59,442 nt of DNA from Kosmotogales bacterium. Lineage in GTDB: Bacteria; Thermotogota; Thermotogae; Petrotogales; Kosmotogaceae. The DNA lies in the NCBI GenBank assembly GCA_030156385.1, contig JASGMR010000005.1:1-59442 (forward strand). Direction: 5' to 3'. This document shows, one piece after another, positions 1-59,442 of this stretch (position 1 is the stretch's first letter; the number at the start of each line of letters is the position of its first letter). The notes under the pieces were generated by a model. The model saw nothing but the letters and a program-made list of their open reading frames with translations. It did not search any database and was not told the origin of the DNA. The translations under genes were made by a program, and so were the position numbers.

Positions 1-880
1 AGCGGAATTTTTTGAAAAGGATGATCTGCTGGTTTTAAATAACAGCAGAGTTATACCGGCAAGATTCAATGGTTATAAATCCACCGGGGCCAGAGTCGAA
101 GTAGTGTTATTGGAAAAAATTTCAAGTTCTTTATGGAAAGCGATTGTACGACCGGGAGGGAAGATAAAAAAAGGCAATAAGTTATTTTTGAAGGGACTCA
201 CCTGCTTGATTCAGGATCATTGTGATGATTCCACAAGAGTGATAAAATTTCTGGGAGATAATATTGATGAACGTATACATCGTTTCGGAAAATACGCAAT
301 ACCTCCGTACATTAATTCTTATCCTGATGATCCTGAAAGATATCAGACTGTTTACTGTGAGCAAGAAGGATCTGTAGCTGCACCTACTGCAGGACTGCAC
401 TTTACCGAGGAGTTGCTTAATGATCTCGGAAAAAAAGGTGTAAATATAACCTACATAACTTTGCATGTGGGATTGGGTACATTCAGGCCAGTCAAGGTTG
501 ATGATATTGAGAATCACAAAATGCATAGAGAATATTATTCGATTTCTAAAGAAACTTCAGATATCATCAATTATACTAAGAGAATTAATAAAAGAGTAAT
601 AGCCGTAGGAACGACAACGGTGAGAACCCTTGAATCAGTTGCTCAAAAGAATGATGGACTGATAAATGAGGAAAGTGGATTCACGGATATATTTATTTAT
701 CCCGGGTTCAAATTCAATATAATAGATGGACTCATCACTAACTTTCACTTGCCAAAGTCAACATTGCTGATGTTGGTTTCTGCCCTTGCTGGAAGGGAAA
801 AAATTTTGAATGCTTACAGAAATGCCATAGAGAAGAAGTATAGATTTTTTTCCTTTGGAGACGCCTGCCTGATAATTTAA
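1..880 (+). CDS. queA: S-adenosylmethionine:tRNA ribosyltransferase-isomerase, 5' end cut off
   Basis: QueA moves the ribosyl part of S-adenosylmethionine onto preQ1-modified tRNA to make epoxyqueuosine, a late step of queuosine synthesis in the cytoplasm. The reading frame is open from base 2, well upstream of the first ATG, and its first residues carry the family motif LLVLNNSRVIPARF, so the true start lies before the window. About 292 of the usual 340 or so residues are present. Further family blocks are PTAGLHFTEELL, ITLHVGLGTFRPV, GTTTVRTLES and the C-terminal TNFHLPKSTLLMLVSA. The stop is TAA at 878-880. Nothing looks broken inside the visible part. Confidence 0.96.
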   Translation, partial: AEFFEKDDLLVLNNSRVIPARFNGYKSTGARVEVVLLEKISSSLWKAIVRPGGKIKKGNKLFLKGLTCLIQDHCDDSTRVIKFLGDNIDERIHRFGKYAIPPYINSYPDDPERYQTVYCEQEGSVAAPTAGLHFTEELLNDLGKKGVNITYITLHVGLGTFRPVKVDDIENHKMHREYYSISKETSDIINYTKRINKRVIAVGTTTVRTLESVAQKNDGLINEESGFTDIFIYPGFKFNIIDGLITNFHLPKSTLLMLVSALAGREKILNAYRNAIEKKYRFFSFGDACLII

Positions 881-893
881 AAAAACATATAAT

Positions 894-918
894 TTTTCAT
901 GTATAATATATATGAAAA
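894..918 (+). promoter_or_regulatory. Candidate -10 element inside an inverted repeat upstream of the PAS-like gene
   Basis: A perfect TATAAT lies at 902-907, between TTTTCAT (894-900) and its exact inverse ATGAAAA (912-918). No convincing -35 box is seen 16-18 bases upstream. The arms could be an operator across a promoter or chance in AT-rich DNA. The gene that follows starts at 957. Confidence 0.3.
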
Positions 919-956
919 TGTTTGAAATAAAGATTAAATAAGTACAGAGGATGGTT

Positions 957-1646
957 ATGACTGGATTATATTCAAAACCTAGAATACTTATTATAAGTAA
1001 AGGTCACAAGAGCGCGAAGAGAATATTGGAAGTGTTTGACGACAACTTTCAGGTTAGCTATACGACCAAAATTGACCCGGAAAAATTTGATGTGTCGGAT
1101 GCGGCGGTTTTTGATTATATAAATGATAATATCGTTGACATTTCCAGCAAAAATAGTATTTTGAATATTTATTTGATTAACGATGTTTCTGAGGTTGAAA
1201 AGTACAATTTAAGATACGGAGAATATTTGTTGAGGGGTCCCGGATATTTAAGATTTCTTCCTGAATTGATAATAACTTTACTCGAAAGAAAGTTATGCAA
1301 TAATCAATTGAATTTTGAGGTTAACAAATATATGGATTTACTGATGAAATTGAACTTTGGAATATTATTACTCAGAAAAAGGAACGGAACCATTTTTTTT
1401 GCAAATAATTATGCCTTGAAGTTGATGGATTTGAAAATTGATGAAGTTAGAAATAAACGTATTGAAGATTTGAATATATTTGAAGATATTGAAAAGTTTA
1501 AATTGGATGACCATAATCTCAATAAAAAAATTGATGTTCTGAGAAAAAACGATGAAAAATTACCCGTGGTTTTTTCTTCTAATGAAACTCTTTTTGGAGC
1601 TCAAAAAATCATACAATTTGTTTTTACAAATTTAGATAAAGTTTAA
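957..1646 (+). CDS. PAS-domain-like putative signalling protein
   Basis: The protein has 229 residues. Its N-terminal half (about 1-110, beginning near KPRILIISKGHKSAKRIL) has the alternating strand/helix look of a receiver-like fold, but no clear phosphoacceptor motif. The second half (about 125-225) looks like a PAS sensor domain: a helix, then FGILLLRKRNGTIFFANNYA, then LMDLK and a closing strand IIQFVFTNL. There is no output or kinase domain, so it may bind a ligand or partner protein. The longest frame begins with ATG at 951, but AGAGG at 946-950 touches that codon and is correctly spaced for the ATG at 957, which I chose. The unknown gene at 1664 follows closely and may be its partner. 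Confidence 0.6.
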   Translation: MTGLYSKPRILIISKGHKSAKRILEVFDDNFQVSYTTKIDPEKFDVSDAAVFDYINDNIVDISSKNSILNIYLINDVSEVEKYNLRYGEYLLRGPGYLRFLPELIITLLERKLCNNQLNFEVNKYMDLLMKLNFGILLLRKRNGTIFFANNYALKLMDLKIDEVRNKRIEDLNIFEDIEKFKLDDHNLNKKIDVLRKNDEKLPVVFSSNETLFGAQKIIQFVFTNLDKV

Positions 1647-1663
1647 TCTATGGAGGCTGTTTT

Positions 1664-2893
1664 ATGAAATACGCAGAATGGGTTAACATGGAAGAAAGTA
1701 TTTTTCATAAAAAGGTGTATCGCGCAGTGAAAAACAATAAGTGGGATACATTCATAATTAACTTCGTAAAAGATCTGAAATGGGTTTTTACGCAAAAAAG
1801 ATCTTTGAGTCTGGATTCTGTGAATGGAAATTTGATTCCATACAATGAAAACAGGGCGTTTAATTTAATGGCTTCTTCCATAAAAATAAATTACGAATAT
1901 AGTGACGTAGGAGAATTTGCGATATTCCAGGCGTTGAATTTAATCAAAAATAAATTTCTTTTCAAGCCCGAAAAGATGTATAAAAGCCAGGTTGATGTTT
2001 CAAAGGAGAATTTTGTCAATGCGATATTTGAAGGGCAGCAATCACAGGCGATTACTATTTTTAAAGATCTGTTCAATGAGAATCTTAATTTATCTGAGAT
2101 TAAGGAATTGCTTTATTTTTTCAGCATCATAAATATCGAAGATTCCACACACAGGAAAGCCAGAAATCTAGGGATGAAAATCTGTACCACGAATGAAGTC
2201 TTTTATATGTGTTCTTTATTTTCAGAAATAAAAGAAACTCTTCTGGAATGGCTAATAGGATTTCTTTCAATGCCATATATACAGATTTCGCTCTTTGATA
2301 TAACAACATATAATCAAATATTTGATGAAAAATGGGCAACCGGTCCGAGAAAAATTGATAAAGAGGTATTTGACGAACTTTATGAAGGGATATATAAGAA
2401 AAATCCCATAAGTAACTTGTTGGTCAAACTTTTACAGGATAATTATTCTTTGAATTCTATAAGGAATGCACTGAATATTGTAGTCTTGAGATTTTTTGTA
2501 GAAAGAAATGTAGAAACTCCATTTTATTTTATTAATCTGTTCAATTATTTAAATCAATCGAGTACTTATTATGATAATTACAGAAATATAAAGGCGATCA
2601 AGGCCCTTTTCACCCAGGCGAATTACCTGGAGATAGTTTTGAATGAAAGGGGTGGAAGTGGGAAAGATTCGAATGAATACGTTGGAGAGGAGTTTGATGA
2701 ATTGGTTAAAGAAATGGTTTTGAATGATCTGAATCATTCAAATTCACTGAATTACGAATTCATTTCCTCCTTAATAGACGAAAGAAAACAATCTCCCTCC
2801 TGGGCCGATGAGTATTTTAATAAATCGATTGAAAAATCGGGAAGCTTTTTTGATAAAACTAGAAGTATATATGAAATATTTAAGAAATTATAA
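1664..2893 (+). CDS. Unrecognised 409-residue protein
   Basis: I do not recognise this family. A good Shine-Dalgarno GGAGG (1651-1655) precedes the ATG by 8 bases and the frame is uninterrupted for 409 codons with the same AT-rich codon use as its neighbours, so it is a real gene. The sequence is rich in Leu, Ile, Phe, Asn and Lys, has no signal peptide, no transmembrane segment and no nucleotide-binding or catalytic motif that I can see. It reads as mostly helical. It lies 17 bases after the PAS-like gene, so the two are probably co-transcribed. The next gene has its own promoter, so this is likely the end of the unit. Confidence 0.75.
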   Translation: MKYAEWVNMEESIFHKKVYRAVKNNKWDTFIINFVKDLKWVFTQKRSLSLDSVNGNLIPYNENRAFNLMASSIKINYEYSDVGEFAIFQALNLIKNKFLFKPEKMYKSQVDVSKENFVNAIFEGQQSQAITIFKDLFNENLNLSEIKELLYFFSIINIEDSTHRKARNLGMKICTTNEVFYMCSLFSEIKETLLEWLIGFLSMPYIQISLFDITTYNQIFDEKWATGPRKIDKEVFDELYEGIYKKNPISNLLVKLLQDNYSLNSIRNALNIVVLRFFVERNVETPFYFINLFNYLNQSSTYYDNYRNIKAIKALFTQANYLEIVLNERGGSGKDSNEYVGEEFDELVKEMVLNDLNHSNSLNYEFISSLIDERKQSPSWADEYFNKSIEKSGSFFDKTRSIYEIFKKL

Positions 2894-2913
2894 GAATTGA
2901 AGATTGATTTTTC

Positions 2914-2942
2914 CTGATAAAATTTGTTTATTTTGGTATAAT
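2914..2942 (+). promoter_or_regulatory. Extended -10 promoter for the DUF2344 gene
   Basis: CTGATA (2914-2919) is followed after 17 bases by a perfect TATAAT (2937-2942). The -10 box is preceded by TGG (2934-2936), which fits the extended TGn element. Transcription would start near 2949. That places the TTG at 2957 almost at the RNA 5' end and leaves the GGGAGG at 2959-2964 as the ribosome binding site for a later start codon. Confidence 0.7.
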
Positions 2943-2971
2943 CTCTTGGAAAGTAATTGGGAGGTTATTTT

Positions 2972-3637
2972 ATCAGATATATAGTAAGATTCTGCAGAGG
3001 AGGATTTTTAAGATTTCTTTCTCAAAACGAAACAAAATCGGCTTTTGAAAAATTATTAAGAAGAAATAAATTACCATTGACTTATACAGAAGGGTATAAC
3101 CCCCATCCAAAAATCAGCTATTCGGATGCAATGAAAACCGGTGTGGCGTCATCGGGTTTTTATGCTCTGATAAATACCGATTGTGAAGTGGAAGAAATCA
3201 ATGAAAACTTCAAAAACGATATTTCAGGACTAAAGATTTTAAAATTCTGGAAGCTTTATCAAAACGATAAATTGGATGATTACATAAATGGATATGAATT
3301 CAGGATTTTTTTGAATTATAAAAATTTTGAATGTTCACTTTACAATGAAAATAAGATGATTTTAAAAAAAACGAAGAGAAAAACTACAGAAATTCCTTCC
3401 GGTGAAGTTTTTAAGAATATTTCTTTTAAAAAATTAAATAAATACTTTATGGTAGAATACGATATGTTAAGGGGCAATATGGTATCTTATGAAAGTATTA
3501 TTGAACTACTTTCAAAGAGAGATGTTACGGAATATAAAGACGTGTATGTTTATGTTCAGGATGCCATATTGGATGGTGAAAAAACATCGAATATTTTAAA
3601 TGATAAATTAGGAGGTAGTGTGAATGTCAGGTCATAA
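2972..3637 (+). CDS. DUF2344 / TIGR03936 radical-SAM-linked protein, probable ATC start
   Basis: This family is normally found fused or next to a B12-binding radical SAM protein, and its own function is unknown. The N-terminus IRYIVRFCRGGFLRFLSQNE and the block EGYNPHPKISYS match the family pattern, which begins with Met at the position of the first Ile here. That Ile codon is ATC at 2972, seven bases after GGGAGG (2959-2964). The only conventional upstream start in frame, TTG at 2957, lies before the ribosome binding site and about 8 bases from the predicted transcript end. I therefore place the start at ATC, giving about 221 residues. The gene overlaps yebC by 14 bases. No radical SAM partner is seen nearby. 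Confidence 0.75.
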   Translation: MRYIVRFCRGGFLRFLSQNETKSAFEKLLRRNKLPLTYTEGYNPHPKISYSDAMKTGVASSGFYALINTDCEVEEINENFKNDISGLKILKFWKLYQNDKLDDYINGYEFRIFLNYKNFECSLYNENKMILKKTKRKTTEIPSGEVFKNISFKKLNKYFMVEYDMLRGNMVSYESIIELLSKRDVTEYKDVYVYVQDAILDGEKTSNILNDKLGGSVNVRS

Positions 3638-4382
3638 TAAGTGGTCTAATATTCAGCACAGAAAGGGTGCTCAGGATGCAAAGAGGTCCAAGGTATTTAC
3701 TAAGGTAATAAGAGAATTGATGGTAGCCGCCAGAGAAGGTGGTTCCGATCCCGATACCAATGCTAAATTGAAGACTGTTATTGAAAGAGCAAAGGCAGCT
3801 AATATGCCAAAAGATACGATGGAGAAGGCTATAAAAAAAGGTGCTGGAGAGCTTGAGGGTGTAATATACGAAGAAGCGATGTATGAAGCTTATGCACCGG
3901 CCGGGGTAGCATTGATGATAAGGGTTTTGACGGATAACAAGAACAGAACCGCCCAGGAAGTAAAACATACTCTTTCAAAATATGGTGGAAGTCTGGCCAG
4001 CCCTGGAAGTGTTGCCTTTAACTTTGAAAGAAAAGGCTTAATAACGGTGCCCATTTCTGAGATATCCGATATCGAAGAGTTTGAAATGTTGGCCATAGAT
4101 GCGGGTGCTGAAGATTTCAATGAAGATACCGATCCTTTTGAAATAATCGTTAGTCCGGAAACGGTTTCCGATGTAAAAAGTAATCTGGAAGATGCGGGGT
4201 ACAGTACGAGTGCCGTTTTAGCTTATTTACCGAAGAGTACGTCTGTTGTAACCGGTCCAGATGTCGTTAAAGTTTTGAAATTAGTCAATTATTTGGAAGA
4301 TAACGATGACGTTCAGGAAATTTTCGCTAATTTCGATATATCGGATGAAGAAATGGAAAAAGCGATGGATGAATTAGGTTAA
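3624..4382 (+). CDS. yebC: YebC/PmpR family protein
   Basis: The protein has 252 residues, the normal length. The N-terminus MSGHNKWSNIQHRKGAQDAK is the family signature, followed by FTKVIRELMVAAREGG and the central block EAYAPAGVALMIRVLTDNKNRT. YebC proteins were first described as DNA-binding regulators, and some are now described as translation factors that help ribosomes at proline-rich stretches. They act in the cytoplasm. AGGAGG (3610-3615) lies inside the end of the upstream gene, so translation of the two is probably coupled. A hairpin with a T-run follows the stop. Confidence 0.96.
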   Translation: MSGHNKWSNIQHRKGAQDAKRSKVFTKVIRELMVAAREGGSDPDTNAKLKTVIERAKAANMPKDTMEKAIKKGAGELEGVIYEEAMYEAYAPAGVALMIRVLTDNKNRTAQEVKHTLSKYGGSLASPGSVAFNFERKGLITVPISEISDIEEFEMLAIDAGAEDFNEDTDPFEIIVSPETVSDVKSNLEDAGYSTSAVLAYLPKSTSVVTGPDVVKVLKLVNYLEDNDDVQEIFANFDISDEEMEKAMDELG

Positions 4383-4390
4383 AATTTAGT

Positions 4391-4415
4391 GCCCCTTTTT
4401 GGGGCTCGTTTTTCC
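4391..4415 (+). terminator. Possible intrinsic terminator between yebC and lspA
   Basis: GCCCC (4391-4395) and GGGGC (4401-4405) can pair around a TTTTT loop, followed by TCGTTTTTCC. The stem has only five pairs, but all are G-C, and a short T-run follows. The lspA ribosome binding site is only a few bases downstream, so it may be a leaky terminator or attenuator and not a full stop. Confidence 0.5.
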
Positions 4416-4428
4416 ATTGGAGGTTGAA

Positions 4429-4899
4429 TTGTTTACCAGTCTGGCAATTTTAATAGCATTGTTGACCGATCAGTTTTCGAAATTTATTATTCAATCTAAT
4501 TTCGAATATTCTCAAAGAATTGATTTGGTGGGGGAATTTTTGGGATTGAGATATATAAACAATAATGGTGTGGGTTTTGGTCTGTTTTCAGGTTTGAATC
4601 CAATAACCATAAGTATTATAATATCTGTTATTCTGTTCGTTTTAATTTCCTTTGCCATTAAGTATAAAAAACAAATCGATGGCCCTATACAATTTTTCAT
4701 AGGCATGATCATTGGTGGTGCTTTGGGAAATTTAGTCGATAGAATAAGATTTGGCTATGTGGTTGATTTTATTGAATTGTTTAAATTTCCTGCGATATTC
4801 AATTTTTCAGATTCGTTTATTGTAGTCGGAGTTATTCTATTGATTTTAGCAATCCTTATTAAGGGGAAGAAAAGTGCTTCATCAACTGTTAGTGAGTAG
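4429..4899 (+). CDS. lspA: Lipoprotein signal peptidase (signal peptidase II)
   Basis: LspA is a membrane aspartyl protease that removes signal peptides from diacylated prolipoproteins. From TTG at 4429 it has 156 residues, the usual size. GGAGG (4419-4423) is correctly placed for this TTG, while the longer frame from 4399 would start inside the preceding hairpin. Family blocks are TDQFSKFII, NNGVGFGLFSG, GALGNLVDRIRFGYVVDF and FNFSDSFIVVG. The last two carry the two catalytic aspartates. Four hydrophobic segments are visible. It overlaps rluD by 26 bases, so the two are likely translated together. Confidence 0.94.
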   Translation: MFTSLAILIALLTDQFSKFIIQSNFEYSQRIDLVGEFLGLRYINNNGVGFGLFSGLNPITISIIISVILFVLISFAIKYKKQIDGPIQFFIGMIIGGALGNLVDRIRFGYVVDFIELFKFPAIFNFSDSFIVVGVILLILAILIKGKKSASSTVSE

Positions 4900-5800
4900 C
4901 AATGATGAAGGATTAAGATTGGACCTTTTTATAACAAATAAATCACCAAAATGGGTTTCACGCTCGTCAATTCAAAGAATTATCAAAGAAAAAAAGATTT
5001 TTGTGAATGGAATATCGAAAAAACCTTCCTACAAGGTAAAACCCGGGGAAGAAGTTTCATACGAACTTCCGGGAGAACCTGTAACCAATGAAGTAATTCC
5101 TGAAGATATACCGCTCAATATTATTTATGAAGATAAAGATATTATAGTTATCAATAAAACTCCCGGTATGATCGTACATCCAACACCGAGTAAAAATACC
5201 GGGACGCTGGTCAATGCACTTTTGTATCACTGCAATGATTTGCAGGGAATAGGAGGGGTGTTGAGGCCCGGGATAGTTCACAGATTAGATAAGGAAACCA
5301 GTGGTGTTTTAGTCGTAGCAAAAAATGAAAAAGCACATGTATCGATTTCTGAGCAATTTAAAGAAAGACTCACGGAAAAAAGATATATCACTTTACTCAA
5401 GGGAAGTACACCGGATAATGGAAAAATAGAGTTTTCTATTGAAAGGCATCCAATAAACAGATTGAAAATGAGGGCCTCATACACCGGTAAGGAATCTCTG
5501 ACTTATTTTAGAACTTTGAAACATTACAAAGACAGCTCCTTGGTGCTGGTTTTTCCAAAAACGGGAAGAACTCATCAGATAAGAGTGCATTTCAGAAATC
5601 TTGGATACAAAATGTATGGTGACAAACTCTACGGTGATGGAATGGCCGATGAGAAATTTGGTATCAAAAGACAGATGCTGCATGCCTGCTATTTATCTTT
5701 TTTTCATCCTTCAACAGGAAAAAGGGTAAAATTTACCGCTCCCCTGTTATGTGATTTTAAACAAGCTATTGTAAATCTTTCAAAAATAGGGAATGAGTGA
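4874..5800 (+). CDS. rluD: RluA/RluD family 23S rRNA pseudouridine synthase
   Basis: This enzyme turns specific uridines in large-subunit rRNA into pseudouridines. It has 308 residues: an N-terminal S4 RNA-binding domain (about 1-70, with VSRSSIQRIIKEKKIFVNG), then the synthase domain. The catalytic motif HRLDKETSGVLVVAK has its aspartate near residue 139, and KTGRTHQIRVHF with YGDKLYG follows. The GTG start is preceded by AGGGGAAG (4862-4869). Which rRNA positions it modifies cannot be told from the sequence; RluD-type is the best guess from the S4 domain and length. It overlaps lspA upstream and dnaE downstream. Confidence 0.92.
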   Translation: MLHQLLVSSNDEGLRLDLFITNKSPKWVSRSSIQRIIKEKKIFVNGISKKPSYKVKPGEEVSYELPGEPVTNEVIPEDIPLNIIYEDKDIIVINKTPGMIVHPTPSKNTGTLVNALLYHCNDLQGIGGVLRPGIVHRLDKETSGVLVVAKNEKAHVSISEQFKERLTEKRYITLLKGSTPDNGKIEFSIERHPINRLKMRASYTGKESLTYFRTLKHYKDSSLVLVFPKTGRTHQIRVHFRNLGYKMYGDKLYGDGMADEKFGIKRQMLHACYLSFFHPSTGKRVKFTAPLLCDFKQAIVNLSKIGNE

Positions 5801-8429
5801 TTTGAAAATCGCTTTTATTAAGACCTCTGACGATCTGTTTGAATCAATATTGACTCCGAATGAAACGTTGCAATTTTTAATTGAAAATGATTATACCCAT
5901 TGCGTTATACTTGATAATAACTTAGATTCGTTTATAAAGTGGTATAAGGAATTTAAGCTCTCCAAAATTAAACTGTTTCCCGGTTTGGAAGATAAAGATT
6001 TCTTTTATGTTGCGAGAAATTCCCGTGAATTTTTTCAACTGCTGGCTCATTATAATGGGTTGATCGAAAAACCGGATATAGAGATAAAAATTTATAAAAG
6101 GAATCCCGATGAAGAATTCGGCATTTTTATTTCCAGATATTTAAAAAAAGAAGATAAGGAAATTTTGGATATTTATAGGTTTATAGGTGGAAAAGTTCCT
6201 TTAAAAGGTAATCACTTCGTTTTAAATGACGGTAATTACGATAAATATAAAAATTATTTTTCTGAGATAATTAAACAACTTCCGGACGAATTCATATTCA
6301 AAAAATATATACATAATTTTCCCGTTGGAGAGAGTGAAGATTTACGTGAAATTTGCGAGAGAACTTTAAGAAATTTTCAAAACGTGGATTTTGAGAAATA
6401 TCTGAAAAGATTGAACTATGAATTGAGTGTTATAAAAGAAAAGAAGTTTCAGGATTATTTTTTGATAGTTTCGAGAATTATGGAACTGGCGAGTAAAAAT
6501 GGGATTTTAATCGGTCCGGGAAGAGGTTCCGCAGTAGGTTCGCTGGTTGCAAATTGTATGAATATAACCAGTATAGATCCCTTGAAATACGATTTGTATT
6601 TCGAACGATTCATGAATCCATCGAGAAATGATTACCCCGATATAGATATAGATGTTGAAGATGAGAAAAGAAGAGATCTATTGAGAATTTTGCAGAATGA
6701 ATATGGAAAAGAGAAAGTTATACTGATTCAGACCAAGGGAAAAGTTTCCGAGAATAAAATAGAAGAGGGAATAAAAAACTACTTCAGAGGAATAAATTCA
6801 AACTTAAATTATAAAAATTACCGGGGTAAGGGAATTTTGCGAAACCTTTTTTATAATAGAAGTGTACACGCCGCAGGAATAATTCTTTCCAGGGATAATC
6901 TTAAGAAAATGATACCGCTTAGAGAGAAAGATGGTTTTTACATATCGGAATGGGATATGAATTCATTGGAATATTGTGGATTGATTAAAATAGATCTTCT
7001 TGGTCTCAGAAACATAACCACATTGAAAAAATTCGGTTTAAAAAGACGCGATTGGGATAAAATCCAGAATCCAAATGAAGTTTTCAGACTCTTCAGCGAA
7101 GGTATGACAGCGGGGATATTTCAGTTTGAAAGTAATGAAGCATCGGTACTATCGAGGAAATACAAACCGAAAAATATAAATGAACTGTCCATTTTAATGG
7201 CCCTGAACAGACCCGGACCCATTTCGACAGGGGTATCGGCAAAGAGTATATTGAACAGAAGAAAGAAGTTTTCTTCCATAGAGTATGAAGATGATCAGAT
7301 GTTTTTTCAGGAAGATATAATTAAATATGGCATAGATAATCTTATGCTTAACGCGTATGAGGCGGAAAATTTAAGGAAAGCGTTATCAAAAAAAGATCTG
7401 GATTTATTGAATTTAGCCACTTCCAGAATAGTTGAAGAATCACTTTTTTCAAGAAATATGATAAATAAAGAAATAGAATATCTTAAAAAATTTGCCGCTT
7501 ACTCTTTTAATAAATCTCACAGCATAGCGTATTCATTTATTTCATACTGGCTGGAATTTTTTAAATATAAATATACGAGAGATTTTTATGATCTGTTTTT
7601 ATCTCAATCCGAAAGGAAAAAAAGGATTCGGTTTTTGGCGGAAATTTTATCGATGAATCACAATTTATCGTTGAGCAATTTAAAAAGCGAAATTTTCATC
7701 GACCCGAATAAATTTAACATAAAAATCGATATCGATGATAATAAAATAAGAGAAAAAGAATCCGACTTTTATGAGTGGATAAACGAAAACGGGAAAAAAC
7801 TTTCGAACAAAAATCTTGAGTTTCTGATAAAGATAGGATGGTTTGATGATATAAAGAGCAGGAGTCAATTGATCAATGAGATAAACGAACTGTCGATAGG
7901 CATAGATCCTGAGTTGAGAAACATGACAAAGATTTTCGGTGTTAAAACTGTGGAAGGAAAAAAACGGGTTGAGGATGATGGCTTTGCAAAAGCTATAATG
8001 GAATATGAGGTTCTGGGGTTCAACATTACCCGTTTTGAAATAGAAAAGGATAATATATTTGAAACCAATTCATTGGAAGAACTGATTGCAAAATGCGGAA
8101 CAGGAATTTGTTTTTATGAATCCAGAGTTTACAACGATAAAAGGTATGTATCAAATGGTCAGATAATTTTCGAGGTCGATTATAACGTTCCGGAAAAGGG
8201 TTATATTTATATAAAAGACGGGAAATTTTCTGAAAACAGTTTTTTTAAAGTCGGTAAAATAAACAGAATAATTGAGATTTATAAAGGATTTATTGAAAAA
8301 GAAAATATTCGAAAAACCGGTAAAAATATTTGCCTGCGTATATTTTTTGATAATTATAATTTAGAATTAAAAAATTCATTTATTATCAATGATTTTCCTG
8401 ATGAAATTGTAGTTGAGGAGAAAAGATGA
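5793..8429 (+). CDS. dnaE: DNA polymerase III alpha subunit (DnaE family), degenerate PHP domain
   Basis: This is a C-family replicative polymerase catalytic subunit of 878 residues, short for the family (about 1,050-1,160). The palm is intact: IGPGRGSAVGSLVA near residue 240, PDIDIDVED at 282-290 with two catalytic aspartates, and IDLLGLR with the third near residue 401. RSVHAAGI and KSHSIAYSFISYWLEFFK are also conserved. The first 165 or so residues occupy the place of the PHP domain but lack its metal-binding histidines, so proofreading or pyrophosphatase activity from that domain is unlikely. From memory, Thermotoga species carry a similarly short DnaE beside a PolC; no polC is in this window. 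It overlaps rluD by 8 bases and the next gene by 4. Confidence 0.92.
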   Translation: MSDLKIAFIKTSDDLFESILTPNETLQFLIENDYTHCVILDNNLDSFIKWYKEFKLSKIKLFPGLEDKDFFYVARNSREFFQLLAHYNGLIEKPDIEIKIYKRNPDEEFGIFISRYLKKEDKEILDIYRFIGGKVPLKGNHFVLNDGNYDKYKNYFSEIIKQLPDEFIFKKYIHNFPVGESEDLREICERTLRNFQNVDFEKYLKRLNYELSVIKEKKFQDYFLIVSRIMELASKNGILIGPGRGSAVGSLVANCMNITSIDPLKYDLYFERFMNPSRNDYPDIDIDVEDEKRRDLLRILQNEYGKEKVILIQTKGKVSENKIEEGIKNYFRGINSNLNYKNYRGKGILRNLFYNRSVHAAGIILSRDNLKKMIPLREKDGFYISEWDMNSLEYCGLIKIDLLGLRNITTLKKFGLKRRDWDKIQNPNEVFRLFSEGMTAGIFQFESNEASVLSRKYKPKNINELSILMALNRPGPISTGVSAKSILNRRKKFSSIEYEDDQMFFQEDIIKYGIDNLMLNAYEAENLRKALSKKDLDLLNLATSRIVEESLFSRNMINKEIEYLKKFAAYSFNKSHSIAYSFISYWLEFFKYKYTRDFYDLFLSQSERKKRIRFLAEILSMNHNLSLSNLKSEIFIDPNKFNIKIDIDDNKIREKESDFYEWINENGKKLSNKNLEFLIKIGWFDDIKSRSQLINEINELSIGIDPELRNMTKIFGVKTVEGKKRVEDDGFAKAIMEYEVLGFNITRFEIEKDNIFETNSLEELIAKCGTGICFYESRVYNDKRYVSNGQIIFEVDYNVPEKGYIYIKDGKFSENSFFKVGKINRIIEIYKGFIEKENIRKTGKNICLRIFFDNYNLELKNSFIINDFPDEIVVEEKR

Positions 8430-9049
8430 AAATATTGTTTGTGAGACACGGAGAAACTTCCTGGAACGAATCCAAAAAATTTCAGGGCAATAGAGATGTG
8501 ACACTGAATAAAAGAGGTAGAATACAGGCGAATATAACCGGAGAATTTTTGAAAGAAAAACACTGTGATTCGGAAGTTTTGTTCACCAGCGATTTATCGA
8601 GGGCGTATGAAACTTCTCTGATAGTGAACAATTTTTTACGTAAAAAATTTATTATCAGAAAAAATCTCAGAGAAGTCAATGTGAATATTTGGGGTGGGAA
8701 AACCCTGGAATATATTGAAGATAAATATTATAAGCAATTGAGCGATTGGAACACCAACTCAAAATATCATTTGCCCGGATTGGAATCTCACTGTGAAATA
8801 AAAAACAGGATGAAAGAAGAAATCCTGCGAATAATAGAAGAGAATAAGAAGAGAAAAAAGATAATAATTGTCAGTCATGGGGTTGCTATAAAGGCCTTCT
8901 TATCATTTTTGTATGACAGGAAACTGGAAGAAGTGATTCATGAAATCAAATTGAAGAATTGTTCGATTTCTGAAATTGATTATTCTGAAGGAATATTTAA
9001 AATAGAAGAAATCAATTTTCACAGACATTTATCGAGTGAGGGAATATAA
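8426..9049 (+). CDS. Histidine phosphatase (phosphoglycerate mutase-like) family protein
   Basis: The protein has 207 residues with the branch signature LFVRHGETSWNE, whose His8 would be the phosphorylated nucleophile. LFTSDLSRAYETS and the second catalytic histidine in VSHGVAIKAFL follow. The motifs identify the phosphatase superfamily but not the substrate: a phosphoglycerate mutase, an alpha-ribazole phosphatase or a general phosphatase are all possible. The cobalamin-type and mutase-type subgroups cannot be separated by eye. Its start overlaps the stop of dnaE (ATGA), and its stop overlaps the next start (TAATG), so it belongs to a coupled run of genes. Confidence 0.88.
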   Translation: MKILFVRHGETSWNESKKFQGNRDVTLNKRGRIQANITGEFLKEKHCDSEVLFTSDLSRAYETSLIVNNFLRKKFIIRKNLREVNVNIWGGKTLEYIEDKYYKQLSDWNTNSKYHLPGLESHCEIKNRMKEEILRIIEENKKRKKIIIVSHGVAIKAFLSFLYDRKLEEVIHEIKLKNCSISEIDYSEGIFKIEEINFHRHLSSEGI

Positions 9050-9762
9050 TGTACAAAATTGAAATATGTTTTCTGCCCGAAGAAAAGAAGAACAAAGGTG
9101 GTATTTCGGTAGTCATAGATATATTACGGTTTACAAGTGTGGTGTCTTATGCACTCAGTAATGGAGCAAAATCAATAATTCCGGTAAAAACAATTGAAGA
9201 AGCTTTAGAATTGAAAAACCGCTTCCCGGATTACCTTCTTGCAGGGGAAAGACATTCGGAAAAGATAGAAGGGTTTGATTTTGGGAATTCTCCATTTGAG
9301 TTCACGAAAAGAAACGTTGAGGGGAAAAATATAATTTCCACAACCACGAATGGAACGAGGGCGGTTAATACGGTACAGAATTCCGATGAGATAATTGCCG
9401 GTTCTTATTTAAATGCCAGAATTGTATTGAATTATCTGAAAAATAAAAAGGATGATATTTATCTAATATGTTCCGGAACGAACGGGAAGGTGAGTATGGA
9501 AGATGTTCTTTTTGCAGGATTGTTATCGAGCAATCTGAAGGAAGACTTTCACCTCGGTGATTCGGCAAGAATAGGAAAGGAAATATATGATATTCATAAG
9601 GATGATTTGCAAAATTTTATTTTGAATAATTCCGAGCATGCGGGAGTATTACTCTCTAAAAATAAATTTGATGATATAGAATTATGTGGTAAAATTGATG
9701 TTGTTGAAATTTTGCCTGTATGGCGTTTCAAAGACAGATCTTTTGGGAGAGAAAAGGTATAA
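9049..9762 (+). CDS. comB: 2-phosphosulfolactate phosphatase family protein (ComB-like)
   Basis: The 237-residue protein shows the ComB family blocks SVVIDILRFTSVVSYAL, LLAGERHSEKIEGFDFGNSP and ISTTTNGTRAV. In methanogens ComB is an Mg-dependent phosphatase that releases sulfolactate during coenzyme M synthesis. Many bacteria that do not make coenzyme M have the family too, and the real substrate there is unclear. I see no other coenzyme M gene here. Start and stop codons both overlap neighbouring genes by one base, so it sits inside a coupled operon. Confidence 0.85.
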   Translation: MYKIEICFLPEEKKNKGGISVVIDILRFTSVVSYALSNGAKSIIPVKTIEEALELKNRFPDYLLAGERHSEKIEGFDFGNSPFEFTKRNVEGKNIISTTTNGTRAVNTVQNSDEIIAGSYLNARIVLNYLKNKKDDIYLICSGTNGKVSMEDVLFAGLLSSNLKEDFHLGDSARIGKEIYDIHKDDLQNFILNNSEHAGVLLSKNKFDDIELCGKIDVVEILPVWRFKDRSFGREKV

Positions 9763-9971
9763 TGGATTCACTTTCAAACATATTATTTATAGGAGCTATT
9801 TTACTATTCATTATAGGAATCGTTTATTTTGAAATTGGTACCAGAAAGCTGAGAAAGTCACTCAAAACAAAGGAGGAAGTTAGTACCAAGCGAATAGACA
9901 AGAGAGGAATATATTTTTTGATTTCTTCAGCTGTATTGGTTGGATTATCTTTGATTTTTGCGGTTTTATAA
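9762..9971 (+). CDS. Small two-helix membrane protein
   Basis: This 69-residue protein starts at the ATG overlapping the comB stop (TAATG). Two hydrophobic helices (about residues 5-22 and 49-67) flank a basic and acidic loop of about 25 residues. The longer frame from 9720 would run inside comB and has no ribosome binding site of its own. Size and topology recall SecG, but the glycine-rich segment typical of SecG is absent, so I do not give that name. The function is unknown. Confidence 0.65.
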   Translation: MDSLSNILFIGAILLFIIGIVYFEIGTRKLRKSLKTKEEVSTKRIDKRGIYFLISSAVLVGLSLIFAVL

Positions 9972-9993
9972 ATAAATTACTGGGGGTGTGGTT

Positions 9994-10677
9994 ATGGTAA
10001 AAACTGAAAATTTGGAAAAAATGCTTTTAAAAATTCCAGGAATAAACGGTGCAAAAATAGTTGCTGATTATCAGGGAACTCTTCGTGAAATTCATATTCT
10101 GGCGGATATTAAAAAATCACCAAAACAGATTGTCAGAGATATTGAAACTGCGTTGTTCGCTTCATCGGGGATAAAAATTGACAGAAAAATTGTAAGTATT
10201 GTACAGATGAAACAGGAAGGAGATACTGTACAATCTTATATTGCCGACGAAGAAGATAGTGATTTTAGCAAAATTGATGAAGAAAGCAAAAAAATACAAT
10301 TCGAAGGATTGAATATATCCACATCCAGAGAAAGTATTTCATTCGAAGTCAGTATAAGCGATAACGACAGTGACTTTATAGGTACATCGGCAGTAGATGC
10401 CAATGATCAAAACGAAAAATATCTGAGCGTTGTTGAAGCAACTGTTTTAGCTTTGAGAGAGATTCAAAAATCCTTCAGAGTGGAATACATGGATATCGTT
10501 CAATACGGTCTGACCAAAATTTTGATTTGTGTTTGTTCGGTGAATGTCAATGGGCATAGAATCAGGAGTGTCGGCGCTGATTTTTTCGATGACAGTAAAT
10601 TGGAGAATGTTGTGAGATGTGTTATTGATTCGATGAATAAAATTTATTCTAAAGCTGAAATGAACGGCTCCTTATAG
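9994..10677 (+). CDS. Conserved protein of unknown function, two-domain
   Basis: From ATG 9994 the protein has 227 residues. GGGGG (9982-9986) is spaced for this ATG and not for the GTG at 9988 that opens the longer frame. The N-terminal part (about 1-75) has the pattern REIHILADIKKSPKQIVRDI, which I recall from uncharacterised proteins in many thermophilic and Gram-positive bacteria. The C-terminal part (about 110-225) is an alpha/beta domain with VVEATVLALREIQK, whose role I do not know. An acidic linker rich in Asp and Glu joins them. There is no signal peptide or membrane segment. Confidence 0.75.
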   Translation: MVKTENLEKMLLKIPGINGAKIVADYQGTLREIHILADIKKSPKQIVRDIETALFASSGIKIDRKIVSIVQMKQEGDTVQSYIADEEDSDFSKIDEESKKIQFEGLNISTSRESISFEVSISDNDSDFIGTSAVDANDQNEKYLSVVEATVLALREIQKSFRVEYMDIVQYGLTKILICVCSVNVNGHRIRSVGADFFDDSKLENVVRCVIDSMNKIYSKAEMNGSL

Positions 10678-10773
10678 GTTGATTTTTACTGCGGGATTCT
10701 CTGGATATCCTGCTTCAGCGAGGAAAATGGGTTTTTAAAATAGTATGTCGATTTTTAGAAATGGAGGGAAAAG

Positions 10774-11385
10774 ATGACTATAGAGAAATGGTTAAATAAA
10801 TTTTATCCCGTTTTCAATAAAGATGATAAAGTTTCTTCTATTCTTGAAGAGAAGAAAATGTTACCGTTAAAAACGATTTTAATAAAAGATGATTCTAATA
10901 AATTGTATGGCACTTTAAATATTGAAACACTGAAAGAAAACGATAAAAACAAAATAATATCAGAGGTTGCTGATGATGTGTTGTACTATTGTTATGAGGA
11001 TGATTATATAGAAGATGCCGCACTATTAATGATCGAAAGTCATGATTTTACTCTTCCGGTCATAAACAGAAAAGGAGAGATTTCAGGAGTGATAACCGTT
11101 TTTGAGATACTTGAAGCACTCATGGAGTTCACTTCGATGGATCAACCCGGCTTGAAAGTTTCTCTCTTATTGAAAAATGAACCCGGGTCGCTGAGGAAAG
11201 TGGTGGATGCGTTTGCAGATATCGAGATTAACATTCTTTCCATAATGACTTCGAGTGTGAAAGATAATGAAAAAAGGGTGGTTATCAGGACTGAGGAGAG
11301 AGATATATCTGAAGTGAGAAATATACTTGATGAAATAAATATTAATTATGAATCTATAACAAAGGAAGAGGGATTCAGTGCCTGA
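10774..11385 (+). CDS. CBS-ACT domain protein (AcuB-like)
   Basis: The 203-residue protein has two CBS motifs (about residues 1-65 and 66-120, the second with LPVINRKGEISGVITVFEIL) followed by an ACT domain (about 128-195, with NEPGSLRKVVDAFADIEINI). CBS pairs usually bind adenine nucleotides and ACT domains bind small molecules such as amino acids, so it is probably a metabolic sensor. The layout is that of AcuB-type proteins, but no acetoin genes are nearby. GGAGGG precedes the ATG. It overlaps uppP by 8 bases. Confidence 0.85.
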   Translation: MTIEKWLNKFYPVFNKDDKVSSILEEKKMLPLKTILIKDDSNKLYGTLNIETLKENDKNKIISEVADDVLYYCYEDDYIEDAALLMIESHDFTLPVINRKGEISGVITVFEILEALMEFTSMDQPGLKVSLLLKNEPGSLRKVVDAFADIEINILSIMTSSVKDNEKRVVIRTEERDISEVRNILDEININYESITKEEGFSA

Positions 11386-12175
11386 GATTTTAAAATACAT
11401 TTTTTTAGGAGTTATACAGGGAGGAACAGAATTTCTTCCCGTTTCATCGTCCGGTCATCTTACGATTTTTTCTTACCTTTTTAAAATGGAATATGTTGAC
11501 AAATCCATATATTTCTTTGAATTATTGCATTTAGCCACTTTTTTCGCGGTGCTTCTGTTCACATATAAAGAAATCTGGATGATATTTTCGGGTTTGTTTG
11601 ATAAAAGTAAAAGAAAGACATCTTTAAGGTATATAGTTCTTTTGCTTTTTTCAACCATACCTGCGGCGGCTTTTGGCCTTTTATTTGAAGATCGGATCAG
11701 TGATTTTTTTTCAAGACCGGATATTGCGGCTTATTTTCTTTTTATAACGGCGATAGCTCTGTTTTGCAGCGATAAATTTTCAGGTGACAGGAATATTGTC
11801 AAAATTTCTGTTGGCAATGCTTTATTGATAGGCCTTTTTCAGGCCTTTGCTTTATTTCCGGGAATTTCAAGAAGTGGGATGACTTTATTCGCAGCGTTGC
11901 TCGTGGGTCTTTTCAGATCCGAAGCCTTGAAATATTCTTTTCTTTTGAGTTTGCCTGTGACTTTGGGGGCCGGAATACTACATATCAATAATATTGAATT
12001 GAATAAATTTACGATTTCCGGTTTTTTTGCTGCGTTTATCGTTGGAATTTTCGGTTTGTGGTTGCTTAAAAAACTCGTCATGGGCAGAAAATTAAAATAT
12101 TTTTCAATATACATAGTGATCTTTGCATCCGTTTTTTTGTTCATTTATTTTTTTATAAATCAAGGGGCGATATAG
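11378..12175 (+). CDS. uppP: Undecaprenyl-diphosphatase (UppP/BacA)
   Basis: UppP is an integral membrane enzyme that dephosphorylates undecaprenyl diphosphate so the lipid carrier for wall synthesis can be reused; extra copies give bacitracin resistance. Signature blocks are QGGTEFLPVSSSGHL (residues 14-28; the usual form has Ile where the second Gly stands) and FPGISRSGMTLFAALLVGL near residue 160. It has 265 residues and about eight hydrophobic segments. The start is GTG inside the end of the CBS-ACT gene. Its stop directly abuts the glgA start. Confidence 0.94.
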   Translation: MPEILKYIFLGVIQGGTEFLPVSSSGHLTIFSYLFKMEYVDKSIYFFELLHLATFFAVLLFTYKEIWMIFSGLFDKSKRKTSLRYIVLLLFSTIPAAAFGLLFEDRISDFFSRPDIAAYFLFITAIALFCSDKFSGDRNIVKISVGNALLIGLFQAFALFPGISRSGMTLFAALLVGLFRSEALKYSFLLSLPVTLGAGILHINNIELNKFTISGFFAAFIVGIFGLWLLKKLVMGRKLKYFSIYIVIFASVFLFIYFFINQGAI

Positions 12176-13567
12176 ATGAAAACCTTATTCTGTTCTTATG
12201 AAGTGTATCCCTTCGCAAAAGTAGGGGGACTGGCTGATGTTGCAGGATCCCTTCCGAAATATATTAAAGAGATGGGAGCCGATATAGATGTTATAATGCC
12301 GTTTCATAAAAAAATAGATATAAATGTGACTGAAAATACCGGGATGAAAATATGTACAGGAAGAATCGACAGGAAAATCGAGTTTGATATTTATAAATCG
12401 CATTTGGAGAACAGCGATGTAACGGTATATTTTTTGAAGAATGATGAACTTTTCGATTCTGAAGATGTTTATGAAGGGGGAGATATATTTTTAAAGACCC
12501 TTTCCATAAGCGAAATCATGGCAATTTTTTGTGAAGAAAATGAATATGATCTGCTCCATTTGAATGACTGGCATGTAGGAATGGCATCGGTGTATAATTA
12601 TTATTTTTATGGGCGGATCCCTACCCTTTTTTCAATACATAATATGGCCTATCAGGGAGTGTTTCCCGCAGATAAATTCAGTGTTACTGGGTTACCCCGG
12701 GAAGCTTTTCCGAAGATAGTCAAAGATGACCAGATTAACTTCATGAAGGGAGCCCTGATGTTCAGTAATGCGATTAACACTGTGAGTGAATCTTATGCCA
12801 AGGAGATAAAAACCCCGGAATTTGGAGCAGGATTAGAGGATATTTTAATAAAGAGAAATGATGATCTTTATGGAATTTTGAATGGAATAGATTATAAAAT
12901 AAATGATCCGGATACCGATAAAAGGATTCCCAAAAATTTTTCTGTAGATGATTTGAGCGGAAAATATGAATGTAAGAAAGCTTTGCAGAAAAGGTGCGAT
13001 CTAAAAATTGAAGATGTCCCCCTCTTTGGATTGATTTCAAGATTGTTTTATCAAAAGGGTTTAGATCTTTTGCAGGAAATTGTGGAAGAGTTCATGAATG
13101 AAAATGTACAGTTTGTGATTCTCGGGAATGGAGATAAAAAAATTGAAGATTTCTTTTTGAAGATGCAAAATAAGTTTAAAGGAAAGTTTTCTTCCAACAT
13201 CATGTTCGATATCAATCTGGCCCAGGAGATATATGCGGGCTGTGATTTTTTTGTGATGCCTTCAAGATACGAGCCGTGTGGACTGGGTCAGATGTTTGCA
13301 ATGCGTTACGGTACCGTTCCGGTGGTCAGGTATACGGGAGGACTGATTGATTCGGTAAAGGAATATGATGAAACAGATAAAACCGGAACCGGATTCGGAT
13401 TCTATGATTATAACTCTGAGAAATTGCTTGAAGTTCTGAACAAAGCAAAAAAAATATTTTATAGGGAAGATTTTGATATAATGAGAAAAAATTGTATGGA
13501 GGAAGATTTTTCCTGGAATAATTCCGCAAAAAAATATATAGACCTGTACAATCGATATATTCGTTAA
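12176..13567 (+). CDS. glgA: Glycogen synthase (GT5 family)
   Basis: GlgA transfers glucose from ADP-glucose (in some species UDP-glucose) to glycogen chains. The 463 residues are close to the usual 475. The N-terminal Rossmann domain has VGGLADVAGSLPKYI, where the family's K-x-G-G-L nucleotide-binding motif is K-V-G-G-L, and LLHLNDWHVGMASV. The C-terminal domain has LFGLISRLFYQKGLDLL and SRYEPCGLGQMFAMRYG with the catalytic Glu. The ATG follows the uppP stop with no gap. It stands next to a galT-like nucleotide-sugar gene, and a phosphohexomutase lies nearby, which together suggest glucan metabolism. Confidence 0.95.
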   Translation: MKTLFCSYEVYPFAKVGGLADVAGSLPKYIKEMGADIDVIMPFHKKIDINVTENTGMKICTGRIDRKIEFDIYKSHLENSDVTVYFLKNDELFDSEDVYEGGDIFLKTLSISEIMAIFCEENEYDLLHLNDWHVGMASVYNYYFYGRIPTLFSIHNMAYQGVFPADKFSVTGLPREAFPKIVKDDQINFMKGALMFSNAINTVSESYAKEIKTPEFGAGLEDILIKRNDDLYGILNGIDYKINDPDTDKRIPKNFSVDDLSGKYECKKALQKRCDLKIEDVPLFGLISRLFYQKGLDLLQEIVEEFMNENVQFVILGNGDKKIEDFFLKMQNKFKGKFSSNIMFDINLAQEIYAGCDFFVMPSRYEPCGLGQMFAMRYGTVPVVRYTGGLIDSVKEYDETDKTGTGFGFYDYNSEKLLEVLNKAKKIFYREDFDIMRKNCMEEDFSWNNSAKKYIDLYNRYIR

Positions 13568-13578
13568 AGGAGAAAAAG

Positions 13579-14604
13579 ATGAGAGAACTGAGAAAAGACC
13601 CGATAATAAAAAGATGGGTAATAATTGCGACGGAGAGGACGAAACGTCCACATGATTTCATAAATTTTAAGGATGAATCACAGGCTGTTTTCTGTCCCTT
13701 CGATTACGGTAACGAACACACGACACCCTCCGAGATCTTAGCATTCAGACCCGATGGTACGGAAGCCAACAGTCCCGGGTGGTGGGTTAGAGTTGTTCCA
13801 AATAAATTTCCTGTTTTGACAAATGAAATTGAACCGGAGAGATTCGGGCACGGAATGTATGATGTTATAAAAGGATTCGGCGCTCACGAAGTGATAATAG
13901 AAACCCCCGAACATGATTCATATATGGCTACTATGCCGTATAAGCAGGTAAAAGAAGTGATATGGGCGTACATAAAAAGATTTAAAGAGCTGGAACTTAA
14001 TAAAAACATCCAATATATTTTGATTTTCAAAAATCATGGTAAAGAGGCCGGGGCTTCTCTTTCCCATTCACACAGTCAGCTAATTGCAACTCCCGTTATT
14101 CCCAAGAGAGTTGCCGAGGAGATAAAGGGATCGAAAAGCTACTACAAATTCAGAGAAAGATGTGTTTATTGTGATATGGTGACACAGGAACTTTCGGAAG
14201 GGACAAGAATAGTAGAAGAAAACGATTTGTTTTTGGCGTTTGAACCGTTTGCGGCAAGATTTCCATTTGAAACATGGATTTTACCGAAAAAACATAGATA
14301 CAACTTTGGAAAATCTTCGACCGCTGAAATAGATAAATTTGCAAAGGTGCTTAAAAACACGTTATTCAAGATATATAAGGCACTGGATAATCCACCTTTC
14401 AATTTCATGCTTCATACCGGAATAAAATCTTTAAAAGATGGGGAAGATTATTATCACTGGCATCTTGAAATAGTTCCCAGATTGACCGACATAGCAGGAT
14501 TTGAATGGGGTTCAGGTTTTTACATAAATCCTGTACCACCGGAACACGCCGCGACTTTTTTAAGAGAAATTAAAATAAATGAGGAGGACTTCAATGAAGA
14601 TTGA
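13579..14604 (+). CDS. galT: GalT-family hexose-1-phosphate nucleotidyltransferase, possibly ADP-glucose phosphorylase-like
   Basis: The 341-residue protein belongs to the GalT branch of the HIT superfamily. The active-site motif is H163-S-H165-S-Q167, where H165 would carry the nucleotide. Classical GalT has H-P-H-P-Q. The C-terminal pattern with HLEIVPRL and FYINPVPPEHAA and the second pair C195-x-x-C198 recall the plant ADP-glucose phosphorylase type. The first zinc motif, usually C-x-x-C, reads C39-P-F-D42, so one ligand is Asp. Adjacent glgA makes an ADP-glucose related role plausible, but galactose-1-phosphate uridylyltransferase remains possible. AAGGAG precedes the ATG. It overlaps gatC by 11 bases. 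Confidence 0.88.
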   Translation: MRELRKDPIIKRWVIIATERTKRPHDFINFKDESQAVFCPFDYGNEHTTPSEILAFRPDGTEANSPGWWVRVVPNKFPVLTNEIEPERFGHGMYDVIKGFGAHEVIIETPEHDSYMATMPYKQVKEVIWAYIKRFKELELNKNIQYILIFKNHGKEAGASLSHSHSQLIATPVIPKRVAEEIKGSKSYYKFRERCVYCDMVTQELSEGTRIVEENDLFLAFEPFAARFPFETWILPKKHRYNFGKSSTAEIDKFAKVLKNTLFKIYKALDNPPFNFMLHTGIKSLKDGEDYYHWHLEIVPRLTDIAGFEWGSGFYINPVPPEHAATFLREIKINEEDFNED

Positions 14605-14893
14605 GTTGAATGATTCGTTATTTAAAGATTTAGAGGCATTATCTATGCTGAACCTTGAAGGCAAGGAAAGAGAAATAATAAAAGAGGATATAAAAAATAT
14701 TTTAAAATATATGGATTTGCTCGATGAAATAAATGTTGACGAAGAAGAAGAAATGTTTACCCCGCTTTCAAGAGACATGTTGCCAAGAGAAGATGAGATA
14801 AAAAAATCAAAGAATATTGATTCGATTATCAAAGAATTTCCGGAGAAGAAAGATGATTATTTAAAGATTCCTGCCATTTACAAAAATGAATGA
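14594..14893 (+). CDS. gatC: Aspartyl/glutamyl-tRNA amidotransferase subunit C
   Basis: GatC holds together the GatCAB complex that converts Glu-tRNA(Gln) or Asp-tRNA(Asn) to the correct amide. The 99-residue protein has the family pattern of an N-terminal helical region (LEALSMLNLEGKEREII) followed by ILKYMDLLDEINVD and a conserved LPREDE segment. GAGGAGG (14581-14587) sits six bases before the ATG at 14594, so the longer frame from 14579 is not used. gatA and gatB are not in the window. It overlaps galT and the next gene, so it is translated as part of the run. Confidence 0.85.
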   Translation: MKIELNDSLFKDLEALSMLNLEGKEREIIKEDIKNILKYMDLLDEINVDEEEEMFTPLSRDMLPREDEIKKSKNIDSIIKEFPEKKDDYLKIPAIYKNE

Positions 14894-15224
14894 TAGGGGG
14901 AAAAAATATGAAGATCTGGCCTGTAATTACATAAAGAGAAAACTGGGGTATAAAATAATTGAAAGGAATTATAATATCAGATACGGTGAAATAGATATTA
15001 TTGCGCTTGAGAAAAAGACGGTCGTTTTTATAGAAGTAAAAGGGGGAAAAGAATATTATAGGCCGAGATTGAGAGTTGATGAGACAAAAATGAAAAAGAT
15101 TGAACTGACCGCGAATTTTTTTCTCAGAAATTATGAGAAAAACTATATTGAGAGCAGACTTGATGTAATTGAGGTTCTTGATAACGGGAAAATAAATCAT
15201 TTTAAAGGGATAAGCAGGTGGTAA
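14886..15224 (+). CDS. YraN / UPF0102 family nuclease-like protein
   Basis: This 112-residue protein has the small restriction-nuclease-like fold of the UPF0102 family. The visible active-site pattern is an N-terminal Glu (YEDLACNYI), then YGEIDIIALE and FIEVKGGKEY, which is the E-D-ExK arrangement of this superfamily. Its biological role is not settled; a part in DNA processing has been suggested. The start overlaps the gatC end, and the stop is just before the phosphohexomutase gene. Confidence 0.88.
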   Translation: MNDRGKKYEDLACNYIKRKLGYKIIERNYNIRYGEIDIIALEKKTVVFIEVKGGKEYYRPRLRVDETKMKKIELTANFFLRNYEKNYIESRLDVIEVLDNGKINHFKGISRW

Positions 15225-15225
15225 G

Positions 15226-16887
15226 ATGAGAAAAAAAGAAGAGACAAAAAAATTATATGATCTTTGGCTCCAGAAGACTTCTGAAAAAGAAAGAGAAATA
15301 TTGAATAAAATGTCATCTGAAGAGATTGAAGATTCATTTTATAAAGATTTGGAATTCGGAACCGGTGGAATGAGGGGAAAAATGGGATATGGAACTAATA
15401 GAATGAATGTTCATACCATAACGAGGGCAACGGCAGGATTCGGGAAATGGATTAAAGAAAATTATGATGATCCATCTGTTTCAATTGCCTTTGACACGAG
15501 AAATAATTCATTCGACTTTGCTGTGACATGTGCGAAAGTTTTATCCGCACTCGATGTAAAGGTATTTCTGTTTTCAGAACCGACGGCCACCCCGATACTT
15601 TCATATGCCGTTAGAAATCTGAAATGTTCTGGTGGAATAATTATCACCGCAAGTCACAATCCACCCATTTATAATGGATATAAAGTTTATACATCGGACG
15701 GGACACAGGCTGTTCCGCGTTATGCGGAGGAAATTATAGAAAGAATAGAAAACGAAAAATTTTTTGATGAATATAAAGAAAAAGAAGAAAATATCTCGTT
15801 GGTCTTCAATTCTGTGATTGAAAATTATATGAAAGATATTTATTCTGAGATAGAGCCGATTATTGACGGCAAATTTGAGAAAGAAAGGATCGTTTACAGC
15901 CCTCTGCACGGTGTTGGTTTCAAACCGGTTAATAAGATTTTGAAAAAGATAGGATTTGAAGTATACAATGTTCTCGAACAGATAATTCCGGATGGAAATT
16001 TTCCTTCAGTTTCTTACCCAAACCCGGAAGATAAAAAAGCGTTTGATTTTGGAATAAAATATTCGGAAATGAATGATATTCCTATAGTTTTAGCCACAGA
16101 TCCTGATTCTGACAGACTCGGAGTAACGATAAGGAAAAATGGGGAATATATACACCTTTCAGGGAATCAGACCGGAGTGATAATGGCAAATTATTTACTG
16201 GAAAAATTCAAAAAAAAGGATTTGCTTACTAACTCACATTTCATTGTTAAAACTATCGTTTCGACACCTATGATCTACAAAGTTGCCGAAAAATACAATG
16301 TGAAGGTTTATGATACTTTAACGGGTTTTAAATATATTGGAGAGAGAATAGAAAAATCAGAAACAGAAGGAACAGGAGAATATTTGTTCGGCTTTGAAGA
16401 GAGCATAGGATATTTATTTGGAAAGCATGCCAGGGATAAGGATGCGATTATTTCTTCGGCGTTGTTGGGAATAATATACAGAGATTTGAAGACAAAGGGA
16501 AAGGATCTTTTGGATTATTTGAATGATCTCTATAATGAATTCGGCTTTTATAAGGAAGATCTTATGAATTTTGTATTTGAAGGAATAGAGGGTTCCAGAA
16601 AAATTCAGAGTATAATGCAGATGGTTAAAAACAACCCTTTGAAAAACATTTTTGAAATGAAATTGGTAAAATTGATTGATTACAATGCTGGAATAGACGA
16701 TTTACCGAAATCAAATGTTATTGAATTGTTATTTGAAAATGATAACAAGATAATTGTCCGGCCTTCCGGAACCGAACCAAAAATAAAATTTTATCTTTTA
16801 GCGAATGGTGAGAATGAAGATAGAGTTACAGGGGTGCTTGAAAGAATGAAAATTTATGTAAAGGAAATAATAGAAAATGAAGAATAG
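15226..16887 (+). CDS. Phosphoglucomutase/phosphomannomutase, long form
   Basis: The 553-residue enzyme belongs to the alpha-D-phosphohexomutase family, which interconverts hexose 1- and 6-phosphates through a phosphoserine. All four domain signatures are visible: FGTGGMRGKMG near residue 45, the catalytic serine in ITASHNPPIYNGYK (Ser142), the metal loop TDPDSDR (residues 291-297) and the sugar-phosphate loop RPSGTEPKIKFYL near the end. The length and sequence fit the PgcA/PGM2-like group. It would connect glucose 6-phosphate to glucose 1-phosphate for ADP-glucose and glycogen, in keeping with glgA nearby. It overlaps the next gene by 11 bases. Confidence 0.94.
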   Translation: MRKKEETKKLYDLWLQKTSEKEREILNKMSSEEIEDSFYKDLEFGTGGMRGKMGYGTNRMNVHTITRATAGFGKWIKENYDDPSVSIAFDTRNNSFDFAVTCAKVLSALDVKVFLFSEPTATPILSYAVRNLKCSGGIIITASHNPPIYNGYKVYTSDGTQAVPRYAEEIIERIENEKFFDEYKEKEENISLVFNSVIENYMKDIYSEIEPIIDGKFEKERIVYSPLHGVGFKPVNKILKKIGFEVYNVLEQIIPDGNFPSVSYPNPEDKKAFDFGIKYSEMNDIPIVLATDPDSDRLGVTIRKNGEYIHLSGNQTGVIMANYLLEKFKKKDLLTNSHFIVKTIVSTPMIYKVAEKYNVKVYDTLTGFKYIGERIEKSETEGTGEYLFGFEESIGYLFGKHARDKDAIISSALLGIIYRDLKTKGKDLLDYLNDLYNEFGFYKEDLMNFVFEGIEGSRKIQSIMQMVKNNPLKNIFEMKLVKLIDYNAGIDDLPKSNVIELLFENDNKIIVRPSGTEPKIKFYLLANGENEDRVTGVLERMKIYVKEIIENEE

Positions 16888-17485
16888 TTTTTCACACATA
16901 TTTTTTTATGACGAAGAATATATAATCCCGAAAAAAGGTTCTTTTGATTATAGAACTAAAACGGGAATGATCATAGCTTGGAATGACGAACAGGCTAAAA
17001 TGTTTTTAAATGTTAAACGCATGAAGTGTTTGAGTGTTTTTGGTTTAGAGGGATCCCTTGTGAGAGATGTTGTGTTTGAAAGAAGACAGAGCACTGCGAA
17101 TATCCTTTATTTTAAGTATGAATATGTTAAAAACAAAAATATCGAAAATTATTATCAGTATGAAGTGATTAAACCGATCATGGAGCAAATATCTTTAAGA
17201 GAAGTCACGGAAGACATTTACTGTATGCTCAAGGATTATCAGCACGGTATCGTTAATTTTAAAGACAGGGTAATCAGCGAATGGCTGAACAGAATTTTGA
17301 TCAAAATTAATGATATCGATATTAAAGATTCTATAGAAAGAGCTTTGATAAAATATGTCGGTATAGTAACCAGTAAATTATTATGGAATATTTATCATGG
17401 AGATATTTCGGAAATGGGGAAGGATATTTCGTCCATCGTTTATATTTTCTCCGAGGTCAACTGTGAATGGGAGAAGAGTCTTTAA
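16877..17485 (+). CDS. Unrecognised 202-residue protein before truA
   Basis: I do not recognise this protein. It begins with ATG inside the end of the phosphohexomutase and ends by TAATG overlap with truA, which supports translation in the operon. It has no signal peptide or membrane segment. The N-terminal third has beta-like stretches ([18 protein letters not shown]), and the rest looks helical, with a cluster of isoleucines and lysines. RecO, a DNA-repair protein of similar size, was considered, but I see no RecO motif or zinc site. The function is unknown. Confidence 0.7.
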
Positions 17486-18237
17486 TGGTAAGGTTCGCCG
17501 CGGTTGTTTCATATAAAGGAAAAGATTTTTTTGGTTATCAGTGTCAGCCGGGCAAAAGAACTGTACAGGGAGTCTTTGAAGAAGCTTTGAAAATGATACA
17601 TAAAAATGATATAAAAAGTGAAGGGGCGGGAAGAACCGATACGGGGGTTCACGCTTATGGGCAGGTTATAGCTTTCAATTCGGATAAGGACAGATTATCG
17701 GAAAAGATTATGAAAGATGCTTTGAATGCTTATCTGCCGGATGATTTGTATGTGCGAAGGGTTCATTTGGTCAAAAATAATTTCAGTCCAAGATATTTGG
17801 CTAAAAAAAGGATCTATCATTATTATATTTTTAATAACGATGAGCCAAATATGATTTTTAAGGACTACTCCTGGTGGTTTCCGTATTCATTGGATTTGGT
17901 TTCGATGAGAAAAGCGAGTGTATATTTATTGGGTGAGAAAGATTTTTCAAGTTTTAAAACGGGAAAAGATGACAGATCACCGATAAGAACCATTCAATCT
18001 ATAAGAATTTTATCTCTCAGGAAAAATCTTATTCTTTTCAGAATCGAAGGAATTTCATTTTTAAGAAGAATGGTGAGAAACATCGTTGGAACACTTATTA
18101 AAATAGGAACACATGCGTTTGAACCTGATGAAATGAATAACTTTATTCAGGCAAAAAATAGATCGGTCCTTCCGGGAACGGCCCCTGGACATGGACTTTT
18201 TCTTTATAAAATAGTTTTTGATGAGTTTGAAACATGA
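17485..18237 (+). CDS. truA: tRNA pseudouridine(38-40) synthase
   Basis: TruA makes pseudouridine at positions 38-40 of the anticodon arm. From ATG 17485 it has 250 residues and starts [19 protein letters not shown], matching the usual N-terminus; the longer frame from 17467 adds six residues without family support. The catalytic aspartate is Asp52 in [15 protein letters not shown]. The block [17 protein letters not shown] follows near residue 190. Its ATG overlaps the upstream stop. It is the last gene of the long run that starts near 4.4 kb. Confidence 0.95.
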
Positions 18238-18429
18238 ACGAATTTGAATTTCTGTACCATTTACATTTATACAATTGTTTTTGAGTTAACTGAACAAATT
18301 TATAAAAATCCCTTTCTTAATAAAGGAAGTGGTATTTTTATTTTATTTATGATTACGCGATTTTTAGTTTTGATCATTGCTGTTAGAAAGGGTTAAAAAT
18401 TTTTAAAAGTCTGGGGACGATTGACGATT
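18238..18429 (+). other. Intergenic stretch with a weak terminator-like hairpin and a possible promoter
   Basis: CCTTT (18311-18315) and AAAGG (18322-18326) can form a five-pair hairpin, followed at a short distance by T-rich DNA, which could be a weak terminator after truA. Further on, TTGATC (18370-18375) and TAAAAA (18394-18399) are spaced by 18 bases and could be a poor promoter. A GGGGA (18413-18417) lies 12 bases before the ATG at 18430. None of these is strong. Confidence 0.35.
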
Positions 18430-19872
18430 ATGAAGAAATTATTTTTATTAATATTCATTCTACTGATAGTTTTGGCAAGCGGTCAGGACATTTTTGATTT
18501 TGTTCCGAGTGACTTTGGTTATTTTTTGGTTATAAATAAAACTTTGGATTATTTTGATTATTTAAAAAATAATTCTCCTTTTTTCAATGTATATTTCAGT
18601 AAAGAGGGTTTCAATGCTGAAAATATAATTTTCAGTTATATAGATGCAGCAGGGTATAATTATGAAGTTGATACCTCAATTCTTAAAAAATCTTTGAATA
18701 ATGAAATATTGATTGCTGGAGATAATCTTGATTTAAATATACAGGATTTTTTGGTTTTTGATCCTATATATTATATTGAATTATTTAAATCCAGCAGTGG
18801 GAAAGTTTTCTTGATATGGGAAACTGAGAATTCTTCTTCTTTAATCGAAGCTATTTCAGCGGTTTTGAATTTAAGTATTTTTAAACAAAAGGGAGAAGAT
18901 ATTCATGAATTAAGAGGAAATGGAGTGTGTTTTTATTATAAAACATATGAGAATTACTTATTAATAGGAAGTACGAAGGAATCTTTAAATACCGCGGATG
19001 AAGTGTATTCATCCAAGGACAATAACTTGTTATCGGATGAAGATAAGAAAAAATATATTTCGGAAAAAATGAAGGATACATGGTTAACGGGTTACTTCGA
19101 CAGCAATAAATTTTCTATTGATTTAGGTATTAAGGCTTCATTTTCAACAAAAGAGACGTATCTGTTTGCTCTTCCAAAGGATGATGCCCTAGTCGTTGAA
19201 ATTAATCAAAAAATGATTTTTCTGAATAAGGATGAATTAATCGATTATTATACTAATTATAAAAATCAAAAAAAAGAGTTGGAAAAAATGATCTTCGGTG
19301 ATTATGTTGTTTTCTTTCCTTCCGAGAGCATAGGAACCTTGACTAATGAATTGTCTAATTGGTTTGAAATAAATCTTGAGCAATATTCATATCTGGCCAA
19401 TCTATTTATTAAAAGTATAGAAAGCAGTGAGAATTATGCAAGAATTTTCGGGGATATTTTTGGAGATAAGGCTGATTTTTCCGTGATCTTTAATTTAAAT
19501 GACGCTCATAGAGAAGATTTTATTAATTACGTTTCCGGTAATTTAAAAAAGTATTCTGAAGGTATTTATTTTTGTCAGGTGGGAAATAGTTCGGTAAATT
19601 TGTATGTCTTTTTGAATGAGAATGAATTAGTGATAACCACTCTTTTACCCGAGAATTTTAAAGACAAAATAAAAAAAGGATTTAAATTGAGCGAGTATCA
19701 AACATTTTCAGAACTCAAGAAAAAAAGTATGGATGACGTTATAATAGAGGGTTATCTGGATTTAAGTGTAATTTTTGAAGAGTATTTGGGTATCTCCGTA
19801 AAAAGTGCTTTATTATTTCAGCAGAATATTGATCAGGATGGAAATGCAAAGTATTATATAATGGTAAAATAA
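18430..19872 (+). CDS. Exported protein of unknown function
   Basis: From ATG 18430 the protein has 480 residues and opens with a clear signal peptide (two lysines, then a run of Leu, Ile and Phe, ending LASGQD). There is no lipobox cysteine, so it is probably released to the periplasm or attached otherwise. The rest alternates strand- and helix-like segments, with repeated motifs around Y-F-D-S and several references to a beta-rich fold. The general look recalls DUF3352-type exported proteins, but I cannot confirm that. The longer frame from TTG 18421 adds only three residues. It precedes secA by 14 bases and may be co-transcribed with it. Confidence 0.7.
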   Translation: MKKLFLLIFILLIVLASGQDIFDFVPSDFGYFLVINKTLDYFDYLKNNSPFFNVYFSKEGFNAENIIFSYIDAAGYNYEVDTSILKKSLNNEILIAGDNLDLNIQDFLVFDPIYYIELFKSSSGKVFLIWETENSSSLIEAISAVLNLSIFKQKGEDIHELRGNGVCFYYKTYENYLLIGSTKESLNTADEVYSSKDNNLLSDEDKKKYISEKMKDTWLTGYFDSNKFSIDLGIKASFSTKETYLFALPKDDALVVEINQKMIFLNKDELIDYYTNYKNQKKELEKMIFGDYVVFFPSESIGTLTNELSNWFEINLEQYSYLANLFIKSIESSENYARIFGDIFGDKADFSVIFNLNDAHREDFINYVSGNLKKYSEGIYFCQVGNSSVNLYVFLNENELVITTLLPENFKDKIKKGFKLSEYQTFSELKKKSMDDVIIEGYLDLSVIFEEYLGISVKSALLFQQNIDQDGNAKYYIMVK

Positions 19873-19886
19873 ATGGAGTGATTTAG

Positions 19887-22349
19887 ATGGGATTATTTGA
19901 ATCTGTTTTTGATAAGAATGAAAGAATTTTGAAACCATATTATAGAATATTGAAAAAAATTAATTTTTACAAAGATGAAGTTTCGTCCTTGAAAGCGGAA
20001 AGTTTTGCCGATAAGACGAATGAATTTAAAGACAGACTTGCGAAGGGAGAAGCAAAAAAATCAATTTTACCCGAAGCATTTGCCTGCGTCAGAGAGGCGG
20101 CTAAACGAACGATCGGGCTATTTCCGTTTGATGTTCAGATAATAGGGGCACTTGCACTGAATGATGGAAATATAGCGGAAATGAAAACCGGTGAGGGGAA
20201 AACACTGGTTGCAACAATGCCGCTGTATTTGAATGCATTAATGGGTAAAGGAACTCATATAGCAACTGTTAATGATTATCTGGCGAAAAGAGATGCGGAA
20301 TGGATGGGACCTGTGTATGAATATATGGGTTTAAAATATGGTTTTATCCAATCAGGAATGAAACCGGCCGAGAGGAAAAATGCCTATGAGGCCGATATAA
20401 CATATGGAACGGCGAATGAGTTTGGGTTTGATTATCTCAGAGATAACCTCAGCTATAGTTTGGAAAACAAAGTTCAAAGAGGACATTTCTTTTCGATCGT
20501 AGATGAAGCTGATTCAATTTTGATCGATGAAGCCAGAACTCCTTTGATAATTTCAGGACCTAAAGAGGATTCGTCAAATTTGTATAAGCAGTTCGCATCT
20601 ATTGCAAAAAGGTTTAAAATTGGAAAAGACTATACGATTGATGAAAAGGAAAAAAGTGTAAGTCTTACTCAAGATGGAATAGAGCATACTGAAAGTATAT
20701 TGAATATTGAAAATTTATACGATCCGGATAACTATAAGTATGTTTTTCATTTGACCAACGCTTTAAAGGCTATCAACTTCTTTAAATTGAACGATCAATA
20801 CGTAATAAACAACGGAGAAGTTATAATTGTGGATGAGTTTACAGGTAGATTACTTCCCGGAAGAAGATACAGCGAAGGGTTACATCAGGCTATCGAAGCA
20901 AAAGAAAGGGTTCAAATAAAAAAAGAAAGTGTTAACTACGCCACAATAACTTTTCAAAATTATTTTAAGATGTATGAAATCCTTTCCGGGATGACGGGTA
21001 CGGCCGTTACCGAAGCCTCTGAGTTTGAATCGATTTATGATGCGAAGGTTTTGGCTATACCTACGAATATGCCGGTCATCAGGAAGGATAAAGATGATTA
21101 TGTTTATAGATCCAAAGATGAAAAATATGAAGCAATTGTTGATGATATAGTCAAAAGATATGAAATGGGACAACCGGTTTTGGTTGGTACTACATCCATA
21201 GAAAAGAGTGAAATGTTCAGTAAAAAACTAAAAAATAAAAATATACCTCATCAGGTCCTGAATGCAAAATTTCATGAAAAAGAAGCCGAGATCGTTGCAA
21301 AAGCCGGTGAAAAAAACACGATCACGATAGCGACCAACATGGCGGGAAGAGGAACTGATATAAAATTAGGTGATGAAGTAAATGATCTTGGTGGCCTTTA
21401 TGTTATAGGTACGGAAAGACATGAAAGCAGAAGAATTGACAATCAGTTGATAGGAAGATCCGGAAGACAGGGTGATAATGGAGAATCAAGATTTTATCTT
21501 TCTTTAGAAGATGATATGATCCGACTTTTTGGCGGAGAAAAATTAGAAAAGTTAATGGATATTATAAAAATAGAGAAAGGCGAACCGATCGAAAATTCGC
21601 TGCTCACAAAGGTGATAAATTCTGCACAAAAAAAGATTGAAGGAATACATTTCGGGGTGAGAAAAAATTTATATGAACTGGATTTGGTAATGGATAAATT
21701 GAGAACCGAAATATATGGGCATAGAGACTGGATCTTAAAGGGTGAAAACATAGAGGATCATTTTAAAGAAATGGTTCTGGAATCCGTAAATAGAAAATTG
21801 GCCGAATATGAATCGATACCCGACAAGAAAGAATTAAAGAAAATATTTGGGTTTCTTGATGAAAAACAAATTGAAGAAATTCATCGAGAAAACATAGTTT
21901 CCATACCTGATCTTGAAAAAATTGTGGAAGATAAAATTCTGGAAACTTTCAATGATAAAAAAGAGGAATATGAAGAAGAATTCAAAGAAATATTTAAATA
22001 TATTGCTTTGAGAGTCATAGATGAAAATTGGAAACGTTTTTTAGAAGGCTCGGAACAAGTTAAGGATTCTATAAGGTTAAGAGCTTATGGTCAGAAAGAT
22101 CCATTGATTGAGTACAAAAAAGAAACATACAAGCTTTTTGAAGAGATGGTAGATTCAATTAACGATCAAACGATAGATTACATGATGAGAGTAAAAAAGA
22201 TCGATAAGGAAAAATCTGAAGCAAAGGCACAAAAGGATTTCAATATGCTTAATGCTGTTCATAGTGATTTTTCTTCTATTTCTTCAAAAGATAAAAAAGA
22301 GAGTTCAAAGGACGTTAAACATACCAGACGGTTTAAAGTGAAAAAATAA
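19887..22349 (+). CDS. secA: Protein translocase ATPase SecA
   Basis: SecA drives export of unfolded proteins through SecYEG using ATP. The 820-residue protein has the Walker A motif MKTGEGKTLVATMP near residue 99, VNDYLAKRDAEWMGPVY, the Walker B region DEADSILIDEARTPLIISGP near residue 206, and ATNMAGRGTDIKLG and GRSGRQGDNGESRF in the second motor domain. The helical scaffold follows (RVIDENWKRFLEG). The C-terminus is short and basic, without the zinc-binding cysteine motif found in many SecA proteins, so contact with SecB is not expected. secY is at 41188. Confidence 0.97.
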   Translation: MGLFESVFDKNERILKPYYRILKKINFYKDEVSSLKAESFADKTNEFKDRLAKGEAKKSILPEAFACVREAAKRTIGLFPFDVQIIGALALNDGNIAEMKTGEGKTLVATMPLYLNALMGKGTHIATVNDYLAKRDAEWMGPVYEYMGLKYGFIQSGMKPAERKNAYEADITYGTANEFGFDYLRDNLSYSLENKVQRGHFFSIVDEADSILIDEARTPLIISGPKEDSSNLYKQFASIAKRFKIGKDYTIDEKEKSVSLTQDGIEHTESILNIENLYDPDNYKYVFHLTNALKAINFFKLNDQYVINNGEVIIVDEFTGRLLPGRRYSEGLHQAIEAKERVQIKKESVNYATITFQNYFKMYEILSGMTGTAVTEASEFESIYDAKVLAIPTNMPVIRKDKDDYVYRSKDEKYEAIVDDIVKRYEMGQPVLVGTTSIEKSEMFSKKLKNKNIPHQVLNAKFHEKEAEIVAKAGEKNTITIATNMAGRGTDIKLGDEVNDLGGLYVIGTERHESRRIDNQLIGRSGRQGDNGESRFYLSLEDDMIRLFGGEKLEKLMDIIKIEKGEPIENSLLTKVINSAQKKIEGIHFGVRKNLYELDLVMDKLRTEIYGHRDWILKGENIEDHFKEMVLESVNRKLAEYESIPDKKELKKIFGFLDEKQIEEIHRENIVSIPDLEKIVEDKILETFNDKKEEYEEEFKEIFKYIALRVIDENWKRFLEGSEQVKDSIRLRAYGQKDPLIEYKKETYKLFEEMVDSINDQTIDYMMRVKKIDKEKSEAKAQKDFNMLNAVHSDFSSISSKDKKESSKDVKHTRRFKVKK

Positions 22350-22361
22350 CAGGTGATAAAA

Positions 22362-23456
22362 TTGATTGATTATGAAATAAAACAAAAATATTCAGAATTA
22401 TTTGAAAAGTTCAATTCTATAAAAGATACGGTGGATTGTGAAAAATTGAATAGTGATTTGAAGAAGATTGAAGAGGAACTCTCCGATCCTTCTGTATGGG
22501 GGGATCAGAAGAAGGCCGCTGATTTGGGGGTGAAAGCTCAGCATCTGAGGGATAACATTTCGATGGTATCAAACTTAGACAGCATATTCAGTGATTTAGA
22601 TGTTGCGCTGGAACTGGAAGAAGAAGACGAATCGATGATCGATACCATTAATGAATTACTGGAGGCGGCTCAAAAAAAGGTGTATGATTTCGAATTTAAA
22701 GTATTATTGAATGACAAATTTGATAGAAACAGTGCCTTTGTAAGTATTCACCCGGGTGCAGGTGGAACGGAATCACAGGATTGGGCCTCCATGCTTTTAA
22801 GAATGTATTTGAGATGGGCCGAAATGAATAATTACAAAATAAACGTAGTTGATGAACAACCTGGTGAAGAGGCCGGAATCAAAAGTGTTACTTTCAAAAT
22901 TACAGGAGAATATGTATATGGAAAAATGAAATATGAATCCGGTGTGCACAGATTGGTGAGAATTTCTCCCTTTGATTCCAATAGCAGGAGACATACTTCG
23001 TTCGCTTCTTTATCTGTTTTTCCGGATATAAATGACGAAATCGAAATAGATATCAAGAGTGAAGATTTAAGGATAGACACATACAGGGCAAGTGGAGCCG
23101 GAGGACAGCATGTAAATAAAACAGATTCCGCTGTGCGCATAACCCATCTACCAACGGGTGTAGTTGTTGCGTGTCAAATAGAAAGATCCCAGCATCTCAA
23201 CAAAGCAACTGCTATGCAGATGTTGAAGGCGAAATTGTATTCACTGGAAATGGAGAAAAAGCAGAGAGAGAAGAAAAAACTCATGGGAAACCAGAAGGAC
23301 ATTGCATGGGGTAGCCAGATCAGATCCTATGTTTTTATGCCATATACGATGGTAAAAGATCATAGGACGGATTATGAAACCGGAAATATAAATGCGGTGA
23401 TGGATGGTTACATTGACGATTTTATAGAAAAGGAACTTTTGTATTTTTGTAAATAG
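22362..23456 (+). CDS. prfB: Peptide chain release factor 2
   Basis: RF2 ends translation at UGA and UAA. Its key motifs are present: Ser202-Pro203-Phe204 for stop-codon reading and Gly247-Gly248-Gln249 for peptide release (in RASGAGGQHVNKTDSAVR). From TTG 22362 it has 364 residues. AGGTG (22351-22355) is spaced for this TTG and overlaps the GTG at 22353 that opens the longer frame. The frame is continuous: the in-frame UGA and +1 frameshift site found near codon 26 in many bacteria is absent, so RF2 is not autoregulated that way here. It follows secA by 12 bases. Confidence 0.95.
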   Translation: MIDYEIKQKYSELFEKFNSIKDTVDCEKLNSDLKKIEEELSDPSVWGDQKKAADLGVKAQHLRDNISMVSNLDSIFSDLDVALELEEEDESMIDTINELLEAAQKKVYDFEFKVLLNDKFDRNSAFVSIHPGAGGTESQDWASMLLRMYLRWAEMNNYKINVVDEQPGEEAGIKSVTFKITGEYVYGKMKYESGVHRLVRISPFDSNSRRHTSFASLSVFPDINDEIEIDIKSEDLRIDTYRASGAGGQHVNKTDSAVRITHLPTGVVVACQIERSQHLNKATAMQMLKAKLYSLEMEKKQREKKKLMGNQKDIAWGSQIRSYVFMPYTMVKDHRTDYETGNINAVMDGYIDDFIEKELLYFCK

Positions 23457-23519
23457 TGCATATTTTATAATTTAATTTAAAATCAATATATAATTATAAA
23501 AATAGATTGATTTTTAACA

Positions 23520-23546
23520 TTGATATTATTAAATTTGAGTTAAAAT
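23520..23546 (+). promoter_or_regulatory. Possible promoter for the rsmH-ftsL-ftsI unit
   Basis: TTGATA (23520-23525) and TAAAAT (23541-23546) are separated by 15 bases, shorter than the ideal 17. The 110-base gap before rsmH is very AT-rich, which makes chance matches likely. A start of transcription near 23553 would give a short leader before the ATG at 23567. Confidence 0.35.
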
Positions 23547-23566
23547 GGAGTCAGTAAAGAGAGTTT

Positions 23567-24454
23567 ATGAGAAGAGAATATGGTTCGTTCCACAAAAGCG
23601 TACTTCTGAAAGAATCGTTGGATTTTTTGATACATGATGAGAATGGTTTGTATGTGGATTGTACGGCTGGAGAAGGCGGACATACCAAGGAAATTTTAGA
23701 GAACTATCCAAACATAAACATCGTTTCTATTGATCGTGATAATGAGGTTTTGGAAATTGCAAAGAGAAAATGTTTGGATTATGAGGACAGAGTTACATTT
23801 TATTATTCTTCATATTTTGATTTCGACGAAGTATTGAGAAAAGAAGGTCTAAAAAAAGTCAGTGGATTCCTATTGGATGCGGGAATTTCAAATTATCAAT
23901 TGAAAGCTGAGGGTAGAGGATTTTCCTACGACAGAAACGAAGATTTGGATATGAGAATGGATCTTAATTCGAATGTTTCTGCAAAAGATATCGTAAATGG
24001 TTATAGTTTGAAGGATCTGAGTAGAATTATCGTTGAATATGGTGATGAGCGGAGATTTGGCAGAAAAATTGCCTATTCAATATTGAGGCGCAGACCCATA
24101 AATACTACCGAACAATTGGTAAATGCTATAAAAGCAGCGATTCCACCATCGATAAGATACGGATCAAAAAGACATTTTGCATCTAGGACATTCCAGGCGA
24201 TTAGAATCGAAGTAAACAAAGAACTCTATATTCTGGAAGAAACATTAAAGAAAATGCCGAAATACTTGGTCGAAAATGGAAGAATTGTTATTATTTCTTT
24301 TCATTCTTTGGAAGATAGAATAGTTAAAAATTTTTTTAAAGGGGAAAAAGATTTAGAGATAATCACAAAAAAGCCTTTTTTACCTTCCGAAGAAGAATTA
24401 AGAGCGAATCCTCAAGCTAGAAGTGCAAAATTGAGGGCAGCGAAGCGGGTTTAA
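23567..24454 (+). CDS. rsmH: 16S rRNA (cytosine1402-N4)-methyltransferase
   Basis: RsmH (MraW) methylates C1402 in the decoding centre of 16S rRNA with S-adenosylmethionine. The 295-residue protein has the start FHKSVLLKESLDFL, the SAM-binding motif YVDCTAGEGGHTKEIL, FLLDAGISNYQLK, RTFQAIRIEVNKEL and IVIISFHSLEDRIVKNFF. GAGAG precedes the ATG at close range. It is the usual first gene of the division and cell wall cluster, and the two genes after it fit that order. Confidence 0.96.
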   Translation: MRREYGSFHKSVLLKESLDFLIHDENGLYVDCTAGEGGHTKEILENYPNINIVSIDRDNEVLEIAKRKCLDYEDRVTFYYSSYFDFDEVLRKEGLKKVSGFLLDAGISNYQLKAEGRGFSYDRNEDLDMRMDLNSNVSAKDIVNGYSLKDLSRIIVEYGDERRFGRKIAYSILRRRPINTTEQLVNAIKAAIPPSIRYGSKRHFASRTFQAIRIEVNKELYILEETLKKMPKYLVENGRIVIISFHSLEDRIVKNFFKGEKDLEIITKKPFLPSEEELRANPQARSAKLRAAKRV

Positions 24455-24507
24455 ATTTTAGAAACATTTTTTATTTTTTATTTTTTGTAGTGTAAGGAGA
24501 GACGAAA

Positions 24508-24795
24508 ATGAGAATCATAACAGCGAAGCGGAATGAGCTGGAAATTGTCCAGCCACAAACTTTTACTTTAAAAAGAAGTGAGCGTTTATTCTTAAATGTA
24601 ACTGCAGTAATAGCTATTCTTTGTTTATGTCTTACTCTGTTTGTTTTTCCATTCTGGTTGGGAAATGTTACCGAACAAAACCTTGATAAAATTCGTCTAT
24701 ATCAAAGAGATATGGAGGAACTTAGTGTCTATATTAGTGATATAGATACTAAAATTAGTTATTATGGTACAATGAATGAGTCGGTTGGTTTTTAG
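24508..24795 (+). CDS. FtsL-like bitopic division protein
   Basis: The 95-residue protein has a cytoplasmic N-terminus of about 28 residues, one hydrophobic segment (about 29-53, LNVTAVIAILCLCLTLFVF) and a short outside part of about 40 residues with a helical, coiled-coil-like spacing (DKIRLYQRDMEELSVYISDI). Sequence identity to FtsL cannot be claimed, as that family is very variable. The position between rsmH and an FtsI-like transpeptidase, size and topology are those of FtsL, which forms the FtsQLB core of the divisome. AAGGAG precedes the ATG. Confidence 0.65.
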   Translation: MRIITAKRNELEIVQPQTFTLKRSERLFLNVTAVIAILCLCLTLFVFPFWLGNVTEQNLDKIRLYQRDMEELSVYISDIDTKISYYGTMNESVGF

Positions 24796-24835
24796 AAATC
24801 AAATTGTTTTCAGGTGATTTGTTCGGGAGAGGTAC

Positions 24836-26683
24836 TTGAGTAAAAGAATAAACAAAAGAATAACGCTAATATTTTCATTTATACTATTGCTTATGATGAT
24901 TTTTGGGGGCGTAGCTACTTATTATGCTATTTTCAAAGAAATCAATCTTTCGGATCTGTTGAGTTCCCAATTGATTCCCCCAACAAGGGGAAATATTTAT
25001 GATAAGCAAGGTAGACTCTTAGCGAGTGACTCGGTTTATTTTATCGCATCTTTAGATACGAGTTATTTAGGAAGAAATCTTTCAGATGAAGAGGCTGAAG
25101 AGGCCTTTCATGATATGGCTTCGGATTTTAATCTTAAATTCAATGTTATATATAATGATTATTTGAATAAGAAGAATTTCATAGAATTGGGTAACTCCAA
25201 TAACAGGGAAATATTGGAAGCAAAAATCAATAATTCCTATAAAAAATTTGTTGCCATTAATATTGTCTATGAAAGAAATTCCATCGATGATTATGGTTTA
25301 CGTAAAATTCTGGGCGGAGTCACAAAAAATGAATACAACCTTTCCGTTGGTGTTAATGGAATTGAAAAGGAATATGATGATTTACTTACAGGAAAGGAAA
25401 GTGGGCGCATATACAGTAAATATTCGGGTATTTATAAGAAAGACCCGGTTAATGGCGATGACATATTTATTTCGGTGGATTTGAAATTACAGGAATTGGT
25501 GTACAAAGAAGTGAAAAAGGCCATTGAATTCAACAATGCAGTTGGAGGAAGTGCGATTTTGTATGAATCGAAAACGGGAAGAGTTCTTGCTGAAGTGAGT
25601 ATTGATTCGAGATACAACTGGAATGTCGGACTTCAGGGGATATTTGAACCCGGTTCGAGTATAAAACCTTTGATTTATGCTTTTGCACTTGAAAGTAATT
25701 CAATTACTCCTGAATCGACTTTTTTATCTGTAGAAAAAATAAAACCTGTTTCTTCCCTGGATTATTATATTCATAATACAGACGGAGAAAAATTTGGAGT
25801 GATTAATTATGAGCAAGCCATAATTCACTCTTGTAATGTTTCAACTGTACAAGTTGCACAGAGGATTTTGAATAATATTGGAGAAGATGGTTTTTATAAT
25901 GAATTGGTGGAAATCGGATTAGGAAGAAAGACCGGAGTTGATTTACCATTTGAAAATGAAGGATTGCTGTACAATCCCAAAGATTGGTCGCTTGTGAGCC
26001 CATATAATTTTGTGATAGGACAGGGGATGAATGTTAATTTGTTTCAGATATCGAGAGCTTTGAATTCATTTGCTGCGGACGGAAAGTTATTCGATCCCAG
26101 TTTTTTGGTGGCATATGAGGAAAATGGGGAAATAATTAAAGTTGATCCCAAAGTGGAAAGAGTACTCTTTTCAGAAGATACTGTGAATATGATGATTCCA
26201 GTGCTTGAGAGTGTTGTAGCGAGTGGAACAGGTACTATGGCCAGAGTTGACTCTGTCGCCATAGGTGGAAAAACGGGAACTGCTCAAAAGCCCGGACCTA
26301 CGGGTTACAATCACGAAGATTATTACTCTATATTTTGGGGATTTTTTCCTGCTGACAACCCGACATATAGTTTATATATAATGATAGATAATCCAAGGAA
26401 TGGGGATTATTTCGGTGGCGATGTCGCTGCTCCGGCTTTTAAAAATATTGTGGAGGGTATTTACGATTTAGAAATCGAAGAACAAAATTTCGATGGTTTT
26501 TATAAATGGAAAATTCCCGATTTCAAAGGTTACACTATACAGGACGCACATGAGATATGTGATCTGTATTCTATTGATGATATTGTAATACACGGAGAAG
26601 GTATAGTCATTGATCAAAAACCCGATCCAGGGACAACACCATCGAATAAAATAGAATTGTGGTTTGAAAAAAGGGCGTTTTGA
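24836..26683 (+). CDS. FtsI/SpoVD-like class B penicillin-binding protein with one PASTA domain
   Basis: This is a peptidoglycan transpeptidase anchored by an N-terminal membrane helix (about 9-31). The 615 residues include the dimerisation domain (PPTRGNIYDKQGRLLASDS near 48) and the catalytic motifs: Ser274-x-x-Lys277 in PGSSIKP, Ser332-Cys-Asn334 and Lys479-Thr-Gly-Thr482. A single PASTA domain (about 555-613, beginning WKIPDFKGYTIQDAHEI) closes the protein, as in SpoVD and PBP2x types. The TTG start has GGGAGAGG (24822-24829) in front. In this neighbourhood the division transpeptidase FtsI is the most likely role. Confidence 0.9.
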   Translation: MSKRINKRITLIFSFILLLMMIFGGVATYYAIFKEINLSDLLSSQLIPPTRGNIYDKQGRLLASDSVYFIASLDTSYLGRNLSDEEAEEAFHDMASDFNLKFNVIYNDYLNKKNFIELGNSNNREILEAKINNSYKKFVAINIVYERNSIDDYGLRKILGGVTKNEYNLSVGVNGIEKEYDDLLTGKESGRIYSKYSGIYKKDPVNGDDIFISVDLKLQELVYKEVKKAIEFNNAVGGSAILYESKTGRVLAEVSIDSRYNWNVGLQGIFEPGSSIKPLIYAFALESNSITPESTFLSVEKIKPVSSLDYYIHNTDGEKFGVINYEQAIIHSCNVSTVQVAQRILNNIGEDGFYNELVEIGLGRKTGVDLPFENEGLLYNPKDWSLVSPYNFVIGQGMNVNLFQISRALNSFAADGKLFDPSFLVAYEENGEIIKVDPKVERVLFSEDTVNMMIPVLESVVASGTGTMARVDSVAIGGKTGTAQKPGPTGYNHEDYYSIFWGFFPADNPTYSLYIMIDNPRNGDYFGGDVAAPAFKNIVEGIYDLEIEEQNFDGFYKWKIPDFKGYTIQDAHEICDLYSIDDIVIHGEGIVIDQKPDPGTTPSNKIELWFEKRAF

Positions 26684-27619
26684 ATGATATATATCATGAA
26701 TGGAAACAGTTCGGTTTTAAATTCGATTTATCTTGATGGTTTGAGTTCCAAATCACAGGTGGATAAAACAAAAATAGATAAAGATACCAAGAATAAAGAT
26801 GAAGCATTGGAATCATACATATCTGTAAATAATATGTTTGGAACAAATAATATATTTATTGCGCGAGATTTTTCAGAATATAAAGAATCCGAAAAAAAAT
26901 CTCTTCTTAAGTTAATTAAGGAAAATAATCATTTGAAGTATTATATTGAAGGGAATATAAAGATAAAGAATGCGGAATATATAAGATTCGAAAGACCAAA
27001 ACCATGGGAGAACAATAAATGGATTGAATATATATTAAAAATTGCTTCTTCAATTGGTTTAAAAACAAATAAAAAAGTTGCTGATCTGTTTTATGAATCA
27101 TTTCTCACAAATGATTATTTGATATACAATGAATTGAAAAAATTGAAAATACTGGATAAAGAAATTGATACCGATGACTTTTTAAAATATGTGAATCATC
27201 CTAAAAATGATGAAATATCTGAATTGACTATGAAATTAGTCGCTCAAAACGAAGATATCGATATAAAGGAATTTTCAGATATAGAAATTTCTTATTTGAT
27301 AAATTACATTTCAAAATTTTTTTTCGATTTGCTGAAGATACATGAGAATAAAAAGAATTTAAATTTTTCATCATGGCAGGATGTAAAATTTATCTCCGAC
27401 AGGATAAATTTAAAACCAAAAAGAGTGGCCGATATAGTCGGATATTCTTTTTCAAGCAAAGAAAAAAAGATAAATTATATTCAAAAATATGATTATAAGA
27501 AAGTTAAAGAGATCCTTAATTTACTTCAGGAATGTGATTATCTTTATAAAAACGGGGAGATAAATGATTCTGTTGCAAAATCAAGAATTGTTTCCTCATT
27601 TTCTAAAAGTAAAAATTGA
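26684..27619 (+). CDS. Possible DNA polymerase III delta subunit (HolA-like)
   Basis: The 311-residue protein has a start directly after the ftsI-like stop. Its pattern recalls HolA, the clamp-loader subunit that opens the sliding clamp: an N-terminal part with the RPKPWENNKWIEYIL segment, then ASSIGLKTNKKVADLFYESF and LIYNELKKLKIL, which matches the family's motif of two helices around an E-L-x-K-L, then a helical C-terminal collar (DIEISYLINYISKFFFDLL). The N-terminal ATPase-like domain is very divergent, with no Walker motif, as in real HolA. The match is by pattern only. dnaN is at 50721. Confidence 0.55.
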   Translation: MIYIMNGNSSVLNSIYLDGLSSKSQVDKTKIDKDTKNKDEALESYISVNNMFGTNNIFIARDFSEYKESEKKSLLKLIKENNHLKYYIEGNIKIKNAEYIRFERPKPWENNKWIEYILKIASSIGLKTNKKVADLFYESFLTNDYLIYNELKKLKILDKEIDTDDFLKYVNHPKNDEISELTMKLVAQNEDIDIKEFSDIEISYLINYISKFFFDLLKIHENKKNLNFSSWQDVKFISDRINLKPKRVADIVGYSFSSKEKKINYIQKYDYKKVKEILNLLQECDYLYKNGEINDSVAKSRIVSSFSKSKN

Positions 27620-27660
27620 GTTAAATAAATATTTCTGGAAATACATTGCTCCAAGAATTG

Positions 27661-27689
27661 TTGACAGTATAATTTATAAAGTGTAAAAT
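27661..27689 (+). promoter_or_regulatory. Consensus promoter of the ribosomal protein supercluster
   Basis: A perfect TTGACA (27661-27666) is followed after exactly 17 bases by TAAAAT (27684-27689). Transcription would start near 27696, about 34 bases before the rpsL ATG. The AGGAGGG at 27711-27717 is the rpsL ribosome binding site. This is the strongest promoter match in the window, and it fits the high expression expected of the str operon. Confidence 0.88.
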
Positions 27690-27729
27690 AACCAAGGTGT
27701 AAAGATATTAAGGAGGGATTTCAAGGATA

Positions 27730-28104
27730 ATGCCTACGATTAACCAGCTTATAAAAAATGGAAGAAAATTGATGAAGAAGAAATCAAATTCACCGGCTTT
27801 GGAGTCAAATCCTCAAAAAAGAGGAGTATGTGTCAGGGTTTCAACTATGACACCAAAGAAACCAAATTCGGCTTTGAGAAAAATTGCTAGAGTGAGATTG
27901 GCAAATGGTACTGAGGTAACAGCCTACATTCCAGGTGAAGGTCATAATTTGCAGGAACACTCCGTGGTATTGGTTAGAGGTGGCAGAGTTAGAGATTTGC
28001 CCGGAGTGCGATATAAAATCATCAGAGGTGTTCTGGATTCTGAAGGAGTTTCTTCCAGAAAACAATCAAGAAGCAGATATGGTGCAAAGAGACCTAAGCA
28101 ATAA
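27730..28104 (+). CDS. rpsL: 30S ribosomal protein S12
   Basis: S12 helps form the decoding centre. The 124-residue protein has the invariant blocks [11 protein letters not shown] (Lys43), [13 protein letters not shown] and [14 protein letters not shown]. The residue equivalent to E. coli Lys88 (Met counted as 1) is Arg88, just before Asp89, which is often methylthiolated. Arg at this site causes streptomycin resistance in other bacteria. The first ribosome binding site is 12 bases upstream and AAGGA lies closer. First gene of the str operon. Confidence 0.97.
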
Positions 28105-28120
28105 GGAGGAATGAGTCTAA

Positions 28121-28588
28121 ATGAGAAGAAGACAAGCTGTAAAAAAAGTAAAAGTGCCTGACCCAATTTATAATGATGTTACCGTTACAAAATTGATAAA
28201 CGCTGTTATGTTGGATGGAAAAAAGACTAAAGCTGAGAAAATTGTATATACGGCTCTTGACAATCTATCTGAAAAAACAAATCAGCATCCTATGGAGGCT
28301 TTTAAGAAAGCTATGAATAATGTAAGACCGTTATTAGAAGTAAGACCTAGGAGAGTTGGTGGAGCAACTTATCAGATTCCTTTTGAAGTGGAAGAAAGAA
28401 GATCTGTACAATTAGCAATCAGATGGATTATGAAAGCATCGAGATCAAAAAAAGGCAGACCAATGGCGGAAAGATTGGCTTTAGAGTTGATTGACGCTTA
28501 TAATGGTACAGGTGCTGCCGTTAAAAAGAGAGAAGATGTTCATAAAATGGCAGATGCTGGTAAAGCATACGCACATTTTAGATGGTGA
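28121..28588 (+). CDS. rpsG: 30S ribosomal protein S7
   Basis: S7 starts assembly of the head of the small subunit and contacts E-site tRNA. The 155 residues match the usual length and include the blocks [36 protein letters not shown] and [14 protein letters not shown]. It follows rpsL by 16 bases and precedes fusA, the classical str order. In E. coli S7 is the repressor of this operon; no S7-binding structure was identified here. Confidence 0.97.
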
Positions 28589-28607
28589 TTTAGTTTAGGA
28601 GGAACTT

Positions 28608-30677
28608 TTGATAGTAAGGAATAAAATCCTCGACAAGATTAGAAATATAGGTATTATGGCGCATATAGATGCCGGTAAAACAACTACAACTGAAAGAATG
28701 CTTTTTTATACTGGAAAGAAGTATAAAATCGGTAGTGTTGATGAAGGAACGGCAACTATGGATTGGATGGATCAGGAAAAAGAAAGAGGGATCACAATAA
28801 CTTCGGCTGCCATAACGTGTCCCTGGAAAGACACGAGAATAAATATAATTGATACACCCGGGCACGTTGACTTTACTATAGAAGTTGAGAGGGCACTCAG
28901 AGTATTGGATGGAGCTGTAGCCGTTTTTGATGCGCAGGCTGGAGTTGAACCTCAATCAGAAACTGTTTGGAGACAGGCTGATAAATACGAAATTCCCAGA
29001 ATAGCTTTTATGAATAAGATGGATAAAACCGGGGCCGATTTTAAAAACTCAATTCAAACGATGGTTGACAAATTGGCGGCTAATCCGGTTGCTATTCAGT
29101 TACCCATAGGAAGTGAATCGGATTTTCGCGGTGTTATAGATTTGATAAAAATGAAATCTATAATATGGACGAATGATGAAGGTTCCGAATTTGAATATAG
29201 AGATATTCCTGAAAGTTTGTTCGAAGAAGCAATGAATGTACGTGAAGATTTAATAATGCATGCTGCAGAATACGATGAAGAATTGATGGAAGATTTTTTG
29301 GAAGGCAAAGAAATAGAATCTGAAAAACTTAAAAGTGCAATAAGAAAAGGAACTATAAATAATCAAATCGTACCGGTTTTATGCGGAACGGCTTTTAAAA
29401 ACAAGGGTATTCAACCTTTATTGGATGCGATTGTTGATTTTTTGCCTTCACCGGTTGACATGCCACCGATAAAAGCAATAAATCTTAATTCCGGGAAGGA
29501 AATTGAAATTTTAACGAATCCCGAAGATGATTTTATCGCTATGGCTTTTAAAATAATGGTGGATCCGTTTGTGGGAAAATTGACATTTTTGCGTGTTTAT
29601 TCGGGTTCCCTGAAGAAAGGTTCCTATGTATATAATTCCAATAAAGGTAAGAAGGAAAGAATATCGAGAATGTTGTTCATGCATGCGGATAAGAGGGAAG
29701 AAATCCAGGAGCTTTTCGCCGGGGATATCGCTGCGGTTATTGGATTGAAAAATACTATTACCGGTGAGACTTTAACCGAAAATAATGCCGATATTGTTCT
29801 GGAAAAAATAGAGTTTCCGGAACCGGTTATCTCACTGTCTTTAGAACCTTCTTCGAAAGCGGATGTCACTAAATTATCGAAGGCCCTGGAAGCTTTGGCG
29901 GAAGAAGATCCGTCTTTAAGAACCTATATTGATAAAGAGACGGGCCAGACAATTTTATCCGGGATGGGTGAATTACATTTAGAAGTAATAATTGAAAGAA
30001 TAAAAAGAGAATTCTCAGTGAACTTGAGAGTTGGTCATCCACAGGTGGCTTATAAGGAAACAATAAAGAAAGAAGGAATCGGTGAAGGAAAATATATCAG
30101 ACAGAGTGGCGGAAGAGGTCAATATGGACATGCAGTTTTAAAAGTTGAACCTTTAGAAAATGAATCTGCTCACTTTATTTTTGAAGACAAAACAACGAAT
30201 GGTGTAATTCCTAAAGAATTTATAGCTCCAATAGAGACCGGCGTTAAAGAATCTATGCAAGTCGGGCCGTTGGGTGGCTTTTCTATGATTAATATAAAAG
30301 TATCGGTTATCAATGGTTCATATCATGAAGTCGATTCTTCAGAGATTGCATTCAGTATTGCCGGGGCACTGGCTTTTAAGGATGCTATCAAGAAATGCGA
30401 TCCCGTTTTATTGGAACCGATTATGAAAGTTGAAATAACTACTCCTGAAGATTATATGGGAGATTTAATAGCGGACCTTAATTCTAGAAGAGCGAAGATT
30501 AATGGATTTGAAAACAAAGGTATTTTGAGAATAATTGATGCTCAGGTTCCTTTATCGGAGCTTTTCGGTTATGCGACGGTTATTAGATCTTTATCGCAGG
30601 GAAGAGCAACACATATAATTCAATTTTCACATTATAACGAAGTACCGAAAAAAGTAACTGAAAAATTAGGATATTAA
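28608..30677 (+). CDS. fusA: Translation elongation factor G
   Basis: EF-G moves tRNAs and mRNA through the ribosome with GTP. The 689-residue protein has the GTP-binding motifs [17 protein letters not shown] (P-loop), DTPGHVDFT and [10 protein letters not shown] in their usual places, and the domain IV-V blocks [11 protein letters not shown] and [10 protein letters not shown]. The start is TTG at 28608, with AGGAGGA (28597-28603) placed five bases upstream; no ATG gives a better spacing. It is a full-length, normal EF-G, not a truncated paralogue. Confidence 0.97.
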
Positions 30678-30713
30678 TAGAATATCATTAGTATGTATTA
30701 AGGAGGGACAAAA

Positions 30714-31913
30714 ATGGCAAAAGAAAAGTTTGAAAGGACGAAACCACATCTTAATATTGGAACAATTGGTCATATCGACCATGGTAAGACAACTTTGACT
30801 GCGGCAATAACAAAGTGTTTATCTTTTAGAGGTGAAGCGGATTACACACCTTTTGACAGCATCGATAAGGCGCCTGAAGAAAAAGAAAGAGGAATAACAA
30901 TTAATGTTACTCACGTAGAATACGAAACCAAAGCAAGACATTATGCACATATTGATTGTCCAGGTCACGCTGACTATATTAAGAATATGATTACCGGTGC
31001 GGCTCAGATGGATGGAGCGATTTTGGTTGTAGCAGCAACTGATGGTGTTATGCCACAGACAAGAGAACACGTTCTTTTGGCAGGACAGGTTGAAGTTCCC
31101 GCGTTGGTTGTTTATTTAAATAAAACGGATATGGTTGATGACGAAGAATTGGTTGAACTGGTTGAAGAAGAAGTAAGAGATTTATTAAATAGCTATAATT
31201 TTCCTGGAGACGATATACCTATAATAAAGGGATCTGCTTTAAAGGCATTGGAAGCGGAATCTGCTGACGATCCATGGACAGCTTCAATTTATGATTTGAT
31301 GGATGCTGTAGATTCATATTTTCCTGAACCGAAGAGAGAAACAGACAAACCATTTTTTATGCCTATCGAAGACGTGTTCTCTATAACAGGTAGAGGAACG
31401 GTAGTTACCGGAAGAATCGAAAGAGGTGTAGTAAAAGTTGGAGAAGAGGTTCAGATCGTTGGACTTTCATATGAAGTTGGAAAAACAGTTGTAACGGGTG
31501 TGGAAATGTTCAGAAAGCTTCTCGATGAAGGAAGAGCCGGGGATAATGTTGGTTGTTTATTGAGAGGTATCGGTAAGAATGACGTCAAAAGAGGACAGGT
31601 ATTGGCAAAGCCTAATACAATCACACCTCACAAAAAATTCAAGGCTAATGTTTACGTTTTGAAGAAAGAGGAAGGTGGAAGGCATACACCTTTCACAAAG
31701 GGATATAGACCTCAGTTCTTCATAAAAGTTGCTGACGTTACAGGTGAAATTGTAGATTTACCAGAGGGTGTAGAGATGGTTATACCTGGTGATAACGTTG
31801 TTATGACATTAGAAACAATATATCCAGTAGCTATAGAAAAAGGTATGAGATTTGCTGTTCGTGAAGGTGGAAGAACAGTGGGAGCTGGAGTAGTCAGCGA
31901 AATTATTGAATAA
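30714..31913 (+). CDS. tuf: Translation elongation factor Tu
   Basis: EF-Tu brings aminoacyl-tRNA to the ribosome. The 399-residue protein has [10 protein letters not shown] (Val of the usual GHVDHGKT is Ile), [12 protein letters not shown] and NKTDMVDD (the usual form is NKCDMVD), then the beta-barrel domains with [24 protein letters not shown] is well placed before the ATG. It follows fusA by 36 bases. A stable hairpin lies just after its stop. Confidence 0.97.
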
Positions 31914-31930
31914 TTATAAGTTTCTACTTA

Positions 31931-31959
31931 GGGAGAGACAGAATCTCTCCCTTTAGTTT
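31931..31959 (+). terminator. Hairpin between tuf and rpsJ, partial terminator or attenuator
   Basis: GGGAGAGA (31931-31938) and TCTCTCCC (31944-31951) form a perfect eight-pair stem with a five-base loop, followed by TTTAGTTTG. The following T-run is interrupted, so it may release only some transcripts. No clear promoter lies between it and rpsJ, so the S10 genes probably depend at least partly on readthrough from rpsL. Confidence 0.65.
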
Positions 31960-31975
31960 GAAGGAGGTTATAAAG

Positions 31976-32284
31976 ATGGCCAAACAAAAAATTAGGATAA
32001 GGTTAAAAGCTTACGATCATAAATTGCTTGATCTATCTGCAAAAAAGATCGTAGAAGCGGTTAAATTAACAAAAGCTCAAGTATCTGGCCCTGTTCCTCT
32101 ACCCACAGAGAGAACTCTATATACTGTTTTAACAGCTCCGCATAAATATAAAGACGCAAGGGAACAATTTGAAAAATTGGTTCATAAGAGATTGATTGAA
32201 ATTTTGGATGCGACTCCAAAGACGATAGATTCTTTGATGAAAATTGACCTCCCTGCAGGCGTTGATGTAGAGATAAAACTTTAA
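31976..32284 (+). CDS. rpsJ: 30S ribosomal protein S10
   Basis: S10 is part of the small-subunit head and, as NusE, also of transcription antitermination complexes. The 102-residue protein has [14 protein letters not shown] and [25 protein letters not shown] is six to seven bases before ATG 31976; the longer frame from TTG 31958 begins at the ribosome binding site itself and is rejected. First gene of the S10 part of the cluster. Confidence 0.96.
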
Positions 32285-32304
32285 TAGATCTTCGGAGGTG
32301 AAAA

Positions 32305-32946
32305 ATGAAAGGGATCATTGGAAGAAAATTAGGAATGACAACAATTTATAAAGATGGAAAAGCCTTCGGAGTTACGGTTATAAAAGCTGGACCGTGTGTT
32401 GTTTCTCAGAAAAAACTGGAAAAAAACGATGAATATAATGCAATTCAGATTGCTTTTGAGGAATTGACCGAACAGAGGGCGAAAAAGATATTAAAAAAAC
32501 CTTTATTAAAGAAGTATGAAAGTGCTGGTATAAAACCTCACAGAATAATTAAAGAGATCAGAACTGAGGATGTTGATAAATATAATGTAGGTGATGTTCT
32601 CAAGGTTGATATTTTCAGTGAGGGTGAAAAAGTTGATGTAGTGGGAACATCTAAAGGTAGAGGATTTTCCGGTGCGATGAAAAGATGGAATTTTGGTGGT
32701 GGTGAAGCTTCTCATGGCGCAAAATTTCATAGAGAGTTAGGTTCTATTGGAAATTCTTCGCAACCTTCAAAAATATGGAAGGGAAAAAAGATGCCTGGGC
32801 AGTATGGTAATAAGAGAAAAACTGTTCAGAATTTGCAAGTTTTAAAAGTTGACGCAGAAAAAAATATCATAGCAGTGTATGGTGGAGTTCCAGGAGCGAG
32901 GGGTTCATTGCTTCTAGTCAGAAGTCAAAAGAAACTCCGAAAATAG
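32305..32946 (+). CDS. rplC: 50S ribosomal protein L3
   Basis: L3 starts assembly of the large subunit and reaches towards the peptidyl transferase centre. The 213-residue protein begins MKGIIGRKLGMTTIY and has the central loop GTSKGRGFSGAMKRWNFGGG and the GNSSQPSKIWKGKKMPGQYG block. GGAGGTG precedes the ATG. It has the normal length for bacterial L3 and lies in the usual order after rpsJ. Confidence 0.97.
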   Translation: MKGIIGRKLGMTTIYKDGKAFGVTVIKAGPCVVSQKKLEKNDEYNAIQIAFEELTEQRAKKILKKPLLKKYESAGIKPHRIIKEIRTEDVDKYNVGDVLKVDIFSEGEKVDVVGTSKGRGFSGAMKRWNFGGGEASHGAKFHRELGSIGNSSQPSKIWKGKKMPGQYGNKRKTVQNLQVLKVDAEKNIIAVYGGVPGARGSLLLVRSQKKLRK

Positions 32947-32965
32947 AGCAAGGAGGTAAACGGTT

Positions 32966-33646
32966 ATGCCTCAAGTCGAGGTAAAAAATATTCAAGGGAA
33001 AGTTGTTTCGAACATTGATTTGAATGAGTCGATATTTGGTATCGATCCTAATTATGATCTGATTCACAGGTATATAGTAATGCAGATGAACTCAAAAAGA
33101 CAGGGATCCGCATCGACGAAAACGAGAGCAGAAGTAAGTGGTGGTGGCAGAAAACCCTGGAGACAAAAGGGAACAGGAAGAGCAAGATTTGGATCATCCA
33201 GGAATGGTTTGTGGAGACACGGTGGTGTAATTCATGGGCCAAAACCTAAAGAATGGGCTACAAAACTCAACAAAAAAATGAAAGCCAAAGCTTTATTGTC
33301 TGCTATCAGTTTAAGGGTTAAAGAAGGAAACCTGGTTATTTTGGATGATATTTCTTTTGAGAATCCCAGAACAAAAGAAATGAAGAAAGTTTTAGATAAC
33401 CTTGGACTTGAAAACAAAAAATGTCTTTTTGTTTTACCATTTAAAAACGATAAATATGATACTGTAAAATTGTCAGGAAAAAATCTTCCGAACGTTAAGA
33501 TAATAATTGCTGATAATCCAGGAAACGAAAAGAATGGAAATAAAATAAATATTGATGGTTTGAATGTTTATGATCTCATTAACAATGAGATTGTCGTTTT
33601 CACCTCCGATATGGTGAAAAAAGTTGAGGAGGTATTTAACAAATGA
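32966..33646 (+). CDS. rplD: 50S ribosomal protein L4
   Basis: L4 lines the polypeptide exit tunnel with its long loop (TRAEVSGGGRKPWRQKGTGR, around residue 52). The 226-residue protein is of usual length. In E. coli L4 also represses the S10 operon at its leader; no such leader was recognised here. The end overlaps rplW by four bases, so translation is coupled. Confidence 0.97.
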   Translation: MPQVEVKNIQGKVVSNIDLNESIFGIDPNYDLIHRYIVMQMNSKRQGSASTKTRAEVSGGGRKPWRQKGTGRARFGSSRNGLWRHGGVIHGPKPKEWATKLNKKMKAKALLSAISLRVKEGNLVILDDISFENPRTKEMKKVLDNLGLENKKCLFVLPFKNDKYDTVKLSGKNLPNVKIIIADNPGNEKNGNKINIDGLNVYDLINNEIVVFTSDMVKKVEEVFNK

Positions 33647-33942
33647 GTGCTAAACTGGATATCCATGATGTTTTAATTAAACCTTTAGTCACTGAAAAAA
33701 CTTATTTAATTGCCGAGGAAAATAAATACTCGTTTGAAGTCCACAGATATGCTGATAAAAGTGCTATAAAAAAGGCAGTGGAAGAGATTTTCAGTGTGAA
33801 AGTAAAAAAGGTAAATGTGATGAATTATAAAGGCAAGCCAAAAAAAAGAGGAGTTTTTGTCGGAAAAAGTAGAAGTTGGAGAAAGGCCATAGTATCTTTA
33901 GAAGAGGGATACAGAATTAAAGAACTCGAAGGCCAGCAATAG
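33643..33942 (+). CDS. rplW: 50S ribosomal protein L23
   Basis: L23 sits at the tunnel exit and is the docking site for trigger factor and SRP. The 99-residue protein has the block VLIKPLVTEKTYLIAEENKY and the C-terminal VNVMNYKGKPKKRGVF. Its ATG overlaps the rplD stop and a GAGGAGG lies in the end of rplD. Confidence 0.96.
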   Translation: MSAKLDIHDVLIKPLVTEKTYLIAEENKYSFEVHRYADKSAIKKAVEEIFSVKVKKVNVMNYKGKPKKRGVFVGKSRSWRKAIVSLEEGYRIKELEGQQ

Positions 33943-33958
33943 GTGAGGTGTTGATGAC

Positions 33959-34783
33959 ATGAGTCTTAAGAAATTTAACCCAGTTACTCCAAGTAGAAGA
34001 TTTATGCTTGTTCCGGATTTTTCGGAAGTTACATCAAAAAAACCCGAAAAATCTTTGATACAGCCTCTGAAAAGGAAGGGTGGTAGAAACCATAACGGTA
34101 GAATCACCGTAAGGCACAGAGGCGGAGGAACAAAGAAATTTTATAGAATAATTGATTTTAAAAGAGAAAAATGTGGAATATCCGCTAAGGTTGCATCTAT
34201 CGAATATGACCCAAACAGAACGGCAAGGATAGCTTTGCTTATCTATGCAGACGGGGAAAAAAGATATATATTGGCTCCAAAGGGATTAACAGTTGGACAG
34301 CAGATAATGAATGGACCTGATGCAGAAATATCGGTTGGAAATTCTTTGCCGATGGAAAATATTCCTGTTGGTTCGATCATTCATAATGTTGAATTAATTC
34401 CAGGTAAGGGGGGTCAAATTGCAAGATCCGCGGGTACATATGCGCAATTGATGGCTAAAGAAGGTAGATATGCATTGTTGAGAATGCCTTCGGGAGAATT
34501 AAGAAAAGTTGTCGTTAAGTCTATGGCAACCATAGGAATGGTAGGAAATGAAGATCATTCCAATGAAGTTCAAGGTAAGGCTGGAAGAAAAAGATGGAAA
34601 GGTATAAAACCCTCAGTCAGAGGAATGGTTATGAATAGAGTAGACCACCCAATGGGAGGCGGAGAAGGAAGATCGAAGGGACACTTGCCCCAGAGTCCTT
34701 GGGGACAGCCTGCGAGAGGATTTAAAACGAGAAACAAGAAGAAAGCTTCGAATAGATTAATAGTGAAGAGAAGCAAAGCGTAG
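33959..34783 (+). CDS. rplB: 50S ribosomal protein L2
   Basis: L2 is required for subunit joining and peptidyl transfer. The 274-residue protein has [17 protein letters not shown] near residue 40 and the C-terminal motif [15 protein letters not shown]. The functionally key histidine in D-H-P is kept. The following residue is Met, as in many bacteria, while E. coli has His. GAGGTG lies a short distance before the ATG. Confidence 0.97.
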
Positions 34784-34801
34784 AGGAGGGTGTGGTAAAT
34801 A

Positions 34802-35080
34802 ATGGCAAGATCTAAAAAGAAGGGACCTTTTGTGCACCCCAAATTATTGAAAAGAGTAAAAGATATGAATGCTAAAGGAGAAAAGAAACCTTTAAAGACG
34901 TGGAGTAGAGCTTCAATGATTACACCAGAGATGATAGGGCATACAATAGCTGTCTACAATGGTATGAAGCATATTCCTGTTTATATTTCCGAGAATATGA
35001 TAGGTCATAAGCTGGGCGAATTTTCTCCCACCAGAAGATTTGGTGGTCATGCGGATAGCAAAGCCAAAAAAGGAAATTAA
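34802..35080 (+). CDS. rpsS: 30S ribosomal protein S19
   Basis: S19 lies at the top of the small-subunit head next to S13. The 92-residue protein starts [16 protein letters not shown] and has [22 protein letters not shown] in part and the C-terminal [27 protein letters not shown] precedes the ATG by a few bases. Normal length and position. Confidence 0.97.
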
Positions 35081-35093
35081 GGAGCGGATGCTA

Positions 35094-35537
35094 ATGCCAG
35101 AAAACAAAAGAAATAAGAGATCTTTATTTCATAAAGAAAGAAAAGAACGAGAAGCAGCAACTCCAACAACTGAAGCAAGAGCGATTGCGAAATATATAAG
35201 AATTTCACCTAGAAAGGCCAGATCTGTTGCTAATGCTATTAGAAACCAGCAAGTTAGTGAAGCTTTGAAAATTTTGGAATTCAGTCCAAAGAAGTCGTCC
35301 AGGATTTTTCAAAAGGTTCTTAATTCAGCTATAGCGAACGCAGAAAATAATTTCAATCTGGATGTTGATGCTCTGTTTGTCAAGGAAGCATATGTAAATG
35401 ATGGGCCAAGGATGAAAAGATTATGGCCAAGAGGCAGAGGCAGAGCTGACATTCAACAGAAAAGATTCAGTCATATAACTGTAGTTGTTGCGACAAATCA
35501 GGTTGTAGAAGAAACTGAAAAAGATCTTCAAGAGTGA
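35094..35537 (+). CDS. rplV: 50S ribosomal protein L22 with N-terminal extension
   Basis: L22 crosses the large subunit and forms part of the exit tunnel. The conserved core starts at [20 protein letters not shown] and ends with the beta-hairpin motif [16 protein letters not shown]. From ATG 35094 the protein has 147 residues, with about 25 basic and charged residues ahead of the core. AAGGAG (35079-35084) fits ATG 35094 better than ATG 35088 or the frame's first start at 35040, which lies inside rpsS. Longer L22 proteins are known in thermophiles. Confidence 0.95.
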
Positions 35538-35547
35538 GGTGGAATGA

Positions 35548-36171
35548 ATGGGTCAAAAAGTACATCCTTATGGTTTCAGAATAGGAGTTAGTAAGGATTG
35601 GAAAGCAAAATGGATAAATGAAAAAAATTATAAAGAATATTTGCTTGAAGACATTAAATTAAGAAACTTTATAAAAAAAGATTATTTTTCTTCAGGAATT
35701 TCGGACGTTTTCATAGAAAGACCCGAGTCTGGGAAAATTGTAATAACTATTAAATGTGCAAGACCGGGAGTCATTATCGGGAAGAAAGGTTCTGAAGTAA
35801 ATAAACTTAGAGGCAGGCTTGAAAAGCTCATATCGCGACAGTTCAGATTGAATATCGAAGAAGTTAAAACACCAGAGACCGATGCAATTCTAGTGGCCGA
35901 AGATATTGCTTCAAGAATCGAGAAAAGAACTTCCTATAAAAGAGCGATGAAGAGAGCAATTTTTACTGCTTTGAAAAAGGGAGCAAAGGGAATAAAAATA
36001 ATGGTTTCCGGAAGGTTAAATGGAGCTGAAATCGCGAGAAGAGAATGGTATCTAGAAGGCAGATTACCGTTACAGACTATGAAATCTGATATTGACTATG
36101 GCTATACAACAGCTTTTACTAAAATGGGAATAATTGGAATTAAAGTCTGGATCTATAAAGGCGATGTTTAG
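35548..36171 (+). CDS. rpsC: 30S ribosomal protein S3
   Basis: S3 lies at the mRNA entry tunnel. The 207-residue protein begins [20 protein letters not shown] and includes the KH-domain motif [14 protein letters not shown] (about residue 73), [12 protein letters not shown] and the C-terminal [21 protein letters not shown] precedes the ATG. Length and order are normal. Confidence 0.97.
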
Positions 36172-36197
36172 TTTCGGCTGCTGGAGGAGGTAGAAAA

Positions 36198-36623
36198 ATG
36201 TTGATGCCAAAGAGAGTTAAATATAGAAAGCTTCAAAGGGGAAAAAACAGAGGTATGGCTAAAGGAGGAACTTTAGTTCATTTTGGCGAATGGGGTTTAA
36301 AAGCTCTTGAAGCCAGGTGGATTACTGCACAGCAGATCGAAGCGTGTCGTTTAGCCGTAACAAGGACAGTAAAAAGAAATGGAAAATTATGGATAAGAAT
36401 TTTTCCCGATAAATCTATTACTTCTAAAGGTATAGGAGTAAGAGGAGGAAAGGGAAAAGGTGACGTAGAAGGTTGGGTAGCAGTAGTAAAGCCAGGAAGA
36501 ATTATGTTCGAAATAGGAGGAGTAAGCGATGATCTAGCTAAGGAAGCATTGAAGAAGGCTGCAGACAAACTCCCGATCAGAACTAAGATTGTTAGGAAAT
36601 ATAATATAGGAGGTGAGCTCTAA
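36198..36623 (+). CDS. rplP: 50S ribosomal protein L16
   Basis: L16 binds near the A-site tRNA and is needed for late large-subunit assembly. The 141-residue protein begins [19 protein letters not shown] and contains [20 protein letters not shown] and [24 protein letters not shown] lies well before the ATG. Its stop overlaps the rpmC start (TAATG). Confidence 0.97.
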
Positions 36624-36823
36624 TGAAAGCTTCTGAAATACAAAAACTTTCTGATCAAGAGCTTAGCCAAAAACACGAAGAATTGAAGAGAAAGCTAATG
36701 GATTTAAGGTTTCAACTTGCAATGAATAAGTTAACTAATTATTCTCAAATTTCCAGTGTTAAAAAAGATATAGCAAGAGTCAAAACTATAATCAGAGCTA
36801 GAGAACTAGGATTAAGGAGATGA
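36623..36823 (+). CDS. rpmC: 50S ribosomal protein L29
   Basis: L29 sits beside L23 at the exit tunnel. The 66-residue protein has the helical pattern [20 protein letters not shown] and the conserved MDLRFQLAMNKLTN followed by the closing IARVKTIIRARELG. The gene overlaps rplP by one base and a GGAGGTG lies in the rplP end. Confidence 0.95.
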   Translation: MKASEIQKLSDQELSQKHEELKRKLMDLRFQLAMNKLTNYSQISSVKKDIARVKTIIRARELGLRR

Positions 36824-36830
36824 TTGCATT

Positions 36831-37133
36831 ATGCCAAAGAAAAAATTAATTGGTACTGTAACGAGTACTAAAATGAAAGACACAGTAACAGTTCAAATAA
36901 TGATGACAAAAAAAGATCCTTTATATGGGAAATTTATTAAAAAGTCTAAAAAATTTCATGCTCATGATGAAGGTAATCTCTGTAATCTGGGGGATACGGT
37001 TGAAATTGAAGAATGTCCTCCAATAAGTAAAACCAAGAAATATAAAGTTATCAATATTGTTAAAAAAAGTGTTATTTCTGAAAAAAATATAGAGACTCCC
37101 GAGAGCGTTGAAAACCCCGGAGGTGAATCATAA
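36831..37133 (+). CDS. rpsQ: 30S ribosomal protein S17 with C-terminal extension
   Basis: S17 stabilises the small-subunit body. The 100-residue protein has the OB-fold blocks [38 protein letters not shown] and [17 protein letters not shown]. About 18 residues beyond the usual end (rich in Glu, Ser, Pro) form a tail of unknown role. Its stop overlaps the rplN start region. Confidence 0.95.
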
Positions 37134-37501
37134 TGATTCAACTTGAGTCTTATCTTAAAGTAGCGGATAATTCAGGTGCGAAAGTTATAAAAGTAATTCA
37201 AGTTCAGGGTGGATTTTTTAGAAAAACCGGTACTATAGGCGATACGGTAGTAGCTTCTGTTAAAGAAGCGGCACCAAATACAGATTTTAAAAAGGGTGAT
37301 ATAGTAAGGGCTGTTCTCGTAAGAACAAAAAAAGAAGTGAGAAGAAATGATGGGACTTACATAAGATTTGATGATAATGCGGCTGTTATTATCGATAAGA
37401 TGAATCAACCCAAGGGTACAAGGGTATTTGGTCCGGTTGCAAGAGAAGTGAGAGAAAAGGGTTTTTCTAAAATAGCGTCTCTGGCTCAAGAGCTATGGTA
37501 A
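37133..37501 (+). CDS. rplN: 50S ribosomal protein L14
   Basis: L14 forms an intersubunit bridge and binds the silencing factor RsfS in other bacteria. The 122-residue protein has [51 protein letters not shown] and [17 protein letters not shown]. Normal length and position. Confidence 0.97.
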
Positions 37502-37513
37502 GAGGTGATATTT

Positions 37514-37831
37514 ATGAAAATTAAAAAAGACGATAGAGTTAAAGTAATTTCAGGAAAAGATAAGGGAAAAGAAGGAAAAGTTTTAAAAACTTTTGCGAAA
37601 GAAAATAGAATTATTGTCGAGGGTATAAATAAGATAAAGAGACATCAAAGAGCTACTAATAATCAAAGAGAAAGTGGAATAATCGAGAAAGATGCTCCAA
37701 TTTCGGTGAACAAAGTTATGCTTATCTGCCCTGTTTGTGATAAACCTACAAGAATTGGCCACAAGCGTTTGGAAAATAATGAGAAAGTAAGAATGTGTAA
37801 AAAATGTGGCGAAATAATTGATAAGGTATGA
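37514..37831 (+). CDS. rplX: 50S ribosomal protein L24
   Basis: L24 starts assembly of one domain of 23S rRNA. From ATG 37514 it has 105 residues, with the KOW motif VKVISGKDKGKEGKVLKTF. The C-terminal half keeps four cysteines in two C-x-x-C pairs (CPVCDKPTRIGHK and CKKCGEII), a small zinc-ribbon form. GAGGTG (37502-37507) fits ATG 37514; the longer frame from GTG 37505 starts inside it. Confidence 0.95.
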   Translation: MKIKKDDRVKVISGKDKGKEGKVLKTFAKENRIIVEGINKIKRHQRATNNQRESGIIEKDAPISVNKVMLICPVCDKPTRIGHKRLENNEKVRMCKKCGEIIDKV

Positions 37832-37845
37832 GGGGGGAATAAAAA

Positions 37846-38400
37846 ATGATTGCAAAAAACAAACCTTTGAAAGAATTGTATTTTAACGAAATAATTCCTT
37901 CCATGATGAAAGAATATAATTACAAAAATGAGCTTCAGGTTCCAAAATTGTCAAAGGTAATTATAAATATGGGAATAGGTGAAGGAACAAGAAATTCGGA
38001 AATAATTGATATTCACGCAAAGGAATTGGCTTTAATTGCAGGACAAAAACCTGTAATAACGAAGGCTAAAAGAAGTATTTCTAATTTTAAATTGAGAGAG
38101 GGAATGCCGGTCGGAGTTAAAGTCACTTTAAGAGGAATGCAGATGTATAATTTTCTTTATAAATTAATACATGTTGTCCTTCCAAAATTGAGAGATTTTA
38201 GAGGATTGAATCCTAACTCCTTCGATGGAAGAGGAAATTACTCCCTGGGATTGCCAGAACAGCTTGTATTCCCTGAAATGAAAGCTGATAAAGTTAAGCG
38301 AATACAGGGAATGAATATTGTAGTTGTAACTACGAGTTCAACGAACGAAGAAGCCAGAAGTCTATTAAAAGGACTTGGAATGCCGTTTAAAAAGGTATAA
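37846..38400 (+). CDS. rplE: 50S ribosomal protein L5
   Basis: L5 binds 5S rRNA and contacts the P-site tRNA. The 184-residue protein has [51 protein letters not shown] and the C-terminal [28 protein letters not shown] precedes the ATG. Normal length. Confidence 0.97.
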
Positions 38401-38410
38401 GGAGGAAATT

Positions 38411-38596
38411 ATGGCGAAAAAATCTATGATTGCAAAGGCTAAGAGAACTCCTAAATTTTCCACAAGAAAATACAACAGATGTAGCATTTGTGGCAGGCCA
38501 AGAGCGGTATATAGAGAGTTTGGTTTATGTAGAATATGTTTTAGAAAGTTAGCCTCAGAGGGTGTTTTGCCTGGGGTAAAAAAGGCTAGCTGGTAA
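38411..38596 (+). CDS. rpsN: 30S ribosomal protein S14, zinc-binding short form
   Basis: This is the 61-residue, zinc-binding (type Z) S14. Four cysteines in C-S-I-C and C-R-I-C pairs frame the block [20 protein letters not shown] lies before ATG 38411; the longer frame from 38375 overlaps the end of rplE and is not used. Only this form is seen in the window, so the cell depends on zinc for it unless a second copy exists elsewhere. Confidence 0.95.
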
Positions 38597-38608
38597 GGAG
38601 GTAAAATA

Positions 38609-39013
38609 ATGTGGAGTGATCCTATAGCTGATATGCTCACGCGAATTAGGAATGCAAATGCGGCTGTTAAAGAGAATGTTGAAATACCTGCTTCAAATTT
38701 GAAAAGTGATATTTTAGAAATACTTAAAAAAGAAGGATTTATAGAGGATTTTAAATATATTGAAGATGGTAAACAGGGAATACTTAAAGTATTTTTAAAA
38801 TATAAAGGAAACAGAAAAAACAGAATACATGTAATTACTGGAATTGTAAGGGTTTCAAAACCAGGAAGAAGATTTTATGTAACTAAAGATAATCTCCCGA
38901 AGGTAAAGTCTGGAATGGGCATTGCAGTAATAAGTACATCAAAAGGTGTTGTTACTGATAAAATGGCCAGAAAGATTGGCGTTGGTGGAGAGGTTATCTG
39001 TTATGTATGGTAA
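38609..39013 (+). CDS. rpsH: 30S ribosomal protein S8
   Basis: S8 binds the central domain of 16S rRNA and, in E. coli, represses the spc operon at rplE. The 134-residue protein starts [17 protein letters not shown] and ends with the block [27 protein letters not shown] precedes the ATG. Normal length and order. Confidence 0.97.
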
Positions 39014-39028
39014 TAGGAGGTTTTTTCT

Positions 39029-39583
39029 ATGTCAAGATTAACTAAAAAACCTATAGTTCTTCCCAAAGGTGTTCAAGTAACTATCGATGATAAATTGGTT
39101 GTAGTGAAGGGCCCAAAGGGAGAGTTGAAAAGAGATATTTTTGATGAAGTGAAGTTAGAACAAAAGGAAGACGGTATCTATATAATTCAGAAAAATGATA
39201 ATTTGATTAGAAAAAGCGAGCAAAAGAAGATAGCCATGATGTGTGGTACATTTGCTTCACTTTTGAAAAGTATGATTATAGGTGTTTCGGAGGGTTTTAA
39301 AAAAGAGTTGGAGATAGTTGGAGTAGGATATAGAGCTCAATTAAAAGGGAAAAATTTAATTTTAAATTTGGGATATTCACATCCTATCGAAGTTGTTCCA
39401 CCCGAAGGAATTGTTTTTGAGGTATCTTCTCCAACGGCTATAAGTGTTTCCGGAATTCAAAAAGATATTGTTGGCCAGGTTGCGGCAAATATAAAAAGAT
39501 GGAGAATTCCGATAGTTTATTCCGGAAAAGGTATAAGATATAAAGGTGAGTACATTAGAACTAAAGTTGGTAAAAAGGTATAG
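39029..39583 (+). CDS. rplF: 50S ribosomal protein L6
   Basis: L6 lies near the sarcin-ricin loop. The 184-residue protein has two related domains: [21 protein letters not shown] near the start and the second with [19 protein letters not shown], then [18 protein letters not shown] at the end. AGGAGG precedes the ATG. Normal length. Confidence 0.97.
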
Positions 39584-39596
39584 GGGATGATGCTGA

Positions 39597-39965
39597 ATGG
39601 AAAAAAGAATTGACAAAAAACTCAATAGAAAAAAGAAGCACTTAAGCATAAGAAGAAAAATATCAGGAACTTCCGAAAAACCTAGGCTGGCTGTGTTTAA
39701 GAGTGAAAAGCATATTTATGCTCAAATAATAGACGATATGAAAGGTAATACGATTGTAAGCGCTTCTACGGTTGATAAAGAATTGAAAGAAGAATTGAAA
39801 AAAACATGGAATATTGAAGCCGCTGAGAAAGTGGGAGAATTGTTGGCAAAAAGAGCAGTTGAAAAAGGAATATCAAGTGTAGTTTTTGACAGAGGAGGTT
39901 TTAAGTATCACGGAAGAATAAAATCTCTGGCAGATAGCGCAAGAAAAGCAGGACTTAAGTTTTAA
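39597..39965 (+). CDS. rplR: 50S ribosomal protein L18
   Basis: L18 carries 5S rRNA into the large subunit. The 122-residue protein has [40 protein letters not shown] and the C-terminal [21 protein letters not shown] weak GGGGATG lies before the start. Normal length and position after rplF. Confidence 0.97.
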
Positions 39966-39976
39966 GGAGGTTAATA

Positions 39977-40525
39977 ATGCCTGAAATGAAAAGGAAAAGA
40001 CCTATTGAAAATCAGATAGAAGAAAAAGAATTTGAAGAAAGAATAATAGAAATTAAAAGAGTAACAAAGGTTGTTTCCGGTGGTAAAAATCTTTCCTTTA
40101 GGGTAACGGCTGTTGTAGGAAATAGCAAGGGAAAAGTTGGATTGGGAACCGGAAGTGCAAGAGAAGTTCCAACGGCTATCAGAAAAGCCATATTGGAAGC
40201 AAAAAAGAATATCGTTGAAATTTCAATTATTAATGATACTATACCCTATGAAGTAATTGGCAAGCAGGATTCTTCAAAAGTATTGTTGAAGCCAGCGGGA
40301 CCTGGAACCGGTATTATAGCGAATTCAGCTGTTCGTGCTATAGTTGAATTATCCGGAATCAAAAATGTTCTAACCAAATCCCTTGGTTCAACGAGTGTTT
40401 TGAATTTAGCCAGAGCAACGCTTAATGGCTTACTTGAAATTAAATCTCCTCATAATTACGCGAAGCTTCGAGATATATCCGTAAAAGAGGTTTTTTATGG
40501 GGTAAATGGGGAGGCAGAACAGTAA
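39977..40525 (+). CDS. rpsE: 30S ribosomal protein S5
   Basis: S5 helps keep decoding accurate and lines the mRNA entry. The 182-residue protein has the N-terminal RNA-binding part ([20 protein letters not shown]), [18 protein letters not shown] and the C-terminal [27 protein letters not shown] precedes the ATG. Its stop overlaps the rpmD start. Confidence 0.97.
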
Positions 40526-40719
40526 TGTCAAAGGAATTAAAAGTTACATTGATAAAAAGTCCGATTGGCTATGATTTTACCCAAAGAGCGACTGTAAAGG
40601 CTTTAGGACTTAAAAAGATGAACAGCTCGGTCATTAAAGAAGATACCAAGGAAATAAGAGGAATGATTAAAAAAATAAATCATCTTTTATCAATAGAAGA
40701 AATTGATAAAGAACAATAA
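40525..40719 (+). CDS. rpmD: 50S ribosomal protein L30
   Basis: The 64-residue protein has the L30 pattern: a first strand KVTLIKSPIGY, then TQRATVKALGLKKMNSSVI and a closing helix and strand. GGGGAGG is present in the end of rpsE. L30 is absent from some bacteria but common in Thermotogota and Firmicutes. Confidence 0.95.
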   Translation: MSKELKVTLIKSPIGYDFTQRATVKALGLKKMNSSVIKEDTKEIRGMIKKINHLLSIEEIDKEQ

Positions 40720-40736
40720 TAGGGGGTAGATTTACG

Positions 40737-41186
40737 ATGACTTTTAAAATTAATGAAATAAAACCTACTCCTGGCTCGAAAAAAGCTAAAAAGAGAGTTG
40801 GTAGGGGAATAGGTTCCGGAAGAGGTAAGCAGTCAACCAGAGGAGCTAAAGGACAAACCAGAGCGAGTGGAAAAGTATCACCTTATTTTGAAGGGGGACA
40901 AACACCTTTATATAGAAGGTTTCCGATAAAAGGATTTACAAACAGCAGATTCGAAAAGAAAATACAGATTGTGAATCTTGATGATTTGGAATACTTTTTT
41001 GATTCTGGCGAAGAAGTAAATCCTCAAACATTATTGGAAAGAAAAGTATTGAAAAAACTTGGAGATGGAATAAAAATTTTAGGAAGAGGAGAGATAACAA
41101 AAGATTTAAAAGTAAAAGCTCATCAGTTCAGCAAGAAAGCTGAAGAAAAGATTAAGGCTGCTGGTGGTAGTGTAGAGGTGATATAA
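40737..41186 (+). CDS. rplO: 50S ribosomal protein L15
   Basis: L15 is a late assembly protein of the large subunit. The 149-residue protein has a glycine- and arginine-rich N-terminal part (RVGRGIGSGRGKQSTRGAKG), FEGGQTPLYRRFPIKGF, and the globular C-terminal half ending AAGGSVEVI. The ATG is close behind rpmD, and secY follows after one base. Confidence 0.97.
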   Translation: MTFKINEIKPTPGSKKAKKRVGRGIGSGRGKQSTRGAKGQTRASGKVSPYFEGGQTPLYRRFPIKGFTNSRFEKKIQIVNLDDLEYFFDSGEEVNPQTLLERKVLKKLGDGIKILGRGEITKDLKVKAHQFSKKAEEKIKAAGGSVEVI

Positions 41187-41187
41187 A

Positions 41188-42486
41188 ATGTGGAAAGCAT
41201 TAAAAAATGCGTTTAGAATTCCTGAAGTAAGATCAAGAATATTTTTTACATTGCTCGCTTTCGCTGTTTTTAGATTAGGGACGTATATACCGGTACCGGG
41301 TTTGGACATAGAAGCATGGTCCAGTTACTTTACAGGACTTTCCGAAGGTGGAGCCGGTGGATTCATAGGTTTTTTTGATATATTTACTGGAGGAGCTCTA
41401 AAGAATTTTTCCATATTCGCCATGAGCGTTACACCTTATATTAACTCTTCTATTATGCTTACACTTTTAGCTTCAGTTATTCCCAGCCTGAAAGAAATGC
41501 AGAAAGAGGGCGAGGAAGGCAAGAAAAAGTATGCTAAATTAACGAGAAATCTGACGATTGGTCTGGCGGTCGTTCAGGCGGTTCTGTTAACAACAGCCCT
41601 TTCAGGTAATGAAGCCGTAATAGCGGTGCCAAACAGACTGCTGTTCATATTATTATCTGCAGTTTCAATGGTGGGTGGAACGATGTTCTTGTTATGGTTG
41701 GGTGAACAAATCACCGACAGAGGAATTGGTCAGGGAGTATCGATGCTTATTTTTGCAGGTATTGTTGCAAGATATCCGCAATATTTAGTTCAGATTTCGG
41801 TTTCTCTCACTCCATTCCATTGGGTAATACTGGGTATAATATTTGTTGCCGTTGTTTTTGGAACGATATTTGTACAGATGGGTGAAAGAAAGATAGAAAT
41901 TCAGTATGCCAGGAGAGTTTCTGGAAGAAAAGTATACGGTGGAGTTTCGAGTCATGTTCCCATAAAGGTTAATCAGGGCGGTGTTATTCCTATTATTTTT
42001 GCTTCGGCTATCATGACATTGCCGCAGATGATTGCAAGTGCTTTGCCGGATGGTGGAGCTAAAGCAACCGTTGAAAGCTTATTTTCCTTTACGTCACCAC
42101 TTTATTTATTGATTTATGGTGCTCTGGTATTTTTCTTCACATATTTTTACAGTACGATGGTTTTTGATGTAAAAGATATGTCAAATAACATAAAAAATTA
42201 TGGAGGATATATACCTGGTATAAGACCCGGATATCCAACTGAGCAATATATAAGGAAAATTCTCTCCAGAGTTACATTCCTTGGAGCGGTTTTTCTGGTA
42301 ATTATTGCTTTAATGCCGGCTTTTGTACAGGCAGGAACTGGATTAAGCGGCGTAATGTTGGGTGGTACTTCAACATTGATTGCCGTTGGAGTTTCCTTAG
42401 ATGTCCTTCAACAGATAGAGTCCCACTTGTTGGTCAGAAATTATGAAGGGTTCATGAAGAAAGGCAGATTGAAGGGAAGAAGATGA
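41188..42486 (+). CDS. secY: Protein translocase channel subunit SecY
   Basis: SecY is the membrane channel for protein export. The 432-residue protein has ten hydrophobic helices, the start LKNAFRIPEVRSRIFFTLLA, the plug region after GLDI, FSIFAMSVTPYINSSIMLTL, and the cytoplasmic loop SGRKVYGGVSSHVPIKVNQG. It lies in its usual spc position between rplO and adk, two genes away from its SecA partner only in the functional sense; secA is at 19887. A GAGGTG lies before the ATG. Confidence 0.97.
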   Translation: MWKALKNAFRIPEVRSRIFFTLLAFAVFRLGTYIPVPGLDIEAWSSYFTGLSEGGAGGFIGFFDIFTGGALKNFSIFAMSVTPYINSSIMLTLLASVIPSLKEMQKEGEEGKKKYAKLTRNLTIGLAVVQAVLLTTALSGNEAVIAVPNRLLFILLSAVSMVGGTMFLLWLGEQITDRGIGQGVSMLIFAGIVARYPQYLVQISVSLTPFHWVILGIIFVAVVFGTIFVQMGERKIEIQYARRVSGRKVYGGVSSHVPIKVNQGGVIPIIFASAIMTLPQMIASALPDGGAKATVESLFSFTSPLYLLIYGALVFFFTYFYSTMVFDVKDMSNNIKNYGGYIPGIRPGYPTEQYIRKILSRVTFLGAVFLVIIALMPAFVQAGTGLSGVMLGGTSTLIAVGVSLDVLQQIESHLLVRNYEGFMKKGRLKGRR

Positions 42487-43139
42487 TAGATGTTATGAAT
42501 ATTATATTATTGGGACCTCCAGGTGCCGGTAAAGGTACACAGGCAAAATTTATTGTAGAAAAATATAAAATAATTCATATATCTACCGGAGATATGCTGA
42601 GAGAAGCCGTTTCTTCGGCGAGTGAGCTGGGGTTAAAAGTTAAATCTATTCTTGAAAAGGGACTTCTCGTTTCAGATGACATTATGAACGAGCTTGTTAA
42701 AGAAAGACTATCAAGGAAAGACTCTGAAAAAGGTTTTATTCTGGATGGTTTTCCAAGAACGGTTAATCAGGCAGAAAATCTTGAGAATATTTTGAAGGGT
42801 TTGAATAAAAAAATAGATTATGTTATATTCGTAAATGCTGATGAAGAAACTGTTGTTAGAAGGATTTCAAATAGAAGAGTGTGTCCGAAATGTGGAAGGG
42901 TTTACAACTTGTTGACTCTTAAACCCGAAAATGATTCTTTATGTGATAATTGCGGTTCGGAGATTATACAAAGAAAAGATGACAAAGAACAGACTGTAAG
43001 AGATAGATATAATGTATATAAAGAAAATACACAGCCTGTCATAGACTACTATGAAAATAAAAAAATCTTGTTTGAAGTTGACGGATCAAGGGATTTACAT
43101 GAAGTTAACAAGAAAGTTATGCAAATATTAGGGAATTAA
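42483..43139 (+). CDS. adk: Adenylate kinase, zinc-lid type
   Basis: Adk equilibrates ATP, ADP and AMP. The P-loop is GPPGAGKGTQAKF near residue 12, followed by STGDMLREAV and DGFPRTVNQAE. The lid holds two C-x-x-C pairs (VCPKCGRVYN and LCDNCGSE), the zinc-binding form common in Gram-positives and thermophiles. The 218-residue frame starts at the ATG overlapping the secY stop; the ATG at 42495 also gives a classical N-terminus (MNIILLGPPG), but the AGGG before 42483 is better spaced. Confidence 0.96.
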   Translation: MIDVMNIILLGPPGAGKGTQAKFIVEKYKIIHISTGDMLREAVSSASELGLKVKSILEKGLLVSDDIMNELVKERLSRKDSEKGFILDGFPRTVNQAENLENILKGLNKKIDYVIFVNADEETVVRRISNRRVCPKCGRVYNLLTLKPENDSLCDNCGSEIIQRKDDKEQTVRDRYNVYKENTQPVIDYYENKKILFEVDGSRDLHEVNKKVMQILGN

Positions 43140-43141
43140 GA

Positions 43142-43894
43142 ATGATAAGATTAAAGTCCATACAGGAAATCAATAAAATAGAAACAGCTTCAAAAATAGT
43201 AGCGGAATTGCTTGAGAGAATTGAAGGAATGATATGTAAAGATTTACCGACGTATGAGTTGGAAAAGTTTGCAGTGGATTTTATCGAAACCAAAAAGGCG
43301 CTTCCGGCCTGTAAAGGATATAATGGATTTCCATACGCTTTATGTATTTCGGTGAATGACACAGTTATTCATGGTTTTCCAAGTAAGAAAGAAATACTTA
43401 AAGAAGGAGATTTGGTTTCTGTTGATTGCGTTGTAAACAAAGATGGTTTTTTTGGAGATTCGACCAAAACCTTTGTTGTAGGAGATTTTTTGACTGAAAT
43501 TGATAAGGTCTTGTTTATGAAAACGAAAGAATCGTTGTATAATGCAATTGAAATTGCGATTGAGGGCAATCATATAGGCGATTTGGGAAATATAGTTTCT
43601 AAAACTGTTATTCCATCTGGGTTATCGGTAATAAAAGAATATTCCGGTCATGGCGTGGGATTAAAAATGCACGAAGATCCGTCAATACCGAACTATGGAA
43701 GAAAAAATACAGGTCCTGTAATAAGATGTGGTATGACTCTCGCAATCGAACCTATGGTTGTAGAAGGGTCGCCGGATATTTATGTTGAAGAAGATGGGTG
43801 GACTGTGAAGACTGTCGATCAAAGAAGAGCCGCGCATTTTGAACATACGGTAGTAATAGAAAAAAACGGTCCAAGAATTCTCACGGCAATATAG
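43142..43894 (+). CDS. map: Methionine aminopeptidase, type I
   Basis: Map removes the initiator methionine from new proteins. The 250-residue enzyme keeps the five metal ligands: two aspartates in [18 protein letters not shown], the histidine in [14 protein letters not shown], and glutamates in AIEPMVVEG and HFEHTVVI. It is the short type I form without an N-terminal extension. It follows adk by two bases in the normal spc order. Confidence 0.97.
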
Positions 43895-43904
43895 GAGGAA
43901 TTTC

Positions 43905-44150
43905 ATGGCTGAAAAGAATGATGTAATAAAAATAGATGGAATTATTTTAGAATCGATGCCGAATGCTACTTTTAAAGTGAAGCTTGAAAATGGACATAAT
44001 ATTTTGGCCCATATTTCAGGAAAGATGAGGAAAAACTTTATTAGACTGATGCCTGGTGATAGAGTGGTTGTCGAATTATCGATTTATGATTTGGAAAAAG
44101 GAAGAATTATTTATAGAAAGAAAGTGCAAAAAGGAGGAGGAACGAATTGA
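43905..44150 (+). CDS. infA: Translation initiation factor IF-1
   Basis: IF-1 blocks the A site during initiation. The 81-residue protein has the OB-fold blocks [39 protein letters not shown] and [20 protein letters not shown]. About nine residues (with three glycines) extend beyond the usual C-terminus of 72 or so. AGGAGG precedes the ATG. The stop overlaps the rpmJ start by two bases. Confidence 0.96.
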
Positions 44151-44263
44151 AAGTTAAATCATCTGTGAAGAAGAGATGTGAACATTGTAAGTTGATTACG
44201 AGAAAAGGACGTGTTAGAGTTATTTGTTCCAAAAATCCTAAACACAATCAAAAACAGGGTTAA
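44147..44263 (+). CDS. rpmJ: 50S ribosomal protein L36
   Basis: The 38-residue frame from TTG 44147 reads [15 protein letters not shown] and goes on to [18 protein letters not shown], a complete L36. The zinc ligands are Cys11, Cys14, Cys27 and His33. AAGGAGGAGG (44131-44140) lies ahead of the TTG, whose last two bases are the first two of the infA TGA stop. It is short enough to be missed by size filters. It stands in its usual place between infA and rpsM. Confidence 0.95.
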
Positions 44264-44274
44264 GGAGGTATGTA

Positions 44275-44640
44275 ATGGCACGTATTCTTGGAGTTGAACT
44301 TCCAAACAATAAAAAAACATATGTGGCCCTAACATACATTTTTGGTATTGGTTACACTAGAGCACATAAATTGCTCAGTGATACTGAAATTGACGGGCAG
44401 AAAAAAATAAAAGACCTTTCGGACGCTGAAATTAGTACTATAACGAAATATATAAATGAAAATTTTACTATTGAAGGCGACCTGAAACAGGAGAGAGACA
44501 GAGATATTAAAAGGTTGATAGAAATAGGATCCTATAGAGGATACAGACACAAGGCTGGGTTGCCGGTTAGGGGTCAGAAAACACATTCAAATGCTAGGAC
44601 AAGAAAGGGACCTCGAGCAAGTAGAATAAAGAAAAGGTAA
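44275..44640 (+). CDS. rpsM: 30S ribosomal protein S13
   Basis: S13 bridges the small-subunit head to the large subunit and contacts P-site tRNA. The 121-residue protein starts [20 protein letters not shown] and ends with [20 protein letters not shown] and a basic tail. AAGGAGG precedes the ATG. Normal length. First gene of the alpha part of the cluster. Confidence 0.97.
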
Positions 44641-44654
44641 TCTGGAGGATATAT

Positions 44655-45047
44655 ATGGCAAAAAAAAGAGTGAGAAACGTAAAAAGAAAGAGAAAATTAA
44701 CGGTAGATAAGGGAGTAGTTCATATCAGATCGACTTTCAACAACACTATAATAACTTTAACCGATGTTGATGGTAATGTAATTATATGGGCATCTGGCGG
44801 TACATCGGGGTATTCCGGTTCAAAGAAATCAACGCCTTACGCTGCTCAGCTTGCTGCTGATAAAATATCCAAAGAAGCCGCAAAGGTTGGTATTTCGAGA
44901 GTGGCTATTGAAGTAACGGGACCTGGAGCAGGAAGGGAATCTGCTATAAGAACAATTCAGGCGGCCGGTTTGAATATTGAAGCTATAAAAGACATTACAC
45001 CTATTCCTCACAATGGTTGTAGACCCAGAAGAAGAAGAAGAGTTTAA
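44655..45047 (+). CDS. rpsK: 30S ribosomal protein S11
   Basis: S11 lies on the platform near the E site. The 130-residue protein has a basic N-terminus followed by [40 protein letters not shown] and the C-terminal [21 protein letters not shown] precedes the ATG. Normal length and order. Confidence 0.97.
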
Positions 45048-45061
45048 GAGGAGGATATTTG

Positions 45062-45664
45062 ATGGCTAGATATACTGGACCAATATTTAAATTATCAAGG
45101 AGAGAAGGAATAAGCTTATCTCCAAAATGTACGAAGATAAAAAGAAATTATGCTCCCGGACAACATGGACAATCTCAGAGAAAATTGACTCAATATGGAA
45201 TGCAATTAAGGTCAAAGCAGGCATTGAAAAGAATGTACGGAGTTTTAGAAAAGCAATTCAGAGGTTATTTTTATAAAGCAGCCAGAAGCAAGGAAGAAAC
45301 GGGTCCCGCTTTGGTAAAATTATTGGAATCAAGATTGGATAATGTGGTTTTTAAAATGGGATTTTCTGTCAGTAGAAGACAATCAAGGCAGCTCGTTAAT
45401 CATGGACATGTTAAGGTCAACGGAGTTAAAGTAGATAAAGTTTCATATCTTGTGAAACCGGGAGATGTAATAGAATTTAAAGATAAGAGCAAAAAAATCG
45501 TTCCTGTTGAAGAAGCTATAGAAATATCAAAAAATATTTCGACACCGGCATGGTTAGAAGTTAATTTTGATGAAGTTAAAGGAACGTTTTTAAGAAATCC
45601 CGAAAGAGATGAAGTGGAAATACCTGTTGATATACAATCGATTATTGAATTGTATTCAAAATAA
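45062..45664 (+). CDS. rpsD: 30S ribosomal protein S4, zinc-free form
   Basis: S4 starts small-subunit body assembly and, in E. coli, represses the alpha operon. From ATG 45062 it has 200 residues, with LSRREGISLSPKC, YAPGQHGQSQRKLTQYGMQL and the S4 domain with VSRRQSRQLVNHGHVKVNG. Only one cysteine remains near the N-terminus, so this is the form without a zinc site. AGGAGG (45049-45054) fits ATG 45062 and excludes the TTG at 45059. Confidence 0.96.
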   Translation: MARYTGPIFKLSRREGISLSPKCTKIKRNYAPGQHGQSQRKLTQYGMQLRSKQALKRMYGVLEKQFRGYFYKAARSKEETGPALVKLLESRLDNVVFKMGFSVSRRQSRQLVNHGHVKVNGVKVDKVSYLVKPGDVIEFKDKSKKIVPVEEAIEISKNISTPAWLEVNFDEVKGTFLRNPERDEVEIPVDIQSIIELYSK

Positions 45665-45711
45665 CTTTGTTACTTTCTGGGAAGGAGGTGTAAGCCCAAA
45701 AGGGTGAATGA

Positions 45712-46731
45712 ATGGAAAAATTTGTTTGGCCAAAAAACTTTAGGATTGAACAGGATAAAGAAGATGAAAATAGTTTTTACAGCAGATTTACTCTAACTCC
45801 TCTTGAAAGGGGATATGCGATAACAATAGGAAATGCTTTGAGAAGAATACTTCTTTCCTCTATACCCAGCATGGCAATTACAAGACTTAAAATTCCTGGA
45901 AAATATCATGAATATGATGTTATAGATGGTGTAAAAGAAGATATTTTAGAGTTAATTCTTAATCTGAAAAAAGTTCAGTTGAAGCCTGCATTGGAGTTTT
46001 CAGATCCTGTTAAACTCCATTTTGAAAAAACCGGTCCGGGCGTTTTAAAAGCGGGCGATATAAAAACAGTAACGGGAGTAGAAGTAGTAAATCCAAATCA
46101 ATATATAGCAACATTGAATGAAGATGCCCTCACATACGCTGAAATGTATGCTGAAATTGGTAAAGGTTTTGTTCCTATTTCAGAGATGGACATAGAAAGA
46201 GATATTGAAATGATATATATCGATGGTATTTTCAGTCCCGTTATAAAAGTTAATTATATTACAGAGAATGTACGTGTAGGAAAAAGAACGGATTACGATA
46301 AATTGATTTTGGATGTTTGGACAAAAAAATCGATAAAGCCCTCCGAGGCATTATTAAGGGCAACAGAAATATTATCCAAACATTTAGAAGTTATATCTGG
46401 TGGATTGACTAATAAAGGAGTAACAAGTGAGATCGAAACACCGGAAATACAGATTGTCAAGCAAGAAGAAGCACAAGTGGAATCTGTTCCTGAACCCCCA
46501 ATGATTGAAGAATCGGAAGACGATACTTTAAGTTCAAAGTTGATAGAAGAGCTTGATTTATCTGTAAGATCCCTTAATTGTTTAAAAAGAGATAAAATAA
46601 ATACACTTGGAGATTTAATAAACAAAACGGAATCCGATTTGTTGAAAATCAGAAATTTTGGTGAAAAGTCAAGAGAAGAAGTATTAAATAAACTTGCAGA
46701 AAAATTTGGCATAGTCTTGAAAAAAGAATAG
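45712..46731 (+). CDS. rpoA: RNA polymerase alpha subunit
   Basis: The alpha dimer is the scaffold of RNA polymerase. The 339-residue protein has the N-terminal dimer domain with TPLERGYAITIGNALRRILL and SSIPSMAITRLKI, an acidic and proline-containing linker (about 245-275) and the C-terminal domain with LDLSVRSLNCLKRDKI and NFGEKSREEVLNKL. A strong AAGGAGG (45682-45688) lies 23 bases before the ATG, with a small GCCC/GGGT hairpin between; AGGGTGA closer in may be the effective site. Confidence 0.97.
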   Translation: MEKFVWPKNFRIEQDKEDENSFYSRFTLTPLERGYAITIGNALRRILLSSIPSMAITRLKIPGKYHEYDVIDGVKEDILELILNLKKVQLKPALEFSDPVKLHFEKTGPGVLKAGDIKTVTGVEVVNPNQYIATLNEDALTYAEMYAEIGKGFVPISEMDIERDIEMIYIDGIFSPVIKVNYITENVRVGKRTDYDKLILDVWTKKSIKPSEALLRATEILSKHLEVISGGLTNKGVTSEIETPEIQIVKQEEAQVESVPEPPMIEESEDDTLSSKLIEELDLSVRSLNCLKRDKINTLGDLINKTESDLLKIRNFGEKSREEVLNKLAEKFGIVLKKE

Positions 46732-46742
46732 GAGGCTTTCCA

Positions 46743-47186
46743 GTGAGACATAGAGTGGATAAGAAAAAACTTAATATGCCCCATGATCAAAGAGTTGCTT
46801 TGTTGAAAAATCTTGCTAGAGAAGTTTTCGAACATGGTAATGTTATTACGACGAAGACGAAGGCAAAGGTTGTTAAACCTTTTGTGGAGTCAATTATTAC
46901 AAAAGGCAAAAAAGCTTATAATTATTCAAAGGAAATAGAAGAAAAAAGAGAAGATTCCAGTGTTCAGGAAATAGTTGCAAAAAATGTTTCCATAAGAAGA
47001 CAGATTAACAGAAATTTTGGTGATAGAAAACTTGTAAAAAAGATTTGTGATGATATAGCTCCTAAGTATATCGATAGAAATGGAGGATATACGAGGATTC
47101 TTAATATTGGTACAAGAAGAGGAGACGCAGCAGAATTAGTTATTCTCCAGTTGGTAGACGAGTCTGTTTCTAAGAACAAAGAATAG
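46743..47186 (+). CDS. rplQ: 50S ribosomal protein L17
   Basis: The 147-residue protein begins (GTG start) MRHRVDKKKLNMPHDQRVAL and has LLKNLAREVFEHGNVITTKT, AKVVKPFVESIITKGKKA and the C-terminal RILNIGTRRGDAAELVILQL, all typical of L17. GGAGG precedes the GTG. It is the last gene of the supercluster. A strong terminator follows at once. Confidence 0.97.
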   Translation: MRHRVDKKKLNMPHDQRVALLKNLAREVFEHGNVITTKTKAKVVKPFVESIITKGKKAYNYSKEIEEKREDSSVQEIVAKNVSIRRQINRNFGDRKLVKKICDDIAPKYIDRNGGYTRILNIGTRRGDAAELVILQLVDESVSKNKE

Positions 47187-47217
47187 AATGGCTACAAAGT
47201 AGCCATTTTATTTTTAT
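47187..47217 (+). terminator. Intrinsic terminator of the ribosomal supercluster
   Basis: AATGGCTAC (47187-47195) and GTAGCCATT (47199-47207) form a perfect nine-pair stem with a three-base loop, followed by TTATTTTTAT. It begins immediately after the rplQ stop and closes the unit that starts at 27661. Confidence 0.92.
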
Positions 47218-47244
47218 CCCTTTTCAAAATTCCTTAAATTAATG

Positions 47245-47255
47245 TATAATATAAT
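47245..47255 (+). promoter_or_regulatory. Candidate -10 boxes of a rho promoter
   Basis: Two overlapping TATAAT hexamers (47245-47250 and 47250-47255) stand between the rplQ terminator and rho. No -35 box near the consensus is seen at the right distance, so the activity is uncertain, but rho needs a promoter after the strong terminator and this is the best candidate. Confidence 0.45.
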
Positions 47256-47300
47256 AGATTCCTAGATAAAACAATGCAATTATTTAAAAATTTAATAATT

Positions 47301-47344
47301 AAGGAGGGAAGTGCTTAACCTGTGCATTTTTAAGCGCGTAATAA
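47301..47344 (+). promoter_or_regulatory. rho leader: ribosome binding site, hairpin, start codon
   Basis: AAGGAGGG (47301-47308) is 36 bases before the rho ATG, too far for a normal start. Between them GTGCTTAA (47311-47318) pairs with TTAAGCGC (47330-47337) with one G-U pair, leaving an 11-base loop. If folded, the ribosome binding site comes to an effective nine bases from ATG 47345. A TAA at 47342-47344 excludes any earlier start in the rho frame. Alternatively the GTG at 47311 starts a 24-codon leader peptide that overlaps the rho start out of frame and ends at 47385. Confidence 0.55.
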
Positions 47345-49030
47345 ATGAGTCCACGCAAAAAAAGATTAACAGAAAAAAACGGTGACAAAAGACAGACTAC
47401 AAAGAAGAATTCTGAAAAGCCGAGTCAGATATCTTTGGATTTTATCGAGAATGATTCTGCTTTGGATTTAATCGAACAAACATTATCTGAGATTGATTCA
47501 AAATTAGTTGAGGATGAGAAAGATGGTACTAAGATTGATTCCAAAAATGTGAAAGAAGACAAAAAGGACGAAAAAGAAGAAATCCTTCAAAAAGAGGAAG
47601 CCAAAAGGGTAAATGAGGGGCAGAAAACGGGGGAAACATTCGAAAAAATAACTAAAAAAGGCTTTAAAAAAGGCAGTAAAAAAAACCGCCAACTCAGAGT
47701 TGAGAAAAACAATAACAATAATGGAAATTCCATTGATCAATTAAAGACAAAAGATAAGATAATTCAAGTTGAAAATGATATCAATAGATTGGAAAAAATG
47801 CCGATTAGGGATATATACAAACTTGCCAGAAAGTATGATGTGACAAATTATACTCAAAAAACAAAAAAAGAATTGATTTTTGCGGTTCTTAAAGCTCAAA
47901 CAGAGTCCTTGGGTTATTTCTTTTATGAAGGAATATTAGAGGTTTCTGATAGTGGATATGGGTTTTTAAGGGCGTTGGATAATAATCTTTTGCCGAGTAA
48001 TAACGATGTTTACGTCAGCCAGTCACAAATAAGAAAGTTCAATTTAGCGACCGGCGATGCAGTGGCTGGACAGATAAGAAAACCGAAAGAGGGAGAAAAA
48101 TACTTTGCACTTTTAAGAATAGAAGCGATTAACAACAAAGCACCGGAATATGCTTCTGAAAGGATAGATTTCCAGAATTTATTACCAATTTTTCCACTTG
48201 AACAATATAAAGTTGAAACGGAACCGCAGCATATTAGTTGTAGATTGATAGATTTGTTTTCTCCGATTGGTAAAGGGCAGAGAGGTTTGATTGTTTCACC
48301 ACCGAAGGCTGGTAAAACTACTATTTTGAAAGAAATAGCCAATGGAATCGCAAAGAATTATCCTGAAACTTTCAGAATCATTCTCCTTATAGATGAAAGA
48401 CCGGAAGAAGTTACCGATTTAAAAAGGACGACAGATGCATACGTAATAGCAGCTCCTTTTGATATGCATCCTGAAAAACAGATAAAAGTTGCTGAAATGG
48501 CAATCAATATGGCAAAAAGGTTGGTTGAATTTGAATATGATGTAGTAATTCTTCTGGATTCTATCACGAGACTTGCCAGAGCTTATAACTTATATGTGCC
48601 ACCTAGCGGGAAACTGTTAAGCGGTGGTGTAGATCCTTCGGCCTTATACAAACCCAAACATTTTTTTGGAGCAGCCAGAAATATTGAAGATGGCGGTAGC
48701 TTAACGATAATTTCGACTGCTCTTGTTGAAACCGGAAGCAAAATGGATGAAGTAATTTTTGAAGAGTTTAAGGGAACAGGAAATATGGAATTAGTTCTTT
48801 CGAGACAGCTGGCAAACAAAAGGCTTTTCCCCGCTGTAAATGTTATGCTTTCAAGTACGAGAAAAGAGGAACTGTTACTCGACAAGAATGTTTTAAAGCT
48901 CGTATGGATTTTGAGAAGAATGATTTCATCAACTGGAGAGGATGATGGCCTGAGACTCATAGTTGATAAAATGAAAAAAACCATCAATAATGAAGAATTT
49001 TTAAAACTTATAAATAAAGATAATACATAG
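47345..49030 (+). CDS. rho: Transcription termination factor Rho with long charged N-terminal extension
   Basis: Rho is a ring-shaped RNA helicase that ends transcription. The 561-residue protein is about 140 longer than usual: residues 1-145 are low-complexity and rich in Lys, Glu, Asp and Asn. The Rho N-domain starts near 149 (MPIRDIYKLARKYDV), the RNA-binding cold-shock fold near 190 (FFYEGILEVSDSGYGFLRA), and the ATPase has Walker A (SPPKAGKTTI, near 317), ERPEEVTDLKR, LLDSITRLARAYN, the Q-loop and GSKMDEVIFEEFKGTGNMEL. The segment after ERPEEVTD reads AAPFDMHPEKQ where most bacterial Rho have STFD...RH. Confidence 0.96.
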   Translation: MSPRKKRLTEKNGDKRQTTKKNSEKPSQISLDFIENDSALDLIEQTLSEIDSKLVEDEKDGTKIDSKNVKEDKKDEKEEILQKEEAKRVNEGQKTGETFEKITKKGFKKGSKKNRQLRVEKNNNNNGNSIDQLKTKDKIIQVENDINRLEKMPIRDIYKLARKYDVTNYTQKTKKELIFAVLKAQTESLGYFFYEGILEVSDSGYGFLRALDNNLLPSNNDVYVSQSQIRKFNLATGDAVAGQIRKPKEGEKYFALLRIEAINNKAPEYASERIDFQNLLPIFPLEQYKVETEPQHISCRLIDLFSPIGKGQRGLIVSPPKAGKTTILKEIANGIAKNYPETFRIILLIDERPEEVTDLKRTTDAYVIAAPFDMHPEKQIKVAEMAINMAKRLVEFEYDVVILLDSITRLARAYNLYVPPSGKLLSGGVDPSALYKPKHFFGAARNIEDGGSLTIISTALVETGSKMDEVIFEEFKGTGNMELVLSRQLANKRLFPAVNVMLSSTRKEELLLDKNVLKLVWILRRMISSTGEDDGLRLIVDKMKKTINNEEFLKLINKDNT

Positions 49031-49039
49031 GTGGAATCT

Positions 49040-49990
49040 ATGAAGAATAAAGCGATTGGTATAGACCTCGGTGGAACTGAAACAAAAATTGGTCTAGTTA
49101 ATGGTGATGGAGATATTCTGAAGAAAGAAATTATTTCTACTGATGTTGAGGACGGTTTCAGAAAGGTTATTTTAAAAGTTGGAATGACTGTTTTAGAAAT
49201 GTTGAAAAAAGAAAATATATCTAAAAATGAAATTTTGGGGATTGGTATAGGTTCTCCCGGTTCAGTTGATAGAAATACTGGAATTGTCCTCTTTTCACCT
49301 AATTTTCCCGATTGGCAATACGCTCCATTGACCGAATACCTTGAAGAAATTACAAATATCGATACTTTTGTGGAAAATGATGCTAATGCCTTTGCTCTTG
49401 GGGAATGGGCTTTTGGTAAACATCGGAGATGTAAAAACATTATTGGCCTCACACTAGGAACCGGAGTTGGTGGTGGTGTAATTATAAATGATCAACTTTT
49501 GGTTGGGGCGAATGGTTTTGCCAGTGAATTAGGGCATGTGATTGTTCAGCCCGAAGGACCTTTATGTGGTTGTGGATCCCATGGTTGTATAGAGAGTTAT
49601 GCATCTGCTCCAAATATAGTCAGACAGGCCAAAGAATATTTTAAAAAGTTTCCCGATTCTTATATTTTCAGTTTGGGCAAAATTACCGCAAAGGATGTTT
49701 TTGATGCTGCAAAGAAGGGCGAAAGTGTAGCGACCCTTGTATTAGAAAAAGTTACGACCATTTTAGCCATAGCGATAAGTAATTATATTCACATATTTAA
49801 TCCTGAATATGTAATTATTGGCGGAGGTGTCAGTAAAGCCGGAAGTATTCTTTTGGATCCAATAGTCGAAAAAACGCCAAGATATTTGTGGCCGAGTTTC
49901 AAGAACACATTTAATATTGAATTAAGTAATCTTATTGAGGACGCGGGAATAAAGGGTTCTGCATCAATCGTTTATTTTAGAAATAAATAA
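49040..49990 (+). CDS. ROK-family sugar kinase, probable glucokinase
   Basis: From ATG 49040 the protein has 316 residues. The N-terminal phosphate loop is IGIDLGGTETKIGLV, then GIGSPGSVDRNTG, FVENDANAFALGEWAFGK (catalytic Asp), GLTLGTGVGGGVI and the ROK zinc motif CGCGSHGCIESYAS. AGGTGG (49029-49034) fits this ATG and not the GTG at 49031. From memory, Thermotoga maritima also has a ROK glucokinase directly after rho, so glucokinase is likely, but other hexoses cannot be excluded. Its end overlaps the convergent endonuclease V gene by 27 bases. Confidence 0.92.
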   Translation: MKNKAIGIDLGGTETKIGLVNGDGDILKKEIISTDVEDGFRKVILKVGMTVLEMLKKENISKNEILGIGIGSPGSVDRNTGIVLFSPNFPDWQYAPLTEYLEEITNIDTFVENDANAFALGEWAFGKHRRCKNIIGLTLGTGVGGGVIINDQLLVGANGFASELGHVIVQPEGPLCGCGSHGCIESYASAPNIVRQAKEYFKKFPDSYIFSLGKITAKDVFDAAKKGESVATLVLEKVTTILAIAISNYIHIFNPEYVIIGGGVSKAGSILLDPIVEKTPRYLWPSFKNTFNIELSNLIEDAGIKGSASIVYFRNK

Positions 49991-50653
49991 TTTTTTCTTG
50001 TAAATTTGTGAGTATTTATGGGCTAGTCGTGTTGGTTCAGGGAGCTTATATTTTGTTATTGATCTTTTGACCATTTTTAAAGAGGTTTCTGAGTCAATAT
50101 AGTTGCCGGGGGATATAAATATCGGGTTGCAGTTTTCTTTGCTTCTTAAAACATAACCGATAATTTTATCGGAACTGGTGAGCTCTTTAAAATCGTTTTT
50201 AATATTCAGGGGTATATTAAATTTTCCATAAAGATGGCTTTTGGCAATCCCGATGGTTGGCTTTTTTATCAATGTTCCGATGTGTGAAGCCAGACCGAAG
50301 GATCTCGGGTGTGCTATACCCTGACCATCGATAAAAAACAGATCTATTTCTTCATCGACTTTTTTTAACAGATCAATAATTATCGGACCTTCTCTGAAGC
50401 TTAACAGACCGCTTATATATGGGAATTCAACTTTAGAGATATGGTAGATTATTTTTTTCATCTTTAAATCCTTGAATGATAAAATGGTTAGAATGGCAAG
50501 AGCAATTCCTTTTTGGGGGAAACTTAAATCTATACCCCCTACGGTATCAATTTTTCTGTTTTCAAAATTCAGATTCAATTTCTTTGCAAAATTTCTCTGT
50601 ATCTTTAATGCTTCATTTCTGTCTTTTGTCCATAAAACTCCAGGGATATCCAT
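49964..50653 (-). CDS. nfi: Endonuclease V
   Basis: Endonuclease V nicks DNA (and RNA) one base past inosine, repairing deaminated adenine. The 229-residue protein has the motifs GGIDLSF (catalytic Asp), YISGLLSFREGPIII and FFIDGQGIAHPRSFGLASHIG with the other metal-binding acids, and ends after a basic tail. The start is on the complement of CAT at 50651-50653, and CTCCTT (50663-50668) is its ribosome binding site on the minus strand. It is the only clear minus-strand gene. Its 3' end overlaps the ROK kinase, with no terminator between. Confidence 0.95.
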   Translation of the reverse strand: MDIPGVLWTKDRNEALKIQRNFAKKLNLNFENRKIDTVGGIDLSFPQKGIALAILTILSFKDLKMKKIIYHISKVEFPYISGLLSFREGPIIIDLLKKVDEEIDLFFIDGQGIAHPRSFGLASHIGTLIKKPTIGIAKSHLYGKFNIPLNIKNDFKELTSSDKIIGYVLRSKENCNPIFISPGNYIDSETSLKMVKRSITKYKLPEPTRLAHKYSQIYKKKLFISKIND

Positions 50654-50720
50654 TAATAAAATCTCCTTAGTATATTTAAAAAAAATGTTGTAAAATAATT
50701 ATATACCCGGGAGGTGTTTT

Positions 50721-51830
50721 ATGAAATTTTCAGTTGAAAAAAAACAAATATCCTTTGGAATGGATAAAGTGAGTGGAGCGGTTGCTTCAAAGACAATAAG
50801 ACCCATTCTTTCAGGAGTAATGTTTAAAAATAAGGACGAAAGCACATACGAATTGATTTCAACGGATCTCGAAACTTATATCAAAACAGAAATAACGGTT
50901 TATAATTCCAGTGAGTTGGAATCTTTTGTTGTAGAAGCAGTGCTGTTGAAAGAAATTGTTAAAAATTTACCGGAAGATGAGATTGTTTTTGAAAAAGACG
51001 GGAGAAATATATTCGTAAAAAGTGGAAAAGCGACATTCAAATTACCTACGATGAATCCCGAAGAATTTCCTGAATTTCAGAATACGAATGTGGATAATGA
51101 AATAACGTTTTCTCTTTCCGTTCTGGAATTAATGTTGGAAAGGTCTGTCTTTTGTGCCAATAGAGATGAATTGATGAAACACTTGAACGGTCTTTTCTGG
51201 GAATACAGTGGCGGATATTTAAGATTGGTTGCGGCGGATGGTTTTAGAATGGCGTTGGCCGAGGAGAAGATTACGAAGGAAATTGAATCTTCTTTTTTTC
51301 TCACTTTGAAGAGCATGACTGAATTGTTGAATACCTTAAAAACTTCAAACTCCGATGAACTCAAAGTAAATTTTGACGACACAAAGGTTTCTTTTAAATT
51401 TGACAAGACGACTTTAGTTACCAGGATAGTTGATATTGAATTTCCTAATTATAAAGGGATTATTCCAAAGGGATTTAAAACTAAAATTTTTGTAAATAGA
51501 AATGAGTTTATACAATCTATAAGAAGATCAGAAATAACAGCTAGGTTAGGAAGTCATTCAATTCTTATGAATATTAATGATAATATAATAAAGTTAAAAT
51601 CTTCCAGCCCGGAACAGGGCGAGGCAGATGAAGATATCTTTGTAAAAAAAGAAGGTGAAGATTTAAAAATTTCTTTGAATCCTAAATATCTTTTGGAATC
51701 ATTGAGGAAAGTAGATTCTGAGGAGGTCGAACTGGGATTTGTCGGTTATAATTTACCCGTTCAAATCAGTCCCATAGATATTGAAGGTTATTTTTACATC
51801 GTAATGCCAATAAGGTTAATAGATGAATAA
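50721..51830 (+). CDS. dnaN: DNA polymerase III beta subunit (sliding clamp)
   Basis: DnaN forms the ring that holds the replicative polymerase on DNA. The 369-residue protein has the three-domain clamp layout with IRPILSGVMFKNKDE, LPTMNPEEFPEF, LVAADGFRMALAEEKI and the C-terminal tail YFYIVMPIRLIDE. GGGAGGTG precedes the ATG. It is divergent from nfi with 67 bases between, and dnaA is not nearby, so this is not the usual dnaA-dnaN origin arrangement. It overlaps ispF by eight bases. Confidence 0.95.
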   Translation: MKFSVEKKQISFGMDKVSGAVASKTIRPILSGVMFKNKDESTYELISTDLETYIKTEITVYNSSELESFVVEAVLLKEIVKNLPEDEIVFEKDGRNIFVKSGKATFKLPTMNPEEFPEFQNTNVDNEITFSLSVLELMLERSVFCANRDELMKHLNGLFWEYSGGYLRLVAADGFRMALAEEKITKEIESSFFLTLKSMTELLNTLKTSNSDELKVNFDDTKVSFKFDKTTLVTRIVDIEFPNYKGIIPKGFKTKIFVNRNEFIQSIRRSEITARLGSHSILMNINDNIIKLKSSSPEQGEADEDIFVKKEGEDLKISLNPKYLLESLRKVDSEEVELGFVGYNLPVQISPIDIEGYFYIVMPIRLIDE

Positions 51831-52287
51831 AATCGGTCTTGGTTATGATATACACCCCGTCGATTCATCGAAGGGTAATCTGTATCTTGGCGGGATTTTG
51901 ATAAGTGAAAAAATTAGTTCAATAGGGCACTCCGATGGAGATGTTTTAATACATGCATTGATTGATTCAATTTTGGGAGCAGTAAACGAAGGAAATATCG
52001 GAATTTGGTTTCCGGAAAATTTTTATAACAGAAATAGAGACAGCAAAGAAATGCTACACGAAATATTTGCGAAAATAGGAAAGTGTGTTAAAATTATTAA
52101 CATAGATAGCGTGATAATTTTAGAAAATATTAGGCTGAATCCATATATAAAAAATATAAAAGAAAATATATCGGAAATTTTAAATTTAGAAGTGACAAAA
52201 ATATCGTGTAAACCTAAATCCGGTAACGGATTTTATAAGGGGTACATAATGGCCCAAGTTATTACTTTGCTGGAAGAGGAAGGTTAA
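51823..52287 (+). CDS. ispF: 2-C-methyl-D-erythritol 2,4-cyclodiphosphate synthase
   Basis: IspF makes the cyclic diphosphate in the non-mevalonate isoprenoid pathway. The 154-residue enzyme has LGYDIHPVD with the zinc-binding Asp and His, and IGHSDGDVLIHALIDSILGA with the third zinc ligand (His). The usual G-D-I-G-x-H-F-P is N-I-G-I-W-F-P here, and the C-terminal KSGNGFYKGYIMAQV is shorter than in E. coli, so it is a somewhat divergent member. The start lies in the end of dnaN. Confidence 0.9.
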   Translation: MNKIGLGYDIHPVDSSKGNLYLGGILISEKISSIGHSDGDVLIHALIDSILGAVNEGNIGIWFPENFYNRNRDSKEMLHEIFAKIGKCVKIINIDSVIILENIRLNPYIKNIKENISEILNLEVTKISCKPKSGNGFYKGYIMAQVITLLEEEG

Positions 52288-52289
52288 TA

Positions 52290-53492
52290 ATGGCGGAATT
52301 TAAATATGAAGTAATCAATCCATCGGGGAAAGTGGAAAGGGGAAGAATTTCAGGAAGAACCGAGTTAGAGATCATTCAAACATTCAGCAGACAAGGATAT
52401 ACCGTTAGAAATGTTTCTGAAATAAGCGGATCTAATGCGGTATCTAATTTTGTTCTTTTTCCTATCAAATTAGAAGAACTGGCTTTGTTTTCAAGGCAGA
52501 TGGCTACTATGATCTCTTCGGGTGTGAGAATAAGAGATGGAATTGAAATTCTTTCTTCTCAGACAACATTTTCCAAAAAATTCAGAAAAATTTTGACACA
52601 AACGGTTATATCTATAGAATCGGGTCAAAGTTTTTATGAAGCTGCCAGCGAATCGGGTGTTTTTGACGATTTCTTTTTAAGCCTTATACAATCTGCCGAG
52701 GAAGGCGGTACACTTGAAGAAAGTCTTGAAAAAATAGCAGAGTATTACGAAGGAAAACAGAGAATCCAAAATAAAATTAAATCTGCAATGGCTTATCCAT
52801 TATTTGTAATGGGATTTGCGATTGTTATGGTTTTTGCTATAGCATTTTTTATATTACCGAATCTTTTATCAGCATTTGGATCTTTATATACCCCGACGGG
52901 AGTAATAAAACTTTTATTGGGGTTAAAAGATTTATTGGAGAATCATTGGCCCATTGTAATACCAGTGGCAATAGGTGTTGTTTTCGTTTTGTTTATTTTT
53001 ATGAAATCCAAATACGGGATGATTGCAAAAGATTTCCTGGGAAATATTTTCCCTCCGGTGAGAAAGTTGAGAAATTTAACTGCGGTTGAGAGATTTTCAA
53101 AGACGCTATCTATATTGGTTTCAAGTGGGGTTGAAATAACCAAAGCTCTGGAGTTATCGGCGAGGGTTACTCAAAGACCAAGAATCATCAAAAGAATGGT
53201 AATTGTAATCGATAGAATTAAAGATGGAGAAGAGTTGAATCGTGCTCTTAGAGAGCAAGATATCTTTCCACCAATTGCCATAAGCATGGTAGCCATAGGT
53301 GAGGAGACGGGGCAACTGGGTGAAGTAATGAGCAAAGTTGCTGAATTTTATGCAGAGCAGGTTGATACGGGTATAAAAGCGCTGGTATCTCTTTTAGAGC
53401 CGTTGATGATAATGTTTGTTGGATTGATGGTTGGATTCATCGCATATTCAATGTACGATGCAATATATTCAATGCAGGGAGCTTTGGCTTAA
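52290..53492 (+). CDS. Type IV pilus/type II secretion inner-membrane platform protein (PilC/GspF)
   Basis: This 400-residue platform protein sits in the inner membrane and passes motor motion to the growing pilus or pseudopilus. It has an N-terminal cytoplasmic segment (FKYEVINPSGKVERGRISG), then two related T2SSF domains (about 68-190 and 270-395) containing ALFSRQMATMISSGVRIRDG and RFSKTLSILVSSGVEITKAL, and three membrane helices. The stop is directly followed by the pseudopilin start in the same frame. The PilB/GspE motor ATPase is not in the window. Confidence 0.94.
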   Translation: MAEFKYEVINPSGKVERGRISGRTELEIIQTFSRQGYTVRNVSEISGSNAVSNFVLFPIKLEELALFSRQMATMISSGVRIRDGIEILSSQTTFSKKFRKILTQTVISIESGQSFYEAASESGVFDDFFLSLIQSAEEGGTLEESLEKIAEYYEGKQRIQNKIKSAMAYPLFVMGFAIVMVFAIAFFILPNLLSAFGSLYTPTGVIKLLLGLKDLLENHWPIVIPVAIGVVFVLFIFMKSKYGMIAKDFLGNIFPPVRKLRNLTAVERFSKTLSILVSSGVEITKALELSARVTQRPRIIKRMVIVIDRIKDGEELNRALREQDIFPPIAISMVAIGEETGQLGEVMSKVAEFYAEQVDTGIKALVSLLEPLMIMFVGLMVGFIAYSMYDAIYSMQGALA

Positions 53493-53873
53493 TTGACATT
53501 AGTAGAATTATTGATTGTTATTTCTATTACAATAATAGGTTTGAGTTTTATGATAATCATAACGACCGGCTTTTATTCAAGAAATTCTATTTTGCTGGAA
53601 AAACAGAGGTTGAATTTATTTTTGGAAGAGTGCAGAGTGGAAGCTAAAGTTTCAATATCGGATATTTATATATATTTTATTCCTGAACAAAAAAGATTTA
53701 TTGCCCAAAATGGTGAATTTATAACATTGAATGATGTAGTGAAAAATGATAATTTAGTCATTAAATATAATATAAGAGGAAGAATAGCGATAATAAATGG
53801 TTCAAGTACTATAAGGTTTTCTGACAATACAGAATTTAAAATTTTACCTGTTACAGGAAGAGTTGTTTTTTAG
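53493..53873 (+). CDS. Pseudopilin-like protein without a leader peptide
   Basis: The 126-residue protein has the N-terminal pilin helix TLVELLIVISITIIGLSF, with Glu at position 5 as in type IV pilins and pseudopilins. It starts at TTG 53493, immediately after the in-frame TAA of the platform gene, so the initiator Met takes the place of the first mature residue (usually Phe) and the basic leader with its Gly cleavage site is missing. The rest (about 30-126) is a small beta-rich head, like minor pseudopilins of the GspH type. AGGGAG (53476-53481) is 11 bases upstream. It may be real or result from a sequence error near 53490. Confidence 0.7.
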   Translation: MTLVELLIVISITIIGLSFMIIITTGFYSRNSILLEKQRLNLFLEECRVEAKVSISDIYIYFIPEQKRFIAQNGEFITLNDVVKNDNLVIKYNIRGRIAIINGSSTIRFSDNTEFKILPVTGRVVF

Positions 53874-53886
53874 AGGAGAGGATTGA

Positions 53887-54903
53887 ATGTTTACTCCAAA
53901 TATCACGGTTATAAATAAAAATGAAGAATACACTGAAATTGTTAGAGCAATAATAAAAAAGAAGAAATTAATTCCTGCATTTAGGGTTCTCAATTTCGGG
54001 AAAGAATCTTTTAAAGAAGCATCGAAAGCTTTTTTTTCTCATAACAATCTACCTGTAGATGAAATAGTTGTAACCAGTATTGATCCGACAAAAATTATTT
54101 ACCAACCCATTGAAATACCCTCGGTGAAGAACATGAAAACATTGCTGAGTATTGCGAATTTTAAAGCTGCTATGCAATTTTCGCTTCCTCCTAAGGAGGT
54201 TCAAATTGATTCAATCAATGGATTTAACAGCATTAAGAAAGGATCTATCATACCAACTTTTGTAGTTGCAAAGAGAGCAACACTTTCAGAATTTGAAAGA
54301 GAAATTATGTCTGCGGGTTTTCCTGCGATTGACATTCTTTCAATAAAACCTCATTCGGTATTGAATCTTATCAACAAAGATTTGACAGCGAAGAATTATA
54401 TTTTATTCGTTGTAGATTATAATTATGCGATGATTTTTATTGTGGAAAATAACGAAATAATAGGAATAAATATTTTTGATGAAGGGTTTGGGGATCTGAA
54501 AAATATTTATCAATGGAAATACAATGAAGACCCATCACTCTTTGAAAGAGAATTGTTGATAGGTAAAAATGAGTTCAGTGAAAAACGTATTGATGAAATT
54601 TCTACTCTGTTATCCGAACAGCTTGGGTATCAAATGAAAATGAATATTCAGAACTCTCTGTCCAATTCTCCAAATATAAAAAAGTCGGATTGGGATAAAT
54701 ATATAGATTTTTATGTTATCGGTCAATCGGAATTATCAACCGAAGTATATTATGAAGCTTTAAACAAATGTTTAATAGAGGATTATAAAGTTTCTATCGT
54801 TCCTATGACAAATCAAAATAAGGGACTGATATCCTATTCAAGCTATGGACTTCTTTTAAGAGGTGGTGAATCATTTGAAAAAAATAAATTTTCTCTTGAA
54901 TAA
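53887..54903 (+). CDS. PilM/GspL-like cytoplasmic assembly protein, divergent
   Basis: The 338-residue protein has no membrane segment and lies directly before a PilN-like gene, the standard place of PilM. The predicted secondary structure and YILFVVDYNYAMIFIVENNEIIG in the middle recall the second phosphate region of the actin-like PilM fold. The N-terminal nucleotide motif of PilM (D-I-G-S-S-S) is not present, so it may not bind ATP, more like the cytoplasmic domain of GspL. The assignment depends mainly on context. Its end overlaps the next gene. Confidence 0.65.
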   Translation: MFTPNITVINKNEEYTEIVRAIIKKKKLIPAFRVLNFGKESFKEASKAFFSHNNLPVDEIVVTSIDPTKIIYQPIEIPSVKNMKTLLSIANFKAAMQFSLPPKEVQIDSINGFNSIKKGSIIPTFVVAKRATLSEFEREIMSAGFPAIDILSIKPHSVLNLINKDLTAKNYILFVVDYNYAMIFIVENNEIIGINIFDEGFGDLKNIYQWKYNEDPSLFERELLIGKNEFSEKRIDEISTLLSEQLGYQMKMNIQNSLSNSPNIKKSDWDKYIDFYVIGQSELSTEVYYEALNKCLIEDYKVSIVPMTNQNKGLISYSSYGLLLRGGESFEKNKFSLE

Positions 54904-55450
54904 GAAAAAAAAGATAAAAATTGGTTCTCTTATTTTGTTTATGGTTATAATGCTTATAATAGTTTTTTTAGGGAAAACTTTGTTCAGTAATTTTTTTGAT
55001 CAAACTTTGAAAACGGAAATTAATGAAAAAAGTATTATCCTTCTGTCACAAAATATACAGATAACTGAAGATTTGAAAAAAGATATTGATACAGTTGAAA
55101 ACGAGATCTTTACTTTGCAAAATATGCAGAAGAGTTTAATAAGAAAATTGACAAATATTGAAAAATCTCTTGATGACAGGAGCTTTGGAGGCAAAGTTAT
55201 AAAAGTTTTCAATGAAATAGTGGGCACAGAATTCGTTTTAGATACGATAATTTCGCAGATAATAATTAATTCGGACAGCGGCGAAATAATTTTTTATATA
55301 TTGAGAGATAATGAAATTGAAGATGAATTAAAAAAACCTGAAAGTTACGAAGATTTGAATATAAGTTTGGATAAAGTCGGAAGCATAGATTATACGGATA
55401 CTTTACAACTGGATTTATATGATCTTAATGTGGGTGATAAAAATGAATAA
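54875..55450 (+). CDS. PilN-like bitopic assembly protein
   Basis: From TTG 54875 the protein has 191 residues. The first residues KKINFLLNKKKK resemble the I-N-L-L-P motif by which PilN binds PilM. A single membrane helix follows (about 17-36), then a coiled-coil stretch (about 50-100) and a small outer domain. GAGGTGG (54860-54866) fits this TTG and not the GTG at 54863 that opens the longer frame. The gene overlaps both neighbours, so the pilM-, pilN- and pilO-like products are probably made together. Confidence 0.7.
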   Translation: MKKINFLLNKKKKIKIGSLILFMVIMLIIVFLGKTLFSNFFDQTLKTEINEKSIILLSQNIQITEDLKKDIDTVENEIFTLQNMQKSLIRKLTNIEKSLDDRSFGGKVIKVFNEIVGTEFVLDTIISQIIINSDSGEIIFYILRDNEIEDELKKPESYEDLNISLDKVGSIDYTDTLQLDLYDLNVGDKNE

Positions 55451-56036
55451 TAATGAAAAAAAAGACTTTAATAATTTTGGTTCAGATAATCTTATGATTG
55501 AAGAGACCCCTTCAAATTTTATTCACTTTGAAAGTGAATACAGAGGCGAACTGGCAAAAAAAATAACATTTTTTAATAAAAAGGGAATTTCGAAAAAAAT
55601 GGCAATTATAATTTTCGTCGTCTTCTCTGCTCTTTTAGTGGGATATTTCTTCTGGTTTTATCTGTATCAGAATTTTCAATATACTTCCGCTCTTATAAAT
55701 AAATTATCTGAACTTGAACAGGAGTTTTATAATTATGAGAAATTAAAAAATCAAATGGATGAACTCATAGATACTTTGGATCAAAAAAGCGATTTGAGTG
55801 CCATCACCAGCCTTTTTGGAATAAATAACAGTCCGGGTAATTATAATGTCAGTTATAAAGGTAGTTCCGAAAATGTTACAGAAATAGTGAAAAAAATATT
55901 CTCTGAGCCAAAAATACAAGTTAATAATATTGAAATTAAGTCAGGATTCGGATTTCCAATTTTACCTAAAAATCTTGAAAGTGAAGGAGCGAATGTCGAA
56001 TTATCAGGGAATTTAACGATATTAAATTTTGATTAA
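55443..56036 (+). CDS. PilO-like bitopic assembly protein
   Basis: From ATG 55443 the protein has 197 residues: a long cytoplasmic part (about 1-53), a membrane helix (about 54-78), a coiled coil (about 83-115, SALINKLSELEQEFYNYEKL) and a small domain to the end. This is the topology of PilO, which pairs with PilN in the inner membrane. The cytoplasmic part is longer than usual. The start overlaps the pilN-like stop and fits GGGTGA in that gene. The ATG at 55419 is inside the previous gene and has no ribosome binding site. Confidence 0.65.
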   Translation: MNNNEKKDFNNFGSDNLMIEETPSNFIHFESEYRGELAKKITFFNKKGISKKMAIIIFVVFSALLVGYFFWFYLYQNFQYTSALINKLSELEQEFYNYEKLKNQMDELIDTLDQKSDLSAITSLFGINNSPGNYNVSYKGSSENVTEIVKKIFSEPKIQVNNIEIKSGFGFPILPKNLESEGANVELSGNLTILNFD

Positions 56037-56051
56037 TATGGGGATGTTTGA

Positions 56052-56516
56052 ATGAAGAGAGTGATTTATTTAACATTAATAATAAGCTTAGCGAGTATTG
56101 TTATTTCAGCAATTTATTTTTTAAATGTGAGTAACTTTATATTTTATCCGGTTCAGGAAATAAACGTTATTTCCAAAAGGATTGATTTTAATAACATAGT
56201 CGAAACAGTTGAATTTCAAGATTATTTTAAGCCTCTTTATTCAAATACCGATAATTTAGTCAGTTCACTTATAAACATTGGTGGCGAAGAGAAAAGAATA
56301 GATTATTTAGGTTTTTTCAAGGTAAATAATATTGATTACGCTTATATAGAAAGTGAGAACGTAAAAAGAAGAGTGAAATCAGGTGATCAGATAAATTTGA
56401 AAAATTCTGATGGAACACTTACAAATTATCTGATTTTTGGTATTACAGAGCAGGTAATTCTTTTGAATGATTTAAATAACGATGAATTTTTAATAGTTAA
56501 GAAAAAAATAAAATAA
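56052..56516 (+). CDS. PilP/GspC-like periplasmic protein
   Basis: The 154-residue protein has one N-terminal membrane helix (about 5-25) without a lipobox, then about 60 linker residues and a beta-rich domain (about 95-154) containing YLGFFKVNNIDYAYIESENV and YLIFGITEQVILLN, which looks like the small domain shared by PilP and GspC that contacts the secretin. Its position between pilO-like and the secretin supports this. PilP is usually a lipoprotein, GspC is not; the missing lipobox is closer to GspC. Confidence 0.6.
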   Translation: MKRVIYLTLIISLASIVISAIYFLNVSNFIFYPVQEINVISKRIDFNNIVETVEFQDYFKPLYSNTDNLVSSLINIGGEEKRIDYLGFFKVNNIDYAYIESENVKRRVKSGDQINLKNSDGTLTNYLIFGITEQVILLNDLNNDEFLIVKKKIK

Positions 56517-56530
56517 ATGGAGTGATATCT

Positions 56531-59442
56531 ATGAAAAAAATGTTTTTAATTATCATTTTAATTTTTTTGTCAGTCATAGTATTATCAGCGAATTCTTTAG
56601 AATCTTTATATCCTATAGTTAATGAAGATAGCGTTGAAATTGATATCGTTGCAAAATCGGAAATTTCTGAAGAGTCGGTTATCTTTCAATCTAATCCTTC
56701 AAAAACGGTTTATTCATTGTCTTTGGAAGATTTTACAGGCAGTGATATGAATTTGCCGTTCAGAGGTGGAGACGTTGAAGGTCTATGGACAAGACAATAT
56801 GAGAACAAATATTCTGTAGATGTTGCTTTATTACTACCTCCGGTCATTGAACCCGAAATAATCATTGAAGGGAATACTATTAAACTCAAATTCTTTGATA
56901 TAGGCATAGGAATTGATATAGACAGGTTTTCCACTTATGGAATGTATTTGGAAGATATTATCAGTTACATATTCAATGAAGTTTTAGACATGTCTTATGT
57001 TATATCTAATTCCGTCAGTAGTTTGCCGGTTTCTGTCGGATTCACTTCTGAAAAAGTGGAAGACGTTTTAAGAAATGTACTCGTATCCCTGGGAGATAAA
57101 ATAGGATACGCATATTTAACCGATGGAACTTTTTATATAGCCAATCCAGATGAAATAAGTAATTTGGTGAATTCTTTCTGGAAAACATATACGGGTGTAG
57201 ATATCATAGATACTGAAGGTGATGAGAGTGTTGAAGACCAGATAAAGAGGATACGGGAAGAACTGCCTATAAACAGTTACATAGAGTATCTGCCAAACGA
57301 TTCTTCTATATTGGCTTTTGGAGATTTGAGAACTCATCTTGTTATATCATCTGCCCTCTCAATTTCGACTAAACAGGAGATATACACCGTACCTGAAGTT
57401 CCGTTATCTGAAACCGTTTATCTGGGAATGGATTTATACGATAAATTCGTTTCAATAGCCAAAAATTTCAATTCATTATTTTTTAATAACGAAGTTGAGA
57501 TCAATGAACTTTCAGATTTCAATCAAATATTGATAGACGGCGAAAGCGAAAAAGTAGATAAAATACTCTCTTATCTTTCTTTATTTGAAGAGATGGTATT
57601 GAATGGAAATGCAAATCAGCAGAGAAAGATGATAACAATAGAGTTGCCCGAAAACTATAAAATCGTCGAGGATGTCATCAATAACAGTAAAGATGGTATG
57701 GAAACCGATGAAAAAACTTTGATCATTGGAAAGGAAGAGTTGACCTACGTAGATTTAATCGTAAAAATGGTCGAATTATTTTTAAACGATACGGAAATAA
57801 TAGTTGATAAATCATTTGAGGGAATCAGAAGTATTACCTTCGGTGTTCCTTCTTTTGCAGAAGACGTTTTTAAGGAAATAGTAGAAGACTTAAAAGAAAA
57901 ATCCATGAATATAGATTACAGCTTTGTGAATTCGATCGAGCCTTTCAACGAAGATATTTTTGAAAGTGTAAGACAGATCACAGGGATTATTATAGAACCT
58001 TTAGGTGAAAATTCTTTCATTTTGAAAGGGGATAAAAGTACGATAAAAATAGCCAGAGACATGATTGAACAGTTTTCAAATACTCCCTTAAAGTTGTTTA
58101 AATACACTTATTATGAACTGCCTGATGGTGAATCGTTCGAAACTGCAGAGAAGATCCTTGAAAATTATTTTGTGTTTAAAGGTCTTGGAGAAGATGATTA
58201 TACGCTTGATTTAACCGGAGATAATTTGTTGTATGTTGTGGCACCGGAAAACTATTTAGATGAAGCCGTTTCACAACTTGATTACTACAAGCCATATATT
58301 ACGTCCAAGGTGTATAAAGATATAGTTCCCACATACAAGGAAATAATTGTGGAGTTTTCAAATGATGAAATCAAAAATTTGATCACACAGCTGTCTTTTC
58401 AGGTTGAGGTTCTTGATATGGGAGATAGAAGGATAATAATCGGACCCGAAGATCAAGTCACTGAACTGGATAGAATATTGAGAGAACTTTCAAAGATGAA
58501 TGAAACACAGCAAGAAACGAATAATTCCTCGGAAACAACAACCACAGATTCCACTAAAACTACCACGGATATTCCTGTTTCATCGTCTAAAACTTTTGTG
58601 GTTGTAGAAAATTTGGTAGATGTGAATTCGCTTGATCCACTCTTTAAATCTATGAATGTGGAAGTTGAATTCATTCCGCTGGAAAGTAAAACTGTAATGT
58701 ATGGAACTGAATACGACGTAAATAGGGCAAATTCGATCTACGAGCAGGTCGGAAAACTCTTTGTGAAGGAAGGAAAAACTTTCTTTTTAATGGAATTGGT
58801 TCCGGGAACCGATATAGATAAGGTCAATGACTTGTTGAAAGAATTGGAAATTGATGCTCAGATATCACAAATAGAAGGTCAATTGGTTATCATCGGTTTG
58901 GAAGAAGAGGCGTTAAAAGCGAAGGAACTCATAGACAGTATAAAAGATAATATCGATCCGGATATCGATCAAAAATACTATGAAATAACTCAGGTTCCGA
59001 CATATACTGATATAGATAATTTGAATGAATCGTTGAAACAGTTGAATATAAACGCGGAGATCATTAAAGTTCAATATGAAAAATCGCTTGATTCGGAAAC
59101 CGAAACAACGATATCTTCGAGTGACACCGAATCTGAATCCAATCAATATATAAAAAGTTCAAATTATAGTTATGCCAATACTTTATCGGTTATGGTTGTG
59201 GGTACGAAAGATGGAGTAACACAAGCAATGGAACTCCTGAATGGGTTAACTCCGAAGGAAGAGGAGAAAATCCTGATTGTGAAAACTTTCAAAATAATAG
59301 AAGAGAGGACATCAATAACGATTCTGGAAATGAAAGACCTGTATGAAAGACTGGGAATAGGAGTCGAAGGAATAGAGATAGGCGGAAAGAAAGTCCTCAT
59401 AGGAACAGAAGAAGAGATAGGAAAGGGAGAAGAAGTACTGAA
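56531..59442 (+). CDS. Very long secretin (PilQ/GspD-like), 3' end cut off
   Basis: The frame starts with ATG 56531 and a signal peptide (MKKMFLIIILIFLSVIVLSA-like), and stays open for 970 codons to the window edge. Residues 138-209 look like an N0/STN domain. From about 520 there is a series of small alpha/beta repeats of 60-75 residues (about 523-590, 593-655, 689-746, 746-805, 813-907 and 912-970), each ending with a strand such as RIIIGPEDQ or LVIIGLEEE followed by a helix. These fit secretin N1-type domains. Ser/Thr-rich linkers lie at about 657-688 and 852-875. The beta-barrel gate would lie beyond the window. Usual secretins have three or four such domains. Confidence 0.82.
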   Translation, partial: MKKMFLIIILIFLSVIVLSANSLESLYPIVNEDSVEIDIVAKSEISEESVIFQSNPSKTVYSLSLEDFTGSDMNLPFRGGDVEGLWTRQYENKYSVDVALLLPPVIEPEIIIEGNTIKLKFFDIGIGIDIDRFSTYGMYLEDIISYIFNEVLDMSYVISNSVSSLPVSVGFTSEKVEDVLRNVLVSLGDKIGYAYLTDGTFYIANPDEISNLVNSFWKTYTGVDIIDTEGDESVEDQIKRIREELPINSYIEYLPNDSSILAFGDLRTHLVISSALSISTKQEIYTVPEVPLSETVYLGMDLYDKFVSIAKNFNSLFFNNEVEINELSDFNQILIDGESEKVDKILSYLSLFEEMVLNGNANQQRKMITIELPENYKIVEDVINNSKDGMETDEKTLIIGKEELTYVDLIVKMVELFLNDTEIIVDKSFEGIRSITFGVPSFAEDVFKEIVEDLKEKSMNIDYSFVNSIEPFNEDIFESVRQITGIIIEPLGENSFILKGDKSTIKIARDMIEQFSNTPLKLFKYTYYELPDGESFETAEKILENYFVFKGLGEDDYTLDLTGDNLLYVVAPENYLDEAVSQLDYYKPYITSKVYKDIVPTYKEIIVEFSNDEIKNLITQLSFQVEVLDMGDRRIIIGPEDQVTELDRILRELSKMNETQQETNNSSETTTTDSTKTTTDIPVSSSKTFVVVENLVDVNSLDPLFKSMNVEVEFIPLESKTVMYGTEYDVNRANSIYEQVGKLFVKEGKTFFLMELVPGTDIDKVNDLLKELEIDAQISQIEGQLVIIGLEEEALKAKELIDSIKDNIDPDIDQKYYEITQVPTYTDIDNLNESLKQLNINAEIIKVQYEKSLDSETETTISSSDTESESNQYIKSSNYSYANTLSVMVVGTKDGVTQAMELLNGLTPKEEEKILIVKTFKIIEERTSITILEMKDLYERLGIGVEGIEIGGKKVLIGTEEEIGKGEEVL

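Follow-up and report, generated by a model that had tools for sequence, protein, structure and literature searches.

Secretins with about 30–60 N-type domains at the end of the type IV pilus operon in Kosmotogaceae

In the family Kosmotogaceae of the Thermotogota, the secretin of the type IV pilus carries about 30–60 N-type domains. Few outer-membrane channels are as large as secretins. A sequence-only reading of one stretch of DNA (hereafter the window, 59,442 nucleotides in full) had proposed that a cut gene at its end encodes a secretin in which the chain of such domains is unusually long. This observation was confirmed, and it turned out to be an understatement for Kosmotogaceae: the gene is the last of a pil operon, the barrel is found in the same frame in its orthologues, and the modules fold as N-domains.

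The window is one whole contig of a 91%-complete draft genome consisting of 138 contigs. The reading frame starts with ATG at 56531 and runs without a stop codon up to 59440, where the contig ends, giving 970 aa. GTG at 56522 is an alternative start, and ATG 56531 was preferred in view of the GGAG Shine–Dalgarno-like site at 56520. The expectation that the frame stays open for at least 970 residues with no visible gate domain was borne out, and the Pfam barrel (PF00263) was not detected in the visible 970 aa. The gene and its upstream neighbors were assigned as follows.

52290..53492, forward strand: pilC, inner-membrane platform (Pfam T2SSF, E 3.5e-57; NCBIfam PilC, E 1.5e-70)
53493..53873, forward strand: minor pilin-like gene (NCBIfam ComGD-like, E 1.7e-4)
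53887..54903, forward strand: pilM-like gene, supported weakly by sequence (NCBIfam PilM, E 0.022) and by its position and size
54863..55450, forward strand: pilN-like gene (195 aa, one N-terminal membrane segment; position and size as in relatives G038 and G012)
55419..56036, forward strand: pilO-like gene (205 aa; position and topology; place kept in relatives)
56052..56516, forward strand: pilP-like gene (154 aa, directly upstream of the secretin; position)
56531..59440, forward strand: giant type IV pilus secretin (PilQ) gene, 5' part, cut by the contig end (open frame and homologues)

The pilN, pilO and pilP assignments are by position and topology only. The order of the operon and the sizes of its genes are similar in relatives, and PilN, PilO and PilP are of ordinary size and not enlarged. 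Genes for PilB-type and PilT-type ATPases, told apart by size only, are located elsewhere in the same genome. The locus is a type IV pilus operon, in which the cut gene occupies the pilQ position as the last gene.

In the AlphaFold2 model of the window protein (mean pLDDT 66.7), a beta-rich domain at the N-terminus is followed by an N0-like domain and by nine units of the beta-alpha-beta-beta-alpha type. The profile of the family repeat matched this protein seven times, with E values of 1e-9 to 1e-13 for four of the matches. The layout was as follows.

56531..56584, forward strand: signal peptide (MKKMFLIIILIFLSVIVL; N-terminal helix in the model)
56591..56896, forward strand: putative AMIN-like beta-rich domain (model with eight to nine strands in a row)
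56918..57193, forward strand: putative N0-like domain (secondary structure of the model; Foldseek match to the EscC periplasmic domain, 3gr5)
57368..57601, forward strand: N-type module 1 (beta-alpha-beta-beta-alpha in the model)
57623..57910, forward strand: N-type module 2, with an inserted segment (model)
57911..58078, forward strand: N-type module 3 (model; weak Pfam Secretin_N, E 0.007)
58088..58300, forward strand: N-type module 4 (model)
58331..58522, forward strand: N-type module 5 (module profile, E 3e-9; model)
58487..58591, forward strand: Ser/Thr-rich linker 1, aa 656–690 (47–53% Ser+Thr)
58589..58768, forward strand: N-type module 6 (module profile, E 7e-13)
58775..58948, forward strand: N-type module 7 (module profile, E 4e-11; model)
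58976..59242, forward strand: N-type module 8, interrupted by a Ser/Thr-rich insert (two partial profile matches, profile positions 4–24 and 27–45; model)
59285..59440, forward strand: N-type module 9, cut by the contig end (module profile, E 2e-9; 48% identity to a stretch of the K. olearia array)

With nine modules in the model, the earlier count of at least six was correct but low. Two Ser/Thr-rich linkers had also been described; both stretches exist and the first is a linker, but the second (about 59069–59182, aa 850–887) is an insert inside module 8, between strands 2 and 3, which is odd in comparison with the usual linkers between domains.

The AMIN-like domain gave a Foldseek match to the B2 domain of meningococcal PilQ (4aqz, TMt 0.54), and a search of the window protein for Pfam AMIN gave no match. 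Pfam Secretin_N was matched by 13 of the 14 aligned homologues (best 1.6e-10). Repeated beta-alpha-beta-beta-alpha units were also obtained in an AlphaFold2 model of six consecutive modules from K. olearia (mean pLDDT 72.8); both models are monomers from shallow alignments and carry no information on oligomers. Fold searches with the two models, including Foldseek, ranked secretins such as PilQ, GspD and XcpQ first or close to first, and KH and ACT-type domains were also among the matches, as expected for the module fold. Direct search of PDB sequences with the window protein or its alignment as the query gave no meaningful match. Models and PDB fold matches were used to check whether the modules fold as something else, and the fold was that of secretin N-domains. 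The modules of the array are predicted, with good support, to be N1-type, KH-like N-domains of secretins.

In its own draft, no PF00263 barrel was found across the 138 contigs, and a search with the downstream half of the K. olearia protein detected no module-bearing piece besides the window gene. The 3' part of the gene is absent from the draft, most likely because repeats break assemblies; in draft genomes of relatives, the homologous gene is likewise mostly split at contig ends. Homologues of the window protein were detected in 20 of the 60 relatives searched and in all 16 genomes of the same family, most of them at E 1e-96 to 1e-136; the K. olearia protein of 2,631 aa is 35% identical over aa 1–849 (E 4e-136). 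Unbroken homologues in Kosmotogaceae (Kosmotoga and Mesotoga-like) are 2,631, about 3,890–3,914 and 4,560 aa in length. They are encoded by single open frames in six genomes, of 2,635 (K. olearia), 3,900 (G007 and G010), 3,908 (G004), 3,921 (G012) and 4,575 (G009) codons from stop to stop. The relatives were checked for a full-length protein devoid of a C-terminal barrel, and the Pfam PF00263 barrel was present at the C-terminus of the full-length orthologues in the same frame (E 1e-39 to 1e-43). By way of these orthologues, the secretin identity of the window gene is as good as established, and the gene presumably shares the full length and the barrel of its relatives.

In the complete proteins, gapless module arrays begin near residue 658 and continue up to the C-terminal core; they comprise 23 modules in K. 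olearia, 42 in each of the four proteins of about 3,900 aa and 52 in G009. The modules were counted with an iterative repeat profile and a second profile for the 'PGW' subtype, and non-overlapping windows were used for module alignment. The median spacing was 66–68 aa, and there were no gaps longer than 55 aa. When about five divergent modules (from the window model), the N0-like domains and the last N1 are added to these arrays, the total number of N-type domains is about 30, 50 and 60, respectively. A profile of the last 420 aa matched meningococcal PilQ (4av2) from N0 through the barrel (E 5e-45), with PilQs as the best PDB profile matches, and this core also matched isolated N0 structures of PilQ and HofQ. 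The NCBIfam PilQ and GspD profiles both matched, at scores below cut-off. The C-terminus is formed by a complete, ordinary PilQ core (N0–N1–barrel), to which the giant array is added on the N-terminal side; another N0-like domain lies at the distal end of the array.

Within the 4,560-aa secretin of G009, at aa 2145–2530 or thereabouts, a near-identical tandem block of 268 aa with four modules was observed, a sign of recent unequal recombination; this near-duplicated block shows a mechanism by which the array grows. In the finished genome of K. pacifica, the secretin frame is broken at about 1896518–1897540 (L070:8519-9541) by an antisense module segment of about 1 kb, flanked by identical direct repeats of 227 bp. 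The inverted segment is probably a misassembly (454/Illumina, PMC5217533), with a real rearrangement as the alternative. An invertible switch was also considered for K. pacifica but found no support, as re-inversion restored one frame for no breakpoint pair in the range tried.

Known PilQ proteins (N. meningitidis, 4av2/9sh1; Thermus thermophilus) resemble the Kosmotogaceae protein in the pil operon position, a putative AMIN-like N-terminus, the N0 and N1-type modules and the N0–N1–barrel core. In contrast, they are about 700–900 aa long with 2–6 N-type domains, against 2,631–4,560 aa and about 30–60 domains in Kosmotogaceae, where an N0-like domain, present also in the window protein, is added at the far N-terminus. 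GspD, which has three N1-type domains and is encoded in the T2SS operon, has the module fold and the barrel in common with the Kosmotogaceae protein, but the score of the NCBIfam GspD profile (132 bits) was well below the cut-off of 351. For PilQ of Thermus, in which six stacked rings span a wide periplasm (PMC5745081, PMC4463427), six N rings were already called an unusual number (PMC5745081). PilQ proteins of Thermotogota outside Kosmotogaceae (about 1,285 aa in Thermotoga, up to 1,620 aa in others) share the operon, its gene order (where this was read) and the C-terminal core with Kosmotogaceae, and some show N-terminal homology at 25–29% identity. They are estimated by length to contain about 8–14 modules beyond the common parts, and differ in being without a long homogeneous array (0–4 confident profile matches).

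No secretin frame longer than 1,620 codons was found among the matches listed for Thermotogota outside Kosmotogaceae (103 genomes in the phylum). The framing for Thermotogota in general was too broad: the extreme length is confined to one family, and the main secretins of its sister family are of ordinary size (about 630–910 aa). Among 389 high-completeness genomes (about 320 outside the phylum), a sample and not a census, the best 150 or so listed secretins did not exceed 1,172 codons. A search of the open-access literature found no description of secretins of comparable size.

As the probable explanation, we propose that the Kosmotogaceae protein is a PilQ with an N-type array grown by tandem duplication, which assembles as a very long periplasmic tube for the type IV pilus. 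Tandem duplication of N1-type modules would have enlarged the periplasmic part to about 30–60 domains ahead of the ordinary PilQ core. Most likely 12–15 subunits would assemble, and the repeated modules, presumably every one of them, would stack as rings into the tube. Through it, the pilus would pass from the inner-membrane platform (PilC/N/O/P) to an outer membrane held unusually far away by the toga, and the tube could bridge a wide or ballooned polar periplasm. At 2.5–4 nm per ring, as inferred from the six-ring Thermus channel of about 35 nm (PMC4463427), 50 rings would give a tube length of about 125–200 nm. Subunits of 4,560 aa, if 13–15-meric, would form a complex of some 6–7 MDa. The N0 domain usually faces the inner membrane. 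As the N0-like domain is duplicated here, with one copy adjoining the barrel and one at the far N-terminus, the long arm cannot be assigned a topology with certainty.

In T. maritima, the coiled coil of OmpA1 (316 aa) keeps a distance of about 50 nm between the toga and the cytoplasmic membrane, ballooned regions aside (PMC3387000). As a proxy only for the width of the gap, we used the length of the frame that encodes the best OmpA-type SLH protein. This toga spacer varies almost two-fold between genera in frame length (316–592 aa; longest in Mesotoga-like genomes, genera g24, g31). For 64 species in 24 genera, secretin frame length and OmpA frame length were correlated with a Spearman coefficient of 0.84, and the genus-level r within families was 0.87 (permutation p 5e-5), in a comparison devised after the first data had been seen and among genera that are not fully independent. 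Without Kosmotogaceae the two values were 0.83 and 0.88, and an earlier analysis of 21 species with measured stalks gave a similar picture. These results support the idea that secretin length follows periplasm width in Thermotogota, an adaptation already voiced as speculation for Thermus (PMC4463427).

Kosmotogaceae are located far above this trend. Mesotoga-like species have an OmpA stalk of about 68 nm with about 50 domains, compared with 67 nm and about 14 domains in genus g31; overall, the family has about three to four times more modules than the OmpA trend requires, and a stack of all modules would exceed the OmpA-set gap two- to three-fold. Given this overshoot, a simple account in which the giants bridge the OmpA gap is insufficient. 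The proposal that extra domains bridge a wide periplasm thus stood in part: the correlation over 24 genera supports it indirectly, but the ordinary gap does not suffice for Kosmotogaceae, and the bridging role is plausible but incomplete as an explanation. The giant tube may be needed at a wider site such as the ballooned pole, its modules may have a different packing, or a large part of the arm may lie outside the tube. More tentatively, Kosmotogaceae may possess the longest secretin channel known, a tube of 50–60 rings and 100–200 nm crossing the ballooned toga space, and Thermotogota may tune the number of rings to a periplasm width set independently by the OmpA coiled coil; this wider claim we hold to be possible but doubtful.

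The overshoot relative to OmpA also fits with a flexible tether or anchor, in which rings are formed only by the C-terminal PilQ core and the N-terminal array is a bead chain to the peptidoglycan or the inner membrane, bound by the end that carries the AMIN-like and N0-like domains, across a distance that varies with ballooning. Such a tether agrees with the complete canonical core having its own N0 at the C-terminus, with the Ser/Thr-rich inserts in the window protein and with the array being N-terminal to the core, where other PilQs have peptidoglycan-binding AMIN domains. We nevertheless consider it rather unlikely, since the modules belong to the secretin N type, which forms rings, and follow one another closely in the complete proteins, at about 67 aa and with no long linkers between them, and since 12–15 parallel copies would favor lateral packing.

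Near-neutral expansion of the repeat by slippage or recombination between modules, yielding length without specific function, is still less probable. The order of module subtypes is identical across the four Mesotoga-like species with 42 modules, at 77–94% identity. The G010 and G007 genes differ at 25% of synonymous and 2.9% of non-synonymous sites (dN/dS 0.096), indicating purifying selection, and constraint was seen in every 300-column segment of the alignment. These features, together with the covariation of length with OmpA across the phylum, argue against drift in length, even though the near-identical four-module (268-aa) duplication in G009, the assembly breaks driven by repeats and the variation between genera from 2,631 to 4,560 aa are in its favor. 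The same purifying selection on the frame, and the fact that six independent assemblies, single-contig genomes among them, each contain an unbroken frame of similar length, make it very improbable that the long frames are artefacts of assembly or annotation, arising from collapsed or misjoined repeats, as the inverted segment inside the K. pacifica gene and the draft contigs ending within the gene might suggest.

Within this one phylum, the secretins form a natural series of module number from almost none to about 50. On this series the speculation on length adaptation (PMC4463427) can be tested, and OmpA length serves as an independent measure. Many Thermotogota genomes also contain a second, short secretin-like frame (about 360–420 aa), located far from the long one.
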